Shown: positions 1-64,000 of the stretch, piece by piece
How positions within the stretch are numbered: position 1 is the first letter of the stretch
Layout of the letters: every line of letters begins with the position of its first letter
From: Polytrichum commune
Taxonomy: Eukaryota; Streptophyta; Polytrichopsida; Polytrichales; Polytrichaceae
NCBI GenBank assembly: GCA_950295325.1
Contig: OX485805.1
Span: 42,370,758 to 42,434,757, forward strand
Length of the DNA: 64,000 nucleotides
Direction: 5' to 3'
Made by a program: the position numbers and the translations under genes
The notes under the pieces: generated by a model
The model's input: the letters and a program-made list of their open reading frames with translations, nothing else
Told to the model about the DNA's origin: nothing
Database searches by the model: none

Positions 1-808
1 ATGACATTAAGAAATCAAAATGCAAAAAGCAAAATAAGGACAAAAACATGGAGCATATGAAGGTCTACAAATTGAGAAACAAAACACTTGAAAAAAACAA
101 GATGCAAGTAACAAGAAGATCTTTGATGTGTAAATTAAAATGAAAAATAATGCACTATCAATGAAAAACGATAGCAAAAAACTAGAAGAACGTGAAGATC
201 TTAGAATAAAGAAGAATGATGAAGAAGTGGAGCAAAGCTTGGGCATGTCAATCACAACGAGGAAGGGAAGGAAAACAAAATCTCATAAGTAGTTCATGGG
301 GGATGTGAAGAAGCAAGGATGTGGAGGGTCCTACAAGGCCTCAAGTTGGCAAGTTTGCAACATCAACAACCTAGTGTGCCAGCTTAGATAATTTTAGATT
401 TTTCCATTAGGCATAAATTACTATCCCACATTAGACAAGGAACCATCTTATTGCTTATAGCTTAAATTGTTTAAAACAAAATTAGCAATATCATTGACAA
501 GATGAAAGCACATGAGCACTCTAGTGATGAAAATACTTGAGGTCCATGAATCCCCAACCGTTAATATTTGGGTCAACACCATTCTAAATTGTATTGATAC
601 TAGGGCAATTTTGCCTAAGCATGAAGATTCTTGCATGGTGTATAGACTTGAATTGTATCGGAAACAATAATAATGTCAAATACTCATATCCTACTAGTAT
701 CCTCATTATAAATTTCGCAATGGTATCAAAATAAGATGATACCATATCAAAATCGGTCAAGGCCATCCTTCAACTTGTTGCCATATATTCTCAATGTCCT
801 AGTTTAGT
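1..808. other. Intergenic, no gene seen
   Basis: AT-rich sequence. Reading frames are short and compositionally unremarkable on both strands, and I recognise no domain, RNA gene or terminal repeat here. Confidence 0.6.
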
Positions 809-984
809 GTACATAACAATATTCAGATCCATAACAATGTTTTATGGGACTGGCAATATTCATGTATTCTTGTATGGAATATTCTTGTATATTCTCATAC
901 TCAATATGAATATGGGGAATATTCTATGGAATAATGTCAGTCCCAAAAAAACATTGTTATGGATTTGAATAATGTCATGTAGAC
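809..984. repeat. Palindromic MITE-like element
   Basis: The two ends are inverted copies of each other: the left end contains ATCCATAACAATGTTTTATG and the right end carries its complement, with about 35 bp of near-complementarity per arm. The centre is rich in AATATTC words. A half-length related copy lies at 57,195–57,305. No coding capacity. The target-site duplication is not clear, so the superfamily is unassigned. Confidence 0.6.
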
Positions 985-1052
985 TCCATAGCATTAGATG
1001 TCATCTTACTTGGATGAATATTTGAGAACTATAGCTGGAGAAGTCGGCAAGA

Positions 1053-1254
1053 TGAATTTTCCACATACGAGCGTAACTCTCATTCATCCAACATAAAGTC
1101 CTTGAAATAGCATACTGACCTAGGCGTTACTTTTGGAACTTTATTTGACTCCATAAAAGTTGGCTTTAAAGACCCATGATACTGCCACAAACTTTTATGG
1201 GGTCAAGCTTTTATGTTGGATAGATGAGAGATGCACTTGTATGAGGTAATTCCC
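1053..1254. repeat. Inverted-repeat MITE, family member 1
   Basis: The ends are imperfect inverted repeats of about 45 bp. Both contain the pattern ATCCAACATAAA next to a CATACGAG/CATACAAG word, pointing inward. The same terminal structure recurs at 58,250–58,477, so this is a dispersed family rather than a chance palindrome. Non-coding. Confidence 0.6.
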
Positions 1255-1329
1255 TCTTGTCAAGGTAGTTCATTCTTGTTGTGGCTAGAGCATGACTTCA
1301 TTACAAAAGATGGGTCTTAAACAATGGTT

Positions 1330-2850
1330 ATTTTTCCGTCTAGCCCACTTCTTTAGAGGATACGAAACATGTGATTAGTATGAGATGGTTAGCAAATCCA
1401 ACCCGAGGTCATAGCCACTTTCCTCTAATTTTCAAAGCTCATGTGATTATCTCATTCATTATTGAATTGAAGATTCCCATGCTCATCAGTGGTCATATAA
1501 GTTCCCCCCCCCCTTCAAATTATGTCGATTCTTGAGTCTAGAATGGTTACCAAATTTTGAGCATGTAGTTTAATCTCTTTTAAACACATATCTTTTTGGT
1601 AATTATTCTTGGAACCACACCAAAACCACACACACCTCAAATATAGGTATCTAATTAAGATAAGTAATTGAACTATACATGTCTACCTTGATATGTCTCA
1701 TGCACAAGAAGTAACATCTTTTTCTTGCAGCAAGAGGTGTCCCTTAGAAGTAGCTATTTTCAAGTTACTAACACCAAGTAGTCTTCATCCTAGAAGGCTA
1801 TCCTACACATGCCAAAAAAATCTTGGATTAAATTACTTATTTTGTAAGGTGGAGGGTGCTAATCCCGTCCCCATTTCAAAACCCCACCTATGCATGCCTC
1901 CTAAACCTGTAACTGAAAGACACTTAAATTTGTCTAAATGTCTATGGCACAAAGCAGGGTTAGTTTTAGGCGAGCATTGGAATGTTGTTGAGGGTCTCCT
2001 AGAGGTGGGATACTTATATGGATTATTTGAATTCCATATGCAAAAGTTATGAGGGATTGATTTTTTAATTGAGTGGAATGTTGGTTACAATGTTGGCTTA
2101 AAGCAAGGGTTACGATGGTTTTGGGAGCCATTTGCAATGAAAACATGTGCAACTAGGGAGGGATTTCAGTAGCTAGGGGTGGGTTCCTTTAAATAATGTG
2201 GTGTAATTATATTATATGCATTTTTTATAAAAAAAAGTTACTATGTCCAAGCCAAATTTGCACCCCACTAATGCATGTGGTACAAGAAATTTATGAAGAA
2301 AAACAAATGTTTAAATGCTAATGATAAGCTAGAAAATGGATTCATGTGTTTATACTAAGCTTTTCAATTTAATGTGATAACGCCTCGACTACATATACAG
2401 AATATAAATCATAAATCGAATATGCCTTTATTACATGGGAAATCCATGTTCACTTTCTAATGAGGAAAGTGAACACAACCCCGATTTTGGTTTGCTAACC
2501 ATCTCGTACCAATCACATGTTCTCTATCCTAGGAAAAATGGGCTGGTCATAAATAGTAACCATTCAAGACCCGTCTACCTTAAGGATGGAGGTGCGTAAA
2601 AGAAATCCCTAAGATTGGGACCATATGAAAGTAGGCAACAATGTCCAAGAAGATTTTTGGGCATAATTAGTCAAAATCCTAGTGTTTCCAAGTCCAACCG
2701 ATTACAAGTTGTGATCTTTCAGTTGGTCTTTATTAATCAAGGTATATTCCATAGGTTCCTCTAAAACAATGGGTAATTTTCCTAAAGTCTTGAACTTCCA
2801 TTGGTTATTTCTCAAACTCAACCCGTTCATCTGTAACTACACTAAATATA
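1330..2850. repeat. Dispersed repeat family R, copy A
   Basis: Two blocks of this stretch recur in the same order at 29,785–30,410. The first block (about 1,330–1,640) holds words such as TCTTTTAAACACATAT. The second (about 2,645–2,850) ends with AGTCTTGAACTTC followed by GGTTATTTCTCAAACTCAAC. Fragments of the second block recur near 48,340, 53,160 (inverted), 54,220 (inverted) and 54,385. No convincing protein is encoded. It may be a decayed non-autonomous transposon; the class is unknown. Confidence 0.55.
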
Positions 2851-4548
2851 ACAATTAATGAGGGTAGTATTACTTCAAGTCACACACACAATCTAGCCAA
2901 ATCTCAAAGTTACCGAGGGTTGCGGTTGCTATTTGAGTGACACTAAATTCAGAAAGAAGGTAAATTCTTTGCTCATTTACCATAAATTTCAAAAAGAACT
3001 AGTGTGTGCTTGTGATTAGCATGTACCACATGCTTGTCAGTGAATAATGCCAAGTACCAAGATGAAGAATGCTTCCTGGATCTTTTAGTGGCACTGTTTT
3101 CATAACATAAAGGAGTTTAGCATCACATTCACTAATTTTCCCATACTCGCTAATTGGGTACTTAGTGGAGCGGTCAGTTCTCCCCATTCATTGGTAGACA
3201 GCGAGATAAAGGTAGTTGGGGAGCAACTGCCTCCATGTCAGCTGAACCCCCCTCTCCCTTTTCCTTGACCCTTTCATCTCCTAGGCTTGTGTCCTTTCCA
3301 CTTTTTGCTTGGGTGTTCTTAGTCTTTCTTTCCGTAAGCTAAGAATCTCATATGTGTTTTTGTCGAAGCTTAAGAGAAGATTATTAATGTTTGGTAGAAT
3401 CATCAACACCAAGAATTCATAGAACCAACTCGACATTGTCAACCATCAACTACGGTGTAGAAGAGGTAAATGGGAACTAAAGCTTGCAAATTTTCCAATC
3501 CATTCGTTTTAATAGAAATGATGTTGGTGAAGTGCCCAGTTTCCGGTTCCATGGATACGAATATGGGCCTTGTATTTCCTTTAGGAGTCGGCGTTTATAT
3601 CTATCTTCCTATTTATCTATCTATTTATCTGTGGGTTTGTTGTGTTATATATTGTGCTTGGAAGAGTTCCAGTAAGAGGTTTTTGGAGGTGTGATTCGTA
3701 ATACAAAGATGACGATTTGGAGGTTAGGAAATTACAATTGACACAAATTTCAGGCCAAAGGTTTCTATTCCATGTGCAGAGATTTAGTGATCTCTTTATT
3801 GGCAAGGTGGTGGTTACAGAAATCCCTTCATACCTTGTGCTTATAGTTGGGCATAACTCTACAAATGAAACTTTGGGAAATTTTCTACCTAGGGAAACAT
3901 GTGGTAAAGTGGACAAACCCTAGCGAAACTCCTATTGGTCGTCGATTCGGCTCATTATATGAACGGCGGGGAGAAAGTGACATGACACGTGGATAGTTGC
4001 ATATAGCAAGTAGAGAAAACAACTCACAAGTAGGTTAGTCACTGCAACACTCAGATGCTTGAGAAATGGAAGACGGTTTTGCACACACGTACAAAAGAGC
4101 CAAGCGACCTTCTTCAAGTGCATGGCTTCTCCTTTGCATAATTGCAATCACAAGTTTGCATTTGAACAATATGGCCGGGAGATACTTTACCTTTGTCATG
4201 ACTCCATGAATTTTTATTTTTTTATCCTTTGTTTTCCTTCCTTTCACCCCATCTTTTTGGCACAACAAAGGGGTACTAAAGTAGACGTGCTTAATTCAAT
4301 CGTTCATCTCAATAGGTCACTTGTATCTAAGTGGTTTGTGGCTAGGCACGGATCTGAGAACAAATACCAAAAAATACATGCATTTCAAAAGAGATCGGAC
4401 TACGTGCTCAAAATGTCAGTTAACCATTCTAGACTCAATAGTCAACCCTATTGAGGGGAGCCTACACGATCGTTTTACGACTCCGGCACTTTTTGACTTG
4501 CAAAAATTCACACCCACAACAAAGGAGACAAACGGACTCCATAGGGTA
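2851..4548. other. Intergenic, no gene seen
   Basis: AT-rich. It contains a short TATC-type microsatellite near 3,596–3,632. The frames around 3.5–4.6 kb on both strands overlap one another and show no recognisable domain. Confidence 0.5.
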
Positions 4549-4798
4549 TATTATTCGTTAATTTGGGATTCTTTTGGCATTTTGAGACAGTTACAAATAT
4601 AAGAATATGGATAAAATCACACAGATATTGAAGAATGTTGTAAGATGCAAATACTTTGAAGCGGGTGTTCATATCAAGAACCCAATTAAGAACTCATATC
4701 AAGATGGTTTAGGTAGGACGACCCAAACATTAGACCATGTTGTTGTGGTCCATATATTAATTTGAGACAAAAGAAAGTCTCAAATTAACGAATATAGT
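4549..4798. repeat. Short inverted-repeat element
   Basis: The left end (TTCGTTAATTTGGGATTC) and the right end (complement of TTCGTTAATTTGAGAC) are inverted copies about 25 bp long and bound a 250 bp non-coding segment. The innermost right end is itself a small hairpin, with GAGAC and GTCTC around AAAAGAAA. The element abuts the exon-like island that follows, so the first codons of that open frame probably derive from it. Confidence 0.5.
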
Positions 4799-5266
4799 GA
4801 TTATCGCTACAATCTCCATATCACACTCACAGATGCCAAAACAAAAAACTCTGAAACCCAAGTCGAGAATCGTGCCAAACAACAAGAGCTAATCATCAAA
4901 GACACATTCAACCCTAGCGCTAACGAATCGGGTCTCAAACAGGTGTGGAGATCCGGCTCTCGCTTCGACAATTGCATTTTGTTCAACATGGACGAGTACA
5001 CTTCGAACGTGAACTTCGAGCTGCCCGGGAGTTTTTTCGGGATGACCACCATGGGCGATCCTCAGTACTTCAAGAGCAACGTGCGCAAGCATTTCAAGAA
5101 GGAAGTGTATGAGTATCCCGTGGAGGCGTTCCTCTCCGCGTTCGAGGACATGTCGGCGCTCAACAAGCACCCCGGGTGTTGCCGGAGGGCGCTCTTGCCC
5201 AAGGTGTTTGCCATGGCCATGGGGCGCGAATTGGAAGATTACGAGCTCGAATACGTGCTCAAGTGA
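4799..5266 (+). CDS. Exon-like open frame, unrecognised protein
   Basis: I do not recognise this protein. One frame is open from 4,766 to the TGA at 5,264–5,266. The second half (about 4,940–5,266) is clearly richer in G and C than its surroundings, with GC-ending codons unlike the neighbouring junk. The first in-frame ATG falls only at about 4,988, so the open part before it suggests an internal or terminal exon, not a single-exon gene. A possible acceptor (CACACTCACAG) lies just after 4,799, and a good donor-like GTGAGT overlaps the stop region near 5,264. The encoded stretch is soluble and mixed-charge, with a glycine-containing FELPGSFFGM segment and a cysteine pair (PGCCRR). No signal peptide or membrane segment is visible. 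It could be a gene relic truncated by the flanking MITEs or one exon of a longer plus-strand gene. Confidence 0.45.
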   Translation, partial: DYRYNLHITLTDAKTKNSETQVENRAKQQELIIKDTFNPSANESGLKQVWRSGSRFDNCILFNMDEYTSNVNFELPGSFFGMTTMGDPQYFKSNVRKHFKKEVYEYPVEAFLSAFEDMSALNKHPGCCRRALLPKVFAMAMGRELEDYELEYVLK

Positions 5267-5349
5267 GTGCCTGTGTGAGTGAGTGAGTGAGGCGACTTTT
5301 GCTATTGTTTGGAATTTTCAATCGAGATGATTTTAAGCCGACTAATTAA

Positions 5350-5711
5350 GGGCCGGTTCACACTATGCCCAAGTCGAGAGGAGAAGCGTCACTTTTCTAG
5401 ACCAAACTATGTCGAGAGGAGAAGCCTTTGGGTTGAAAAAGTATATTAAAATAATCCACGGCTAAAAATGTTCGGCCTCTCGACGGAAGTTTGGGTCGAG
5501 CATTTTGCTCGACCCAAACTTGGCTCGAGAGGCCGAACTCTTGGCGCCATATTTTCCTAAAAGTGTTGCCACGTAGGCTCTTTTGGAGGCGACGTCCTTT
5601 GGACTTCGGCCTCTAGTGTGAAGGCCGAGAGGACGAACTTTGGACATTTCTGCATTTTCATTGCTCCAAACGCTTCTCCTCTCGAAGTTTGGGCATAGTG
5701 TGAACCGGCCC
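5350..5711. mobile_element. Tourist-like MITE (PIF/Harbinger type)
   Basis: A 362 bp element with strong terminal inverted repeats: it begins GGGCCGGTTCACACTATG and ends with the complement. TAA is present on both sides (5,347–5,349 and 5,712–5,714), matching the TWA target duplication of PIF/Harbinger elements. The interior has several GAGAGGAGAAGC-type words and no intact frame. The right TAA is also the left TAA of the next element. Confidence 0.85.
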
Positions 5712-5714
5712 TAA

Positions 5715-6229
5715 GGGTCACGTACTTCACACACGAGACCGAGGCCCGTGACCATGTCACTTCGAGCACTCTCGTTGGTGGAGACCGCGGAGCCGGTCCA
5801 AGTTCGCTTCACACCACGCTTGAGGGAGCAACGGAGTGTGTGAATGCAACAACAAGATGGATGTGAAGTCGACATGGATTCCTTCCTACATGGCATCAAA
5901 ATGGGTCACGTTTCATGGTCACTTGGATTGTTTTCAAAAGCCACCTCTTGGAGGTAGGTTTAACACAAAACCGGGAGACCATGGCACTCTAAACGCTCAC
6001 AACGGTTGGTTCATTATGTTTTTTTCATGCGTGAGGACCTGCATGAATAGAAAATTCATTGAAATAGCATTTGGTCGAGGGCCCGGTCGCATATGACTTC
6101 ACACTACACTTGAGGATTTGTGACCACTGTACATGATTTTGGAGGTGTGTTGGGACGGCCTTTGGACGCTTTCTTTTGGGCTCTCACAATTTCATGGTCA
6201 CGGCTCTTGGCTCGTGTGTGAAGTGGCCC
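5715..6229. mobile_element. Second TAA-flanked MITE
   Basis: A 515 bp element whose ends are inverted copies: GGGTCACGTACTTCACACAC at the left and the complement of GGGCCACTTCACACACGAG at the right, followed inward by matching GTGACCATG words. It lies between TAA at 5,712–5,714 and TAA at 6,230–6,232. Its GGG...TTCACAC end resembles the first element, so it is probably a related Tourist-like family. Non-coding. Confidence 0.75.
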
Positions 6230-6232
6230 TAA

Positions 6233-6308
6233 GGGTTAGTTTCCACCAGGTGAGATCTACATTTCCACTAGAATACGGTGGGTGGGCGGCCTACATGGAA
6301 ACTCACCC
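6233..6308. mobile_element. Third, very short TAA-flanked element
   Basis: A 76 bp segment between TAA at 6,230–6,232 and TAA at 6,309–6,311. Its ends, GGGTTAGTTTCCA and the complement of GGGTGAGTTTCCA, are inverted repeats. It looks like a minimal deletion derivative of a Tourist-like MITE. Confidence 0.6.
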
Positions 6309-6441
6309 TAAGTCAACTACACTATTTTTGTCTAATCAGTGTGAGTTACCATGCGGAGTTACGTGTTGCTATAATTTATTCTTTCCCGACATTATTGGTT
6401 TAGGACCAACTAACTTATATCATATTCTTTAGTGAGCATAC

Positions 6442-6845
6442 TTACTACACTAATATATGATATTTAGTTTCACCAATTCTAATTGTCCTGCTCAATACTA
6501 ATTGTAAACCGCAGTGTAGTGGCACCAGCACAAAATGTTAACCTAAGAGTATTTGTCATTCCTTGTAGAATAATATTTGGACATTATAGATTCACAATGT
6601 TGCAAGTAATGTCACTTATTAAGTGATCATTCATCCAAATTTCAATCATCAATGACAACATTCAATCACATATTTGTTGGGATGCTAATCATACCAAACT
6701 TTGCTTCAATAATTGGCATTTGGATGAACCAAACTTAATTCGGGATGACAATATTGGTCAACCTATTCATAGAAAGTGTCACTGAAAGAAAAAAAAACTG
6801 AATTAAAATGCCATATGACACTAAATATCATATGTAATGTAGTTT
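6442..6845. repeat. Inverted-repeat element with TGACACTAAATATCAT ends
   Basis: A word close to ACTAAATATCATAT occurs inverted at about 6,442–6,476 and 6,813–6,845, bounding roughly 400 bp of non-coding AT-rich sequence. The same word flanks the Tourist-like insertion at 31,482/32,601 and occurs as a compact palindrome at 47,698–47,738, so it marks a dispersed family. Confidence 0.5.
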
Positions 6846-9800
6846 TCGTTAGTTGATTTCAAAAATGATACTCTCAGGAAAATGTTATAGCAATGCATAA
6901 CTCCAAACAATAACCTACACTAATTAGACAAAATAGTGTAGTAGTCGGTTCTCCTCATTCATTGGACTAAGTTAGTGGATATACCTACCTACATTGGAAG
7001 TGTAACCTATGATGGTTTCTAAAGTATACGTACATATCCATAGTTCAAATGTACGTATGAGAAAGAAATCCATCAAAGGGCATCTACGAGTTTCACTTTA
7101 AAAACTCACAAGACATTACATGGGCTTCGAGTATAGCAAGCTCAAAAATATAGTCAAGATTATGTGTGTCGATGGCAATCGGTGTTACGTGGGCGCACAT
7201 AATTTGGAGAGTGACCTATGATGATTTCTATGAAGTTCAAAACACATATACCTGAAAGAACATCATTATAAGTCGTTCATAAGTCTCACCCCTAAAAATT
7301 CATAAAACACCCCCATGGACTTTTCAAAGACAATGAGCTCAATTTTCTTTGGGTCCCTTATTATATGTGTCATGGATGGTGATCAAAGAAGAATGATTTC
7401 TATCACACTTGTAAGAGCCTGATGGTATGAGACAGACTGGGCTTGGAGCAGATACGTAAACTTTGGACCTGCTAATGGAATTAGACCCGGAAATATCGAC
7501 TACAATGAGTTCAAATACGGTGTGGAGTATATGATACGTGAGTGTAAATACAACTCCACATAGAACATTGTTGGCTAAACCCTCAATTTCCTAACTCATT
7601 GGTCACGTATGTGGGGTCGTTGCTTAATCAATTTCTAGATATGCATGGGGTCGTTGTTTCATTTGGGGACCCCATGAATATCTAGAAATTGATTAAGCGG
7701 CCACAACCAACAAGAACAAGGGGCAATGATGGGTATGGTGGCTAGGGAGAGAGCTTAGAATTTTGGGATAGGGACTTATCGAGTTTTGTGTGCATTCTTG
7801 GACAATCAAGAACATCAAAACTAAATTAAACGATGAATTGGAAATTCAAGGGTTTAACCGATTGTGAGAACATGTGAGCAGTTTAGTTTATGTGTTAAGA
7901 GATTTTGAGATTGGCAATGTCTGCATCCGCATGTTCTTCATGAAGTCCCGGTACTTATGAAACCACTATTTGTGACAGAGATGGGGTCGAATAATTGTCA
8001 TAAACCAACATCATTCATTCTAGGAGATGGTAAGCATGCTGATCTCTGCAACTACCAGTTATTGGTGTTTTTTTTTGTTTGACAAATCCTTTGTTTATTA
8101 TTTGTCTTTAGTGACAAATTCATTACATGAGAATTGGTTTCAGTTGCACTTACATAAGAGATTGGATTTTGAATCTCATAACCTCACTAATTGCTTGGAA
8201 AGCTTGACTTGGTATATGTGCAATGTGGATGTTGATCAATTCATTTGAAAGAGAAGACATTGACCGTGGGCCAACATGAAAGAGAGAAATTACAACCTTG
8301 AGCATTCTCTCTACTTCAAAGTGAGCCCCGTGCGGGTTCAATTATTAGTGAATGAACCCAAAAATGTTGATACCATTTATCTACATTGTGCAGGGAAGAC
8401 CCCTGTGCCACCGCCATTGGAGAGTTCATACGAACATGTAAGTCAATCATGGCAACTCAACAAAATATATGGGTGATACCATGGGATTTTGCAATGCTAC
8501 ATGCACAAATCTAAAACGGGTATATGTACTAGTATTAGAGGATGTAACACAAGTTCTTGGTCAAGTATGTAATACCCATACACATACTTATAATACTACA
8601 TGGGTAGAACCTATGTCTCTACATAATACAGATCGATGCTTTTGTTGTTGAGGAATGGAGGGACATTAAAAATGTTGGGATAAAACATAGAATATTTAAG
8701 GGGCTTTCCTCAAAGTTTGGTTAGGCATGCTACTCACAAATAATTTGACATTCTTGTGTAAAAATCTATTCATAAAGCCATGACTAAACTCCAAAGGTGC
8801 CTATCTCAAGGTTATGATAGACTGTAGTTTGCTTCCATGCGCAATTGGGAAGAAGATCAAAATAATAGGTGCACACAATTAGGATTGGCATGATCTAGAG
8901 TTGATTATGCAAGCAAGGCGGGTGGCCTTGAGGGTTAGATTCAATCTCTGAACACATCTTATTGTTCACCTTGAGTCTTTGTATTTAGATAGGGTTTCTT
9001 GGGATTCATGACCAAATGCAAAATAATTAATCCTAACCTTTTACATATAACTTTATTCTTCGGCTAACTCCATAAGATACTCAACACAACAACCAAGTTC
9101 TAAGAGCCCATGTATATTCAAAGAATAATGCCTCCAAAATTCTCAGTCCCACCCAGATTTGGCTTCTAGGTTTATTGGCAAGGTTTTACTCCATAGCTTT
9201 CCTAAGTGCTTCAAATAGTAGTAGTAGAAGGAGAAGATGATGAAGAAGAAGAAATTGCGGTAACTCCAAACTGAAGATTGTTGTCTCTATGAATCATATA
9301 CAAGGAGTACTTTTGTATGTGATATTGAACTTCAATTTGCCTTGAATTTGTGTCCAGACTCAACACGATTATGTGAAGCATATACGGAAGAAGGTAGGGC
9401 CAACTTGTGAATACCGGAGGGCAATAACTGGGAACCACGACATTGGTTGGCAACATGATCTTGACCCGGTCAAGGGTAGCCGTAGCCGCTCCAAGAATTG
9501 GCATGGCCGAAACCGAACGGACGTGACCACTTGTGAAGGCTTATGCCTCTCCAATGCTTACGGAATAATAAACTAAGCTAACTCGAAAGTTGCATAGAAT
9601 TGCTAAGCCCCATGTTTCTTTACTCTTTTAAAATAAATGAGATGCCATATTCCATGGGAACCTTGTTGCGGCACTAAGCCTTAACTCATTCTTTCTTGAG
9701 AATCACAACACGTTTATTCCTAGCCCTTGGTCGTATAACTCTCATGCCTAGGGTGAGGGTGAATGAAATTTAGCAATAGGGCCATTAATATTTGCTTAGA

Positions 9801-11984
9801 ATTCTTCACTATCCATGATAAATGGACTAATTTTGAATAAGATTACTTTTACACCTTTAGCTTTTAACAAAAAATAATTATAAAAAATAATCTCAAACCC
9901 CTTTGTATGCCATCATGAGGTTCCAAATTACCTTTTTGGCCCATAAAGTTTTTCGAATAAACTAGCAAATCCTCAAATGCCCTATATATGATATTTGGCA
10001 GTATTAGAGAATCAACATGTCATTGTTGGACAACTTTATTCAATCTCCCTCCAAGGTAAAGAAAACCAAACAAACAAACAAACAATGCATCTTGACCTAA
10101 TATATTGTAAGGTGGCCTTTCATGTTTGCATATGGACAATTATTAAATACAAACTTAAATCTCACCAACCGATTTACATATTTTTTGGGATGACCATCAC
10201 CCACCTTGTTTTTATACCATCCCTTAAACTTATCCAACATCCATAACACACAAATTTCTTGGTTACCAATGTGTGAGTTCTTTGTGTTGAAGTACAATAA
10301 ACTAGAGATCAAATTGCACAAGCACATACACATACACAAATGCATATGAACAATGTTTGGAATGAGATGGTCACCTACACCCCTTATCTTGTTTTTTTTT
10401 TATTGCATTCTTCCTCCTTGATTCATATAATACATATGGCATATTTCAAATCCCAATTCCCGCAAATCATATGGGTTTATTCAAATCTTATTCATATACC
10501 TCTAACAATCACAATCATATGACTACAAGTAACTTAATGTTCTAAACTCAATACAATCTATCATCTAACTTCAACAATATCACTTTGCGAGTAATTAAAG
10601 GATTGCAATTTCATTCCGTTTAATAATGATTGTTGTATTTCCTTTGCAAGTGTCATGTTTTCAATCAACACGACTTCAAAGAATCACCAAAATATGTCAT
10701 ATTGGCCCTTTCTTAATCATGTTGGGACAATATGTGATTCTTCCATCATTCTCCAAGCGTCTGACGCTATAATTGTGGGCCATCTTCACTCATCCACATG
10801 CTACCCCACTTCATGAATTCTTAGAGTAGGTTTCATTCCTTTTTTACAATTGTCTTAAGACGGAGGTGTTGAAGAACACCCTCTACTTGTTGGTCCCCAT
10901 CTTGTCTTTTGAATTGCAATTAGTTTTTCTCCTACTTACTATTCACGCTTTTCAATATCTTCACCAAGATCAAACAAAGGTGATTTGAAACATTCATCCA
11001 CCCAACTACCATGGGGCCTCATTTTTTCCACTTGGACTCATTTCCAAATCACTCTTAATATTTATGCTATCATCTTTCAACACAACATCTCTCATGGGGC
11101 CACACACGTCCAAATGCGCTATCACCAAAGCACGGGGAGGTCACTCCCTCTTTAATTAATGCATACACGTGCACTTAGGACCTATTTATCGGGGGGATAT
11201 TTACCTTGCTGGAAAAGATTATAAGGATGGTATTTTTCAAAATAAAGGTAAATGCTTGTATTTTAATAAACCCTATCAGTCATGATAATTTTTTGGGGGA
11301 ATCATTTAAAAATACCCTATTCAGTTTATACTGCATTTTTTTTCTTATACCCCAAGTAACTATTTTTTTTTACTTTACCCCATTTTTCTTCTTCTTGGAG
11401 CCCAATTTGTTGTCTATTTCTTTCTTAAACCGCATTTTTTTCGTACACTCCAATTTCCTTTGGTTTTGTAAGCGACATTTCTTTTCATGAAGGATATTTC
11501 TCTTCTTACAACCATGAATTGTGAAGTTCAGCCACAATGCTAAACTCACATGAATTTTATCAAAACAATAAACCTAAGGCAAAGGCATATAATTGAAGTA
11601 TTGTCTTAGATTGTGAAATAAAGTCAAATAAAATGCCAAAAAAATTCCTCCCGGCACATGGGTAGAGACCATTAACTCCACATTGGAATCGTTGGTTCAA
11701 TAACGTTCAAGCAAGCAAGCGTGCGAAGTCACCCATCCAAGCATTTTTAACAGAAAATTGCCTTTTTTTTCATCCACTAGCACACACCCTACCCTAGACC
11801 TACTACCTCTAGTAATTGTGTCCATGTTGTTTTACATGTACTGACTTGATAAAAGAAGGCCATTATATGTGATGGTATTTTACATGTAAACATGTTTCAT
11901 TATTTAAAAACCCCCTATATTATATGTACATTTTTTGCAAAATCTACCTACAATGAATATATTAGACCTTATTTTTAATCGCAT
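6846..11984. other. Long non-coding stretch
   Basis: No gene recognised over about 5 kb. Frames are short and show no domain. Notable items are the hairpin at 7,621–7,699, a GAA/GAT-rich microsatellite near 9,215–9,255 and an AAAC repeat near 10,060–10,085. Confidence 0.5.
7621..7699. repeat. Compact hairpin
   Basis: The sequence GCTTAATCAATTTCTAGATA followed by TGCATGGGGTC is repeated in inverse orientation after a loop of about 15 bases. Arms are about 31 bp and almost perfectly paired. It could be a tiny MITE or a foldback structure; no flanking duplication is evident. Confidence 0.6.
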
Positions 11985-12720
11985 GTTGTTTCTACAATTT
12001 TCTCCAGTGACCTCCCCGTGCACCAAAGGTTTAGTTGCTCGTCTTTTCCCATCGTTGGAAAACGTTGGCCTATGTTGTTTATCTTCGATGCATGCTTCAC
12101 AAATCAACAAAGATCTAGGACAAATATTTTCTCAAAGGTTCATATCATTCACCATGTTTTGAAGACACTCTTCATATTCAAAAATATCCAAACCAATGAT
12201 GCCAAGACTTAAGTGTGCATTCTTTCTTTTATAATTGTACCAAATCGGCCACATCTACTTCATGCACTTGGTAAAGTTTATTACATACAAATTGTCTTCA
12301 CATAGTCTTATTGCAATCACCTCTCCATCCAGATCTCTTACACTATATTCCTTTAGGTTGAATTGCACTTCCATTTCATTCAACAAAAGTTTGCTCACTG
12401 GGAGAAAATTTGTTTATAGCTTGAGCACATAGAGGGCATCTTTGATACAAATTATTTTCGTTTTGCCTTTTATCATCATCTCAACTACAATTGAGTCCAT
12501 TCGGATTGCTTCCATGACACTATCATTACCCAAATAGGCACTACGTGGAGCAATTACCTCGTGTGTGTCAAATGTCATCAAAAGTCATATATTTCGTTGT
12601 TCATGAATCCATAATCCACTTTAGCATGGTCTCTCAATGGTGGTGGTGATCAAATATACATTGAATATACCTGTCATGTAAACTAAGATCGTTAAACACA
12701 ACAGATCGAGTGTCGTCATC
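11985..12720 (-). pseudogene. Ty1/copia pol fragment (protease to GAG-pre-integrase)
   Basis: Minus-strand translation shows a broken copia polyprotein. The protease entry motif reads WIMDS followed by a stop where copia elements have an aspartate-serine-glycine site (about 12,600–12,620). Next come a recognisable stretch with REVIAPR, AYLG.DSV and IKDALYV, and then the conserved LYVI region. The fragment near 12,000–12,110 carries CEACIEDKQHR, the zinc-binding segment just before the integrase core. Reading is interrupted by several stops and frame changes, and the reverse transcriptase half is missing. Orientation is the same as the gypsy element to its right. It is an old truncated insertion with no expected function. 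Confidence 0.8.
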
Positions 12721-13104
12721 AACATCAATTAGCAAAATAAACATAGCAAACTAATATGCTAAACAACCACCTCTTCAAGTGCCCCCCCTGGCAGATAAGG
12801 AGCCCCTCCAATCGGCTAGGAACAAATACACTCATCGGTAGAGGTGTTGAACATGATGAAGTTGTTGCTACATCTATACATATCCAATTGGATAGTGGTA
12901 ATCTAAGGAATTAAATTCATGATTGAGGAAGTAACCCAAGAACTGTAGGCTGGGTGCAATGTGAGCCCCATCCTTAATCGCCTTCAACATTTTATGTTGA
13001 ATTCTTTGATAACTCTCCCAATGTGATTTTCAATCCCATAAAACTTCCGACCAACTAGATAACAACTTCACCACTAAGACATGTGGCAAACATCCACAAA
13101 GTCC
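12721..13104. other. 3' flank of the gypsy coding region
   Basis: Should contain the 3' untranslated region, polypurine tract and perhaps the 3' LTR of the minus-strand gypsy element. A C-run at about 12,781–12,787 reads as a G-run on the minus strand and could be part of a polypurine tract. I find no long match to the region upstream of gag, so the element's LTRs are not identified. Confidence 0.35.
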
Positions 13105-13281
13105 CTAATCATGACCATTAACGGTCATGGAGTGGGAGGCTTTCCGACAACAAGGACAAACCCAATTGCCAGAAGGAAAAGTCAAAAGGGGAGGTGTCAA
13201 ACATGCCATGTGCCATCCACGTTGACAATGGTCGCACAATAACATCGTTGCAGCTCCTTTCTTCTCTCCACACACATAACA
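13105..13281 (-). CDS. PHD finger at the integrase C-terminus
   Basis: The last 58 codons of pol encode a full C4HC3 zinc finger: Cys pairs CYVC and CDHC, then WHMAC with the histidine, then CPCC. Spacing is C-x2-C-x11-C-x2-C-x4-H-x2-C-x14-C-x2-C, with the tryptophan two residues before the seventh ligand, as in canonical PHD fingers. PHD fingers in other proteins read the histone H3 tail, either methylated or unmodified at lysine 4. In this place it could guide integration to marked chromatin, much as chromodomains do in chromoviruses; that role is inference. The frame here is intact from 13,764 to the TAG at 13,105–13,107. Confidence 0.88.
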   Translation of the reverse strand, partial: CYVCGEKKGAATMLLCDHCQRGWHMACLTPPLLTFPSGNWVCPCCRKASHSMTVNGHD

Positions 13282-14432
13282 AGGCAGACCCTGTGGTACA
13301 ACCGCCAACTCGGGATGCACAGAGCCGTCGATGGGAAGGTAATATGGAGCACAATTTTTTGAATGCTCACGACATTCCCGTCCATCCTTGCCTTCAAGCA
13401 ATAATATACCACTTGCTAAGACATCTTTTACCCACAAAATTGTGCGCCCAGCCTTGACATCCAATGTCGTAGGCGCCTCCCGTTGCAAGTAAACATAACC
13501 CCCCTTGGAAAATCTACGAACCTGAGGTCGATAAGCTCCACTGCAGATCCGGGCATACCGTAATGTATCACGATGTTGAGCTATGTTTAAGTTTTCCATG
13601 GCCATAGGCATGGCCTTTTGAAAGAATTCTGCTCGGTCATGAAGACATTGAGCCCAAACATCTGGATCATCCAAGTCTACCACAGGAGCCAATTTCTCTT
13701 GCACAGAGCTAGGTGAAATTAGTTCCCGTCCATACAAGAGTTGGTAAGGACTATAGAATGCCAAAGATGTTTACTTGCTGAAACGGTAATCCATTGCTAT
13801 CCATGGTAACATCAAGTCCCAATCGCGATGGTTGCCATGAAACAACCCATACTTCCGCAAACCGCGCTTGACAATCTGAACAACTCGTTCAGCTAAGCCA
13901 TCTGCCTCAGGGTGATCTCTGGAAGTTGTTCGATGATCAATTAAAGCCTTAGTACACAAAGCCTCGAAAGATCCAAGAAATTATCTCCCTTGATCCGTCA
14001 ACACCTCTGCAGGTGCTCCAAACCGTGCCAAAACTCGATCAAGAAATGCCATAGCCGCCAATTCTAAGGAATTTTGGGGAAGAGCCACGAGTTCAATCCA
14101 CTTACTAAAATGCTCCACCATCACAAGTACATACTTTGCCCCACGTGAAGTGACAGTAAGCGGTCCGGCAAAATCCAAAGACCAACGATATCCCAAGCCC
14201 ATAATAGGTAAAGGCTGGAGTTGAGGTGATAAAGTATTAAAACTTGACCTGACCCGGTTACACACTTCACACCTAGAAACATAAGTGGCAACCTGTTGAT
14301 ACATCCCAGTCCACCAATATTGGTTGCGCAACATAGAGTGTGTCCTTCGCACTCCAAAATGTCCAAGCTCCTCGTGCACTTGCCGCACTAAAGAAGCTCT
14401 TTGATCTGGCCTTGGAACGATGCGCCTCGTTC
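13282..14432 (-). pseudogene. Integrase of the gypsy element
   Basis: Resumes the pol frame after the solo LTR. The zinc-binding HHCC domain is seen as HEELGHFGVRRTHSML followed by CEVCNRV. The catalytic core shows SLDFAGPLTV, EVLTDQG and, after a stop at 13,981–13,983, HPEADGLAER, giving the two aspartates and the glutamate of retroviral-type integrases. Another stop lies at 13,771–13,773 just before YSPYQLLYGRE, the end of the core. A C-terminal region with YVYLQREAP and VLLLEG-like strands corresponds to the DNA-binding part. It would insert the cDNA copy into host chromatin. The order after RNase H confirms a Ty3/gypsy and not a copia lineage. Confidence 0.9.
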
Positions 14433-14437
14433 CGTTT

Positions 14438-15416
14438 TGTCGCAACCCTTGCTAGCCCCCTTAACAATCTTGCCAATTTGCAATTCTATCAAAGGTTACG
14501 AGTCGCTAACCCTTCGCATACTGCCATGCTAATGGTTAGCTCCTCTCACCCCGGACCTTATAGTTCATAGGAGGGGAACCAACCCTCCTACTTTGCTTTA
14601 CTTCGGGATTCACCCCTTTAATTGGTAACCAATCCTTAGATGTGGACTTCCATCCATGGAAGTCCAATCTTATGTTGATCATCGCGTTGCCGAAGCAACA
14701 CTACAACAACCCGAACCATACTAGGCAACTATGGCCTCACATTAGGCCAATGCCAATGGAGGCCGTGCCGTTCGGCCTCGGGTGGGTGAGGCCACACCAC
14801 CTCACCCATATAAGCCTCTAGGACTCTACGCGGGACCCCTACCTCACCGTCAAGAGACCTCTTGTCTCTCTACCAAGAGTTGGGGCCAAGTGGACATTTT
14901 CCCTTAGCTGCTGGGCCTAGAAGCCCCTAGCAGCTTCAGACCATCATAACTTCCTTGTTTGATGTCTGATCTTAACAACCAACCACTCCATCTTCATCTA
15001 CGCTTCACGTAGATGCCGATGGACTCCTCACTTGCCCCATTTGGGCAAGTATTGACGAAGTTATGCCTGTTTGAACCTTGGCAGTCCCGGGAATCACTCC
15101 CAGGCACTGCTGTACCAGGGCGCTGTCCCGGGACAGCGCCCCACTCAAATGGCCATAACTCCTAGCTCACACCTCCGATTGAGGTGTTCTTGAGCATTCT
15201 AGAATCACCATGCCATGAGCTACGCATAGCTCATGGCCTTACCCTCATGCCTCCTAGTCTCCGTGGGTGGGAGGCGTTCCCAACGCCCGGGGCCCTCACC
15301 CACACTAGGATCACTTGGGCCCTCTCACCAATGGCGCCACAAGTCCCGGGTGTCACTCCGGGGTCCCCCTTGTGCCCATGGTGTTTCGGGCACTCCTTAT
15401 GGAGAGGTGCGCGACA
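14438..15416. mobile_element. Solo LTR nested in the gypsy pol gene
   Basis: A 979 bp insertion that begins TGTCGCAACCC and ends GTGCGCGACA, i.e. the TG...CA ends of an LTR with a TGTCGC/GCGACA inverted repeat. The 5 bp CGTTT is duplicated on both sides (14,433–14,437 and 15,417–15,421). Removing the insert plus one duplication rejoins the pol frame exactly between RNase H and integrase. The interior has no retroviral domain. It must come from a different LTR element, since it lies in the middle of this one's coding region. Orientation cannot be decided from the ends alone. Confidence 0.88.
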
Positions 15417-15421
15417 CGTTT

Positions 15422-17232
15422 GGCCACACACGAAATAACAAGCCGTTTGCCCAACGAAACCTTGTTATTCGATGGCTAACTCTATCTCGCTCCATAGCAG
15501 ATAGTTTAAGAGGAAATATCCCTTGTTGAAGTTTGTGCAAGACCGCCTGGTCTTCCCACACATCACTAACAACGACAGATTTATCAACCTCCTCATCTTG
15601 TTCTTCCATAAGGATCTCAGCAGCCAATCCCGACATTATTGTGAGATATGTGGCAGCATGCCAACCCGGCACTGCCTCACAATCACAATCTCCATGCCAC
15701 CTGGCTCCAGTTAAATCCTCATCTGAAGGACTTGGATTGCGAGACAATCCGTCTGCATCCAAGTTGGCAATTCCTGCTCGGTGAATAACTTCAAAGTCAT
15801 ATTCTTGAAGTAACAATGCCCACCTAGCAAGTTTCCCAGTGAGTTTATCTGATTCCATAAGCCATTTTAAAGGCTGATGATCAGTCACCAAAGTAAATTT
15901 TTGCCCATACAAATAAGGTCGAAAATGTGCAATGGCCCAAACGGCCGCCAAGGCCTCGCCTTCATAAGAAGAATAATTAGATTCAGCATTATTATTGCTT
16001 CTAGATGCATAAGCCACCACATATTCCTTTCTTTCTTCATCTTTCTGTGTCAATACCGCTCCCAACCCCACTGCACTCAAATCCGTGTGTAATTGAAAAG
16101 CTCTAGACACATCCGGGCGTTGAAGCACTGGAGCTGAACCGAGCCTCTGCTTCAATGTATCAAATGTCTGTTGTTGTTTCCGACTCCAAATCCATGGTTG
16201 GTCTTTCCCCGTGAGAATGGTGAGAGGTTTGGCAATCAAACTAAACTTTTTGACAAACCTTCTATAATAATTTGCCAATCCTAGAAATGCCTGAAGTCGT
16301 GGTACATCACTAGGTGCGGGAATTTTGTGCAAAGCATCCACCTTCGCCTGTTGCACACCAAGACCGCCAGGAACAATCATGTGGCCTAAATAGGGCAATT
16401 GATCATGGAAAAACTTACATTTGCCATGATGTAAACGGAGTCCCCACCGTTGTAGTCGTTCAAATACCGCTTGCAAATGTCTCGCATGATCCTGTGGACT
16501 ATTACTAAAGATGATAACATCATCAATGTAACATCTAGCAAACGGTAAACCAGCCAATAATTGGTCCATCACTCGTTGAAATTCAGCTGGTGCATTCTTA
16601 AGACCAAATGGCAAAAATTTCCAATGATAAAGTTGATCTTTGCCATCTTTATCAATTCCCCAAAATGCGGTCTTTATCCGATCACCCAACAACAAAGGTA
16701 ATTGATGATAACCAGACCTCAAATCCAGAGTGTTGAAGATTCTAGCAAATCCCAGTGCATCAAACAATTCCTTTGGCATCGGCATTGGATATCGATCCGA
16801 CTTGGTCTTGCGGTTGACTAGACGATAATCACCACACATCCGTTTTTCCGTCCAATTGCCAAAGATATCTTTCTTTGAAGGCATAACCGTGGCACAAGCA
16901 TACTCTCCATTGGAGAGTTCAATCAATTCCGCTGCCAATAATTCTTGACATCGAGTTTGAACACCCAACCTTTCAGATGTACTAAGTCTGTACGGCCGTC
17001 TGAAAATATGATGGTCGTCCTCGAGTTGAATACGAACAGGTTTACCTTTATATCCTTCAAGATCATGAAGACTAAAGGCAAAACAATTACGGTAAGAGCG
17101 AATAAATGCCCGTACCTTTCGTGCTTCGACACCAGTAAGTTTTGGACCCACTTCAATTGGCCAATTGTCAAACTCTGTGGTTTCCTTCTTCATAGAAGGA
17201 TTGCCACTTGGTGCCAGCATAACCTGTGATTG
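15422..17232 (-). pseudogene. Reverse transcriptase and RNase H
   Basis: Long open frame of about 600 codons. It follows the methyltransferase linker after a single in-frame TAG (17,233–17,235). RT motifs: NTLDLRSGYHQ (first catalytic aspartate, residues about 163–173), LPFGLKNAPAEFQ (200–214) and CYIDDVIIFS (230–239, catalytic YIDD). The RNase H domain follows: FQLHTDLSAVGLGAVL, YEGEALAAVWA and LVTDHQPLKWL carry the acidic residues. It would copy element RNA into DNA and remove the RNA strand. The RT core has no internal stop, so decay is modest. The frame is broken shortly after LLFRVW by the solo LTR at 14,438–15,416, with CGTTT duplicated on both sides; the reading frame resumes beyond it in the same phase. 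Confidence 0.93.
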
Positions 17233-17559
17233 CTAGTCCGTGGAGAGGGCAACACCTTTGCCCCCATCATCTATACTTGAATCCAAATGCGTATCCTCTC
17301 CACTACAATCAGTTTGTGTAGCTAAATAGCTACCCACATATGAAGTGTCACCAAGAAATAGAAGTGGAAATATTTTATGGGCCTCCAACTTCCCAAAATC
17401 TTGGGCCAAAGCTGAAAAAACACGTTGGGCTCGAAACTCTTCCGCAACCTGTTGTTTCAAAGAAGATAATCCCTCGGTGTCATTGACCTCCATGCGATCC
17501 TTGGATTGCGGCTCCATTGCCCCCTGACCATTGTTCTCTACCCTCAGAGGAAACAATTG

Positions 17560-18787
17560 GTTATCCATACGTTGTTGAGCAGCAAGACAAATTCCAATTA
17601 TCCACACAATGCTATTGAGATCCATAGCTTCTCCCAATAGGAAACGTCTCTGACCTTCCTGAAGCCCATGAGCAGCTGTAGTGCCTGTAGGAAAACCCAT
17701 GGCTCGTTCCCGCTTATTTGCCATAGGCTCATCATGAGTTTGGGATTTTGTATCCCAAACCATGTCTGGTCCACGAGATCGAAATGCAAAAGATTGTGGA
17801 TATGTCACAAAAGTAGGTAGTGCACCTCTCGGAATTCCCACTTTGTTAATTAATGCAAATGGCAAGGTGTCATCCTTGGTAACTGCCAAAGAAACACGAT
17901 GAGCATCTAAAATATCATCCACCTTGCGATTCATAAGGCGGGGAATGTGGGCGATCACCGCTGAAAGCACCTGAGGTAATACCAAATTGGTCCAAAGCCA
18001 ACGAGGCCGATGAGCAAAGGATCCCAAAGATGCAACATCCAGAAATGTTGGAGTAACCAAAATTTGGTTAATGTACTCACCATCCTTCACCACTTTGTGC
18101 CGTGTATCATCCAATAATGACACAGTTTCAAAAATGTACCCTGGCGGAGTTGATTGGTGGGTAAACCACCATTATGTCAATCACATCAAATCCGCGAACA
18201 AACTAGACCTAGGATCATCCAAACCCTGATCAGTTCCTGCCCGTGAATGGCCTTGACAAGGCCATCCTGCAATAATTAAATCCACGTGGCCCAATCTTCT
18301 CAAATCCTCATCACTAATCATAGTGACATCTTGAGGAAGTGACCACAACATCCAAGAATGGCAGAGGCTGACAATTGTGCGGGGTACCTCAACAACAATT
18401 GTTGAATGTGGTGTCGGACGGCTCTGTTGGCTGCATATCCATTATCCACATGAATATATCGCCTAACTGTAATCCCAGCCTCCAACACTGCCGCCAAACC
18501 TGTGCCAATGCCCCCAAAGATTTTTACAAGGACAATACCTTCAGGTGGTGGTTGCCAACGAATGGGTTGAGCAAAAGAAATTGAGGATGACGTTGGAGGT
18601 GTCTTTCCAAGCCCCAAATCTACTACAATGTGTCGACAATGGTCGGATAACTCCTTAGGAGTACGCCATGGTGGAGGTGGATCCTTGAAATGTCGAGCAG
18701 AAATTTGTAACGATGACAAAATTTGTTGCTCTGCTGCATGTGAGGCCAAACCCCCCACCCTTAAGCGTCCGTAGTCCGAGTAGCGGG
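17560..18787 (-). pseudogene. C5 cytosine DNA methyltransferase domain embedded in pol
   Basis: Predicted to transfer a methyl group from S-adenosylmethionine to cytosine C5 in DNA. Motif I, the cofactor-binding loop, is KIFGGIGTGLAA near 18,490–18,520. Motif II follows as YIHVDNGYAA. Motif IV, with the catalytic cysteine, is AGWPCQGHSRAG, the Cys codon being 18,256–18,258. Motif VI appears as IFETV where the family usually has ENV: the glutamate is kept but Asn is Thr. Motif VIII is AHRPRWLWTNL. Motifs IX–X are RERAMGFPTGTT and RRFLLGEAMDLN, ending near 17,570. All hallmark motifs are therefore present in order over about 320 codons. Damage in this copy: a frameshift near 18,340–18,360 between motifs II and IV, and stops at 18,181–18,183 (TGA) and 18,172–18,174 (TAA). 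Roughly 100 residues of linker precede the RT. No separate regulatory domain is seen. Confidence 0.9.
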
Positions 18788-18799
18788 TTTGGGCTCACA

Positions 18800-20764
18800 T
18801 TCCTCCGCGGTATTGGATTTGGACTTGGATGAGTCCATAGTGCAAGGTTCACCCTTCAAGTGGTCTTGGATTTAACTGGAATTTCACTTTTAACAACTCA
18901 ATGTACAATTTCAATACGTATGTGGAGAATGCACAAGTTAACTATGTTATTTTAACCTCCTTATGCTCGGGTGCTATTTTGTCTTTGTTTGCTTCTAACG
19001 TCCATCCGGCCGCTTTAGCTACACAAGCCCTTAAGGATATCCCTCTCCTAAATGGAGTCCGTGCCGTTGACTCTATACTACCACTTGAACTATCACTTGT
19101 GTATTCCGTATCGCTACTATAAGAGGTCTCACTTGGTGTCTCCATACCGTACATAAGCCTTTAAGTATTAAGAAATACTTATGTGACTTATGTCAATCTC
19201 TCCCTCGCACCTTTGGTCTTTGCTTCCTTTGTCTTGCCATCGCGAGAGTGCTCCACATTCTCCATTAATTTGTGCACGTGGTTTATTTTTAAAGAGAGGA
19301 TGCAAGTGTTAAAAAAAACACTATTCTCTATAGTCAATCTCAAATACATTTACTTGTGAAAGCCACCATAACACTAACTAGCATAATGTAACTAACTACT
19401 TGTCTATGAGCTAATTAGGTAGGCTATCTACTAAGCTCCTTCATGAACCCATCTCTTTACTTTCTAATTACATAAACCCAGCTCCTTCATAAACCCAGCT
19501 TCTTAGCTTCTAACTAAACAAACCCAGCTCCTTCATAAACCCAGCTCCTTCATAAACCCACAACTTTGTAGTTGTAATCCCCAACTACCTCACTAATTAT
19601 TCAAGCCCTTAACTAATCTTCCTACCTAATTTCCCTAATTCTACTAACAACCCCTTTCTAATCACACAATTCTTCTCTAATCCTAAAATCCTAAAATCCT
19701 AGAGAGGAGAGGGGGAGAGAGAATTTCCTAACTTCACTAAGACTAACTAATCCACACAAGTATATTTTTGCACTCATCACAACATCAAGTGCTCAACTCT
19801 TAAACATGGAACTTGCAACCACGTGTATTCAAAACATGAACTTTAAGTACCACAAATTGGAATCATGAATTAACTTTAAAATCCTTCACGTCAACACTAA
19901 TTCTACCAAGAGGTCAAGCCCTCTTCAAGGCTAACAAGCCTTGGCTCTCAAACTAAAAACTAAGCACACACATGTGCTCCAATATGGCTTCCCACACCCA
20001 CACTTATAACTCGTGGGGTGCCTTGGAGCACAAAGGAAAGAGAGGATGAGTGAGGGAAGAATGAGGGATTATATAGTAAGCTTGAGGGGGTGAGCACCCT
20101 CAAGGCTCACGATAAGCCCTTGAGATTTCCTCCTACTTAGTAGGCGCCAATCCTATCTTCTAAGCCTTCCTCCCTCAAATGATCAACAAGGATCCTAATT
20201 CGAACATTTAACTAGCCTTGGCTTTCTACCTACCACACTTTACCAAACTTGGGATGCTTCAACCCAAACTTAGCCTCCTTCGCTTTCCGCCGCCATAACT
20301 TTCTCCCCTTACTTTTCCAAATCGTCGCTCACCACTTAATTCAAACCACGATGCTTAACTCGTGATTTGATTGGTGCTTTGAGAATTTGCTTATCCTCCA
20401 CCTTGCATTCTTCCTTGGGCCTTCCCCATTAAGTGGCCATGATGAGGTGGTCCACTTGTGCGCTCCATGTGATCCTCCATTCATCCCAATTCGAATGCAC
20501 TTGCCTCTTGAGTCACTTTGGTTGTCTCCATCCATTTGTACTAGCCTACTCACTAACTACTCAATCCAAGTTCTCCTTACCTATCCTCATTCACTCAAAT
20601 CCTTCCGAAGGTAAAAACACAATAACAACTCACATCCTAGCCTCTTACAACATGGTACTTCTAAGACTAACATTTCACTCTTTTTATATTTTTGTGAAGT
20701 AACATGCTACTTCAAAGTGCATCAACTAACGTTTCAAGGGTCTAAGACTAAATGTGGGCACCCT
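18800..20764. mobile_element. Unclassified 1,965 bp insertion with 12 bp target duplication
   Basis: The 12 bp TTTGGGCTCACA stands at 18,788–18,799 and again at 20,765–20,776; deleting the insert and one copy restores the gypsy reading frame. The ends (TTCCTCCGCGG and GGGCACCCTT) are not inverted repeats of each other, there is no poly-A tail and no TG...CA pair at the junctions. A long duplication of 9–12 bp suits a Mutator-like element lacking terminal repeats, or a target-primed insertion that lost its tail. The interior has a tandem CCCAGCTCCTTCATAAA repeat near 19,450–19,560 and an acidic serine-rich minus frame (18,942–19,154), but no domain I recognise. Confidence 0.7.
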
Positions 20765-20771
20765 TTTGGGC

Positions 20772-21521
20772 TCACACTGCATTACAAGCGTAGTCCAATG
20801 TTTCCTCCAACAAAACTGGAGCACAAGGTAAATCCGCAACTGAACCGCTGCAACCAAACATTGCCTCCGCAACCATAGTCATAGAAGTAGCTGCAAATGC
20901 TACAGGAATAAATACCTTCATGCCATCTCCAGAAGACCATCCCGGTCTAATCCATGCCTCTTCAGTCCAATTATCCAAACCAAAGCCAAGTGGATAAAGA
21001 GCTTGCTGACCAACAAGTATATCATAGTTGGTAGCATTAATAACAACACACTTCATTGACAAATGGGTGTAGGTAGGTCCTGCCCCCACATTAAAAATCA
21101 AACGTAGAGGTGCCTTGGTGTAACCTGTTGCACGTTCAGTACCCCCTACTGAAGTCATAATTGTGAATGGACAATGATCTAAGTTTGTTGGCGTCAATCC
21201 AAGACTGTCAGCAAGTCCTTTGCCAATCATAACCGGTTGAGCACCGGAATCCATCATAACTCTCAGTGGTGTAGCACGAATAGTAGGCATATCCGCGCGT
21301 GAAACGACAAAGAAAGATTTGTCGTTCATCAGCCGTACAACTCCAGGTTGCAAATTATGCCGCTCGCGAGCAGGCCTTGCAGAAATATCTACAAGATATG
21401 CCGCTCCCGCTGCATAATGCGAAAATGACGTGTCCACTGCTGAAATTGTTGATGGAGGAATATCAGTGTGCTTATCAAAAGCAATGATCGCCGCATCCGC
21501 AAGGCTCGCTCGTAAATTGGC
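20772..21521 (-). pseudogene. Retrotransposon aspartic protease
   Basis: Continuation of the gag frame after an in-frame TAA at 21,522–21,524. The active-site motif is VMMDSGAQPVMIG: aspartate-serine-glycine-alanine preceded by hydrophobic residues, as in retropepsins. A later hydrophobic segment, YDILVGQQALYPLG, matches the second conserved loop of these proteases. The enzyme would release gag, methyltransferase, RT and integrase from the polyprotein. The frame stops at TGA (20,772–20,774), immediately at the site where a 1,965 bp element later inserted. The codons beyond the insertion (from 18,787 downward) continue in the same frame toward the methyltransferase, so the TGA is probably a mutated sense codon and not a natural end. 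Confidence 0.85.
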
Positions 21522-21902
21522 TTAGTCCTCCACCTCCTCAGCCACAGGTACGTCAACAACAGCTTGGGATACTTGAAGGGATGGCAAATCCGCCTTACCT
21601 TCTAACGTTTTCCCAGCTAAATGGAAAACTCCAGCAGGCTTGAAATCCGGAGCCATCAACTCCGAACCCGAGAAAATTGGCATATGGAGAATTTTATATG
21701 CCAATGCCTGCGTAACATCCTTCGAGATGGAATCCCCATCTCTCAAAGGTACAGGGTTTTTAGCCCCAACAACAGTGGTGTCTACCAATCCAAATGAGAG
21801 AGGTAAACGTCCTTGACCAACTTGATCCGCTGGTCCGGCATGGCGAGGATGTGACACCTCGTTGCTACCACCACTTGTAGAAGCCACCGCATTTGCCAAT
21901 GT

Positions 21903-23372
21903 TTATGATCGCGTAGAAGCCGCAGCCACCACCTCTCCAGATGCCCCAAACATATACATGTCCGACCCTGAGGTGCCACCACCCGCATGCGGCTCAGAAA
22001 TTTGAGCAAAAGATGCAGAAGATTTGAGCTTTTGCTCAAGCTCTACCACCTTAGCCTCAAGACTCTGCTCCCTTGAAGATTTTCCAGTGACATAACTGGC
22101 AGGCCGCATCTCAGGATGAAGTTGGAAACAATGATCTACATCGTGATTAGTGCCACCACAATGGTTACATTTCAATTGTCTCTTCTTAGAATTGTCCCCT
22201 GCCTTTACTGGTTCCATCTTTTGTTTTAATTTTCCCAAAGGCTGAGTTTTCTTCTTCTTAGGACAATTGGGATCATTCTTCGAATGACCAGCTTCTCCAC
22301 AACCCCAACAATGCAAAATCTTTTGCTCCTTAACGGGTTGAGTCTCAGCTAAACTACTAGTAGCTGTGACAATTCTTCTTGATTTCGTACTCTCTGTCAT
22401 CCAAGATACCATGTCTGTGGCATCGTGTTGACAAAGAGCCCGATCACACCTCTCAACCACGGCAAACGCTTGTGCAAGCGTAGCTCTGCCTTCGTAGTCG
22501 AGAATAATCCGAGGTGATGCCAACTCAAGTAGCCGCTTGTCAATCTTAGACAAAAAGATTTTGACAAACTGACTCTCACCAAAAACACCTCCCGATTCAA
22601 CAGCAAAGCGTGCGAGTCGCGTATACATGGTCCGTGGAGTGTCATCCTTCTCTCGGCGGAAATCCTGAATGCGTTGCATCTGGTCTCGCCGAAATCCACC
22701 ATACTCCACCTCCAAATGTGCGACAAATTCAGCAAGGGGATTAAATGGAGGTGGTGGACCAACAGCCGTCAATGCTGCATGTGTAGCACGTGCCATCCGT
22801 GAAAGGGTAGCCGTGCTACTGCCAACCACTATTGGCCCAAGTGCCAGTTCTTTGTCCTTAGACTCCTCCGGCGATTCCTCCTCCTTTAAGGTGGGTGGAG
22901 CTAAGGTAGCAACCGCCCCATCTTTAAGGGCTGAAATAAGCTCAACCCGAGCCTCCCAATACTGCTCCACCTCCCGAAGTTGTCGCTGATGACCCTCTGT
23001 CCAACGTTCATAAGTTTGGAGTGCCTCATACTCCAAATGTTGAGGCAGAAGTTCAAAGGCATACCAATCATTGAAATTGGAAGACCTTTGACGTTTCTCC
23101 TTAATCCAGGTACGAAACCGGAGTTTCCAATCGGGCAAGGAAATGCCCCCAGCTCGACCTGAAAACCGATCACGCACTGAATTGTGACGATCGTCCTTCA
23201 TTTCGTCGAACGTGCCGACACTCCAAATCCGAAGCCTACTAGTCGTGTCCAACGCCGAAATAGGCTCAAAAGCCTCGTTGGTATCTACCTCTGGCTCAAG
23301 ATTTGTGGTATGCACGTCCTCCAAGTAATCTGGTGATGGAGATCGATAATATCGGCTCCTAGTTTGCACCAT
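21903..23372 (-). CDS. Gag polyprotein with two zinc knuckles
   Basis: Open frame of 489 codons starting at an ATG (MVQTRSRYY) and ending at TAA. The first 330 residues are helix-rich and charged, as in retrotransposon capsid domains that assemble virus-like particles. Near residues 350–410 are two cysteine-histidine boxes. The first is CWGCGEAGHSKNDPNC, with spacing C-x2-C-x4-H-x6-C, slightly longer than usual. The second is CNHCGGTNHDVDHC, with the standard C-x2-C-x4-H-x4-C. These bind RNA in related elements. A predicted coiled-coil-like segment with repeated leucine and glutamate follows (about 430–455). After the stop the same frame stays open for about 125 codons (21,522–21,899), probably the gag–protease linker, so the TAA is either the true gag end or a later mutation. 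Confidence 0.85.
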   Translation of the reverse strand: MVQTRSRYYRSPSPDYLEDVHTTNLEPEVDTNEAFEPISALDTTSRLRIWSVGTFDEMKDDRHNSVRDRFSGRAGGISLPDWKLRFRTWIKEKRQRSSNFNDWYAFELLPQHLEYEALQTYERWTEGHQRQLREVEQYWEARVELISALKDGAVATLAPPTLKEEESPEESKDKELALGPIVVGSSTATLSRMARATHAALTAVGPPPPFNPLAEFVAHLEVEYGGFRRDQMQRIQDFRREKDDTPRTMYTRLARFAVESGGVFGESQFVKIFLSKIDKRLLELASPRIILDYEGRATLAQAFAVVERCDRALCQHDATDMVSWMTESTKSRRIVTATSSLAETQPVKEQKILHCWGCGEAGHSKNDPNCPKKKKTQPLGKLKQKMEPVKAGDNSKKRQLKCNHCGGTNHDVDHCFQLHPEMRPASYVTGKSSREQSLEAKVVELEQKLKSSASFAQISEPHAGGGTSGSDMYMFGASGEVVAAASTRS

Positions 23373-23536
23373 AAAATAATCACTTGAGTTCCTGCAACTA
23401 CCTACAAGGTAATGGCAACCTGCACCTGTTGCGGGCTATCTAAATGGCAATTCCTTGCCAAATGCCAAGTGTTTATTTATGCCCCCACAATTCCAAAATT
23501 GTGCAAAGGTTTCGAGATTGGTAATTAAAATTAAAA

Positions 23537-23822
23537 AATCAGCGTTGAAAATGCTAATTTCCAAGGTAATTATGGACTCCAATCAACAAACTAATTGCAC
23601 CAATGGACTCCTAGGAAGATTTCACACAAATTAGGCTCAAATTTCACTCCGTTCGGAGTTAATTTGCTCCCAAAAACAAAAATCAGCGTTGAAATTGCTA
23701 ATTTCAGCAATGATTTTGAATTCCAATCAACAATCCAATTAAACCATTGGATTCCTTGGCAAATTTCACACAAGATAGGCTCAAATTTCACTCCAATCGG
23801 AGCTAGTATGCCCCCAAATTTG
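23537..23822. repeat. Two-copy tandem repeat upstream of gag
   Basis: A unit of about 145 bp occurs twice. Both copies begin near AAAATCAGCGTTGAAA, continue with CTCCAATCAAC- or TTCCAATCAAC-like words and end with CTCAAATTTCACTCC. It lies 5' of gag on the minus strand, so it may belong to the untranslated leader or LTR of the gypsy element; no second copy was found at the 3' side. Confidence 0.7.
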
Positions 23823-23864
23823 AACCTCAAAGTTTGTGAGAAGTGAATGCCAAGTTTGAAAGGT

Positions 23865-24170
23865 GAAAGTAAAATAAAAAATAAAAAAATAAAAACAAAA
23901 TAAAAACAAAAACAAAAACCAAAAACCAAAAACCAAAAATAAAAAAATAAAAAAATAAAAAGAAAGAGGGAGGGCTTACCTGGCCTGGCTGGCGCCGCCC
24001 GCCCCCGTGGGCCCGGCCTAGCTGGCGCCGCCTGCCCCTTGCAGAACCGGAGCTCCAGGAGCTCCAAGAGCTCCAGGAGGGTCCGGTGAGCTCCGGATCC
24101 GTCCGGAGCTCAACAATTAAAAACAATTCGGATTTTTATTTTATTGTTGTTTTATTTTATTGTTATGTTT
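23865..24170. other. A-rich tract followed by a GC-rich patch
   Basis: From about 23,870 to 23,962 the plus strand is A-rich with repeated AAAAACC and AAAAATAA words. From 23,970 to 24,115 it switches to GC-rich with GGCGCCGCC and repeated AGCTCCAGGAGCTCC. This sharp compositional jump marks a junction, but no element class is evident. Confidence 0.5.
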
Positions 24171-24889
24171 GTTTTAAAAGAACAAAAATTAAACTTTGCT
24201 TCCACAATTTGCAAGCAAGAAAGATGTGACTTGAGATTCCATTTGGTCTCAAGATTCAACCATCAACAATTCAAGAAAACACAAAGAGACACCAAAAGAG
24301 AAATGTGAAGATTTTTCTCAAAATCTTTTTGAGGGTTGCAAGGAATTGCAAACTAAGCTTTCATACACTTGTATCACTCATTTGTTCCCACTACTGGGCC
24401 CTTTTAGCTCAGAAATACAACCAAAAATGAAAAATAAGCGCATTGTTGTCAAGTATGGGGGTTTCTCTCTCCAAGCTCAAGAAACTAAGAAATCTTCTTA
24501 CAAAGCTCAAGAAACTCTGAAATTCACACACAAGAGTCAAGCTATCTCTCACTCCACAAAGGGAGAATCCAAGAGTGCAAGTGATGGAGAAAGAATGCAA
24601 AGGCTTTACTCATGATCTACTACACCATAGCCATAAGATAGCAACAACAAGCTCTCTCTCTCTCTCAAAACACACTCACAAGACTTGACTTGACAACAAT
24701 GGCAAGTCAAGATGCCTTCCTCTCCACATAACCCCAATCCTATGTGGATTTCATCCATGGAGTGGATGAACAACTAACTAGGACTCCCAATGGAGTCCAT
24801 AATCCATCCAAACACACATGGACTCCTAATGGAGTCCATTTACTCCTAATTTGACGTGACTTGGCCCCCGATGTCGCCTCACGTGACAT
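24171..24889. other. Intergenic, no gene seen
   Basis: Short frames without recognisable domain. A CT-repeat lies near 24,649–24,664. The word ATGGAGTCCAT occurs twice between 24,790 and 24,840. Confidence 0.5.
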
Positions 24890-25160
24890 ACCGGTGGTGA
24901 TCAAATATACATTGAATATGTCGGTGGTGATGGTGGTGATCAAATATACATTGAATATGTCGGTGGTGATGGTGGTGATCAAATATACAATGAATATGCC
25001 GGTGGTGATCAAATATACATTGAATATGTCGGTGGTGATGGTGGTGATCAAATATACAATGAATATGCTGGTGGTGATGGTGGTGATCAAATATACAATG
25101 AATATGCTGGTGGTGACGGTGGTGATCAAATATACAATGAATATGCTAGTGGTGATGGTT
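24890..25160. repeat. 39 bp minisatellite related to copia sequence
   Basis: About seven head-to-tail units built on GGTGGTGAT plus CAAATATACAATGAATAT. Most are 39 bp and some 30 bp, lacking one GGTGGTGAT block. All lengths are multiples of three, so frames run through without stops, but the resulting peptide is low-complexity and not supported as a gene. One unit-like copy lies inside the copia fragment near 12,641–12,670, suggesting the array grew from a copia-derived seed. Confidence 0.85.
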
Positions 25161-25671
25161 TCCCCAATGTTGCCAACCATTTCTTGGAAAGATGGGGGGA
25201 CCACAAACAGGACAAGATAGGTCCAAGCTAGTCATCTACACTAGAAAGCAAGCCAAACTTTGATTCCAATAAATTTTCAATGCCTCCAATGAATATTGGC
25301 CCTAATGTGAGATGTGACATTCTAGATAGGTGATCATTTGATACCATCATGGCCTTACAACATCAAAATGCCCAAACATACACTCCACCAAATTTATGAT
25401 TGAGAATGTGAAGAACATCACATAGCACTTCATTTGCAAGTCACAACAAATCCCTACTAAATATCTTAAAACGTAGCTATTGAAATTGTCGATCCCCTCC
25501 AACAACTTGATCATAAAAGATCAAGAATGGTTATATTCTACTTCCAAGCTCCTAAAGGTGATTCACATGTAGAGCAAACAACCCATTTTCAATACCCCCC
25601 CCCCCTTCTACCATCTTACTATATAGAGTCCCCTAAAGTTGTGAGGTTTCACACATGTAGCTGACATTTTC
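25161..25671. other. Intergenic, no gene seen
   Basis: AT-rich, with a C-run near 25,598–25,607. No frame of interest. Confidence 0.5.
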
Positions 25672-26098
25672 TAACATGATGGAGTAAGTCATGAAGAACC
25701 ACACATGTAGCCTTCACATTCGACATGATGAAAAAAGTAAGTTAAATAAGCACGAATTTGGGTGCCTTGAAAAAGGGCAGAGATTTAGGTTCCAGCACAA
25801 AACATAAATGTTAGTGATTTGAAATCTTCTGAAAAAGAGTAGTAAAATTGTAGATATCATTTTCCAACATGATGGAATAAGTCATGAAGAATCACACATG
25901 TAGCCTTCACATTTAACTTGATGGAGTAGGTCATGAAGATTCACACACGTAACCTTCACATTCGACATGATGACAAAAGTAAGTTAAATAAGCACGACTT
26001 TGGGTTCCTTGAAAACGGCATGGATTCAGGTTCCACCACAGAGCATAAATGTATGTTAGTGATTAGGAATCTTGTGAAAAAGAGCAGTAAAAGAATCA
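25672..26098. repeat. Tandem duplication upstream of the tRNA gene
   Basis: Two diverged copies of about 175 bp (25,675–25,850 and 25,917–26,093). They share AGTCATGAAGA/AGGTCATGAAGA, CCTTCACATTCGACATGATG, GTTAAATAAGCACGA and a closing AAAAAGAG.AGTAAAA. A partial third unit sits between them (25,868–25,916). The last copy ends a few bases from the tRNA 3' end. Confidence 0.7.
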
Positions 26099-26104
26099 AA
26101 AAAC

Positions 26105-26186
26105 CGTGCTCGGCAGGATTCGAACCTGCGCGGGCAAAGCCCACATGATTTCTAGTCATGCCCGATAACCACTCCGGCACGAGCAC
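26105..26186 (-). tRNA. tRNA-Ser (anticodon AGA)
   Basis: 82 nt tRNA on the minus strand. The acceptor stem GTGCTCG pairs with CGAGCAC, followed by discriminator G. The D arm contains GAGTGGTTATCGG. The anticodon stem CATGA/TCATG encloses loop CTAGAAA with anticodon AGA, which reads serine UCN codons (first position becoming inosine). A long variable arm (GTGGGCTTTGCCCGC) is typical of serine tRNAs. The T arm has GCAGG/CCTGC around TTCGAAT. There is no intron and no encoded CCA, as expected for a nuclear gene. Internal A and B box sequences look intact. Confidence 0.95.
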
Positions 26187-26309
26187 CTGTCAAATCCTCT
26201 CTTTGTGTACGTTCCGACTCTGATTCTTCATTTCAATAAGGTTTTTGACTGTCAAATTCAAGAATTCGACACATCCTTAGTCTGCCTCCGATATTGATCG
26301 ATGATTTGG

Positions 26310-27990
26310 AATGATTATACTGAGAATTCGTAAAACTCGTCATTCTGTGGTTTGTCGGAGGAAACAGCTCGCATTTGATTCAAGGGATTTATGGGTGTTT
26401 CAATGCAACATCGCAATCTGAATATGTGGAGACTCGATCTGTACTTTGCAGACAGTTTGCAGTAATTGAGCATGTGACGACATTTTCCATAATCACGCTA
26501 CTCCTGGGTGAATTTGCAACTGCCGTGGTGTCCATCCATTGTTCGTTAGTTTAACATGCTTTCTACAGTTGTTGACTTCAATACTTTCAACTGGGAATTT
26601 GTAACATTAATCGTTCTGTCCTTTGTCGGAGGAGAACTTCATTGGAGTCAAAAGAATGGACGTTTCACTGCGACATCGCACTCTGAATCCTCTGGACACT
26701 CGATCTGTAGTTGCCGACAATCTGTAGACATTGCACACATGATGAATTTTTCATAGTTACAATGCCGCTGCTGAGTGAATTTGCAAATGCCATGACGTTC
26801 ATAGCGTGCTTCCTTCCGGTGTTTAATGACTTGGAACCACTTGGGGCCGACTTGGGCGACTGACTCTGGCATGGTGTGTTTTCACTATTATATTCCCAGA
26901 GTTCGGAATCGTATGAGCTCCTAAATCATGAGGTCAAAAGGGTACGGGCAGGATTTGCTAAGCATCTCCCGCTACTGTTTCATATCCTACGAGAAGGGGG
27001 TGCAGAGAGGAAAGTACCCCAATAACACACGTCTACCTTGGTTGCCGTGGACAGATAAATTGCGTATAATGAGAAGAGAGACGCCAAAGTCGGGGCCGAA
27101 GTTTTGAGTCCAAACTCTGGGAATATTCTGGTGAAAATTAATCATACCAGAGTCCCCGATGTCGGCCATTCACAGTAGTAAAGGTTACGCAAATTTCATC
27201 ACATGCGCAATTCCAGCTGCTTGTCTGCAAGGAAATTATCGGTGTCGTCAGATTTTGATGTTGCATTAAAACATCCATTCCTTTGACTCAACGCAAGCTG
27301 TCCTCCGACAAAGCATGTGATCACTTCAACTAATTCGGTCGGTAATTAAGCATGCTAATTACCGCTCACTTAATTAAGGGGTTTGGCTCAATATATTCAG
27401 ATAACTAGGCAGATTAGGATGACTGATAGCTTCTTGACTGGCAAGGTAGACTCATCAGTTGCTCATTTGAGCAACATTCGAGATATGAACAATTGAAGAG
27501 TCTGGACTTTGAGGTCACATTTGCAAATGCCGTGGTGTTTATCCGTTAATGGCCATTGTTCGCTAATTTGGCATGCTTACTAAACTTACTGACTTAAATG
27601 ATCTGGACTGAGAATTTGTAACATTAATCAGTCTGTCCTTTGTCGGAGGTGAGAGCTTGCGCTTGAGTCAAAGGAACGTTTCAAGGCAACATCGTAATCT
27701 GATGACACTCTCATACAATGTTCTTGCGGACAAGTTGCAGAAATCACACACGTGGTAAAAATTCCATAGTTAATGTTCTGCTGCTCAGTGCATTTGCAAA
27801 TGCCATGACGTTCATGGCGTGCTTCCCTCCTATGCTTAGTGACTTGGAACCATTTGGGGCCCACTCGGACGACTCTGGGATGAAAAAATTTCACCATAAC
27901 ATTCCGAGACTTGGTAATTTTTTGAGCCGACTTTGGCAGCTCTTGGCTAATTCTGGACAATGAACCGTCTGTCCATGGCAATTATGTGCA
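26310..27990. repeat. Cluster of four related coding-like modules (three minus, one plus)
   Basis: Modules near 26,310–26,530, 26,575–26,900 and 27,580–27,960 are direct copies. A fourth, about 27,100–27,330, is inverted. Their translations agree better than expected for random repeats. On the minus strand the second and third share VGPKWFQV.KHR.EAR.ERHGICK, then NY..F..C..S..C, then D.DVA.KR; all four share a D.DVA(L/V)K ending, and NSGN(I/V).VK precedes in three. Cysteine positions are kept. Each copy is interrupted by stops or frame shifts, the best open one being 27,628–27,981. I do not recognise the family. It could be a decayed tandem gene cluster or a transposon-carried exon. Confidence 0.6.
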
Positions 27991-29784
27991 CGTTCTTGGA
28001 GAGGCAGTAGTCCGTGTCTGCAAAATTCTCCCGACCAAACCTGTGTCTCGATCGATCTGTTACTATAAGACTGGATTCATATCCCATTGTACAGATCATG
28101 CACTCGTGGACTATTGAAGCAGAGTAATCAAGGTGTTCCATATCTCCAGTGATGAAGTGAATTGGATTTCTGCATCACAAGTTACACTGATTCAGATTGC
28201 TTCGCAGCTTGATCTGTGGCCGAGCGAGTGGAAGGGTAAATTTCTATCCAGCTCAAGTTATAAGTTCCTTGATGTGGATGTGTCTCCGAGAAGTAGAGAG
28301 CTGATTTTACAAAACGATGATCTGGATCATGCCCCATGACATATAATTCAGTATTAACCAAGATATACCGTGAGGATTTGTGAAGTATGGGCCCGCAGGA
28401 AATTAATTTGTAGAAAAGCATGCGCTAAATATCCTGTTCTTCGTACTTCCATCAACAGTATGATCACATGACTAGGAACTATTAAGGTTTGCTTTTGTGA
28501 GTGGTCCTGTACTAGCAAGCATATAATGATGGCAACCCCAATTTTGGCTCAAAGTCAGATTCTGTAAAAGCCAGGTAATTACGCAGAACGCAATTGATGG
28601 AAAGATGAATAAGTCAATATCAGACTCACAATTGATGGATGTAGACAAACAATTTATGGCGCGATATGCTATAGATCATCGCCATGGTAAAAGTTACAAG
28701 TCTAACTTGTTTCATTTTCTCTCTCGATCTCAGGTTGTGAAGGAAGAGGTGATTAGTCTCGGTTCAATCAATATATCCCATCACCAAAGATACGTGCATC
28801 CACCAGGCGGTCAGGATGGCGGTAAGCAAACCGATCGCTCTAGAGCCAAACCAAGATCAAACTTGCTTCATACCATATCATGCAATGAATGAATTTGTAC
28901 TCGTCGTAGTGGCTTTGATTTGATCATACACCTTGTATCCAGACTAAGTTCAAATAAGAATATGTAGTGTATTCTTAAAGGTAATTGTACTAGAATTGCC
29001 TTCGATCTACCTCATAGTTCATTTATCTGGGAATTTACTGATCATCTTGATTGAACATAAGGTGATGGATTCCAAGACCTATGCATTTTTGGCCTAGTTG
29101 TGGGCACTAATTAAGTTAGACTTATTGAGAATGAAGCCAATTATGATGATTATGAGTAGAAAGCGTAGAAACCAATTGTGTCATGCAATTTTGTATTAAG
29201 TTCTTGACATGCGCATGGGTTTGTGACAGCATAACAACGTCTTCAACCATAAGGACCCAGAAAATCTCAATGCTCGTCAAGAGTTCTCAAATGTTAGGGT
29301 AAGAAGCTCCCCGATGAGGTGCTCAACATTACTATAATTTAATTTGTGAACGTGCATGTAGCAATGCGTGTATAGGATCAGTGAGGTGCCATCTAGATAA
29401 ATCAATACTAGAAGTTTGAGAAATAAAAATAAAACATGAGCGTTGAGTAGACTCTGTGAACTTTATAAATGGATTCTTCTTGAGGGCTCTACATTTTGTT
29501 TTCTCTTCAATCATGGCATGTGTCGTTCTTACATTGCATGAGACCCTCTTGATTCCCATGTGGAAACTGTATTTCCCTAAACACGTCTAAAGTTTTAAAA
29601 GATGGGCACCTGAGGTAGTCACTCACTACAAATTTCCACCTCATGCAGATCACCGCCACAATATATGCTAACATCACTCCAACTCAACTGCAAAGGATCC
29701 GACAAGAATATGGAGGTAATGTTCACTCACGGTTGCTATTAGGCTTCCAGTTAATGAGCAGCCTGAGTAATTAAGATGAATCTT
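27991..29784. other. Intergenic, no gene recognised
   Basis: A minus-strand segment near 28,040–28,140 reads HECMICTMGYESS and may be a further remnant of the module cluster to the left. A plus frame at 28,605–28,892 starts with ATG and covers 95 codons but lacks any recognisable domain. Confidence 0.45.
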
Positions 29785-30410
29785 AAATGGTTATTTGTCC
29801 AACTAGCCCATTTCTCCTAGGATATGAAACACACAATTAGTACAAGATGATAAACATATCCAAATCCAGCCTATAGCCAAGGTCCTCATAATGTTTTAAA
29901 GCTTGTACGTATAAATATCTTGTTCTTTATTAAAGTGAAGATTCTTGTATTCATCAAATGTTCATATATCCCAATAATGTTGAATATTGAATTGAGAGAG
30001 GTTGTCATACTTGCAGAAGCACGTAGTTCAGTCTCTTTTAAACACATATATTTTTGGTATTTGTTCTAGAGAGGTTGGAATACTACCTTCCAGTCTAATC
30101 AAAATTTTAGAGAATAATGCCGTTTATAATAATCCCCATTCTCCTCCTCATCACTTTGAACAATCAACGTCCTTCCTAGACTCTGACAATTTCACTAGTA
30201 CATGCTTTTTTAATAGTTAATTTGAGCTAGCCGTCCCCCAAGCATGAACTTTGATCAACATGTTGTGATCTTTTGGTTTTTCATTACTTATTTGAGGTAT
30301 ATTCCATAGATTCATCTAAAATGGTTGGCAATTTTCCTGAAGTCTTGAACTTCAACCGGTTATTTTTTAAACTCAACTGGTTCATCTGTAACTAGCGGTC
30401 AATTTTACCC
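29785..30410. repeat. Dispersed repeat family R, copy B
   Basis: Shorter version of the repeat at 1,330–2,850. The first block (29,785–30,075) shares TCTTTTAAACACATAT with copy A, and the second (30,225–30,410) shares AGTCTTGAACTTCAACCGG and TTCATCTGTAACTA. About 900 bp present in copy A between the blocks is missing. Non-coding. Confidence 0.55.
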
Positions 30411-31481
30411 GTTCAGTGCTCACACCAAGACAATGGTGTCTGATGTTGGAATTCTAGAATTTGATATTGGCGATCGGAGGCAAAACAATGCCATCACCAT
30501 AGAAGGTATACGGGATCAAGTGGAACAAGATGACTTCTTAAATGCTTTCCGGAGATATGATCCTAATGCGTATCGTGCTTGATAATTTCATACACTGCAC
30601 CAACAAGACGAGAAATGTCGGCGACTGCCATCTGCATTCAATGGGTTTTCCATTTTGCTTACAATAAACATAGTCCACTTCTTGTTGTAGATAGTGGAAG
30701 TAGTTGCACAAAGTCCAGGTTATGGACCTTGTGGTGTACATAGATTCATCCATTCTTGCACCTATTGATTTTCTCATTCAATCAGTTCATTCTTTCATTC
30801 AACATTGAACTTCAAGACTGTGGTGTGTATACACATGAATATTAAAAATAAATTTGGAATATTGTATTACCAAACTACCAAATTCGTTTATGTGTTAACT
30901 TTACGTAGCTCGTCCATAGGGTGCTGTGCACTTTTGTCGAAATCAAATTATCGGGTGTGGGGACTCCTTCGTTTTCAACTCCCAACTTTCATACTTCCCT
31001 TCAAGTATTTGGTGCCAGGTGTATTGTTGAAACGCGTTGAGTCCAAGAAATATTGGGAACATGCCTTCTGCGACATTTCTAGAGCCAACTATACACATAA
31101 TGTTGAGTTTGTGCGTCCCTTCTCTGAAGAACATGTAAGCTTAAGCTTATACAATGAACTCTGACAATGAAGAGTCAATATTCTAGAATTCAATTAAAAA
31201 GAGACAGTAGCAATCTGAATTTCGCTTACTGTACCTACACTAGGGGTCCAACTAAGAAATTATTCTCATTCAATAATATTCATTTGTATCAATGTGTTAG
31301 GTGAATTCTTAGGGTACACTAGAAAATTGTACACAAAGAGGATCACAAGTTGTTGGCAAGAGAAGGTAGGGTTTTGGCCAATGGATGAACTCATCCATCA
31401 TCCACGACAGTATTTGCTCACTTTTAAATCTCAATTGTCATCCAAAAAGTTACCATAGTGACATTAAATACCATATGACAC
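30411..31481. other. Intergenic, no gene seen
   Basis: A 119-codon plus frame at 30,805–31,164 starts with ATG but has no domain, no GC shift and no supporting context. Nothing else stands out. Confidence 0.45.
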
Positions 31482-31484
31482 TAA

Positions 31485-32598
31485 GGGCCGGTTTACATTA
31501 TGGATCATGAAGTTTGACCAGGGCTCTGCAGTGCAGCTGATTGGTTGCTGAAGTTCTCCCGGGACAACTTCAGTTTACACTAAGGCAAGGGACCATGAAG
31601 GTCGAGGTCCCCAAAATATAATTGTTAAGGTCTAATAAATGGACTGACATGGTCCAACAGGTTTTGCGGTGAGCGAGGCAAGAGAGATTGTCTTGTAGGA
31701 AAGCCAAAGGCCCATTGCAAAGAAATTCCAATTTAATAAATGTTCATTGAATCTACCATCTATGTGCCTTCATATCATAGCCCATGAGACATACCATTAC
31801 TACCTTGCCCTACCCCTTAAAGCCACTCCCACGTGTTTCACCAAACAATGTGGGACATCTAAAACTCAAGAATTTGAGTGCAGATTTGTGTTTTTGCTCT
31901 ACCAACTGGAATGTTTGGAATTCGGGGGGCTTCTAATATACCATTGGAAAGGTCTTGAAAATACCTTTCCAACGGTATATTAAACGCCCCAAAACAATTT
32001 ACAACTATAGTTGCAAAACCAAAAAGAAAAATTTGTAGTCGTTTAGTGACTGTAGATCAGGGTGGTCAAAAAGACCACAATGGGAAATCTTCTAACACTA
32101 ATTATCAAAGAATTGAACTTTACTGTTGAGCAAGGTAGGGTGGGAACAACATTAAATATAATCAAACACTAAATATCCTATTTACTGTAGTGACAACGCA
32201 AGGTACATGTCACATGTAAATTACATTGAACATGTACAAATTAATTCACTCATTTTTTTGTAAAAGTAATTGTGAGAAGATTTGCAAGCCACATCTTTGA
32301 CACATTTAACAAGAAGTGAAGACAATTGAAGCCTAGGAGAAGACAAGAGAATGGTCTAACTAGAATTTGTTTTAATATTTCCCTTTTTAAGCATGTATGA
32401 AAAAAATCAGCACCTTCACTTTTGGGTGCATGGTCATTCTTCTTGGTCCACGTTCGGTTTACACCTAGTGAGGGGCCCAAGGCTCTCAAAACTGTTTTTT
32501 TATGAAGTCGGACCATGAAAGTCGGACCATGAACTTGGACCATTGACAAAGGCCATCTTCCATGGTCCGACTTCAAGGTCCATAGCGTAAACATGCCC
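31485..32598. mobile_element. 1.1 kb Tourist-like element inserted in another repeat
   Basis: Terminal inverted repeats: GGGCCGGTTTACATTATG at the left and the complement of GGGCATGTTTACGCTATGG at the right. TAA is duplicated at 31,482–31,484 and 32,599–32,601. The left end matches the MITE at 5,350 (GGGCCGGTTYACAYTATG), so both belong to one family, this copy being three times longer. No transposase frame is recognisable inside. Joining the flanks restores GACACTAAATATCAT, a word of the dispersed palindrome family seen at 6,813 and 47,698, so the element landed inside that repeat. Confidence 0.82.
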
Positions 32599-32601
32599 TA
32601 A

Positions 32602-33480
32602 ATATCATATTTAGTGTAGCATGAGAGGGACTTGAGACTTGGTTCCATGTTGGCCGTTGTTTACTTCAAGATTACTTTTGGTAAGGGTTGATGGCAGACA
32701 CCAATTTTGTCATGGATAATAAACACATCCCTAGATGGCTTGGATCCTAGGTCAAAGCCCAACGACGCTAGCATGTGAGTGGTGAGCATTGATATGTGAG
32801 CCTAAACTTATCAATAGGATTAATATCAAAATTAATAATGCTGATTTTATTTTTTTTGATATCCACCTTCAACCTATAACCGTGGATTTTGAATATATGA
32901 TGAGAGTTGAATGAGAATGTGAATCATATAAAACATTGATGTGAATAAAATAAAAATGAAATATGTCAAAAAAAAAATTGTCGTTTATTTATATAATTAA
33001 ACAATCTACGGTCGATTGTTCCCAACACCAGCAAGGACAAGAAGATGTCAACTTTGTTTTAGCTCAAACTAGGAGCATGGATGTAATTATCATGCTCACA
33101 ATGAACTTTGCAAACAACACGAAATATACAATATAAATGTTTGCAGTTCGCCCATTGTCCCCTCTTACCTAATACTACAACAAACATGTTAACGAAATCA
33201 ACACGTGAACAATCGGGAAAATTGCTAATTGTAACGTGATAATTTTTTTACTTGGATATATCCCACTATCTATGGTAAATTCCCTACCAAATCCAGGGTA
33301 AGGGACCTCAATCACATTCTAAACTTGGCATGCACTTTCCCATTTGTTGCGATGATCAATGGTAGGAGCTTTCAAGTTGCGCCATATGACTTTGCCATAT
33401 CGTGTTGTAGCACAGTCATTGGGGTTAGCTGGTTTACGATGGTGTATGATGTCCATAGTTGTTGTGGATGGCCCGCCAAA
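32602..33480. other. Intergenic, no gene seen
   Basis: AT-rich, with homopolymer runs near 32,850 and 32,970. A plus frame from 33,325 is the antisense shadow of the transposase pseudogene that starts at about 33,487. Confidence 0.5.
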
Positions 33481-33486
33481 AAAAAC

Positions 33487-36400
33487 TCATGTGGAGATAT
33501 TCATGTGCTCTTCCAATTGAAATCCAGCATCCTCCAATGCCAAAATTTCTTGGCGTGTAAGTTTTGTGCCAACCTTCACTGGCCACGTGTTGGGAATTGC
33601 AGGCCAATCCAATACAAATTGTCGTTTGTATCCTTTCACGCATCTTTCAATATCATCACAACAAAACCAAAAATCAACAAAAACCTCCTCATGAGTACCA
33701 TACACGATCTTCAATCCATGATAAATGGGGGCAGGTGTACCTTTTGGACCTTTAGCAATTCGAGATGTGCATTTCTTCTTGGTAATTGCTTGCAATGCAC
33801 AACATTGTTTTGCAAATTTTGTTGGACAACAAGCAGTGTGCCATTTTGAGACATCACAATTTGTCACAAGAACATTAATGAAGTGATTCATTTGTATTGG
33901 TCTTGTATCCATGCATCCACTGTCTTCCAAATGAAATTGAGATGTCAAAATTCTTTCATCCAAATGTGCGCGTGTAGATCTTGTTTGCACAACTCTAGGT
34001 ATGGAAAAATTCACCTTGTTTGGACAATGAGAATCATTATCAAATCCTGGGGGCAAATTCAATTTTCGTTTACTTGATCCAAATATCTCTTCACCTTAAA
34101 GGTGTGGAATGCAGGTGTTGAAAACATCGTTATTCGAATAGTTGCTAACAACCCATGCAATTTTTTGTGGATCACCACAACGTCTTGTTGCCCTCAACTT
34201 TAGTTCATGCTTATTTAGTCGAGTTCCAGGCTTGTTTCCCTTCAAATATGCATAATAATTTGTTGATTGTAAAAATGCACGAACATAATCATCCACTATT
34301 GCAACATACAAATTTGAACCCTTGTTACCAAATTGTTGAAGCCATTTGTCGTGTATAGTTTCAGAAAGGTTGTAAGAAGGCGTATCAACCAATTCATCCA
34401 AAGTGAGTTCCTACATTACAAATGCACATTCCAAAATATTAAATACAAAAAATAAAAATTATGCATATAATATTCATGAATAAATATATAAAAAGGAAGA
34501 AAATAATCATCGTGGCATTAGTTTGAAGCCACCCCATTGCCAATATCGAAAATGCCAAAATTCCAACCAATCATCCAACTCTCGAATTCCTTCTTGTGTT
34601 GCAGCACCCGATGATGGCCACCATGCTTGGATAGCTAAATATTTGACCTTAGATTCTTCAATAGTTTTAGCATCTTGGTATGCCTATCAAAGAACACAAT
34701 CCACTGAAGAAGACATGTACGCTCACGATCCTCCATAGGATTTTTGGATCAACACACCCACAATTGAGACGAACAACATTCCAATTTGCTTGAGCACTAT
34801 CAGCCATGAATCCTTTGAAATTAGGATTAGGTAAACCGTAGTTGGCCATCACACAATTTAGTGCATTCCACATAAACCATTGAGACTTTGTATCTTCATA
34901 TTGCATGTCGCATATTGCAATAGTCATGACCTTACAATAGGTTGAGTCATAAACATGACATGCCATTGAAGTCCAATCCTTAACATGTTTTACATGATCA
35001 ATCATAAGCCAAGCATTCTCCAAAGAACCACCCGGTTGCATACGTTTAACTAGATTAACTCCACTCCCTGGGCCTTTAATTGACATCTTGAAGAGATAAT
35101 TTTTTTTTTGAACCTTGGCCTAGGAATACACTCTCTTGAACAATATCACATTTGCTACGTTTCTTGAGCTCTAGAATATTGTCTACATAGCCTTTGCCTC
35201 CAAACTGAAAACGAAATGAAGAAATGATGTTGCGAATATTAGGAGAACTCAACACCGTATATTGATCCATAACACCGTTTAACAATGACGTTTTCAATGT
35301 ATTAAGAATCATTGTCATCGTCATCGTCATCGTCATGGTCATGTAGTAAAAAGCTAGAGAGAAACTCTTTACTTGTGGCAAGAGCAATGACAAATGTTTT
35401 GGCAGTAGGTGTCTTGGACACCTCTTGACCAACGAGGGACTGGATGTTATCCAAAGCATCTCTACAAACTCCGAGAGATACTAAATGCTTATGATGTCCA
35501 AATTGAATGCATGTTCTGGTCATAATATTAGTTTTGCACATAACATAATACATTTGACAATGATATGTATCAATGCAAGTTGGGGGCACCTTACAAATTT
35601 TACAAACCAATGTTGATTTAGGAGGCTTGAGGTGAAAGATGCCCACAACAAATGGATTCATGGCCACACCTTCCCATTCCGTCTCGTTGTGTATAGAAGT
35701 TATGAGAAAAACTTGGCAAACATCATTTTGACATTGAAGATGGCCAACACACACATATCTTCAAAATGTCAAATTAGAATCATTTTTGATATTGGTGGTC
35801 TTTGTTTTACACCACATATAACCATCATTCTTTTTGTCCATTCCATCCATCAACTTTCCAATTGGGGAAATTGATTTAGTTGATGATATAAGGGGCAAAC
35901 TCAAACATAATATCATCATTAAAAAAAAAAGGAAGATATAACACTTTTTGTATATCCAGAACATCAAAGTTCAAAGATCGCAAATTGTTTTTGCAACCAT
36001 GAGTGTCTAATAGATTCTTCAAATGATGAACAACACTAGGAATTTCTTGAAGATCAAGATTGGAAAGACGTACAAAATGTGATTGTGACATTGGAAGAGA
36101 TGTTGAACTAGTAATGGGGATGAAACCGTTTCGGGAAGATGTGGTCTAGAAAAAGTGGGATTGACATATGCAACATCAACTTCATCATGAGAAGATGAAT
36201 CACTCGAAATGGTAATAATTTTTTTTTTGAGACTCTACTTTGACTTTGAATTGTGGAACATCTTGAGCTATAGAGGTTGCGGTAATTGGAGTCATAAAGG
36301 GTTGAGGAAATGGCGACTTGGGAATACCAGAAACCCTATATTGTCTTGATCGTAGTTTCCATACAATGGCTTCACGACTTTGAATAAAATTTTGCAAGAT

Positions 36401-36600
36401 AGTTTGAGATACAACACCAAAGACATCTAGAACTTCTTCTTCAAGGAAAATAAAGGATAGTCGAAATTGAAAACGTAAGCTAAGAATGTGTCTTGAAACA
36501 TTGACAACCCCCCTCCCCATCATTAGATAGGGGCAACAAAAATGGAATTCCATGCCCTTCAACACAAATAGAAACCATGGTACGTAAACAAATAAAGGAA
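33487..36600 (-). pseudogene. Decayed MULE-like plant transposase
   Basis: Minus-strand gene relic read in several frames. N-terminal part near 35,302–35,754: cysteine-rich segment with C.GH.QC.N..C, TEW.G and CIQFGHHKH, resembling a zinc-binding domain. Middle part 34,770–35,086: PGSGVNLVKRMQPGGSLENAW and GFMADSAQANWN, a transposase core of the DDE type. The frame then shifts, and DRERTC.L.W followed by FDRHTKM continues in another frame. Near 34,520–34,620 the segment W.EFWHFRYWQWGG is clear. An acceptor-like site (TGTAATGTAG) precedes ETIHDKWLQQFGNKG at about 34,370. The C-terminal part 33,487–34,062 has FWFCCDDIERCVKG and LED.GFQL. I recognise this as a repetitive plant protein family; the MULE assignment is moderate. 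An aspartate run encoded by a GATGAC repeat (about 35,308–35,343) probably expanded after inactivation. Confidence 0.7.
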
Positions 36601-39600
36601 CCATGGAAATTAAAAAGAAGATTGAAAAACCACATAGAAGAAGTTGAATGCACGAAACGTATGACTGTGAAGGACATGCAAAAACCGCGTACTACAAACA
36701 CAAGCTGAATAACTGTACATAAAACCACATGCAACATGTGGGTTAGAAAATATTTAATAATGATGGAAACTGATATTCAAAAACATTGTATTGAAAACAA
36801 GTAAGAAATAACGATAACACAAAAGAAATATATTTAAGAATATTAATATAAAACTTTATGAAATTTGAATAATTTGAATATGGTCAATAAAAAGACATAT
36901 ATCTAGTATTAATGCAAAGAAGATATAAATAAAATAAAATAAAATAATGCAGAGAATGTGTTGTAAGAATGTGATAAATAAGAAAACCATATTCATAATA
37001 TATAAGTATAAACAAATGAAACATACGAAGGATTAAAGAAAGAGATGTAAAGGATTTTGAAAAGCATGAAGCACATGAGTATGTTTGATTAAGTCGGAAG
37101 ACATTGTTGTTGTAGCACATGAGAAATTATAGAGGTAACGTAACAAATTGTTATATTTTACATCAGAGAAGCAAAGGTGTAGAAGGAAGAACATGCCAAG
37201 AGTACAAAAGAAATGAAATAGTAGGAATATGAAGGACATACTGGAGACCGAAAAAACATTGATTTTCGATGGGGAGATGGAGACATTGACATCTAGACAT
37301 ATGGAAAATCAATGTGAAGAAAAGGAAAGGGAAAATGACCACACAATCAACAACATGGATACAATCACGAACAATGAAGAGAAAGAAGAAAGAGATGTAA
37401 GCATTTGTGAATTGTAAGCATTCATGAAATTCTATTACATAAATGATTTGCATATGAAGGTGTTTGAGTGAGAATGTTAGGTAGGCATTTTCTGAATTAT
37501 AATTGGCCACTAGAAACCACAAAACCTTAGCCGCCACCCTCACGCCCACTATATAGTTTTGAGTTTTTGGTCCTCGTTTTCTCTTCTCACATAGTATGAG
37601 GGCGGAGGAAGGACCGGATTTTTAGCGTGCACGTGGAAAGAGGGTTGGATCTTTAATGTGGGGGTGGAAGGAGGGCAAATTTGAAGTGTGTACACTAGAA
37701 GGGATGGGGCCCCGCATGACAGAGAGGGCCTCCTGTGTGGGATATTCCCACACGCAAGGGATATTTAGTGCCTGGGCAGCTGAAATCCGCGAATGCCAAA
37801 AAATTATGCTTCCATTTATGCACTTGTTGAAGTTGTGTCATCCCTTCGCCTGTGTGGAGGGGTGCAATTTATTTAGAATGTGGTCCTGGCACGTTGGCCG
37901 AAAAACGTCAAGGTTCACTAACGCATCGAATGAGTACCCCCCACATTAAGGCACATGAAGTCCCAATAAAGAAGGCGTAGATCGCAACGCAAGCAGGCTT
38001 TAATTAGGGTCAGCCCCCAACGTATTGGTTTTCCACTAAAGTAATTCCACGTCGGCAGTGTGGATTTAACGGGCATGAATATACCGTCTATGTGATGTAC
38101 TTTGTGTATTCCATGTGTTGTATTGTCAAATGCAAAGTATTTCGTTTATTTGTTGCGTTGAATTTTCTCTCCTCCTGTATTTTGGTATTGTGATGGTTTG
38201 TATTTTCCGTGTTTATATAATTATGTATATGTTGCAATGTATTTTGCTACAGCGTTGTAATGTATTTTGTTTACGTGCTGTAATGTACTTTGCTTGTGTG
38301 TTGGGAGGAGTTCTGTGAAACTTTGCTTGGACTGCAACGACTATCTTGACTGCGAAGAATGCATTGTGCATGTGTGAGCAGTCCAGAATTGAGACAACGC
38401 CATCATACAAGTGTGTGGCAGGCAATATTGACTGTAGTTAGGCTTGTATACAAGCCGGATGGCTGGTAAATTGCCATTGTTTGCCAATTGCAGGGTTCGT
38501 GAAAGTAATTTTGTTGTCTTTGTGCGGGTTTCCAACTGTGTCCCCTTCTACAATGTGCCCATGTAGCACATCATCAACCTACTGTTGTTTTTACGTCCTA
38601 GCTTCAATATGTATTTGAAGTAATATATGTACAAGTGTGCATCAGGAAATATAATACTATATGGCTATCAGGCGGGGGCATACATCCCCCGCTAGCAAGA
38701 CGCCGAGCTCCAGCGCAACGCATACGTTGTGTCCATCTTGTGCACACTGTAGGAAACCAACACAGACACATTCAGTGGTCGTCTGAATGTTGAAGTCCGT
38801 GTGCATAAGAAAACCTCGTGTTATGCGGAATCACGCCGAGATGCCTCATATCATGCCAAGGGTTGCATGCAGTCGGGAACACAGAGTTGCCATAAAGTTC
38901 CACCGCTTTCAGAACAATCACAAGATCCCGCAGAAGCAATACACACAGATGTCTGTAGCAATACATATGTTAACTCCCATCCGAGGCCAGCGCGTGTCTC
39001 CAATGCATTGCTTTGGGCGCAGCTGTTCCCGCAGTCACTGCTTCGTGGTCCTTCATTCTTGTCTGTGGGTGATGCATCATGCTGCAGTCCCATGTGGCCA
39101 TTCCAGACATCGGTGGAGGTCTGCAAGAAATTCCACATCGGGATCATTAGCTGGGTCAGATCCCCCCCCTCTCCCCTCAAGCATCCCTGCATCTATCATG
39201 TGCAGCCGCTGGTGGCTGCAGATGGCGCAAGGTTGGAATTTCAACCTCCACGTACATGCCACTCCTAAACCCGGGGGTGCGCATTACGAGTCAAGAATCC
39301 GTGTGCAACACGAAGTATTGGTTGTGAAAATATATCGTCTAGTATGCCTACATTCCAAAAACTATATTCAGGGATAATTCCGTTGAACTTCCGCAACACA
39401 CAAATGGATGGGCATCCAAAACCAGTTCAGGCACATATGTTTGCACGTCAAACAACTCCCCCTAGCTGGAAGACCACGGGTTAAGTGACAAGTGATGGCG
39501 TGCGTATTTTGTACCTTCTGATTGATACACCATTGCGGTTCAAAATCACTGCGTCCGTATCCCAATCCTAGCGACCATCACAACAATGGCTCATGTCTGT

Positions 39601-39879
39601 TATTGCCGGCACCAGCCATGCTGCAATCTCACAGCTTCTCTCTGTGGCTGACTAACAAGTGCCCGTTTCCGGGCGCAAGAGCGCCCACATCCTCTGCAGT
39701 ACATGTGACTACATCATATTTACATCATTCGCCCAAACAAACAAGTGCAGCAAATATAATGACCCTAGAAATGTGCACATAGAGTTCACCCATCCATACA
39801 GACTGTGTGACTGCAGTAAGTGCCACTGTGTCCATTGTAAGCCACAATGATTCACTTGCTGTCTTCTATTCACTGCCTC
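36601..39879. other. No confident gene
   Basis: 36.6–37.55 kb is AT-rich and may hold the 5' end of the transposase relic. 37.6–39.88 kb has more balanced composition and long overlapping frames on both strands (for example 38,787–39,377 plus and 38,851–39,192 minus). None shows a domain or consistent codon use. This stretch lies at the 3' side of the CACTA relic and may be its non-coding part. Confidence 0.4.
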
Positions 39880-42440
39880 CTAAACCTTCTGCCCCCTCCT
39901 CCCCGGATGTGTCCCACCTCCAACATCATTTTCGTCTCCTGCCTCCCTCCTCTCTCCCTCCATTACTGTGAAAACATCTTTGTCGCCACTGGACTCTTCC
40001 TGGCCCAGTGAATGCTCCACACCTGTTGCAGTTAGTCGCCTTCCACGGGCCTCCATCTGCAGAATAACACTCCATCCAGGGTTCGCCTTGTCTACCACAA
40101 AAATGCCTGCACACGTTCATTTCGGATGTCATCAAACAACATACTTAGGGTCCCCCCTATTCACGCACATGTGCGGCATAGGATGCAGCGACCATGGGTG
40201 GGTACCTGCGTTGCCAGTGAAGGAAGTATGTATGGATCTTTGTTGGAACGTGGCATTGCAGCCATGTTTGCAAGCCAAAACCCATGTGAGTCTCGTCGCA
40301 TCTGTGGCTGCAACTCGGTATTGGGGGCCACCCATGACACCACCATCAACACAACATTCATGTTCAAATAATTCAGCACCGTGATGTTTTTCAATGTCCC
40401 AACTCTTAATAAGTCGACATGTCCGCCTGGTGCCGGCGAGTCATTGCCATCGATGCGATGCCCCAACTCCGCAACTCCGCTATCGAATGTCACATTATTC
40501 TCACTTATTTCCTCGACCTTGACTCGATAGTGCGAGACATATGTGGTCATGCTCCTAAATGAGAACACCCTCCTTGATGGAGGGCTCGACAATGCTTTCA
40601 GTTCGTGCAATTCAGTGTCGACGCAATCTTCCAAAGTTGCACACCGCTCCCGCAGCCACCTTCTGAATGGCTCCATCGGCTCTTCACATGCCAACTCATT
40701 TTCGTACTCTCTGTTCACAGCACCACACATGTCCTTGATAACCATCCTTTATGTCTGCAACATATGTAGACAACATGCGAACTTCAAAATTCAGTATCAA
40801 CTTGTACCTACCGGCGCATCTCCCAAGTCCGGGGATGGTGTCCGAATGCCCGAATAACATCCTGCACCGACAACACGTCGACACGACCCCGTCCCTCCAC
40901 AACAAATCCCTTGTCCCTCCCTCTTATGTGGTTTCCCATACGTGACGTTTGATATGTCTGTGCAGGTTCAGGTACTCCGTGCAGAACCCTAGCACCTCAT
41001 TTGCCGCAAACCCGTTGGCCATTGATGCCTCTGGGTGCGCTCTACTTCGGACATATGATTTTAAAGTTCCCATATATCTCTCGCATGGGTACATCCATCG
41101 GCCCCCCACTAGGCCACACACCTCCATCTCATCCACCAAATGGATGAGAGTGTGCTCCATTATATCAAAAAATGCCAGTGGAAAACATACTTCCAAAATA
41201 TAGAATGTCTCTACAACATACAGTCGCAGCGCATTTATGTCGGCCTTATCTACGACCTTAGTGCAAATTTTGCTGAAACTCTTGCCTGACCTAATCAGTG
41301 CAGTTCTTTGTAAAGGTTGCAACAATGATCTAATAGCCACCGGTATGATTTGCTAGACTAAACAATGGTGATCATGAGATTCCAGACTTGTGAACCTTGA
41401 TTTCGTTACATGTTTGCCAAGTGCACTGCCGTACCATGTGGGTGTGCGGATTGCACTTATCTCGTCCACAAAAAATTTTCTTTCAGCATCGGTGAAAACA
41501 TATTGCGCGTGTGGCTTCAAAAATCATTGTCGGTTCGCTCGGGGTCTCGGCCAAAGCTCCCTGCATATCCCTAGTTCCTGCATGTCCCTCCTTGACTCCG
41601 GAGTGTCTTTCTCTCCAAAGAGGAACTTCAATACATATTCTGTAATATTCTTTTCTATATGCATAACGTCCAGCACATGGCGCACTGGCATGCCCTGCAC
41701 GCATGATATTAAAATTATCATTAACACGTAATCCTACCCTGCCACAGGTATTTGCCATAAATTATAAACTTAAGTGGAGTTACCTTCTAGTATGGCAGCG
41801 AGTATAATGCAGGTAGTCACTTCATAGCGATGCATAGCGTCGGGTCACCATCGCCTCCAATCCTTCCCCCAACCGTGCATACTCAACACGCATGTACGCC
41901 CAGCGGATGTAGCTTGACGCATCCATTGCAGCAGGTGCGCAGTCCAGCTCTTGTGTCGAACCTAAATGGATGGTTTGGAGGCAACCACCGTCGGTGCCTC
42001 CCGCCAAACATAATATTTGACAAACTTTATGAGTATCGTGCTTGAGTGTTTGGTCCGCACACTGGGCACGCACAATATCCTTTGTTCGCCGTACCAGCCA
42101 ACATGGTGTAGGCCGGAAAGTCGTATACGCACCACAACAACATTGCTCTTAATGTAAACACGGCCTCTCCTCGCCATCGGGCTGCATCGTAGCACGCTAC
42201 GCCCTCTGCCCATAGTTCCCTAAGCTCTTCTAGTAACGGGCTCAAGTAAACATCTATGTGATCAGCTGTCACTGCCTTGGGTCCAGGTATCAGAAGCGTC
42301 ATCATAATGAAATATTTCTTGATGGTCAGCCAAGGAGGTATGTTATAGTTTAATAACAATACATGACATAGTGAGTGAGTGGTCCTCTTCTGCGAATGTG
42401 GGTTCAAACCATCTGCGCATAATCCTAAATGGACATTCCT
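39880..42440 (-). pseudogene. CACTA (En/Spm) TNP2-type transposase relic
   Basis: Read on the minus strand from the right. A frame near 42,027–42,440 has GLCADGLNPHS, NYNIPPWLTIKKYFIM, LIPGPKAVTADHIDVYL, LRAMLLW and KGYCACPVC: the conserved TNP2 core with its zinc-binding CPVC. Near 41,524–41,727 RHVLDVMHIEKNITEYVL and MQELGICRELWP follow. The domain usually found after TNP2 (DUF4218) is at 40,924–41,340 with PLAFFDIMEHTLIHLVDE and YPCERYMGTLKSYVR. The last domain (DUF4216) spans 39,880–40,745, with VSHYRVKVEEI, DSHGFWLANMA and DPYILPS; its tail continues in another frame as FVVDKANPGWSV. Frame changes and gaps between blocks show it is inactive. The upstream end is cut at about 42,440, next to the large palindrome. 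CACTA-type terminal repeats were not found. Confidence 0.88.
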
Positions 42441-42472
42441 ACTGTCAGCCTACTCCTATTATATATTATATA

Positions 42473-42866
42473 TTTAATACCTTCTACTATCACAAAGTTT
42501 TCATACGCATTTAAAATAATTAATTAAGATTGAATGCAACTAAGTCTAATAAATTATGATTAGTCCTGATTAATCCTATTTAAGCCCAATTAAATCAGAA
42601 AATATGCATACCAAATTAATTAAGCCTAATTAATTATAAAATTTACTTACTGGAATTAATCATGATTTAAATGGAATTAACTCCAGTAAATACAATTTAT
42701 GATTAATCAGGCTTAATTAATTTGGTATGCATATTTTCTGATTTAATTGGGCTTAAATAGGATTAAGTAGGATTAATCAGAATTTATTAGACTTAGTTGC
42801 ATTCAATCTTACTTAATTAGTTTAAATGCGTATGAAAACTTTGTAATAGTAGAAGGTATTAAATTA
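42473..42866. repeat. 394 bp near-perfect palindrome
   Basis: Left arm about 42,473–42,665 and right arm about 42,670–42,866 are inverted copies at roughly 90% identity with almost no loop. Shared words include TTTTCATACGCATTTAAA, GATTGAATGCAACTAAGTC and AGAAAATATGCATACC. It is very AT-rich and non-coding. It sits exactly where the CACTA transposase is truncated. It fits a foldback-type MITE; transcription would give a long hairpin RNA. Confidence 0.9.
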
Positions 42867-43889
42867 TATGAAATTATATGAAATTTTAAGATATTTAAAA
42901 ATAAATAAATTCTAGTTTCATTTTAGAATGACAAAGTCCCTTTCAATTGTAAGTGACAAAAATTATAACCTCAGTGCTAATGAGGATTTTGTAATATTTT
43001 TGACTTCCAAGTTAATTACATGCTTTCTTGGCGGTTTCACTTTGAAATGAAATCTAGTCAATTACATATTTACTCAATGGAAGTGAGTTGTGAACATATA
43101 TATTGGATTTGAGACCTTGAAAATGAAGTACACTCATAATGGGATTTGTGGACAAGTAGCCTTCAAAAATGCAAGTACAATAGTCTTTTTCGAAGTTGGG
43201 CGGGCGGGCAACAATTTTCGCTCGGGTGCAAAAAAATTGACGGGCGGCTGCCCCTGATAGAATATTCCTCCCCCGGAAAGCTCGTGGGGGGGAACTTAAC
43301 GTCCACCCTTCGGCATTAACGCCCTACCTATTCTACATCAATTGATGTTAGAACAACCGCATGCACGTAAACACATTAGAAACCATTGTTTTGACAACAA
43401 TTGAGGTCAAAGAGGTAGGTTGTTAACGCCCTACCCCCACAACCCTAACTAAAGTGCACAGTATAGAAGCCTGAAGCATGCAAGCCCAAAACAAACAAAC
43501 AAAAAATAAATAAACGAATTCATTAATTAAATAATCCAAAACTCATAGATTTGATAGTTCTTTGGTAGAATCTACCTCAAGCCTATCAAATCAAAATTGT
43601 ACATAGACATCATCAACTTATGAACTTGTACAAAAAAAAGATAGATTTGTTTCTTTAAACATCAAAGTACAATAACTTTTCAAGGGTATTAAAATTGGTG
43701 ACATTATAGATTTCCACAAAATCTAACCATAGTGTAGATTTTAGAAACTTCCAAAATTTGTTTTTTCTCCATGACTGTAATTCATTCTATGATGGTTCTA
43801 GACCTCAAATCCTTCATTTCCAAAACATATCATAAATAGTCCCCAAAATATTTTTTATTATTGATTTTATTTTTTAATTCAATATATAA
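42867..43889. other. Intergenic, no gene seen
   Basis: AT-rich except for 43,195–43,300, which has GGGCGGGCGGGC and several C or G runs. The word TAACGCCCTACC appears near 43,315 and 43,423 and links this stretch to the tandem array that follows. Confidence 0.5.
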
Positions 43890-44400
43890 AATTTTAGTTG
43901 GCTCCCATTTGGTAGGGCCCTACCCCTTTCCCTTCAATTGTCATATGGTTTTTTGGTTTTTTGAAATTATTTCATGTTGTTTTTAGTATTACATACACCT
44001 TCAGGTGCCTCTCATTAAGTAGGGCGTTAACGCCCTCCCACTTCCACTTCAACTGTTATATGTTTGTTTGGTTTTTGAAAATTATTTCATGTTGTTCATT
44101 TATCATTACATATACCTTCAGTTGGTTTTCATTGGATAAAGCGTTAATGCCCTCCTCATTCCCCTTCAACTCTCATATAAGTTTTTGGTTTTTCAAAATT
44201 ATTTCAGGTTGTTTTATGCATTACATACACTTTCAATTGCCTCTCATTAGGTAGCTGGGGCGTTTACGCCCTGCCCCTATCTTTTCAACTCTCATATGTT
44301 GTTTTGGTTAATTATATTATTATTTTTTATTCTATTATACGAACTTCAAATTCACTCTCATTGGATAGGTTGTTACCACTATACTCCATCATTTTCAACA
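43890..44400. repeat. Degenerate tandem array, ~117 bp unit
   Basis: Four units with anchor words starting at about 43,941, 44,057, 44,173 and 44,292, spaced 115–119 bp. Each contains a CTCATAT-like word, GGTTTTT.GAAAATTATTTCA, a TTACATACAC word and a boxed GCGTTAACGCCC or derivative. The units are clearly diverged, so the array is old. No gene. Confidence 0.8.
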
Positions 44401-46886
44401 CTCTTTATTTTTAGAATTTCTATTGCATTATACAATTATATATTGGAACTCATTTATTTACTCTCTATTATATACTGAGTTTTATTTTTCATTTTTTAGG
44501 TTTAAAATATGGACATTTCAACCTAACATTCTTCTTCTTCTACAAATATCGATGATCGTAAACCGTGACTTTCTAATAAAAGTCTTTCAATTCTTATTCA
44601 ACCTAAGATTGGGAAGACAACTAGACATAAAAAGATGAATGGCAAACTAAAAATTCAAGATGATGTTGTTTCTTCAAATTTTTGATGAGGTTCTTAAAGC
44701 TTTTGAATCCGATAATATTTTTGCCTATCAAGCTAGGATTTATGATATTATGACCAAATAGAAAGTTAATTATACCACTATTAATAGTAAATGACTTGTA
44801 GCTTGTTTCTAGTGTATCTCTTTGTTGTATTATTGTAAACATATTCATTACAAATGTAGGTATCAATATGGTGACAAATAATGAGCAAATATGAAAAATA
44901 AAACTATTGGAAAGATATGGAGAGGTGGATGACAGAAGCCTCCTCGTTTTTTTTAAAATCTTTAGTGAATGTTTGTCTTCAAAAGATGGTCATATTATCG
45001 ACCTCACTTGCTTTACATGAGGTTCAATTTTGGCGTCTCGTGCATGCAGTTGCCACCTTCTTGCATTTGAGGGAGCCCAAGAAATATTCGACTGTGTGTT
45101 AAAACCTATTATTGATAAAACTCCAAAATATGATGTTGAAGGCCCACAAATTGAAGTTGTTGCTGATGATGCTTTGGTAGATGAAAAACTGATGAATTTT
45201 AATTGTGAGTAGGTTATTGTGTGGATTTTTGAAAATTTTATTTGAATTGTCAATATTTATATATACAATATTAATCATATTATATATTGTTTTGCATTCT
45301 TGAAATTTATCATGAAATCAATATTTGTTCGCTTCTTTGGACTACATGAATTTTATGTAGTCCTACTCTTAGCCCTTGTTTGCCACCTTATGAAGAAGCA
45401 GTAGCAATACTTTGGCTAATGCTCCAGAATCATCACATAATTCTCGTCATGATTCAAATATTCAGACAATATAGTTATTTCCAAATACTTAGAAATTAAG
45501 GCTATAAAGAATGATACATCTATTAGTTATGATTGACCCTCAAGTACATTTGTATTAGTTGCATTATTTGCATTTGATTGACCTTCATTGTGTTTTGCGA
45601 CACATTTTGATATTATATTTTTTGATTCATTGGATGATTGGATTTCAAATACTTGTTTGTTTGCAAAAAATTGAATCCATTTACTAGGATGCACATAAAA
45701 GTTCTTTATGATTTTAAAAAAACATAATAGTTAAAATGAGGCATTCACATAAGGGACATTGTTATGAGAATTTATTTTTTAAATAAAACAAATTTTTAAC
45801 CTTTAGATCATTCAATTGATGGTAATATTGTTCTTCCTCTTTAGTATGACACGTTTGCAAAACACAAAAATCATATTATTAAGGTGTCATCTTCTCATTA
45901 ATATGAAAAATGGTGTAAAGTTGTCGTATTATCGAGGGAATAAAAAAACATAGGTACTATGAGCCTAAAATATATATACAGGGAGTTTATGCAATATCAA
46001 TGGTATGAAATAATAAATAATAACTCCAAACAAATACAAATATTCTTAAGAACTCTTGAAATAAGAGTCCAAATATCTTTGGTGTTGCCTACCCAAGTTA
46101 ACAACTGTCATCTTATCTAAATTGCCTACTAACTTTTGAAAACTAATGATTTCATTAACACCAAAATATAAAGAGTTGTGTAATAAGAAACTAGATAACA
46201 ATGATGCATGAGGTTTAGCAACATACTAGGCAAGAGGCCACTCTAACCCTAACCATGTCCATTCCGCACTAGTGACCCTAATTCTCATTGAGTCCCCAAT
46301 AGTAAGTGAAGTTCCCAAGTAAAAATGGGTGTATTTTAGATGTACATAACATACATGAAAGAAATTTTAGCATGAATTACCTCTTTAATATGACAAAACG
46401 GAGATTCTAGATGTCGCATTATCGAGTGTTGTAGTCGTATAAAAGAGGGAGTTTTGAACTAAAAAGTTCGGGTGTGCAAAAATGTGTCGTAACATCGAGG
46501 GTGTCGTATAAATGAGTGTCGTATTAACGATGTTAGACTGTAGCAGGCTTCTCACCTTCATGGAGTACATCCAAGACTAGTTTTTGAAGGAAGGAACAAA
46601 TGTATTTAATCTAATTTGAGAAATACCTACACATCTCAGGCTTTGCAATCATTGCATTATGCGATAAGTTGCATTAAACAATGAAACGATAAATTCATGT
46701 CAAGATAATCCAATTAAGGGTGCGACGATAATTGTGGTGATGCTTGACACCGTGTTACTTACATATAGACTTGAACTGACTCAAAGATGAAGCAACAATA
46801 TAAGTCACATCAGTAGCAACATGGGAGGCGTCTTCCTTTCTTCCTATTTTCATGTCTTCGAGAATCCAAGCATTGTTTGACGAGGC
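44401..46886. other. Long AT-rich stretch, no gene seen
   Basis: Strongly AT-rich with short frames. A plus frame at 45,030–45,212 and its overlap at 44,917–45,102 show no domain. The words TCGTATTATCGA and GTCGCATTATCGAG recur at about 45,925 and 46,413, hinting at an unclassified inverted or dispersed repeat. Confidence 0.45.
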
Positions 46887-46894
46887 AGACAAAT

Positions 46895-47315
46895 CTCGGG
46901 GAGTGCACTTAGAGTTAAGACTAGGAATCACGTGAGTGCGTACTTTTGACCCCCCTATGTATGTACTAAAAAATCATCTAAAATTTGTAAAAAAAATACA
47001 AAGTTGTTAAACACAATCTAAAGTTCTTGTTGTATAAATTTCAAAAAATAATCAATTGTAAATATTTTTAAATTGATTTTTGAAGCAAAAAACAACGCAT
47101 TTTAGTTCAAACTTCTATCATTTTTTTTAATAATTTTTTAAAACTTTTCATCCTGAAATTTATACCAAGTGATAGATATATACGTAATGATTTGGCACTT
47201 TAAAAGTCTTAATTTAGAAACTATTTTAAGGCCAAGTATTGTAGGGGGTATTGTAGGGGGTATTAAAACGCACTCACGTGTATTCCTAATCTTAACTTTA
47301 AGTGCACTCCCCGGG
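46895..47315. mobile_element. MITE with 8 bp target duplication (hAT-like)
   Basis: A 421 bp non-coding element. It begins CTCGGGGAGTGCACTT and ends with the complement of CCCGGGGAGTGCACTT. The inverted repeats extend about 60 bp, including AGTTAAGACTAGGAAT and CACGTGAGTGCG. The 8 bp AGACAAAT is duplicated exactly at 46,887–46,894 and 47,316–47,323. An 8 bp duplication fits hAT, P or Merlin-type elements; hAT is the most common in plants, but the terminal sequence is not a textbook hAT end. Confidence 0.85.
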
Positions 47316-47323
47316 AGACAAAT

Positions 47324-48139
47324 AGCAATTGGCATTAGGATGCTCAAGAATATCCTCTCTTGCATGTTGAATGCAACACACATGAAACTTGCCATTCGTG
47401 TGCTCCGTAACATCTTCCCCTTGCATATTGAAAAGCAATACTATATCATGTCAAGTATGTATCTGAGCGTGCTATGTTGAATGTCACAATGTAGATATTT
47501 GTTCACTTAAGACAACCACCTTGAATATGATATTTGGTGCCACTTAGTATTTGGATTTCCATAGTGCTATTGATGTAATGTTTCACCAAGTAAAGTTGTG
47601 GGTATTTTGTCAGGTCCGGACAAGCACTTCAACATTTTGTTGGTAAAGTATGAGATATACGGTAAATAGATACATCATTGTGTAATTCCAAATCGCGAGT
47701 GACACTAAATGTCATATTTAGTAATGTGACAATTAGTATCACGATGATGGCAATCGGTGGACGTGACACACTTTTGAGACCTCTGATTGAGGCATCTGGT
47801 TTAGGCCCTTAGCAAATAATGTATGCGGCACTAAACACCATTGATTGGCTAAATATAAAAATGTCGACTAGGATAGGCCCCATAAAGAAAGCGAGGGCTA
47901 GATGGCCGTCCCCATTCCCACTATTACGAAGGTGAAGGGACTCTAACAAATCCATGACCCGCGTAGGTTTATGATGGATTCATGTGCACGGAGTCCCTTG
48001 GCGTTTGATTTGAGGCTTCAGAGGCTGCTAATGAAAGGGCCAATTTAATTTTAAATGCAAGGAAGGAACATAATATATATGTGTTGTAGAGCATGATAGT
48101 GAAATGCGTTTTCACCCCAGTAGGTAAGGTAACTTAGCA
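47324..48139. other. Intergenic with one small palindrome
   Basis: No gene. At 47,698–47,738 the palindrome GACACTAAATGTCATATTTAG belongs to the family also seen at 6,442, 6,813 and around 31,482/32,601. Confidence 0.5.
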
Positions 48140-48470
48140 AGGCTAGGGGCCCGCGTTGTCACTAAGGGCCCCTGCCTCTGCCCCCCTACCTGCCCGCCCC
48201 GCCCAACTTTTGCCTGCCTGCCCTGCTCTGCCCGGGAGGTGGCTCCCCCCCCCCCTCAGGAGCGGCGAGCGAATCCAAACGAATTCTTGGGTGGCTATGG
48301 CAGGGAGTATCTCAAAGAAACAATTCAAGCCTCCGAGGTCATTTTTCTGAAGTCTTGAACTTCAACTGGTTAATTCTCAAACTTGCCTGTTGCATGGGAC
48401 ACATTTGCTCCGAGTGTGGGCATCTTCACCACAAGTGAGTGTACTCTTCCCTCAACCAATTTTTGCTTTA
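48140..48470. repeat. GC-rich patch joined to a repeat R fragment
   Basis: 48,150–48,265 is made of CTGCC/CCTGC-type words with C-runs, starting from GGGGCCC and GTCACTAAGGGCCCC. It is followed by a segment (GAGCGAATCC to CTCCGAGG) related to 53,910–53,975 and by the AGTCTTGAACTTCAAC end of repeat R. The same kind of GC-rich patch next to repeat R, in opposite orientation, occurs at 54,560–54,690. Confidence 0.6.
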
Positions 48471-48472
48471 GA

Positions 48473-51400
48473 TTTCTGAGGATTTACAAGACAACTATAT
48501 TTATCCATCAGATTTTGAGAAAGAACTTGATTATGTTGTGCAAGTAGAGGACATCGTTGGAAGTTCTTTCGAGAATCACGGGGAGACGTACTTCAACTTA
48601 TCGGATTATGACTCCGAATTTGAAGGCCATGAAGAAATTCATCAAGGATTAGATGAAAGTGATGTGGACCATGCAAGTTTTTCATGTGCCAACATCAACA
48701 ATTCTAAAGATGAGCCTTCTTCTCTTTTTTTGGAGCATATTCTTATTGATACTTTTCCAAAGTATGTGCATTTTACATTTGGGAGTATGAAGCTTATGAT
48801 TGATTGTTTACAAACACAATCAATTCCTACATTTAAGCAAATTCGTCAATCGGATATTAGTTTTCGACCCCTTCAAAAAAATCACGGACGTTATGTTAAT
48901 GTCAATGATGTTGGTCATACCGTAGAAAGATGGAAAAAACTTCAAGAGAGCGTCAAATTGGTTAATATCAATGACGAAGTATTTTTATCACCCATAAGAC
49001 AAGATTCAATAGAACGGCAAATTCCTCCCATTGAGTTGTGACCTTCCATAGTTCAAAAGTGTCATGTAAATGTTGACGGCAAATATTTACCGTTAACTTC
49101 CCCACTTAATGCGAATCGAAAGAAGTAGACAACGGATATTAGAGTTGGAGGAATTCATAGTTCATATGTTGAAAAATGTCTTCGCTCTTGTGCAATTTGT
49201 GATAATGTCAAGTTATGGGATCGGGTTCATAATATTCCCCATTACCTTTTGGATGTCACACTTGACCAAATATGCACAAAGTATATGGTCTTCCGCAAAT
49301 TACGAAGAAGTTATAAATGTTAAGATCAAATTGTGAAGTACTATCATTGTCATCGGAGTGGAAACAAGAAGCGTCCTCATAGAATGACATTTTTTATTAG
49401 TCAATCTCAAGAAAAAAATGCAAATCAAGATAGGAAGTTTAGGTTGTGTGGTTGTTCTTTTCAATTGAAAACGGTGGAAGCCATTATATATGATAATTAT
49501 GACCGTGACCTACAATTGGAAGATGTTACAATTTCTATGCATACGCAACACACGGGACATGTTCTAGGTTCGGAAGCCGATATCTTTTTTCAGCCTGTGC
49601 ATCCATTGGTTATGGCTATGGCGAAGGAAAATTTAAAGAGGATGATTTCCACATCGACGGTGGCTCTTGCTTCCAATCGAGAGGCAAACAATATTAAAGG
49701 TATTGTGATGAAGTTGGAAAGAGTTACATATTGATTTTTTATTATCGCAAAAAAAGTGGCGCAATTGAGGTATTCTATGAGATTGAATTATACGTTATAT
49801 TTTTTATAATGTATGTGTCATTTAAAATAAATTAAAATATTTATTACATATTTTGATATGTTATCATGATAATATGTGTAGATGCTTTGCGAAAGGACGA
49901 TTGGGATGCCGCTCAATTAGAATGCTGAAGATTACAAGATCAACAAAAGATCATATTGTATCAACCATATTTGCCAAAAGAGAAAGATCCAAGAAAACGT
50001 CATTTTATTGTAGTCATACAAGATGAATGGATGCGAAATATTGGGAGAACATTTTCACATGGCAATTCGTGGGCTATTGATTCTACTTTTGTACCAATCA
50101 ACATGGTTTTTCTTTATATGCCGCAATTGTCCCAAACCAAGATGACAAAGGAGTTCCTATATTTTATATATTATGCACTAGAGATGTGAAACGAGATAAG
50201 GACAAAGTCATGAAGGTATCGCGTCAGAACTAGCTTTTACTGCTGCATTTGCATCTATTGGAGATGTGAGACCTTTTGCTATTCTTATCGATAAGCATAA
50301 GACGTCTTTAAATGCTATTAATGAAATTGTTGGCAAGGATATTCATTGTTGGCATGTAGAAAATGAGAAAAAGATACAAGTTGGTGGAAATGTGTTATTA
50401 TGTCATTTCCATATTATGAAGGCTTGGAGTGAAAATCTTCTTACTCGTGTTTCCGCTATTGACAAAGATAATATTTGGAGAGCGTTGCATTTTTTAATGC
50501 ATTGTCCACAAGAACAACAATCTGACAACAATCTCAAGAGATTTTACGAAAATTTTCAACATATACCGAATGTGATAGATTATATGGAAAAATGATGGGC
50601 CGGTGAGAATGTACTTTGAAGAAGACTATGGCCACGATTTGGTCGTTTATTTACCTTGATTTGGAGGTATGGTTACTACAAATCAGATCGAAAGACATTG
50701 GAAATGGATTAAATATACTTTGATTCAAGGAAAAGTTAATCGTGCGCTTAGAGATCTCATTGTTGCAATTATGGGTAGCGCGGCGGATGGAAGTCGAATT
50801 GGTGGACCTACTCTTCTTTATCATTTTCAAACTGTGCAACTTATAAGTAAGTAATTTTTTTGTTCAATTCATGCATAATATTATAATATTATAATATTTT
50901 TGATAGACTTTCGTGATACATATTGTTTGTAGCAATTTAATTGTATATCTTATGTATTTTGTAATTTATATGTAGGTGATTCAGGAAGGTTTTTAAGAAG
51001 TGATAATACCAAGGAGCATCGTCGACGTTTAAAAGGAGGAGAACGAATATTGAAAGCTTACCAAACGAATCCGGATGCAATATTGAAGGTGGTAGATGCG
51101 GATCATATGTTATTTCGGATTACAAGTGAAAGTATTCTGAATACAAAGTATAGTGTTTCTTTGAACACTTATTTTTGTGATTGTCCATTACAAAAATCTA
51201 CTTGCAAACACATATTGGGAGTACAATTGATTGTGAAAGAATATTTTTCTTGTCCACAAGCTAAAGAACTTATAGGGCATGTGGAACGTGTGAAGCATGT
51301 GAATCATTTAGATGATATTGGGAATTTGAAATCAATATCCTCAATGGAAATTGATACATTGGAATCGAATATTTCTGGAAATATCGTGGAAATAAATGAT

Positions 51401-51649
51401 TATATGAACGGATTTTTGAATGCTTTGGATGACATTAAAAAATTGGAGGAAAAAAAACGATCTTGTGTTGAACATTATTGTGAAGAAGAAATGATGCGCA
51501 AGACACATACTATGCGGACGTTTCTTGATTTTTTTTCAAAGCCTATAACTTTCAAAAGACCTTCCACTATTGATATTTTCCGGCGTGGATCTATAGCCAA
51601 TATTCAGGAGAATGTGAGACGAACAAGGATGGGGCATGGACAAAAATGA
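48473..51649 (+). pseudogene. MULE/FAR1-type transposase with SWIM zinc finger, decayed
   Basis: Plus-strand relic. The N-terminal exon-like frame 48,473–49,041 is acidic and follows an acceptor-like TTTTGCTTTAG. 49,333–49,734 encodes YYHCHRSGNKKR and CGCSFQL, like the zinc-binding N-terminus of FAR1/MULE proteins. The catalytic core begins near 49,956: WAIDSTF carries the first aspartate, the frame then shifts, and LYAAIVPNQDDKG and FYILCTRDVKRD follow in the new frame. 50,266–50,595 has FAILIDKHKTSLNAI and LLCHFHIMKAW. 50,669–50,847 has TTNQIERHWKWIKY with a possible catalytic glutamate. An intron-like gap (50,848–50,975, GTAAGT...GTAG) precedes 51,050–51,649, which contains the SWIM finger CDCPLQKSTCKH. 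In active elements this protein cuts and joins the transposon ends. Stops and at least two frameshifts make this copy inactive. Terminal repeats were not identified. Confidence 0.85.
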
Positions 51650-53012
51650 AAGACATGGAATATGAAGTAGGCAATGGATCACGACCAACTCCAATACGTC
51701 ATGCACATGTACTGGTCTTTCATTCAAATTATTAAAAAACCATATTTTCAAAGATTTTGAGGTCACATTGTGACAAGTGTAAGGTGAACACAAAGGTGGA
51801 AGAAAATGATGGTTATGTGGAGTGCAAAATTGCAACAACCTTGTGAGTTTGGAATTACGGCCATCTTTTGAATAATCCGGTGATTAAGGTATATAGGCCT
51901 CTTACCAAAGTTCTAGAATTATGAATATCTTTTGGATAACCCATTGCTTTGAGGTTTGTGCTTTGTGCTTTGTGGTTGAGCACATATATGTGCTTCATTA
52001 TTTATATAATTTTTGTCTTACTCCACGCCGGCAAACAATCTTCTAAGATATGTTATCTTTTGTTGCAGATATGTGCGACTTCATGGAGTTGGCAACCATC
52101 TTATTTTTTTTGTTCATTTTCACAATTACAATGAGCAACAAGAGCTCATCTTTGATGTACTAGATTTTATGATCTATATATTTGCAATTGTCACTCTTTT
52201 CATTTTATGTTTCAAAATGGCTCTTGCTTGAACTCTTGTGATCTTTCTAAATGTAGTTCTTCTAAATACTTCCTAAGGTTGAGTAGCTACATCTTTATTG
52301 ATCCACCATATAGGTGGAAGACTTCCGGGTTGATGATGAAATATGAGTTTTAGCAATATTACTATTGAATAAATAAAAATAACTCGCTATTGTCAGTCCT
52401 TATTGTTACACATGGGGATTTTGGAAATAATGTATAATGATGTGGTAGTGTCTTAATTTCATCTTCGGAGTCGACTTGTCTTTATGTTTGAAATTTGAGG
52501 GGTGTGAATGATTTGGTTTTTAATAAAGCCTTAAGGCATTGTGCCAATCCCAAGTCTAGCAGGAGTGTCATTGATATTCAATGTCTAAATATATTATGAT
52601 TAGACATGAGTGAAAGTGTGTAAGAAGACATGATTGAAATCAACTTAATCACCCTTTGTTTAGCATTTTTTGGTGGAATGTTAGAATCATAGTTCAAACT
52701 CAATTGCCCATGCAACAATTTTTGGGTTGAGGAATGAGAAATAAAATATTTATCCACCCTAAACAAACTTCTTGGAATAATATGCTTGCTAAATCTATAT
52801 TCATCTCAAAATTCCCGTTCGCATGGGCTATAGGTTATAAATGTTAGACACTAAACCCTCATAATTCCAATGAAACACAACAAATCATGCAAATTGAATC
52901 ATTAATAATGTGGTAATAACCTTGCTTATAGCAAGGAGTAAAGAAATTAAAACGAAAACAATTGGTTCTTCATCAAACTAATAAATCAAGAAAGTCATTG
53001 ACCAATCAAGAG
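51650..53012. other. Intergenic, no gene seen
   Basis: AT-rich, short frames only. It presumably includes the 3' flank of the transposase relic. Confidence 0.5.
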
Positions 53013-54295
53013 TTAAGAGTCCAATAAACAATGCATTATGGAAATAGAATTCCAATAAAATACTTATTTACTAAGTGAAAGTGAAAGTGAAAGTGGACAT
53101 ATATATTGGCTTTTGGACCTTGAAGGTGAGGTGAATGTGAACAACATATGTTTGAAATATGATTTGATTGAGTTTGAAAAATAACCGGTTGAAATTCAAG
53201 ACTTTAAGAAAATTACCTATCATTTTTCATGTTTAAAACAAATCATCTTTAAAACATGTTGGAACACTTGTAATTGTTGAAGCCATTTCTGTCGCAAAAC
53301 ACCAAGCTTGCGGTCCAGACGACGCATCCAAACCTGTCATTTGAGAATCATATCATAAAAGAGCAACAAATTAGACTCACTCGTTGATCTACCATAAGTA
53401 AAGTGAAACTCGAGAACTGTCTAAGAAGTCTCACTTCAACTGCAATGAATATTAAGCTGTAGAACGGGAAGTACTCATACGTCTTAACTTTGCTGTATGA
53501 AAATCTAGGTAAACCACGAATCCAAAAGCAGTAAGTCGTTGTAGGATTATAGTATTTTAAAAAATACACCGCTAATGGGAGATACAAACATCACAAAACT
53601 ACAAGTGACCTGCATTTAAGCTGCTAGTACATACCCACCCTTCTAGAGGACTGATTTATGTGTAGGGCTAAGTCAACATTTACCTAATGATCTATTCAAT
53701 ATTGTCTCACAATTCAACCTTTTGGGTCTTGCAACTATCAATTTAATGCAAATTACATTCGAGAAAACTGTCCTGATTATTTAGGCTCATGTTCAAGATG
53801 ATTTTATGCAAAAGATGATTTGTTGTACCTTGTACTTGTCGTAGTTGTGATATATGATTGATATGCCAAATCTAGGCATATTTTACCTCATTCCAACTCA
53901 TGTGTTGTAAATCCGAGCGAATTCAAAAGAATTTTTGGTTCTCTATGGCAAGGAGAAGACTCCGAGGAAGAAACTCTTTTGATGATTCCAACTTACTCTT
54001 GGTCTCAAAAATCGTCTTCGTAATCCTCTCATAACCCTAAACCAAGCAAGGGTTAAGAGTCTAATGAACAATGCATTGTAAAAATAGAATTCCAATAAAA
54101 TGCTTATTTACTAAGTGAAAGTGAAAGTAGATATATATATATATATATATATAATATTGACTTTTGGACCTTGAAGGTGAGGTGAATGTGAGCAACATAT
54201 GGTTAAAAAATGATTTGATTGAGTTTGAAAAATAACCGGTTGAAATTCAGGACTTTAAGAAAGTTACCTATCATTTTTTCAAGCTTAAAAAAATC
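53013..54295. repeat. Pair of 235 bp direct repeats 1.04 kb apart
   Basis: Copies at 53,013–53,250 and 54,053–54,295 share TTAAGAGTC, TAGAATTCCAATAAAAT, CTTATTTACTAAGTGAAAG, TTGGACCTTGAAGGTGAGG and AAAATAACCGGTTGAAATTC. The second has gained a TA microsatellite (54,130–54,153). The ends of both copies are inverted versions of repeat R. The roughly 800 bp between them has no gene. They might be LTRs of a very small non-autonomous element, but no TG...CA ends or flanking duplication are apparent. Confidence 0.65.
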
Positions 54296-54379
54296 TCAAA
54301 TGAATAAAGAAATCCCGGAAGATGTTAACATGTCCCCGGTTGAAATTGGAAACTATGCTCCAATGATCGGGGAGATTTT

Positions 54380-54690
54380 TGGGCATGACCGGTTGAGATC
54401 CTAGTGTTTGCAAGTCCAGCCGTTTAATTGTTAACATCTTCCGGTTTTCCTTTATTAAATTGGGGTATGTTATATAGATTCCTCTAAAATGATCTGTAAT
54501 TTCCCCGCAGTCTTGAGCTTCAACCGGTTATTTCTCGAACTCAACCGGTTCGTCAGCTTGACCGGGCGGGCAGGCGGGCAGGGAGGGCGGGCTAGCGGGC
54601 AGGCAGAAGCGGGGCAGGCCAGGCAGAGGCGGGGGCCCCATTTTGAGGGGCCCTTAGAGACGAGGAGGGGCCCGAGCGACGAGGTTGGCG
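54380..54690. repeat. Repeat R fragment and GC-rich patch upstream of the ubiquitin gene
   Basis: 54,385–54,560 matches the second block of repeat R (CCTAGTGTTTGCAAGTCCA, AGTCTTGAGCTTCAACCGG). 54,560–54,690 is GC-rich with GGGCGGGCAGG words and an inverted GGGGCCCC...GGGGCCC pair. This repeat forms the distal promoter neighbourhood of the ubiquitin–eS31 gene. Confidence 0.6.
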
Positions 54691-54695
54691 GAGAC

Positions 54696-54702
54696 TAGGG
54701 TT
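54696..54702 (+). promoter_or_regulatory. Telo-box upstream of ubiquitin–eS31
   Basis: TAGGGTT, the reverse complement of the AAACCCTA-type telo-box common in plant ribosomal-protein promoters, lies 170 bp before the start codon. Two more copies are in the first intron: TTAGGGTTTT at 54,965–54,974 and TTAGGGTTTGGGCT at 55,045–55,058, the latter followed by a GGGCT site-II-like word. Confidence 0.6.
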
Positions 54703-54774
54703 GGCCGGGCGAGCCCCATCCGACCGTGCGATGTGGACGGCCGAGATGGAAGGAGGGCTGTTCCAGGCGGAGGG

Positions 54775-54780
54775 TATAGA
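54775..54780 (+). promoter_or_regulatory. Possible TATA element
   Basis: TATAGA lies 86 bp before the ATG of the ubiquitin–eS31 gene in otherwise GC-rich sequence, giving a plausible 5' leader of about 55 bases. This rests on position only. Confidence 0.4.
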
Positions 54781-54865
54781 AGGGCTTCGCAAATTCGGCG
54801 GAGGTCTTCTTCTTCACCTCCGCGACGACGCAACAAATTTGCTGAGCTGAGCCAGGTCTGCGATC

Positions 54866-55607
<742 letters not shown>

Positions 55608-55723
55608 AAGCGTTTTTGTTGGTGGGTTGGGCTGCCGACTCCGTAGGGTGCCGCTCACGCGTGCAGGTGCTAGGCGAGGCAGCCATTGCAGAAGCGAAGG
55701 GAACGGAATCTGAATACTTTTGG

Positions 55724-55729
55724 AATAAA
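55724..55729 (+). terminator. Polyadenylation signal candidate
   Basis: AATAAA 117 bp after the stop codon of the ubiquitin–eS31 gene, at a suitable distance for 3' end formation. Confidence 0.55.
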
Positions 55730-57194
55730 GTGAAAGATTTCGCATATGGACGGGTTGTATGGTTTGATATTGGTGAAATAGGTAGTTAATATGATGAATG
55801 TGACCTCCTTATGACGAGAATGATGAGATTTATCCCTTGTTTTCTTCGTATTTTCGTGAGGCTGGAGTTGTTGGGTTTGGAAATGGTCATCCTGATATGA
55901 AGTATTGTGGCCCATAAATAATAGGATTACTTGGTGCACCTAAGGGAAGATGACATGCATGATAAAAGAAATGTGAACGTCAGTGTTTGTGCACCAACAC
56001 GAATGGGAGCATGTTTTACCTCACACTGATCATGGGCCGGAAAGGTGCGGAAAATTGCAGGAACGTGCCGGTAAAGGAGCCAGAGCTTTGTCGAACTGTT
56101 GGAAAATTTGTTACTGTGAGATTTGTAGATATTTATGGGCGGGTGTCCTGAAAACTTCTGGTTGCCTTAGGTAAAGACATTTTTCTGCTGTCACTCGGCC
56201 ACACGCATGTACGAACTTAATCCAACAATTGCATATGCAAATTTGTGAATCCTTTCTACTCAAAATCACGATAAGTGGCTTCATTGTCAACCAGTGCGAC
56301 TTGGTGCCCAGAACTGGGCCAGTAATGTTTGGGCATGGACGTTAAATCTATCACCTTATGTTTAATCAAGATGATCAGTTGATTGCCAGCCAGATGAATA
56401 GTCAGATTGAAGGCAAACTGAGTACAGTGAGCACTAAGTATGGAGTGTAATTTGTATTTTAGTGTGGCTACAGGATGTATGATCAATTCAAAGCCACAAC
56501 GACGAGTTTCTAAGTTTTTCGATGAATTATCACACATAATTATCAAGTAAGTGATCTTGATGAGGTTAAAACATTTCAGAATCTGAAAGGCATTGAATAA
56601 AAGCTACACATGATTATGATTTTAGTACCACTCCCTTCTCTCTATATGGTGGTTTTGATCGCTCAAATTGATGCTGCCGACAAAACAGAATGCACAATGT
56701 TCATAACATAGTGGCTCATTCTGCATCCAAATTTCTCTGTGAGGAAAGGAAAGCGTCAATCTCTACAAGCAATCATTGTAATCTCTTATCAATTGCACGT
56801 TTCGCCCCGAAATTCAAGGCATCTGTTCCCTTTAAGCAAGAAAGTTTATAAGGAGAGCGAAGTTCCAGCTTCAATCTGGTTAAAGCATTTGATTAAGGTT
56901 AAAGCATTTCAATCTGGAAGGCAGTGAACAACAACTTACACATCAGTAGAAACAAAGATCCTTCTTGCGCACCTCCAATACAAAAGTATGCTATTGATGA
57001 TGAGTGGAATATGACGTGTCGGCCAGTTGTGCAAATGTAGAGTAAGTATCATGAGGATATTATAAACATATTAAATGCATACCAAATCATCGTGTAATTG
57101 GCCAATCTGAAAGGACAGGCACTGTTTCTAAAATACTTTGGTGGAGATTAAGGATAACATATGATTTCTATTGCAGCTGTTATGGATGGGGTCT
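55730..57194. other. Intergenic, no gene seen
   Basis: Short frames without domains. The phrase GGTTAAAGCATTTCAATCTG recurs in diverged form near 56,565 and 56,897. Confidence 0.5.
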
Positions 57195-57305
57195 ACATAA
57201 CGTCATTCAGATCCATAACAATGTTATGTGGGATTGACAATATTCCATGAAATATTCTTCATATTCAATTTGAATGTGGGAATCTTTTGTGGGATCTTTT
57301 TTTAG
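57195..57305. repeat. Half copy of the 809–984 MITE
   Basis: Shares TTCAGATCCATAACAATGTT and the following AATATTCC words with the left arm of the element at 809; the right arm is missing. Confidence 0.6.
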
Positions 57306-57621
57306 TAAAATTCAATATGTTCAACTTTTCTTTTTTTTGTAAGTCAACTCCATATAAGGTCTCTAAGTCATGTTTATAATACATTTGTGATTCAAGCTGA
57401 AACCCCTTGACTTTCAAGTGTTAAGTTATTTTTAAGAAACTTGGATTTAGTTTAAGAATAAGATTAAGTTTTTTTGGCATGAAGAAAACTTAATTTTTCA
57501 TTTCATTATTAGTTTTGTAAATTAGGGCACTTTCCAATAGCCTTGCTCAATAAACATGTCTTGGGTTCACATACGAGCTCATGGCTATGATCAAGGTGAA
57601 GCGTCTCTCATTCATGCCAGC

Positions 57622-57624
<3 letters not shown>

Positions 57625-57672
<48 letters not shown>
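57625..57672. repeat. (CT)n/(CA)n compound microsatellite
   Basis: About 18 CT dinucleotides followed by seven CA dinucleotides. Confidence 0.95.
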
Positions 57673-58249
57673 GAAAAATAGGTTGGAGGAAATTATACAT
57701 ATGAGTGTACCCCTCATTTTCCAACAAAAGTGCTCTAACATAGTATAAAAAAGAATTAACACTCAAATTATGTGCAATTTAGGTTGCCTTTGTGAATAAG
57801 GTGCCTCTTTACCCATGAAAATCATATTAGGTCATAATCAAATCGCAAAACTTATTACTAAGTTCACTCATTTGTATAGCAACTACAACAAATAAAAATA
57901 TTTTATTTTATTGCTATGGTAGTATATATCCACACACTAACAATAAATTAGTGTGGGCCAACCAAATGTGACATATTATCGTAGCTTTGAAGACCATTAA
58001 TTACTCTAACACAATCCCTTTATAATGAATGAATCACAAACCATAGAGAGGCATGTCCACATGCAACAATCCCCCCTCACCAAGAAAACAAACTTCAAGT
58101 ATATCTTTTATATAAGTATATCTTACAATTGATTCCACGATGGTTACAATATCTACACATATGTTCAATATTTACAATCAAGTTGGAAATAAGTGACTTT
58201 ACGGTAGAAAATGACAACCACATAATTGACCCGGTTAAGTTTGGAGAGA

Positions 58250-58477
58250 GGGAATTATGGCATATGAGCGTACCTCTTGGTCATCCAACATATAAGCCCT
58301 TATATAGTATGCAACTCAAATGTTACTATTTTTTTAGTTGGTTGACACTGGAATCAACTTCAAAGACCTTGAATTAGTCTAGTCTGACTCATTTGTTACA
58401 AATCAACAACAAAACATGTAGGGGTCCATGTTTTATGTTGGATGGACGAGAGGTACACTCGTATGCCATAATTTCTT
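58250..58477. repeat. Inverted-repeat MITE, family member 2
   Basis: Ends are inverted repeats of about 50 bp: GGAATTATGGCATATGAGCG and CATCCAACATA at the left, their complements at the right. Same family as 1,053–1,254. The larger neighbourhood (57,550–58,690) contains more stray copies of the ATCCAACATAAA and CATACGAG words, so insertions of this family cluster here. Confidence 0.7.
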
Positions 58478-60558
58478 GTCTATGTGAAAATTTCAATGTC
58501 CTTATACTGGAGAGAGGGGTTCATCTCAAATGACCTCAATTACACTAATTTAGGGTCCTTGAAAATAATTCCGGTGTGAAATCAACTTCAAAAAGCAACC
58601 TCAAGGGTACATACTATTGCGGGGTTTTATGTTGGATGTGAGAGAGCTGACCAATCTTGTCTAGATTGAACTCTTGTCAGAATAGGATATGTTATCCCTC
58701 TTGTAGAGTTAGGTTTAGTAGTGACAACATACATCCCTTTGCTAGTAGGGTCTTGATATTCACAGGGTAAATTATTTTACATTCCTCTTTATCTGAGTCA
58801 TGTTTAGGAAAGATAGATTACTGTCCCCACTATGAAACCCTTCTATCTGAAATTGTATGGTCAAATATTCAGATAATCAGTTCAGAGTAATTTTTGCAGC
58901 AGTTTGCTGACAATCTGCAGTTTAAAGTTACGGTACATCCCCCACTCTCAGATGGTTGTTAAGAGACTCCAACCCTTTGGCAGTCGGGTGGTGCTTAAGA
59001 GTTCTGGTGTGGTAGTTTACCAACAGTTTATAAGAGGAGACTATTCTGTCTTAACTTCCGCAGTAAGCCGCATGATCAGGTAATCATAATATCTCACTAC
59101 CAGGTATTCACATTCCAGTAATAAGTCTGAATGAGAGTCTTATTTCCATACATCTGTCCATGACGTTTTTATCTAATTCTGGTTTAACAGGATTGATGTC
59201 AACTCCTGCCCTTATTTGTTCAGAGACAACATATACTTACAGATTATCAAGAATGTTTAGAACAAGTTATTGAGTATAAACTTGTTCATACAAAACTGTT
59301 AATCAGATCAATAGTACTTATGCAGTAAAGCGATGACCAGTACAAGTAGACTTCAGAAATCTCGTTACAATTATACATATCAGAGCGGCATTCTCAAGTG
59401 GTATAGTTAAGGTGTGCCTTAAGTTAATACTCATCCCTTCTCATTAACTAGTTTGCTTCTGTTGGAAGAAAACTGTGAGAGGACTCTAATTCATATTTGC
59501 CAGGTTATCATGGCTTTAATCATAAGGACATATTTCCATAACTCAGTCAGTATTCTCAGAAACTGCGTACCAGCAAAGATTAGTTCACAACAGTTCGCTG
59601 TATTATATTAGTACCTTCACATAGTTCAGATACCCCAAATAACAGAGCAGGTACTATATCAGTTTAGGATGTAGAGAGTAGAAATTGTTTTTTCATCAAG
59701 AAAAATATAGACTCATAGTAAGAAATCCAAAGTTCAAGAAAATTTTTTAAGCCAAATTTTTCTTGGGGGATAACTATGAGTGGACAGTTCTTCGGAAGGT
59801 GCGCAACACTTGTAGAAGAGGTCCTCACCTGTGCCCATGCTCCCCACATTTACAAGAAAAGTTAGTAGAGCGTACAACAGGTGTCAACGAACCTCTTACT
59901 TGTTATCGATGTCAACAAGGCTATTCCTCTTCCTTAGAAGTAGGTAAAATTTATCCACTCTACATATATGTAGGAAATACTGGTATATTTCAATGTAATA
60001 TAAGTATAGTCTCATCAAGAATTTACGAGTAGTTTGCATCCATCAGGAGTATAATCAGTGTAGATATACTTCAATTCAGAATTAACACCTTATACTCGTC
60101 TTTAGATGAGTTAACTTTGCTCATCTTGCTGATGCTGTCTTTTCTGGAACTTAAGCAGTTCTCCTTGATCAGTTTATATGATACTGTTGAGTCAGATCCT
60201 ATACTCGCATTCAAGAGGACTGTTCTTTTTTTTTTTCAATGCTTCTCGGACTCAGTCTAGCAATTGAGCATATGCTTTCTACCACTACCGGTTCGGCTGT
60301 GCTCACATATCTACAGCGTCTCAGTTCTGAACCACGCTTCCTCCGCAGAGTTTCTCTCCCAGAACACTGTTTAAGCAGACAGACATAAAGCACCTGACTC
60401 TACGCGCTCATTTCAGGAGTACTGTCAGGCATATCGTGTGGGCGAGGATCATGTAGACCCGCCCCGCATCGCTATCTTTTTATACTGTTATTTTTTCCTT
60501 ATTTTGGACGGGCAGCCCGTAAGGGTATATTTGGAAATAGGTATTACAGAATTTCAAG

Positions 60559-60604
<46 letters not shown>

Positions 60605-61073
60605 CCACCATCCTACCCTTGGTGGTTTGTTTTCTCCCTATATTTGAGTGGGGTGCACTCACCATATAGGGAGTGCACCACCAAACTCCTTGTTTAATGA
60701 CAAATATGTCATTATAAAAAACATCACATCTCTTTCTCTTTTGAACTTTAGGATACACCAAGTTCCTGTGGTATGCCATTTTCTCTCTATATGCTACGGT
60801 ATTCATAGCCTAAATGCTTAGTGCAACGGTTTACTGTCTAACTTTGTACGGTCAATCACAAGGTAACATAACTATTGATCTACTTAGTATAGTTTGTATA
60901 CTCTGCGAATATAAATCGAAGAGTGTCTCTGAAATTCGTAAAAATTATTAACTTAGGTGTTGTGTGACTTTCCTGTAGTCATCACTGTGTTATGAACAGT
61001 AATCTGTAATAAAGCAAGGTATGAAAAAGAAGCTCTCAAAGAGTTAGTGAGTTTATACACGAGTTGAATCGAC
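58478..61073. other. No gene recognised; 3' side of the RT element
   Basis: Composition is more balanced than the AT-rich flanks. No domain was found on either strand. A (GA)n microsatellite runs from 60,562 to 60,602. Part of this region may be the 3' untranslated part of the minus-strand reverse transcriptase element. Confidence 0.45.
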
Positions 61074-63266
61074 TCACCTCTCCAGAGACTGAATAACCTT
61101 ACTCAGATCAAATTTTAGAGCTGGGAAGGACCCCAGTCTGAGAAATTTGAGCAATCGACTCTTGAGTTTATATCGTCGAAACCCATTGTCGGTTAGAATT
61201 CTTAGCAGAAATTCCAACTCGTTAAGAGCATCATGTTCGTTATTTGATAGGTACAGAATTGGAAAAGCTTGCGATTGGATGATGTTGTACGACTGCGAGA
61301 CACTCCGGTTGGATTTGAATTGTAAAAATTGTGAATACTGGAATGGAAGGTTTCGGCGTTTATCGAATTTGTGTGTTCGAAATATGCCATCGACTTCATT
61401 AATGATAGAAATTTGTATGTTCATAAAATGAGCACTTGTTCCTCGTTGTGGGAACATCGTAGAAAATCTATCAATTTCGCTTTTGATTTCAACTATCCCG
61501 AGAGGATAAATCCAGTAGGGGTTAGATGGTACTCTTTTGGCATTAGGGTCCAAAAATTGTATTATATCTCCGTTGTTTAAGACACATAGATCATCTATGT
61601 ATCGGAAAGAATGTCTGAATCTCCTCATTAGATCAGTCCTCCCGAGTGTGGCTAATCTTGTGATAAAGCTAGCTTCATATTGTAAAAAATACAGATTACA
61701 CCATAACGGACTGCAGGAAAAACCCATAGGTATTCCTGAAATCTGTCTCCAAACTCGGTCACCAAGGGTGACGAAACAGTTAGTGCTTAACCACTGGTTA
61801 AGCTGTATTAGTCTTGCTTCCCTGATTTCTACCCAAAGACCAGATTGCGGTGCCTGAGCTGCCCATTTCGTAGAGGAGGCAATCATCTTGGCTTCATCAA
61901 AGCGGACCCACAGTTTTTGTTCGGATTTCGGATGTTCAATTCGTTTCTGTTGAAAGGCATACGAAATTAATTTTGATATGGCTCCCATCAGATTGTCTTC
62001 CCCCTCAAGCGGTATAGCTTCATAGCAGTGTGCTATGTCGGCTACAAAAATATCGTGTATTGTCTCCGGCAGGTTAAGGACTAGATCCATCACTGAGTCA
62101 ATTACCCAGAAATTAGAGGTGTCAGTGTCCATTAACGAGCGGTAAGTCCGCGTACGCTTAGCAAACCATTGTTTCAGCGTAGGGAGAATACCCTTTAATG
62201 CCATAGTAATGAATTGTGCTATGGTGGAGTATATAGAATTGTGGGCATTTGTAAGCCATCTGTAGGTATTTTTGTGTTGCTTGAACGTACCCATCAGGTA
62301 TGGGAGACGAGCAGCTTGTAGAGGAATTTCCGGAAGAAGATTACAGATTTCTTCAAATAGCTCCTCTGCTTTATTCTGAGGGTTAGTCCATGAATTATTT
62401 TGTAGACAAGGGGCAAAATCTTTGCCCTGGAGTCTCAATAGTGCTTGAGCACGTATGTGCCTTATACAGATAAAGCTGGCATTTGAAGCCGCTTTATCTA
62501 GCCCGGCTATGAACAAACGTTCCTGGATCCATTGAAGTTCATCAATGGCTGAATGGATTTTCTTCCAAGAGGGTTGGGAGTATTTGTATCCGCCTTCATT
62601 CTTGGATGCTTTTTCTTTCAGAATCATCCACGTAGTATTTCTAATCCATAATGTTTGATCAGATGGGTCAATGTGTAAAATGGAACATACCTGTATCCAT
62701 GCATCAATCACTGTTTCGACAACCTCTTGTAGGCGAGTTTGTCTTAAAGGTATATGGTTGAGACCACTTTTGAAATTATTCTTCAAAATTGGGTCTCGGA
62801 TGATTTCAATGTTCATTGTGCGAACATGTATGTCTGTCAGCGAAGGGATTGTATGCACCGGGATAGTTTCCGCAGTGCTAGGGTCCAGGTATTTAGAGAA
62901 TCTTTTGGTGAGTTGACATGGACATGGTGATAGAAACGTGCTATTATCAAAAACGAAATCACGAAATACCTTTGCTGGTTTATACACTGTTGAGTGAAAC
63001 TGGTCATAGTATCTCCAGCCAAAGGTAATATTCTCCAGACAAGGAATGAGTCCATCATTTCCTTGTCTGCGAAGGGCATCGGCACAGATGTGACGTATGC
63101 TAACCCATTCCATCGCCCTATTAGGGTATAGAGAGTGCACAAAACCTATCCGTTTTATGTTAGACTCCTTACATATCGAATTTCTTCCCAATTCATCCTG
63201 TTTAACTGTTCTTGAAATTGCAATAGTATGGGAGGGATCTGTACATACCAGGATTAGTTTGTCAGC
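61074..63266 (-). CDS. Reverse transcriptase of a Penelope-like or related retroelement, intact frame
   Basis: One uninterrupted frame of about 730 codons, bounded upstream by TAA at 63,267–63,269 and ending TGA at 61,074. The first in-frame ATG is at 63,111–63,113 (MEWVSIRH), so the true start may be there or an upstream exon may exist. Counting from 63,191, residues 88–150 contain SPCPCQL and HVRTMNIEIIRD, then FIAGLDKAASN (about 227–237) and MGTFKQHKN. Catalytic motifs: VADIAHCYEAIP (about 383–394), GIPMGFSCSPLWCNLYF (486–502) and FRYIDDLCVLNN (529–540), followed by KFDKRRNLPF. The GIPMG...CNLY and RYIDD pattern differs from gypsy, copia and L1 elements. It resembles Penelope-like enzymes and a widespread invertebrate/algal RT family. 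No GIY-YIG endonuclease, RNase H or integrase is visible. The absence of stops suggests recent activity or selection. Confidence 0.8.
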   Translation of the reverse strand, partial: ADKLILVCTDPSHTIAISRTVKQDELGRNSICKESNIKRIGFVHSLYPNRAMEWVSIRHICADALRRQGNDGLIPCLENITFGWRYYDQFHSTVYKPAKVFRDFVFDNSTFLSPCPCQLTKRFSKYLDPSTAETIPVHTIPSLTDIHVRTMNIEIIRDPILKNNFKSGLNHIPLRQTRLQEVVETVIDAWIQVCSILHIDPSDQTLWIRNTTWMILKEKASKNEGGYKYSQPSWKKIHSAIDELQWIQERLFIAGLDKAASNASFICIRHIRAQALLRLQGKDFAPCLQNNSWTNPQNKAEELFEEICNLLPEIPLQAARLPYLMGTFKQHKNTYRWLTNAHNSIYSTIAQFITMALKGILPTLKQWFAKRTRTYRSLMDTDTSNFWVIDSVMDLVLNLPETIHDIFVADIAHCYEAIPLEGEDNLMGAISKLISYAFQQKRIEHPKSEQKLWVRFDEAKMIASSTKWAAQAPQSGLWVEIREARLIQLNQWLSTNCFVTLGDRVWRQISGIPMGFSCSPLWCNLYFLQYEASFITRLATLGRTDLMRRFRHSFRYIDDLCVLNNGDIIQFLDPNAKRVPSNPYWIYPLGIVEIKSEIDRFSTMFPQRGTSAHFMNIQISIINEVDGIFRTHKFDKRRNLPFQYSQFLQFKSNRSVSQSYNIIQSQAFPILYLSNNEHDALNELEFLLRILTDNGFRRYKLKSRLLKFLRLGSFPALKFDLSKVIQSLER

Positions 63267-63553
63267 TTATTCAATCCCATGAAATATTCCTGCCAAAAGC
63301 CGGAGAAGAAATAGAAGTGGTATTAGAACCGCCACTGGATCCTTCAGCCCCGTTTTGGTTACAGTACAAATAACCAACATCGTTATTTTCATGTAATCAG
63401 GCGCTGCACCGTAGTATGAAAATTCACGTTGGCGATTGACGCCATCGTCGCTTGAATCCCTGGTGTGGGCGGTGTCAGAGGGTCTTTGTACCCTTTTTTG
63501 GCCAAGTCATTGTGCCAAGAAGGGGGCTGTTTGTAATCACACAGCAATATATT

Positions 63554-63990
63554 AGTATGTGATGCGGCGCATCATTCACCTGATGTACAACAAAGACTTG
63601 TTTTCAACAAAAAGAGGTGTCGATGTATAGACCATCGGTGTGGAGATTATTGAGCTATCCAAAAGGGGTAATCTAAAATCATCCAGTCATATATTTAGTA
63701 TGTTATGAACAGCATCGTCCATATATACCCTGTCGTAAAGCCATGACTTATTTTCAGACAACCAGGGGAAAGTCAGTCGATGAATCAACCATTAGTGCAC
63801 AGGACATATCACATAGATTATCCTGTCAGCAAGGGGCCGTTTCTGATCCCATAATAGTATGTTAGTGTGCTATACAAAATATTGTTTATTACACACCAAA
63901 TGAGAAGCTAGGTTTTAATTTCAGAAAACATGAAAGAAATACTGTCGATGATTACATCGTTAGTATGAGGAAAATGCCACATAATTTATC
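63554..63990. repeat. Degenerate tandem repeat upstream of the RT frame
   Basis: Three diverged units anchored by AGTATGT/AGTATGTTA at 63,554, 63,697 and 63,856 (spacing 143–159 bp). Each contains a CTTRTTTTCA- or TTTTAATTTCAG-like word and GTCGATG. They lie on the 5' side of the minus-strand RT frame, where retroelement promoters or terminal repeats would be. Confidence 0.5.
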
Positions 63991-64000
63991 GTGGCAGTAA

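Follow-up and report, generated by a model that had tools for sequence, protein, structure and literature searches.

In this study, a degraded Ty3/gypsy retrotransposon on the minus strand of the window (the whole 64,000-nucleotide stretch of DNA that was analyzed) was found to carry a cytosine-5 DNA methyltransferase (MTase) domain between its protease and its reverse transcriptase (RT). The element spans about 24.7 to 12.6 kb of the window and is probably a decayed copy of a bryophyte and streptophyte-alga family that has its own MTase of DNMT3-like fold, in the arrangement Gag-protease-MTase, leaky stop, RT-integrase-PHD finger; a particle-borne MTase would methylate the cDNA or the flanks of the insertion, and the PHD finger would provide docking. 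The window copy is dead, with two nested solo LTRs, an MTase broken by a frameshift and two nonsense codons, and eroded LTRs.

Organization of the element in the window

Pfam searches and the minus-strand open reading frames (ORFs) from 23435 to 13105 gave the order Gag, protease, MTase, RT-RNase H, integrase and PHD finger. The parts are listed below in the direction of reading. Percentages are identities; L001 is an intact copy and numbers beginning with P are protein relatives, both of which are described further below.

24536-24714, minus strand: remnant of the 5' LTR or leader; 73% to L001 7225-7390
21903-23435, minus strand: Gag ORF; zinc-knuckle-like CX2CX4HX4C motifs by eye; 54-62% to the L001 gag
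20777-21521, minus strand: retroviral-type aspartic protease; Pfam gag-asp_proteas E 8.7e-5, Asp_protease_2 E 9.7e-5; 62% to L001
18739-20776, minus strand: nested solo LTR of 2,038 bp, TGTGAG...CTCACA (TG..CA ends), with a 5-bp target-site duplication (TSD) TGCAG; not part of the element
18342-18738, minus strand: N-terminal part of the MTase, with SAM-binding motif I FGGIGTG at 18518-18498; 93% to P0001 over 137 aa and 63% to P0157 over 90 aa
18184-18339, minus strand: catalytic motif IV of the MTase, AGWPCQGHS, with WPCQ at 18264-18253; Pfam DNA_methylase E 1.5e-9; 98% to P0001 over 52 aa
17236-18171, minus strand: MTase motifs VI (ETV), VIII (AHRPRWLWTNL), IX (RERAMGF) and X (LLGEAMDLN); 62.5% over all 312 aa to P0157 (E 2e-141) and 55% to L001
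17227-17235, minus strand: in-frame TAG CAA TCA between MTase and RT, a TMV-type leaky stop context; the same in L001
15417-17232, minus strand: RT and RNase H; Pfam RVT_1 E 8.4e-30, RT_RNaseH E 1e-38; 84% to P0031 and 82% to L001
14438-15416, minus strand: second nested solo LTR, 979 bp, TGTCGC...GCGACA, TSD AAACG, between RNase H and integrase with the frame kept; not part of the element
13981-14437, minus strand: integrase H2C2 zinc-binding domain and catalytic core; Pfam Integrase_H2C2 E 2.3e-19, rve E 1.2e-9; 95% to L001
13105-13770, minus strand: C-terminal region of the integrase with a PHD finger at its end (13281-13147); Pfam PHD E 7.1e-9; 84% to L001
12782-12789, minus strand: polypurine tract AGGGGGGG, read from the sequence; the same stretch in L001
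From the polypurine tract to about 12640, minus strand: remnant of the 3' LTR; the nucleotide match to L001 stops at 12671

The Gag frame has its first methionine at about 23372 and runs past a nonsense codon into 21902-21522; P0022 has a sense codon at the 21902 boundary and reads through. Within the window Gag, Pfam returned a zinc finger only, and below threshold (E 0.017); zf-CCHC was found by Pfam in P0162. Both protease scores are slightly below the curated cut-offs, and the protease is truncated at its C-terminal side by the solo LTR. RT-RNase H lies in frame with the tail of the MTase, and the integrase core extends to 13771 across nonsense codons. The element has the features of Ty3/gypsy retrotransposons, namely a Gag zinc knuckle, the order protease-RT-RNase H-integrase, a DDE integrase, a polypurine tract and LTRs; the window RT was compared with its own nearest relatives rather than with a full set of gypsy clades. 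The mark of a chromovirus is absent, as Pfam found no chromodomain in window positions 13105-13770 (E <=0.1) or in P0031 (E <=0.01), and a PHD finger is present instead. A search for a plant initiator-tRNA primer-binding motif gave no convincing site, the one match being distant and with two mismatches, and the number of matches being below chance expectation.

At the ends of the element, a copia-like Gag-pol fragment at 12640-11990 (minus strand) appears by eye to overwrite the 3' LTR. A tandem array of seven 39-bp units is located at 24893-25159, and one unit-like stretch is seen in the 3' LTR remnant near 12670-12640.

The methyltransferase domain in the window copy

The preliminary description of this DNA had placed C5-MTase motifs, in order and in one frame series, between the protease and the RT. 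Profile searches of the minus-strand frames against both enzyme families bear out the position (DNA_methylase, E 1.5e-9; RVT_1, E 8.4e-30), and the pieces with the other motifs align with relatives. The DNA_methylase match covers 18441-18181 on the minus strand, with 38.2 bits against a cutoff of 22. Singly, neither the motif-I piece (18794-18318) nor the motif VI-X piece (18171-17233) gave a Pfam match at E <=0.1. Motif X reaches about 17560 and is followed, before the stop, by about 108 aa of C-terminal tail. The upper boundary of 18787 that had been assigned to the domain has to be withdrawn, as it overlaps the end of the solo LTR at 20776-18739. Once this insert is allowed for, the frame series holds with a single frameshift: one frame contains Gag, protease and motif I, and another, entered near 18340 between motifs I and IV, contains motif IV, motifs VI-X, RT and integrase. 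Two nonsense codons are present between motifs IV and VI. The alignment with P0157 extends through all of the window pieces; the motif order in the window is intact and the frame is broken. In the family, motifs I, IV (PCQ), VI (ENV), VIII, IX and X of C5-cytosine MTases are found in order. Motif VI is ENV in P0030, P0157 and L001 and KNV in P0013, compared with ETV in the window. Because of the frameshift and two nonsense codons inside the domain, together with the ETV of motif VI, the window copy is unable to make the enzyme.

When 365 pooled MTase codons of the window were compared with those of L001, dN was 0.28 and dS about 3 (saturated), giving a ratio of about 0.09. Bootstrapping gave 0.05-0.19, with 64 of 200 replicates unusable, and identities at the three codon positions were 0.71, 0.80 and 0.42. 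Judged from these codons, the domain has been strongly constrained for most of the separation of the two copies; as dS is saturated, only strong constraint is claimed.

Nested solo LTRs and the position of the methyltransferase

In the window, the 2,038-bp solo LTR splits the protease from the MTase, and the reading frame resumes in phase beyond it. The LTR is absent from P0001, P0004, P0156 and L001, and in P0001 (93% identical) the protease continues unbroken across the site into the MTase and on to motif IV. TSD/TIR pairs are commonplace in this DNA (22 on the minus strand of the window, compared with a mean of 5.2 in block shuffles), so a TSD by itself proves little. Target duplications bounding the MTase had been named beforehand as a sign of a separate insertion; the duplications that were found flank the solo LTR, not the MTase. 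The in-frame resumption and the uninterrupted P0001, P0004, P0156 and L001 support the MTase as a built-in rather than an inserted part of the element. A separate insertion of the MTase was rejected, since the adjoining TSD-bounded element is the solo LTR that these four relatives lack. A further reading, that the order protease-MTase-RT is an accident of nested insertions in an ordinary gypsy element, would draw on the two solo LTRs that do sit inside the window copy. However, protease-MTase and MTase-RT are unbroken in relatives and in the intact L001, and this reading, refuted by L001 together with P0156, retains a negligible probability.

Relatives carrying the fusion

The motif-I piece retrieved 30 relatives among 162 candidates, and sequences were inspected for 25 of them. 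The RT ORF retrieved 1,766 relatives among 7,989 candidates scored. Several of the best 120 of these 1,766 end in a PHD finger, and 13 of the 120 contain an MTase as judged by a home-made MTase profile (E <=0.01). P0088, P0099 and P0049, which are among the 13, contributed rows to this profile and match it by construction; many of the 120 records stop short of the upstream region, which bears on the other 107. The MTase is located before the RT in 11 of the 13, namely P0049 and P0136 from Marchantia polymorpha, P0108, P0109, P0134, P0145, P0146 and P0149 from Closterium, P0088, P0099, and Closterium P0097 with a weak match. The order is different in P0126 and P0138, where the MTase follows the RT. 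When the MTase of P0088 was used as query, 18 proteins (query included) were listed of 1,747 candidates. P0156 is a single Gag-protease-MTase ORF of 1,228 aa, P0154 (Calypogeia fissa) is a protease-MTase, P0159 contains MTase, RT and integrase in one ORF, and P0158 (Sphagnum magellanicum) has MTase remnants and a PHD finger. By these sequences, the fusion is confirmed as a real retrotransposon family.

An MTase together with RT or protease was found in records named Marchantia, Calypogeia, Closterium and, as remnants, Sphagnum, and the records from Riccia, Chara and Klebsormidium matched in the RT only. The window RT shares 42-44% identity with two RT proteins of K. nitens, P0064 and P0087, and the home-made profile found no MTase in these two records. 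The relationship to charophyte elements that had been suggested is thus upheld in part: Closterium has MTase-RT records, and the nearest fold is DNMT3, as in the description of KnitGypsy-Dnmt3, but the Chara and Klebsormidium records do not extend it beyond the RT. No relative was found among viral contigs, whether the query was either of two MTase pieces of the window, its RT or RT alignment A3, nor did a search of prokaryote genome contigs with the MTase motif VI-X piece yield one.

Fifteen element MTases fall on one side of a branch with support of 100/99, which points to long joint descent. For the 10 rows with both domains, the MTase and RT trees had 3 of 7 splits in common, an agreement matched by 7 of 2,000 label shuffles; all three splits concern Closterium rows, and the deep forks are without resolution. 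The RT tree (76 rows, quick method) is mute on where the MTase was gained, because it includes only the nearest relatives of the window and P0159.

These comparisons also bear on whether the MTase might be a passenger or might serve the host, having entered an ancestor through chance capture and persisted through linkage, without contributing to transposition. Its different position in P0126 and P0138 would suit such a history, as would the variation in motif IV, which is WECQ in place of WPCQ in P0088, P0153, P0154, P0159 and P0161. On the other hand, the motifs are retained in members whose identity to the window piece or to P0088 is only about 33-46%, the dN/dS of the window against L001 is about 0.09 (dS saturated), and the element MTases share one side of the 100/99 branch; we therefore regard a passenger or host-serving MTase as quite improbable. 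In the WECQ branches the catalytic Cys is retained, and the usually conserved Pro is replaced by Glu.

The intact copy L001

A scan of prokaryote genome contigs with RT alignment A3 yielded a sole locus, L001 (CADCWO010000201.1, 9,285 bp), which is recorded in a cyanobacterial MAG and is taken to be mis-binned plant DNA. As the contig ends overlap by 127 bp, L001 is circular. It has one LTR, as expected from two LTRs collapsed in assembly or from a one-LTR circle. L001 contains one open frame encoding Gag-protease-MTase (computed 1,346 aa); past its stop, the frame continues for 1,047 codons that encode RT-RNase H-integrase-PHD. A pattern search found all 6 of the 6 motifs searched in its MTase. 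When L001 was compared with the window pieces by tblastn, identities were 55-77% for the MTase, 82% for the RT, 95% for the integrase core and 84% for the integrase-PHD region. The preliminary description had made its case depend on intact copies carrying the MTase, and the one found, L001, has the same domain order.

With L001 recorded in a cyanobacterial MAG and P0157 under the name of a Ca. Obscuribacterales MAG, contamination of this kind would be misleading for surveys of bacterial cytosine methyltransferases.

An in-frame stop between the methyltransferase and the RT

The MTase and RT had been described as fused in the same pol gene. The continuity of the frame agrees with this; an in-frame stop between the two, which went unmentioned, alters the likely expression logic. 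The stop region reads GAC TAG CAA TCA CAG in the window and AAG TAG CAA TCA CCG in L001, the two DNA copies in which the context was compared, and both contain the sequence of a type I readthrough signal (UAG followed by CAR YYA). Of the 1,649 TAGs on the two strands of the window, 3 are continued by CAR-YYA, as are 2 of the 187 TAGs of L001, with the sites themselves counted. UAG with CAA UYA is described as the type I leaky context of TMV and BNYVV (PMC2754532); CAR-YYA alone is described as directing TMV readthrough, and MuLV and SIRE1 are named as retroelements with in-frame stops (PMC2194720). The closest full MTase protein obtained, P0157, stops at the residue where the window MTase frame also ends, and P0156 ends 28 residues past the aligned part. 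Evidence against a leaky stop comes from P0088, P0159 and P0108, which belong to other branches and in which the MTase reads into the RT without a stop. In the window's branch, the MTase would probably be made with Gag, and RT-integrase-PHD by readthrough; the putative leaky stop would then probably set the amounts of each part of the element.

Alternatively, the MTase could belong to the element and the stop could be decay (in the window) or a plain end of ORF1, with RT-integrase-PHD translated from a start of its own, such as an internal or spliced one. Consistent with this, P0031, P0032 and P0034 are recorded with their first methionine at the start of the window's ORF2, and in the window the fifth codon after the TAG is an in-frame ATG. 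Yet the start positions of metagenome proteins may reflect the choices of gene finders. Moreover, the intact L001 has the same TAG CAA TCA and no ATG, in any frame, in the first 348 nt of ORF2; its first in-frame ATG is codon 117, inside the RT, so separate initiation would cost part of that domain. A separate start is accordingly judged unlikely, and readthrough is the reading followed below.

Affinity of the methyltransferase

The fold of the element MTase was found to be closest to DNMT3, and phmmer searches of the PDB likewise favored DNMT3. Against solved structures, profile A1, made of N-terminal fragments, gave nothing significant (best DNMT3A, E 0.62), the longer P0157 gave significant matches, and the motif VI-X piece of the window alone gave no relative, with one chance row at E 0.99. 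Animal DNMT3 enzymes have PCN in motif IV and N-terminal PWWP and ADD domains. The family has PCQ or ECQ instead, and Pfam found no PWWP or ADD in P0156 (E <=0.01).

By sequence, phage enzymes are about as close as DNMT3 or closer, which raises the question of whether the source of the MTase was a bacterial or phage enzyme and not a host DNMT3 gene. PHROG family phrog_116 matches residues 22-337 of P0157 (E 2.7e-24), a Psychrobacillus phage enzyme scores 91 bits with the family profile compared with 79 bits for a partial DNMT3A, P0157 alone ranks 5 of 6 phage enzymes above that partial DNMT3A, and motif IV has PCQ, as in the scored phages, not PCN. The branch that joins the transposable-element enzymes and DNMT3A against the six phages has support of 86/91, which is not significant. 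We consider a phage or bacterial source less likely than not; if the origin is phage-like, the capture would have been an independent one, made from another source.

The PHD finger on the integrase

A PHD finger, a domain with C4HC3 zinc ligands, is recognized by Pfam in the window (E 7.1e-9) and in P0031 (E 1.4e-11). Seven of the eight zinc ligands are invariant in the 17 rows of alignment A4; the last Cys is not among the invariant positions. By sequence, the domain matches PHD fingers of CHD4, PHF12, UHRF1 and KDM5. A model of the integrase-PHD region was of low confidence (pLDDT 71.6, pTM 0.34) and only its PHD part (pLDDT about 79-87) was used; with Foldseek, this part matched DPF2/3, UHRF1, BAZ2A, BHC80 and ATXR5 at an rmsd near 1. 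The top Foldseek rows, to PHF1, were not accepted as real (rmsd about 12). Several of the fold-matched PHD fingers have been solved with H3 peptides, some of them unmodified by PDB title, and PHD fingers of the UHRF1, BHC80 and BAZ2A type read unmodified H3 (partly by PDB titles). By analogy, our guess is that the integrase PHD finger may dock on H3K4me0.

Other features of the window

A 730-aa open frame at 61074-63266 (minus strand) has weak RT similarity (Pfam RVT_1, E 0.0014, under cutoff) and is possibly of the Penelope-like kind. A decayed DNA transposon is located at 40161-42449 (minus strand), with Transposase_21 (E 1.4e-47), DUF4218 (E 6.5e-27) and a weak DUF4216 on the same strand; we take these to be CACTA-type. 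An inverted repeat at 42472-42864, with 189-nt arms that are 93% complementary and a 15-nt spacer, is a possible MITE or hairpin. A ubiquitin-RPS27a fusion gene at 55131-55607 (plus strand) has a CpG o/e of 0.99, compared with 0.62 for the window, which suggests that this gene is unmethylated and that the DNA is from the nucleus of a land plant; with the named relatives of the element, the gene points to a probable bryophyte.

Proposed mechanism

For intact copies in the branch of the window, two linked products would be read from the RNA. ORF1 would give a Gag-protease-MTase protein of about 1,350 aa, and at the in-frame, leaky UAG CAA UCA a minority of ribosomes would go on to translate the roughly 1,050 aa of RT-RNase H-integrase-PHD. 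The MTase would thereby be produced at levels like those of Gag and be enclosed in the particle, where it might methylate the double-stranded cDNA during synthesis, or else act on the DNA that flanks a new insertion. The PHD finger of the integrase would probably dock the complex on unmodified histone H3 tails. Self-methylation as the role of the element MTase is put forward here as a hypothesis.

More tentatively, with the odds somewhat against it, the lineage may have rebuilt DNMT3 logic as two parts of one polyprotein, the writer (the MTase) being placed on Gag-protease at particle-forming amounts and the reader (a PHD finger for unmodified H3) on the integrase, reached only via UAG readthrough. 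Particles could then deliver pre-methylated cDNA to chosen chromatin and set the epigenetic state of new copies. Why a mobile element carries an enzyme that normally silences it is a question raised in 2018 (PMC5890265). The present family, with members recorded in Closterium and in the laboratory liverwort Marchantia and with the intact L001, makes that question testable. If the stop is leaky as proposed, the MTase should be produced along with Gag and belong to the particle, rather than being a scarce Pol enzyme. The range of gypsy elements with a DNMT, so far a single charophyte, would grow to include land plants and zygnematophytes, and one retroelement would possibly combine a reader with a writer.

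Comparison with known systems

By description, the closest known system is KnitGypsy-Dnmt3, which is located in the Pol ORF of a gypsy element of K. nitens and is treated as having been acquired within that lineage (de Mendoza et al. 2018, PMC5890265). The window element fits that description in being an LTR gypsy element whose coding region includes a DNMT3-type MTase, subject to the caveat on the DNMT3 class given above, and both have conserved catalytic residues, with purifying selection reported for KnitGypsy-Dnmt3 (Ka/Ks < 0.2; PMC5890265). Unlike the MTase inside the Pol ORF described there, the present one ends ORF1, on the Gag side of the shared UAG CAA UCA, and the present element ends in a PHD finger; the words "PHD", "protease", "liverwort" and "zygnem" are absent from the main text of that paper (PMC5890265). 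As reported there, SymbioDIRS-Dnmt3 showed de novo CG methylation in yeast, and the KnitGypsy domain gave no methylation in yeast, a result that its authors called inconclusive (PMC5890265). SymbioDIRS-Dnmt3 and SymbioLINE-Dnmt of Symbiodinium are likewise retroelements with cytosine MTases, but are described as DIRS (tyrosine recombinase) and LINE elements, not as LTR/gypsy elements with a DDE integrase (PMC5890265).

In contrast to the catalytic domain of animal DNMT3A, DNMT3B and DNMT3C, motif IV of the element has PCQ or ECQ, not PCN, P0156 is without PWWP or ADD by Pfam, and the histone-reader domain, a PHD finger, sits on the integrase. The stop resembles the type I stops of TMV and BNYVV, in which UAG is followed by CAA UYA (PMC2754532), and MuLV and soybean SIRE1 in lying in frame between two retroelement products (PMC2194720); unlike these, it would part an MTase from an RT, leaving an accessory enzyme on the abundant side. 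The Ty3/gypsy RT-RNase H-integrase core is shared with the plant lineages of Neumann et al. 2019, the main text of which contains neither "methyltransferase" nor "PHD" (PMC6317226). In titles and the opening parts of abstracts of the open-licence literature, no report was found of DNMT-bearing gypsy elements in bryophytes, other land plants or Closterium. Gypsy elements with a DNMT are known; what is apparently new is their membership in land plants and Closterium, the PHD finger, and an MTase on the Gag side of a conserved, putatively leaky stop.
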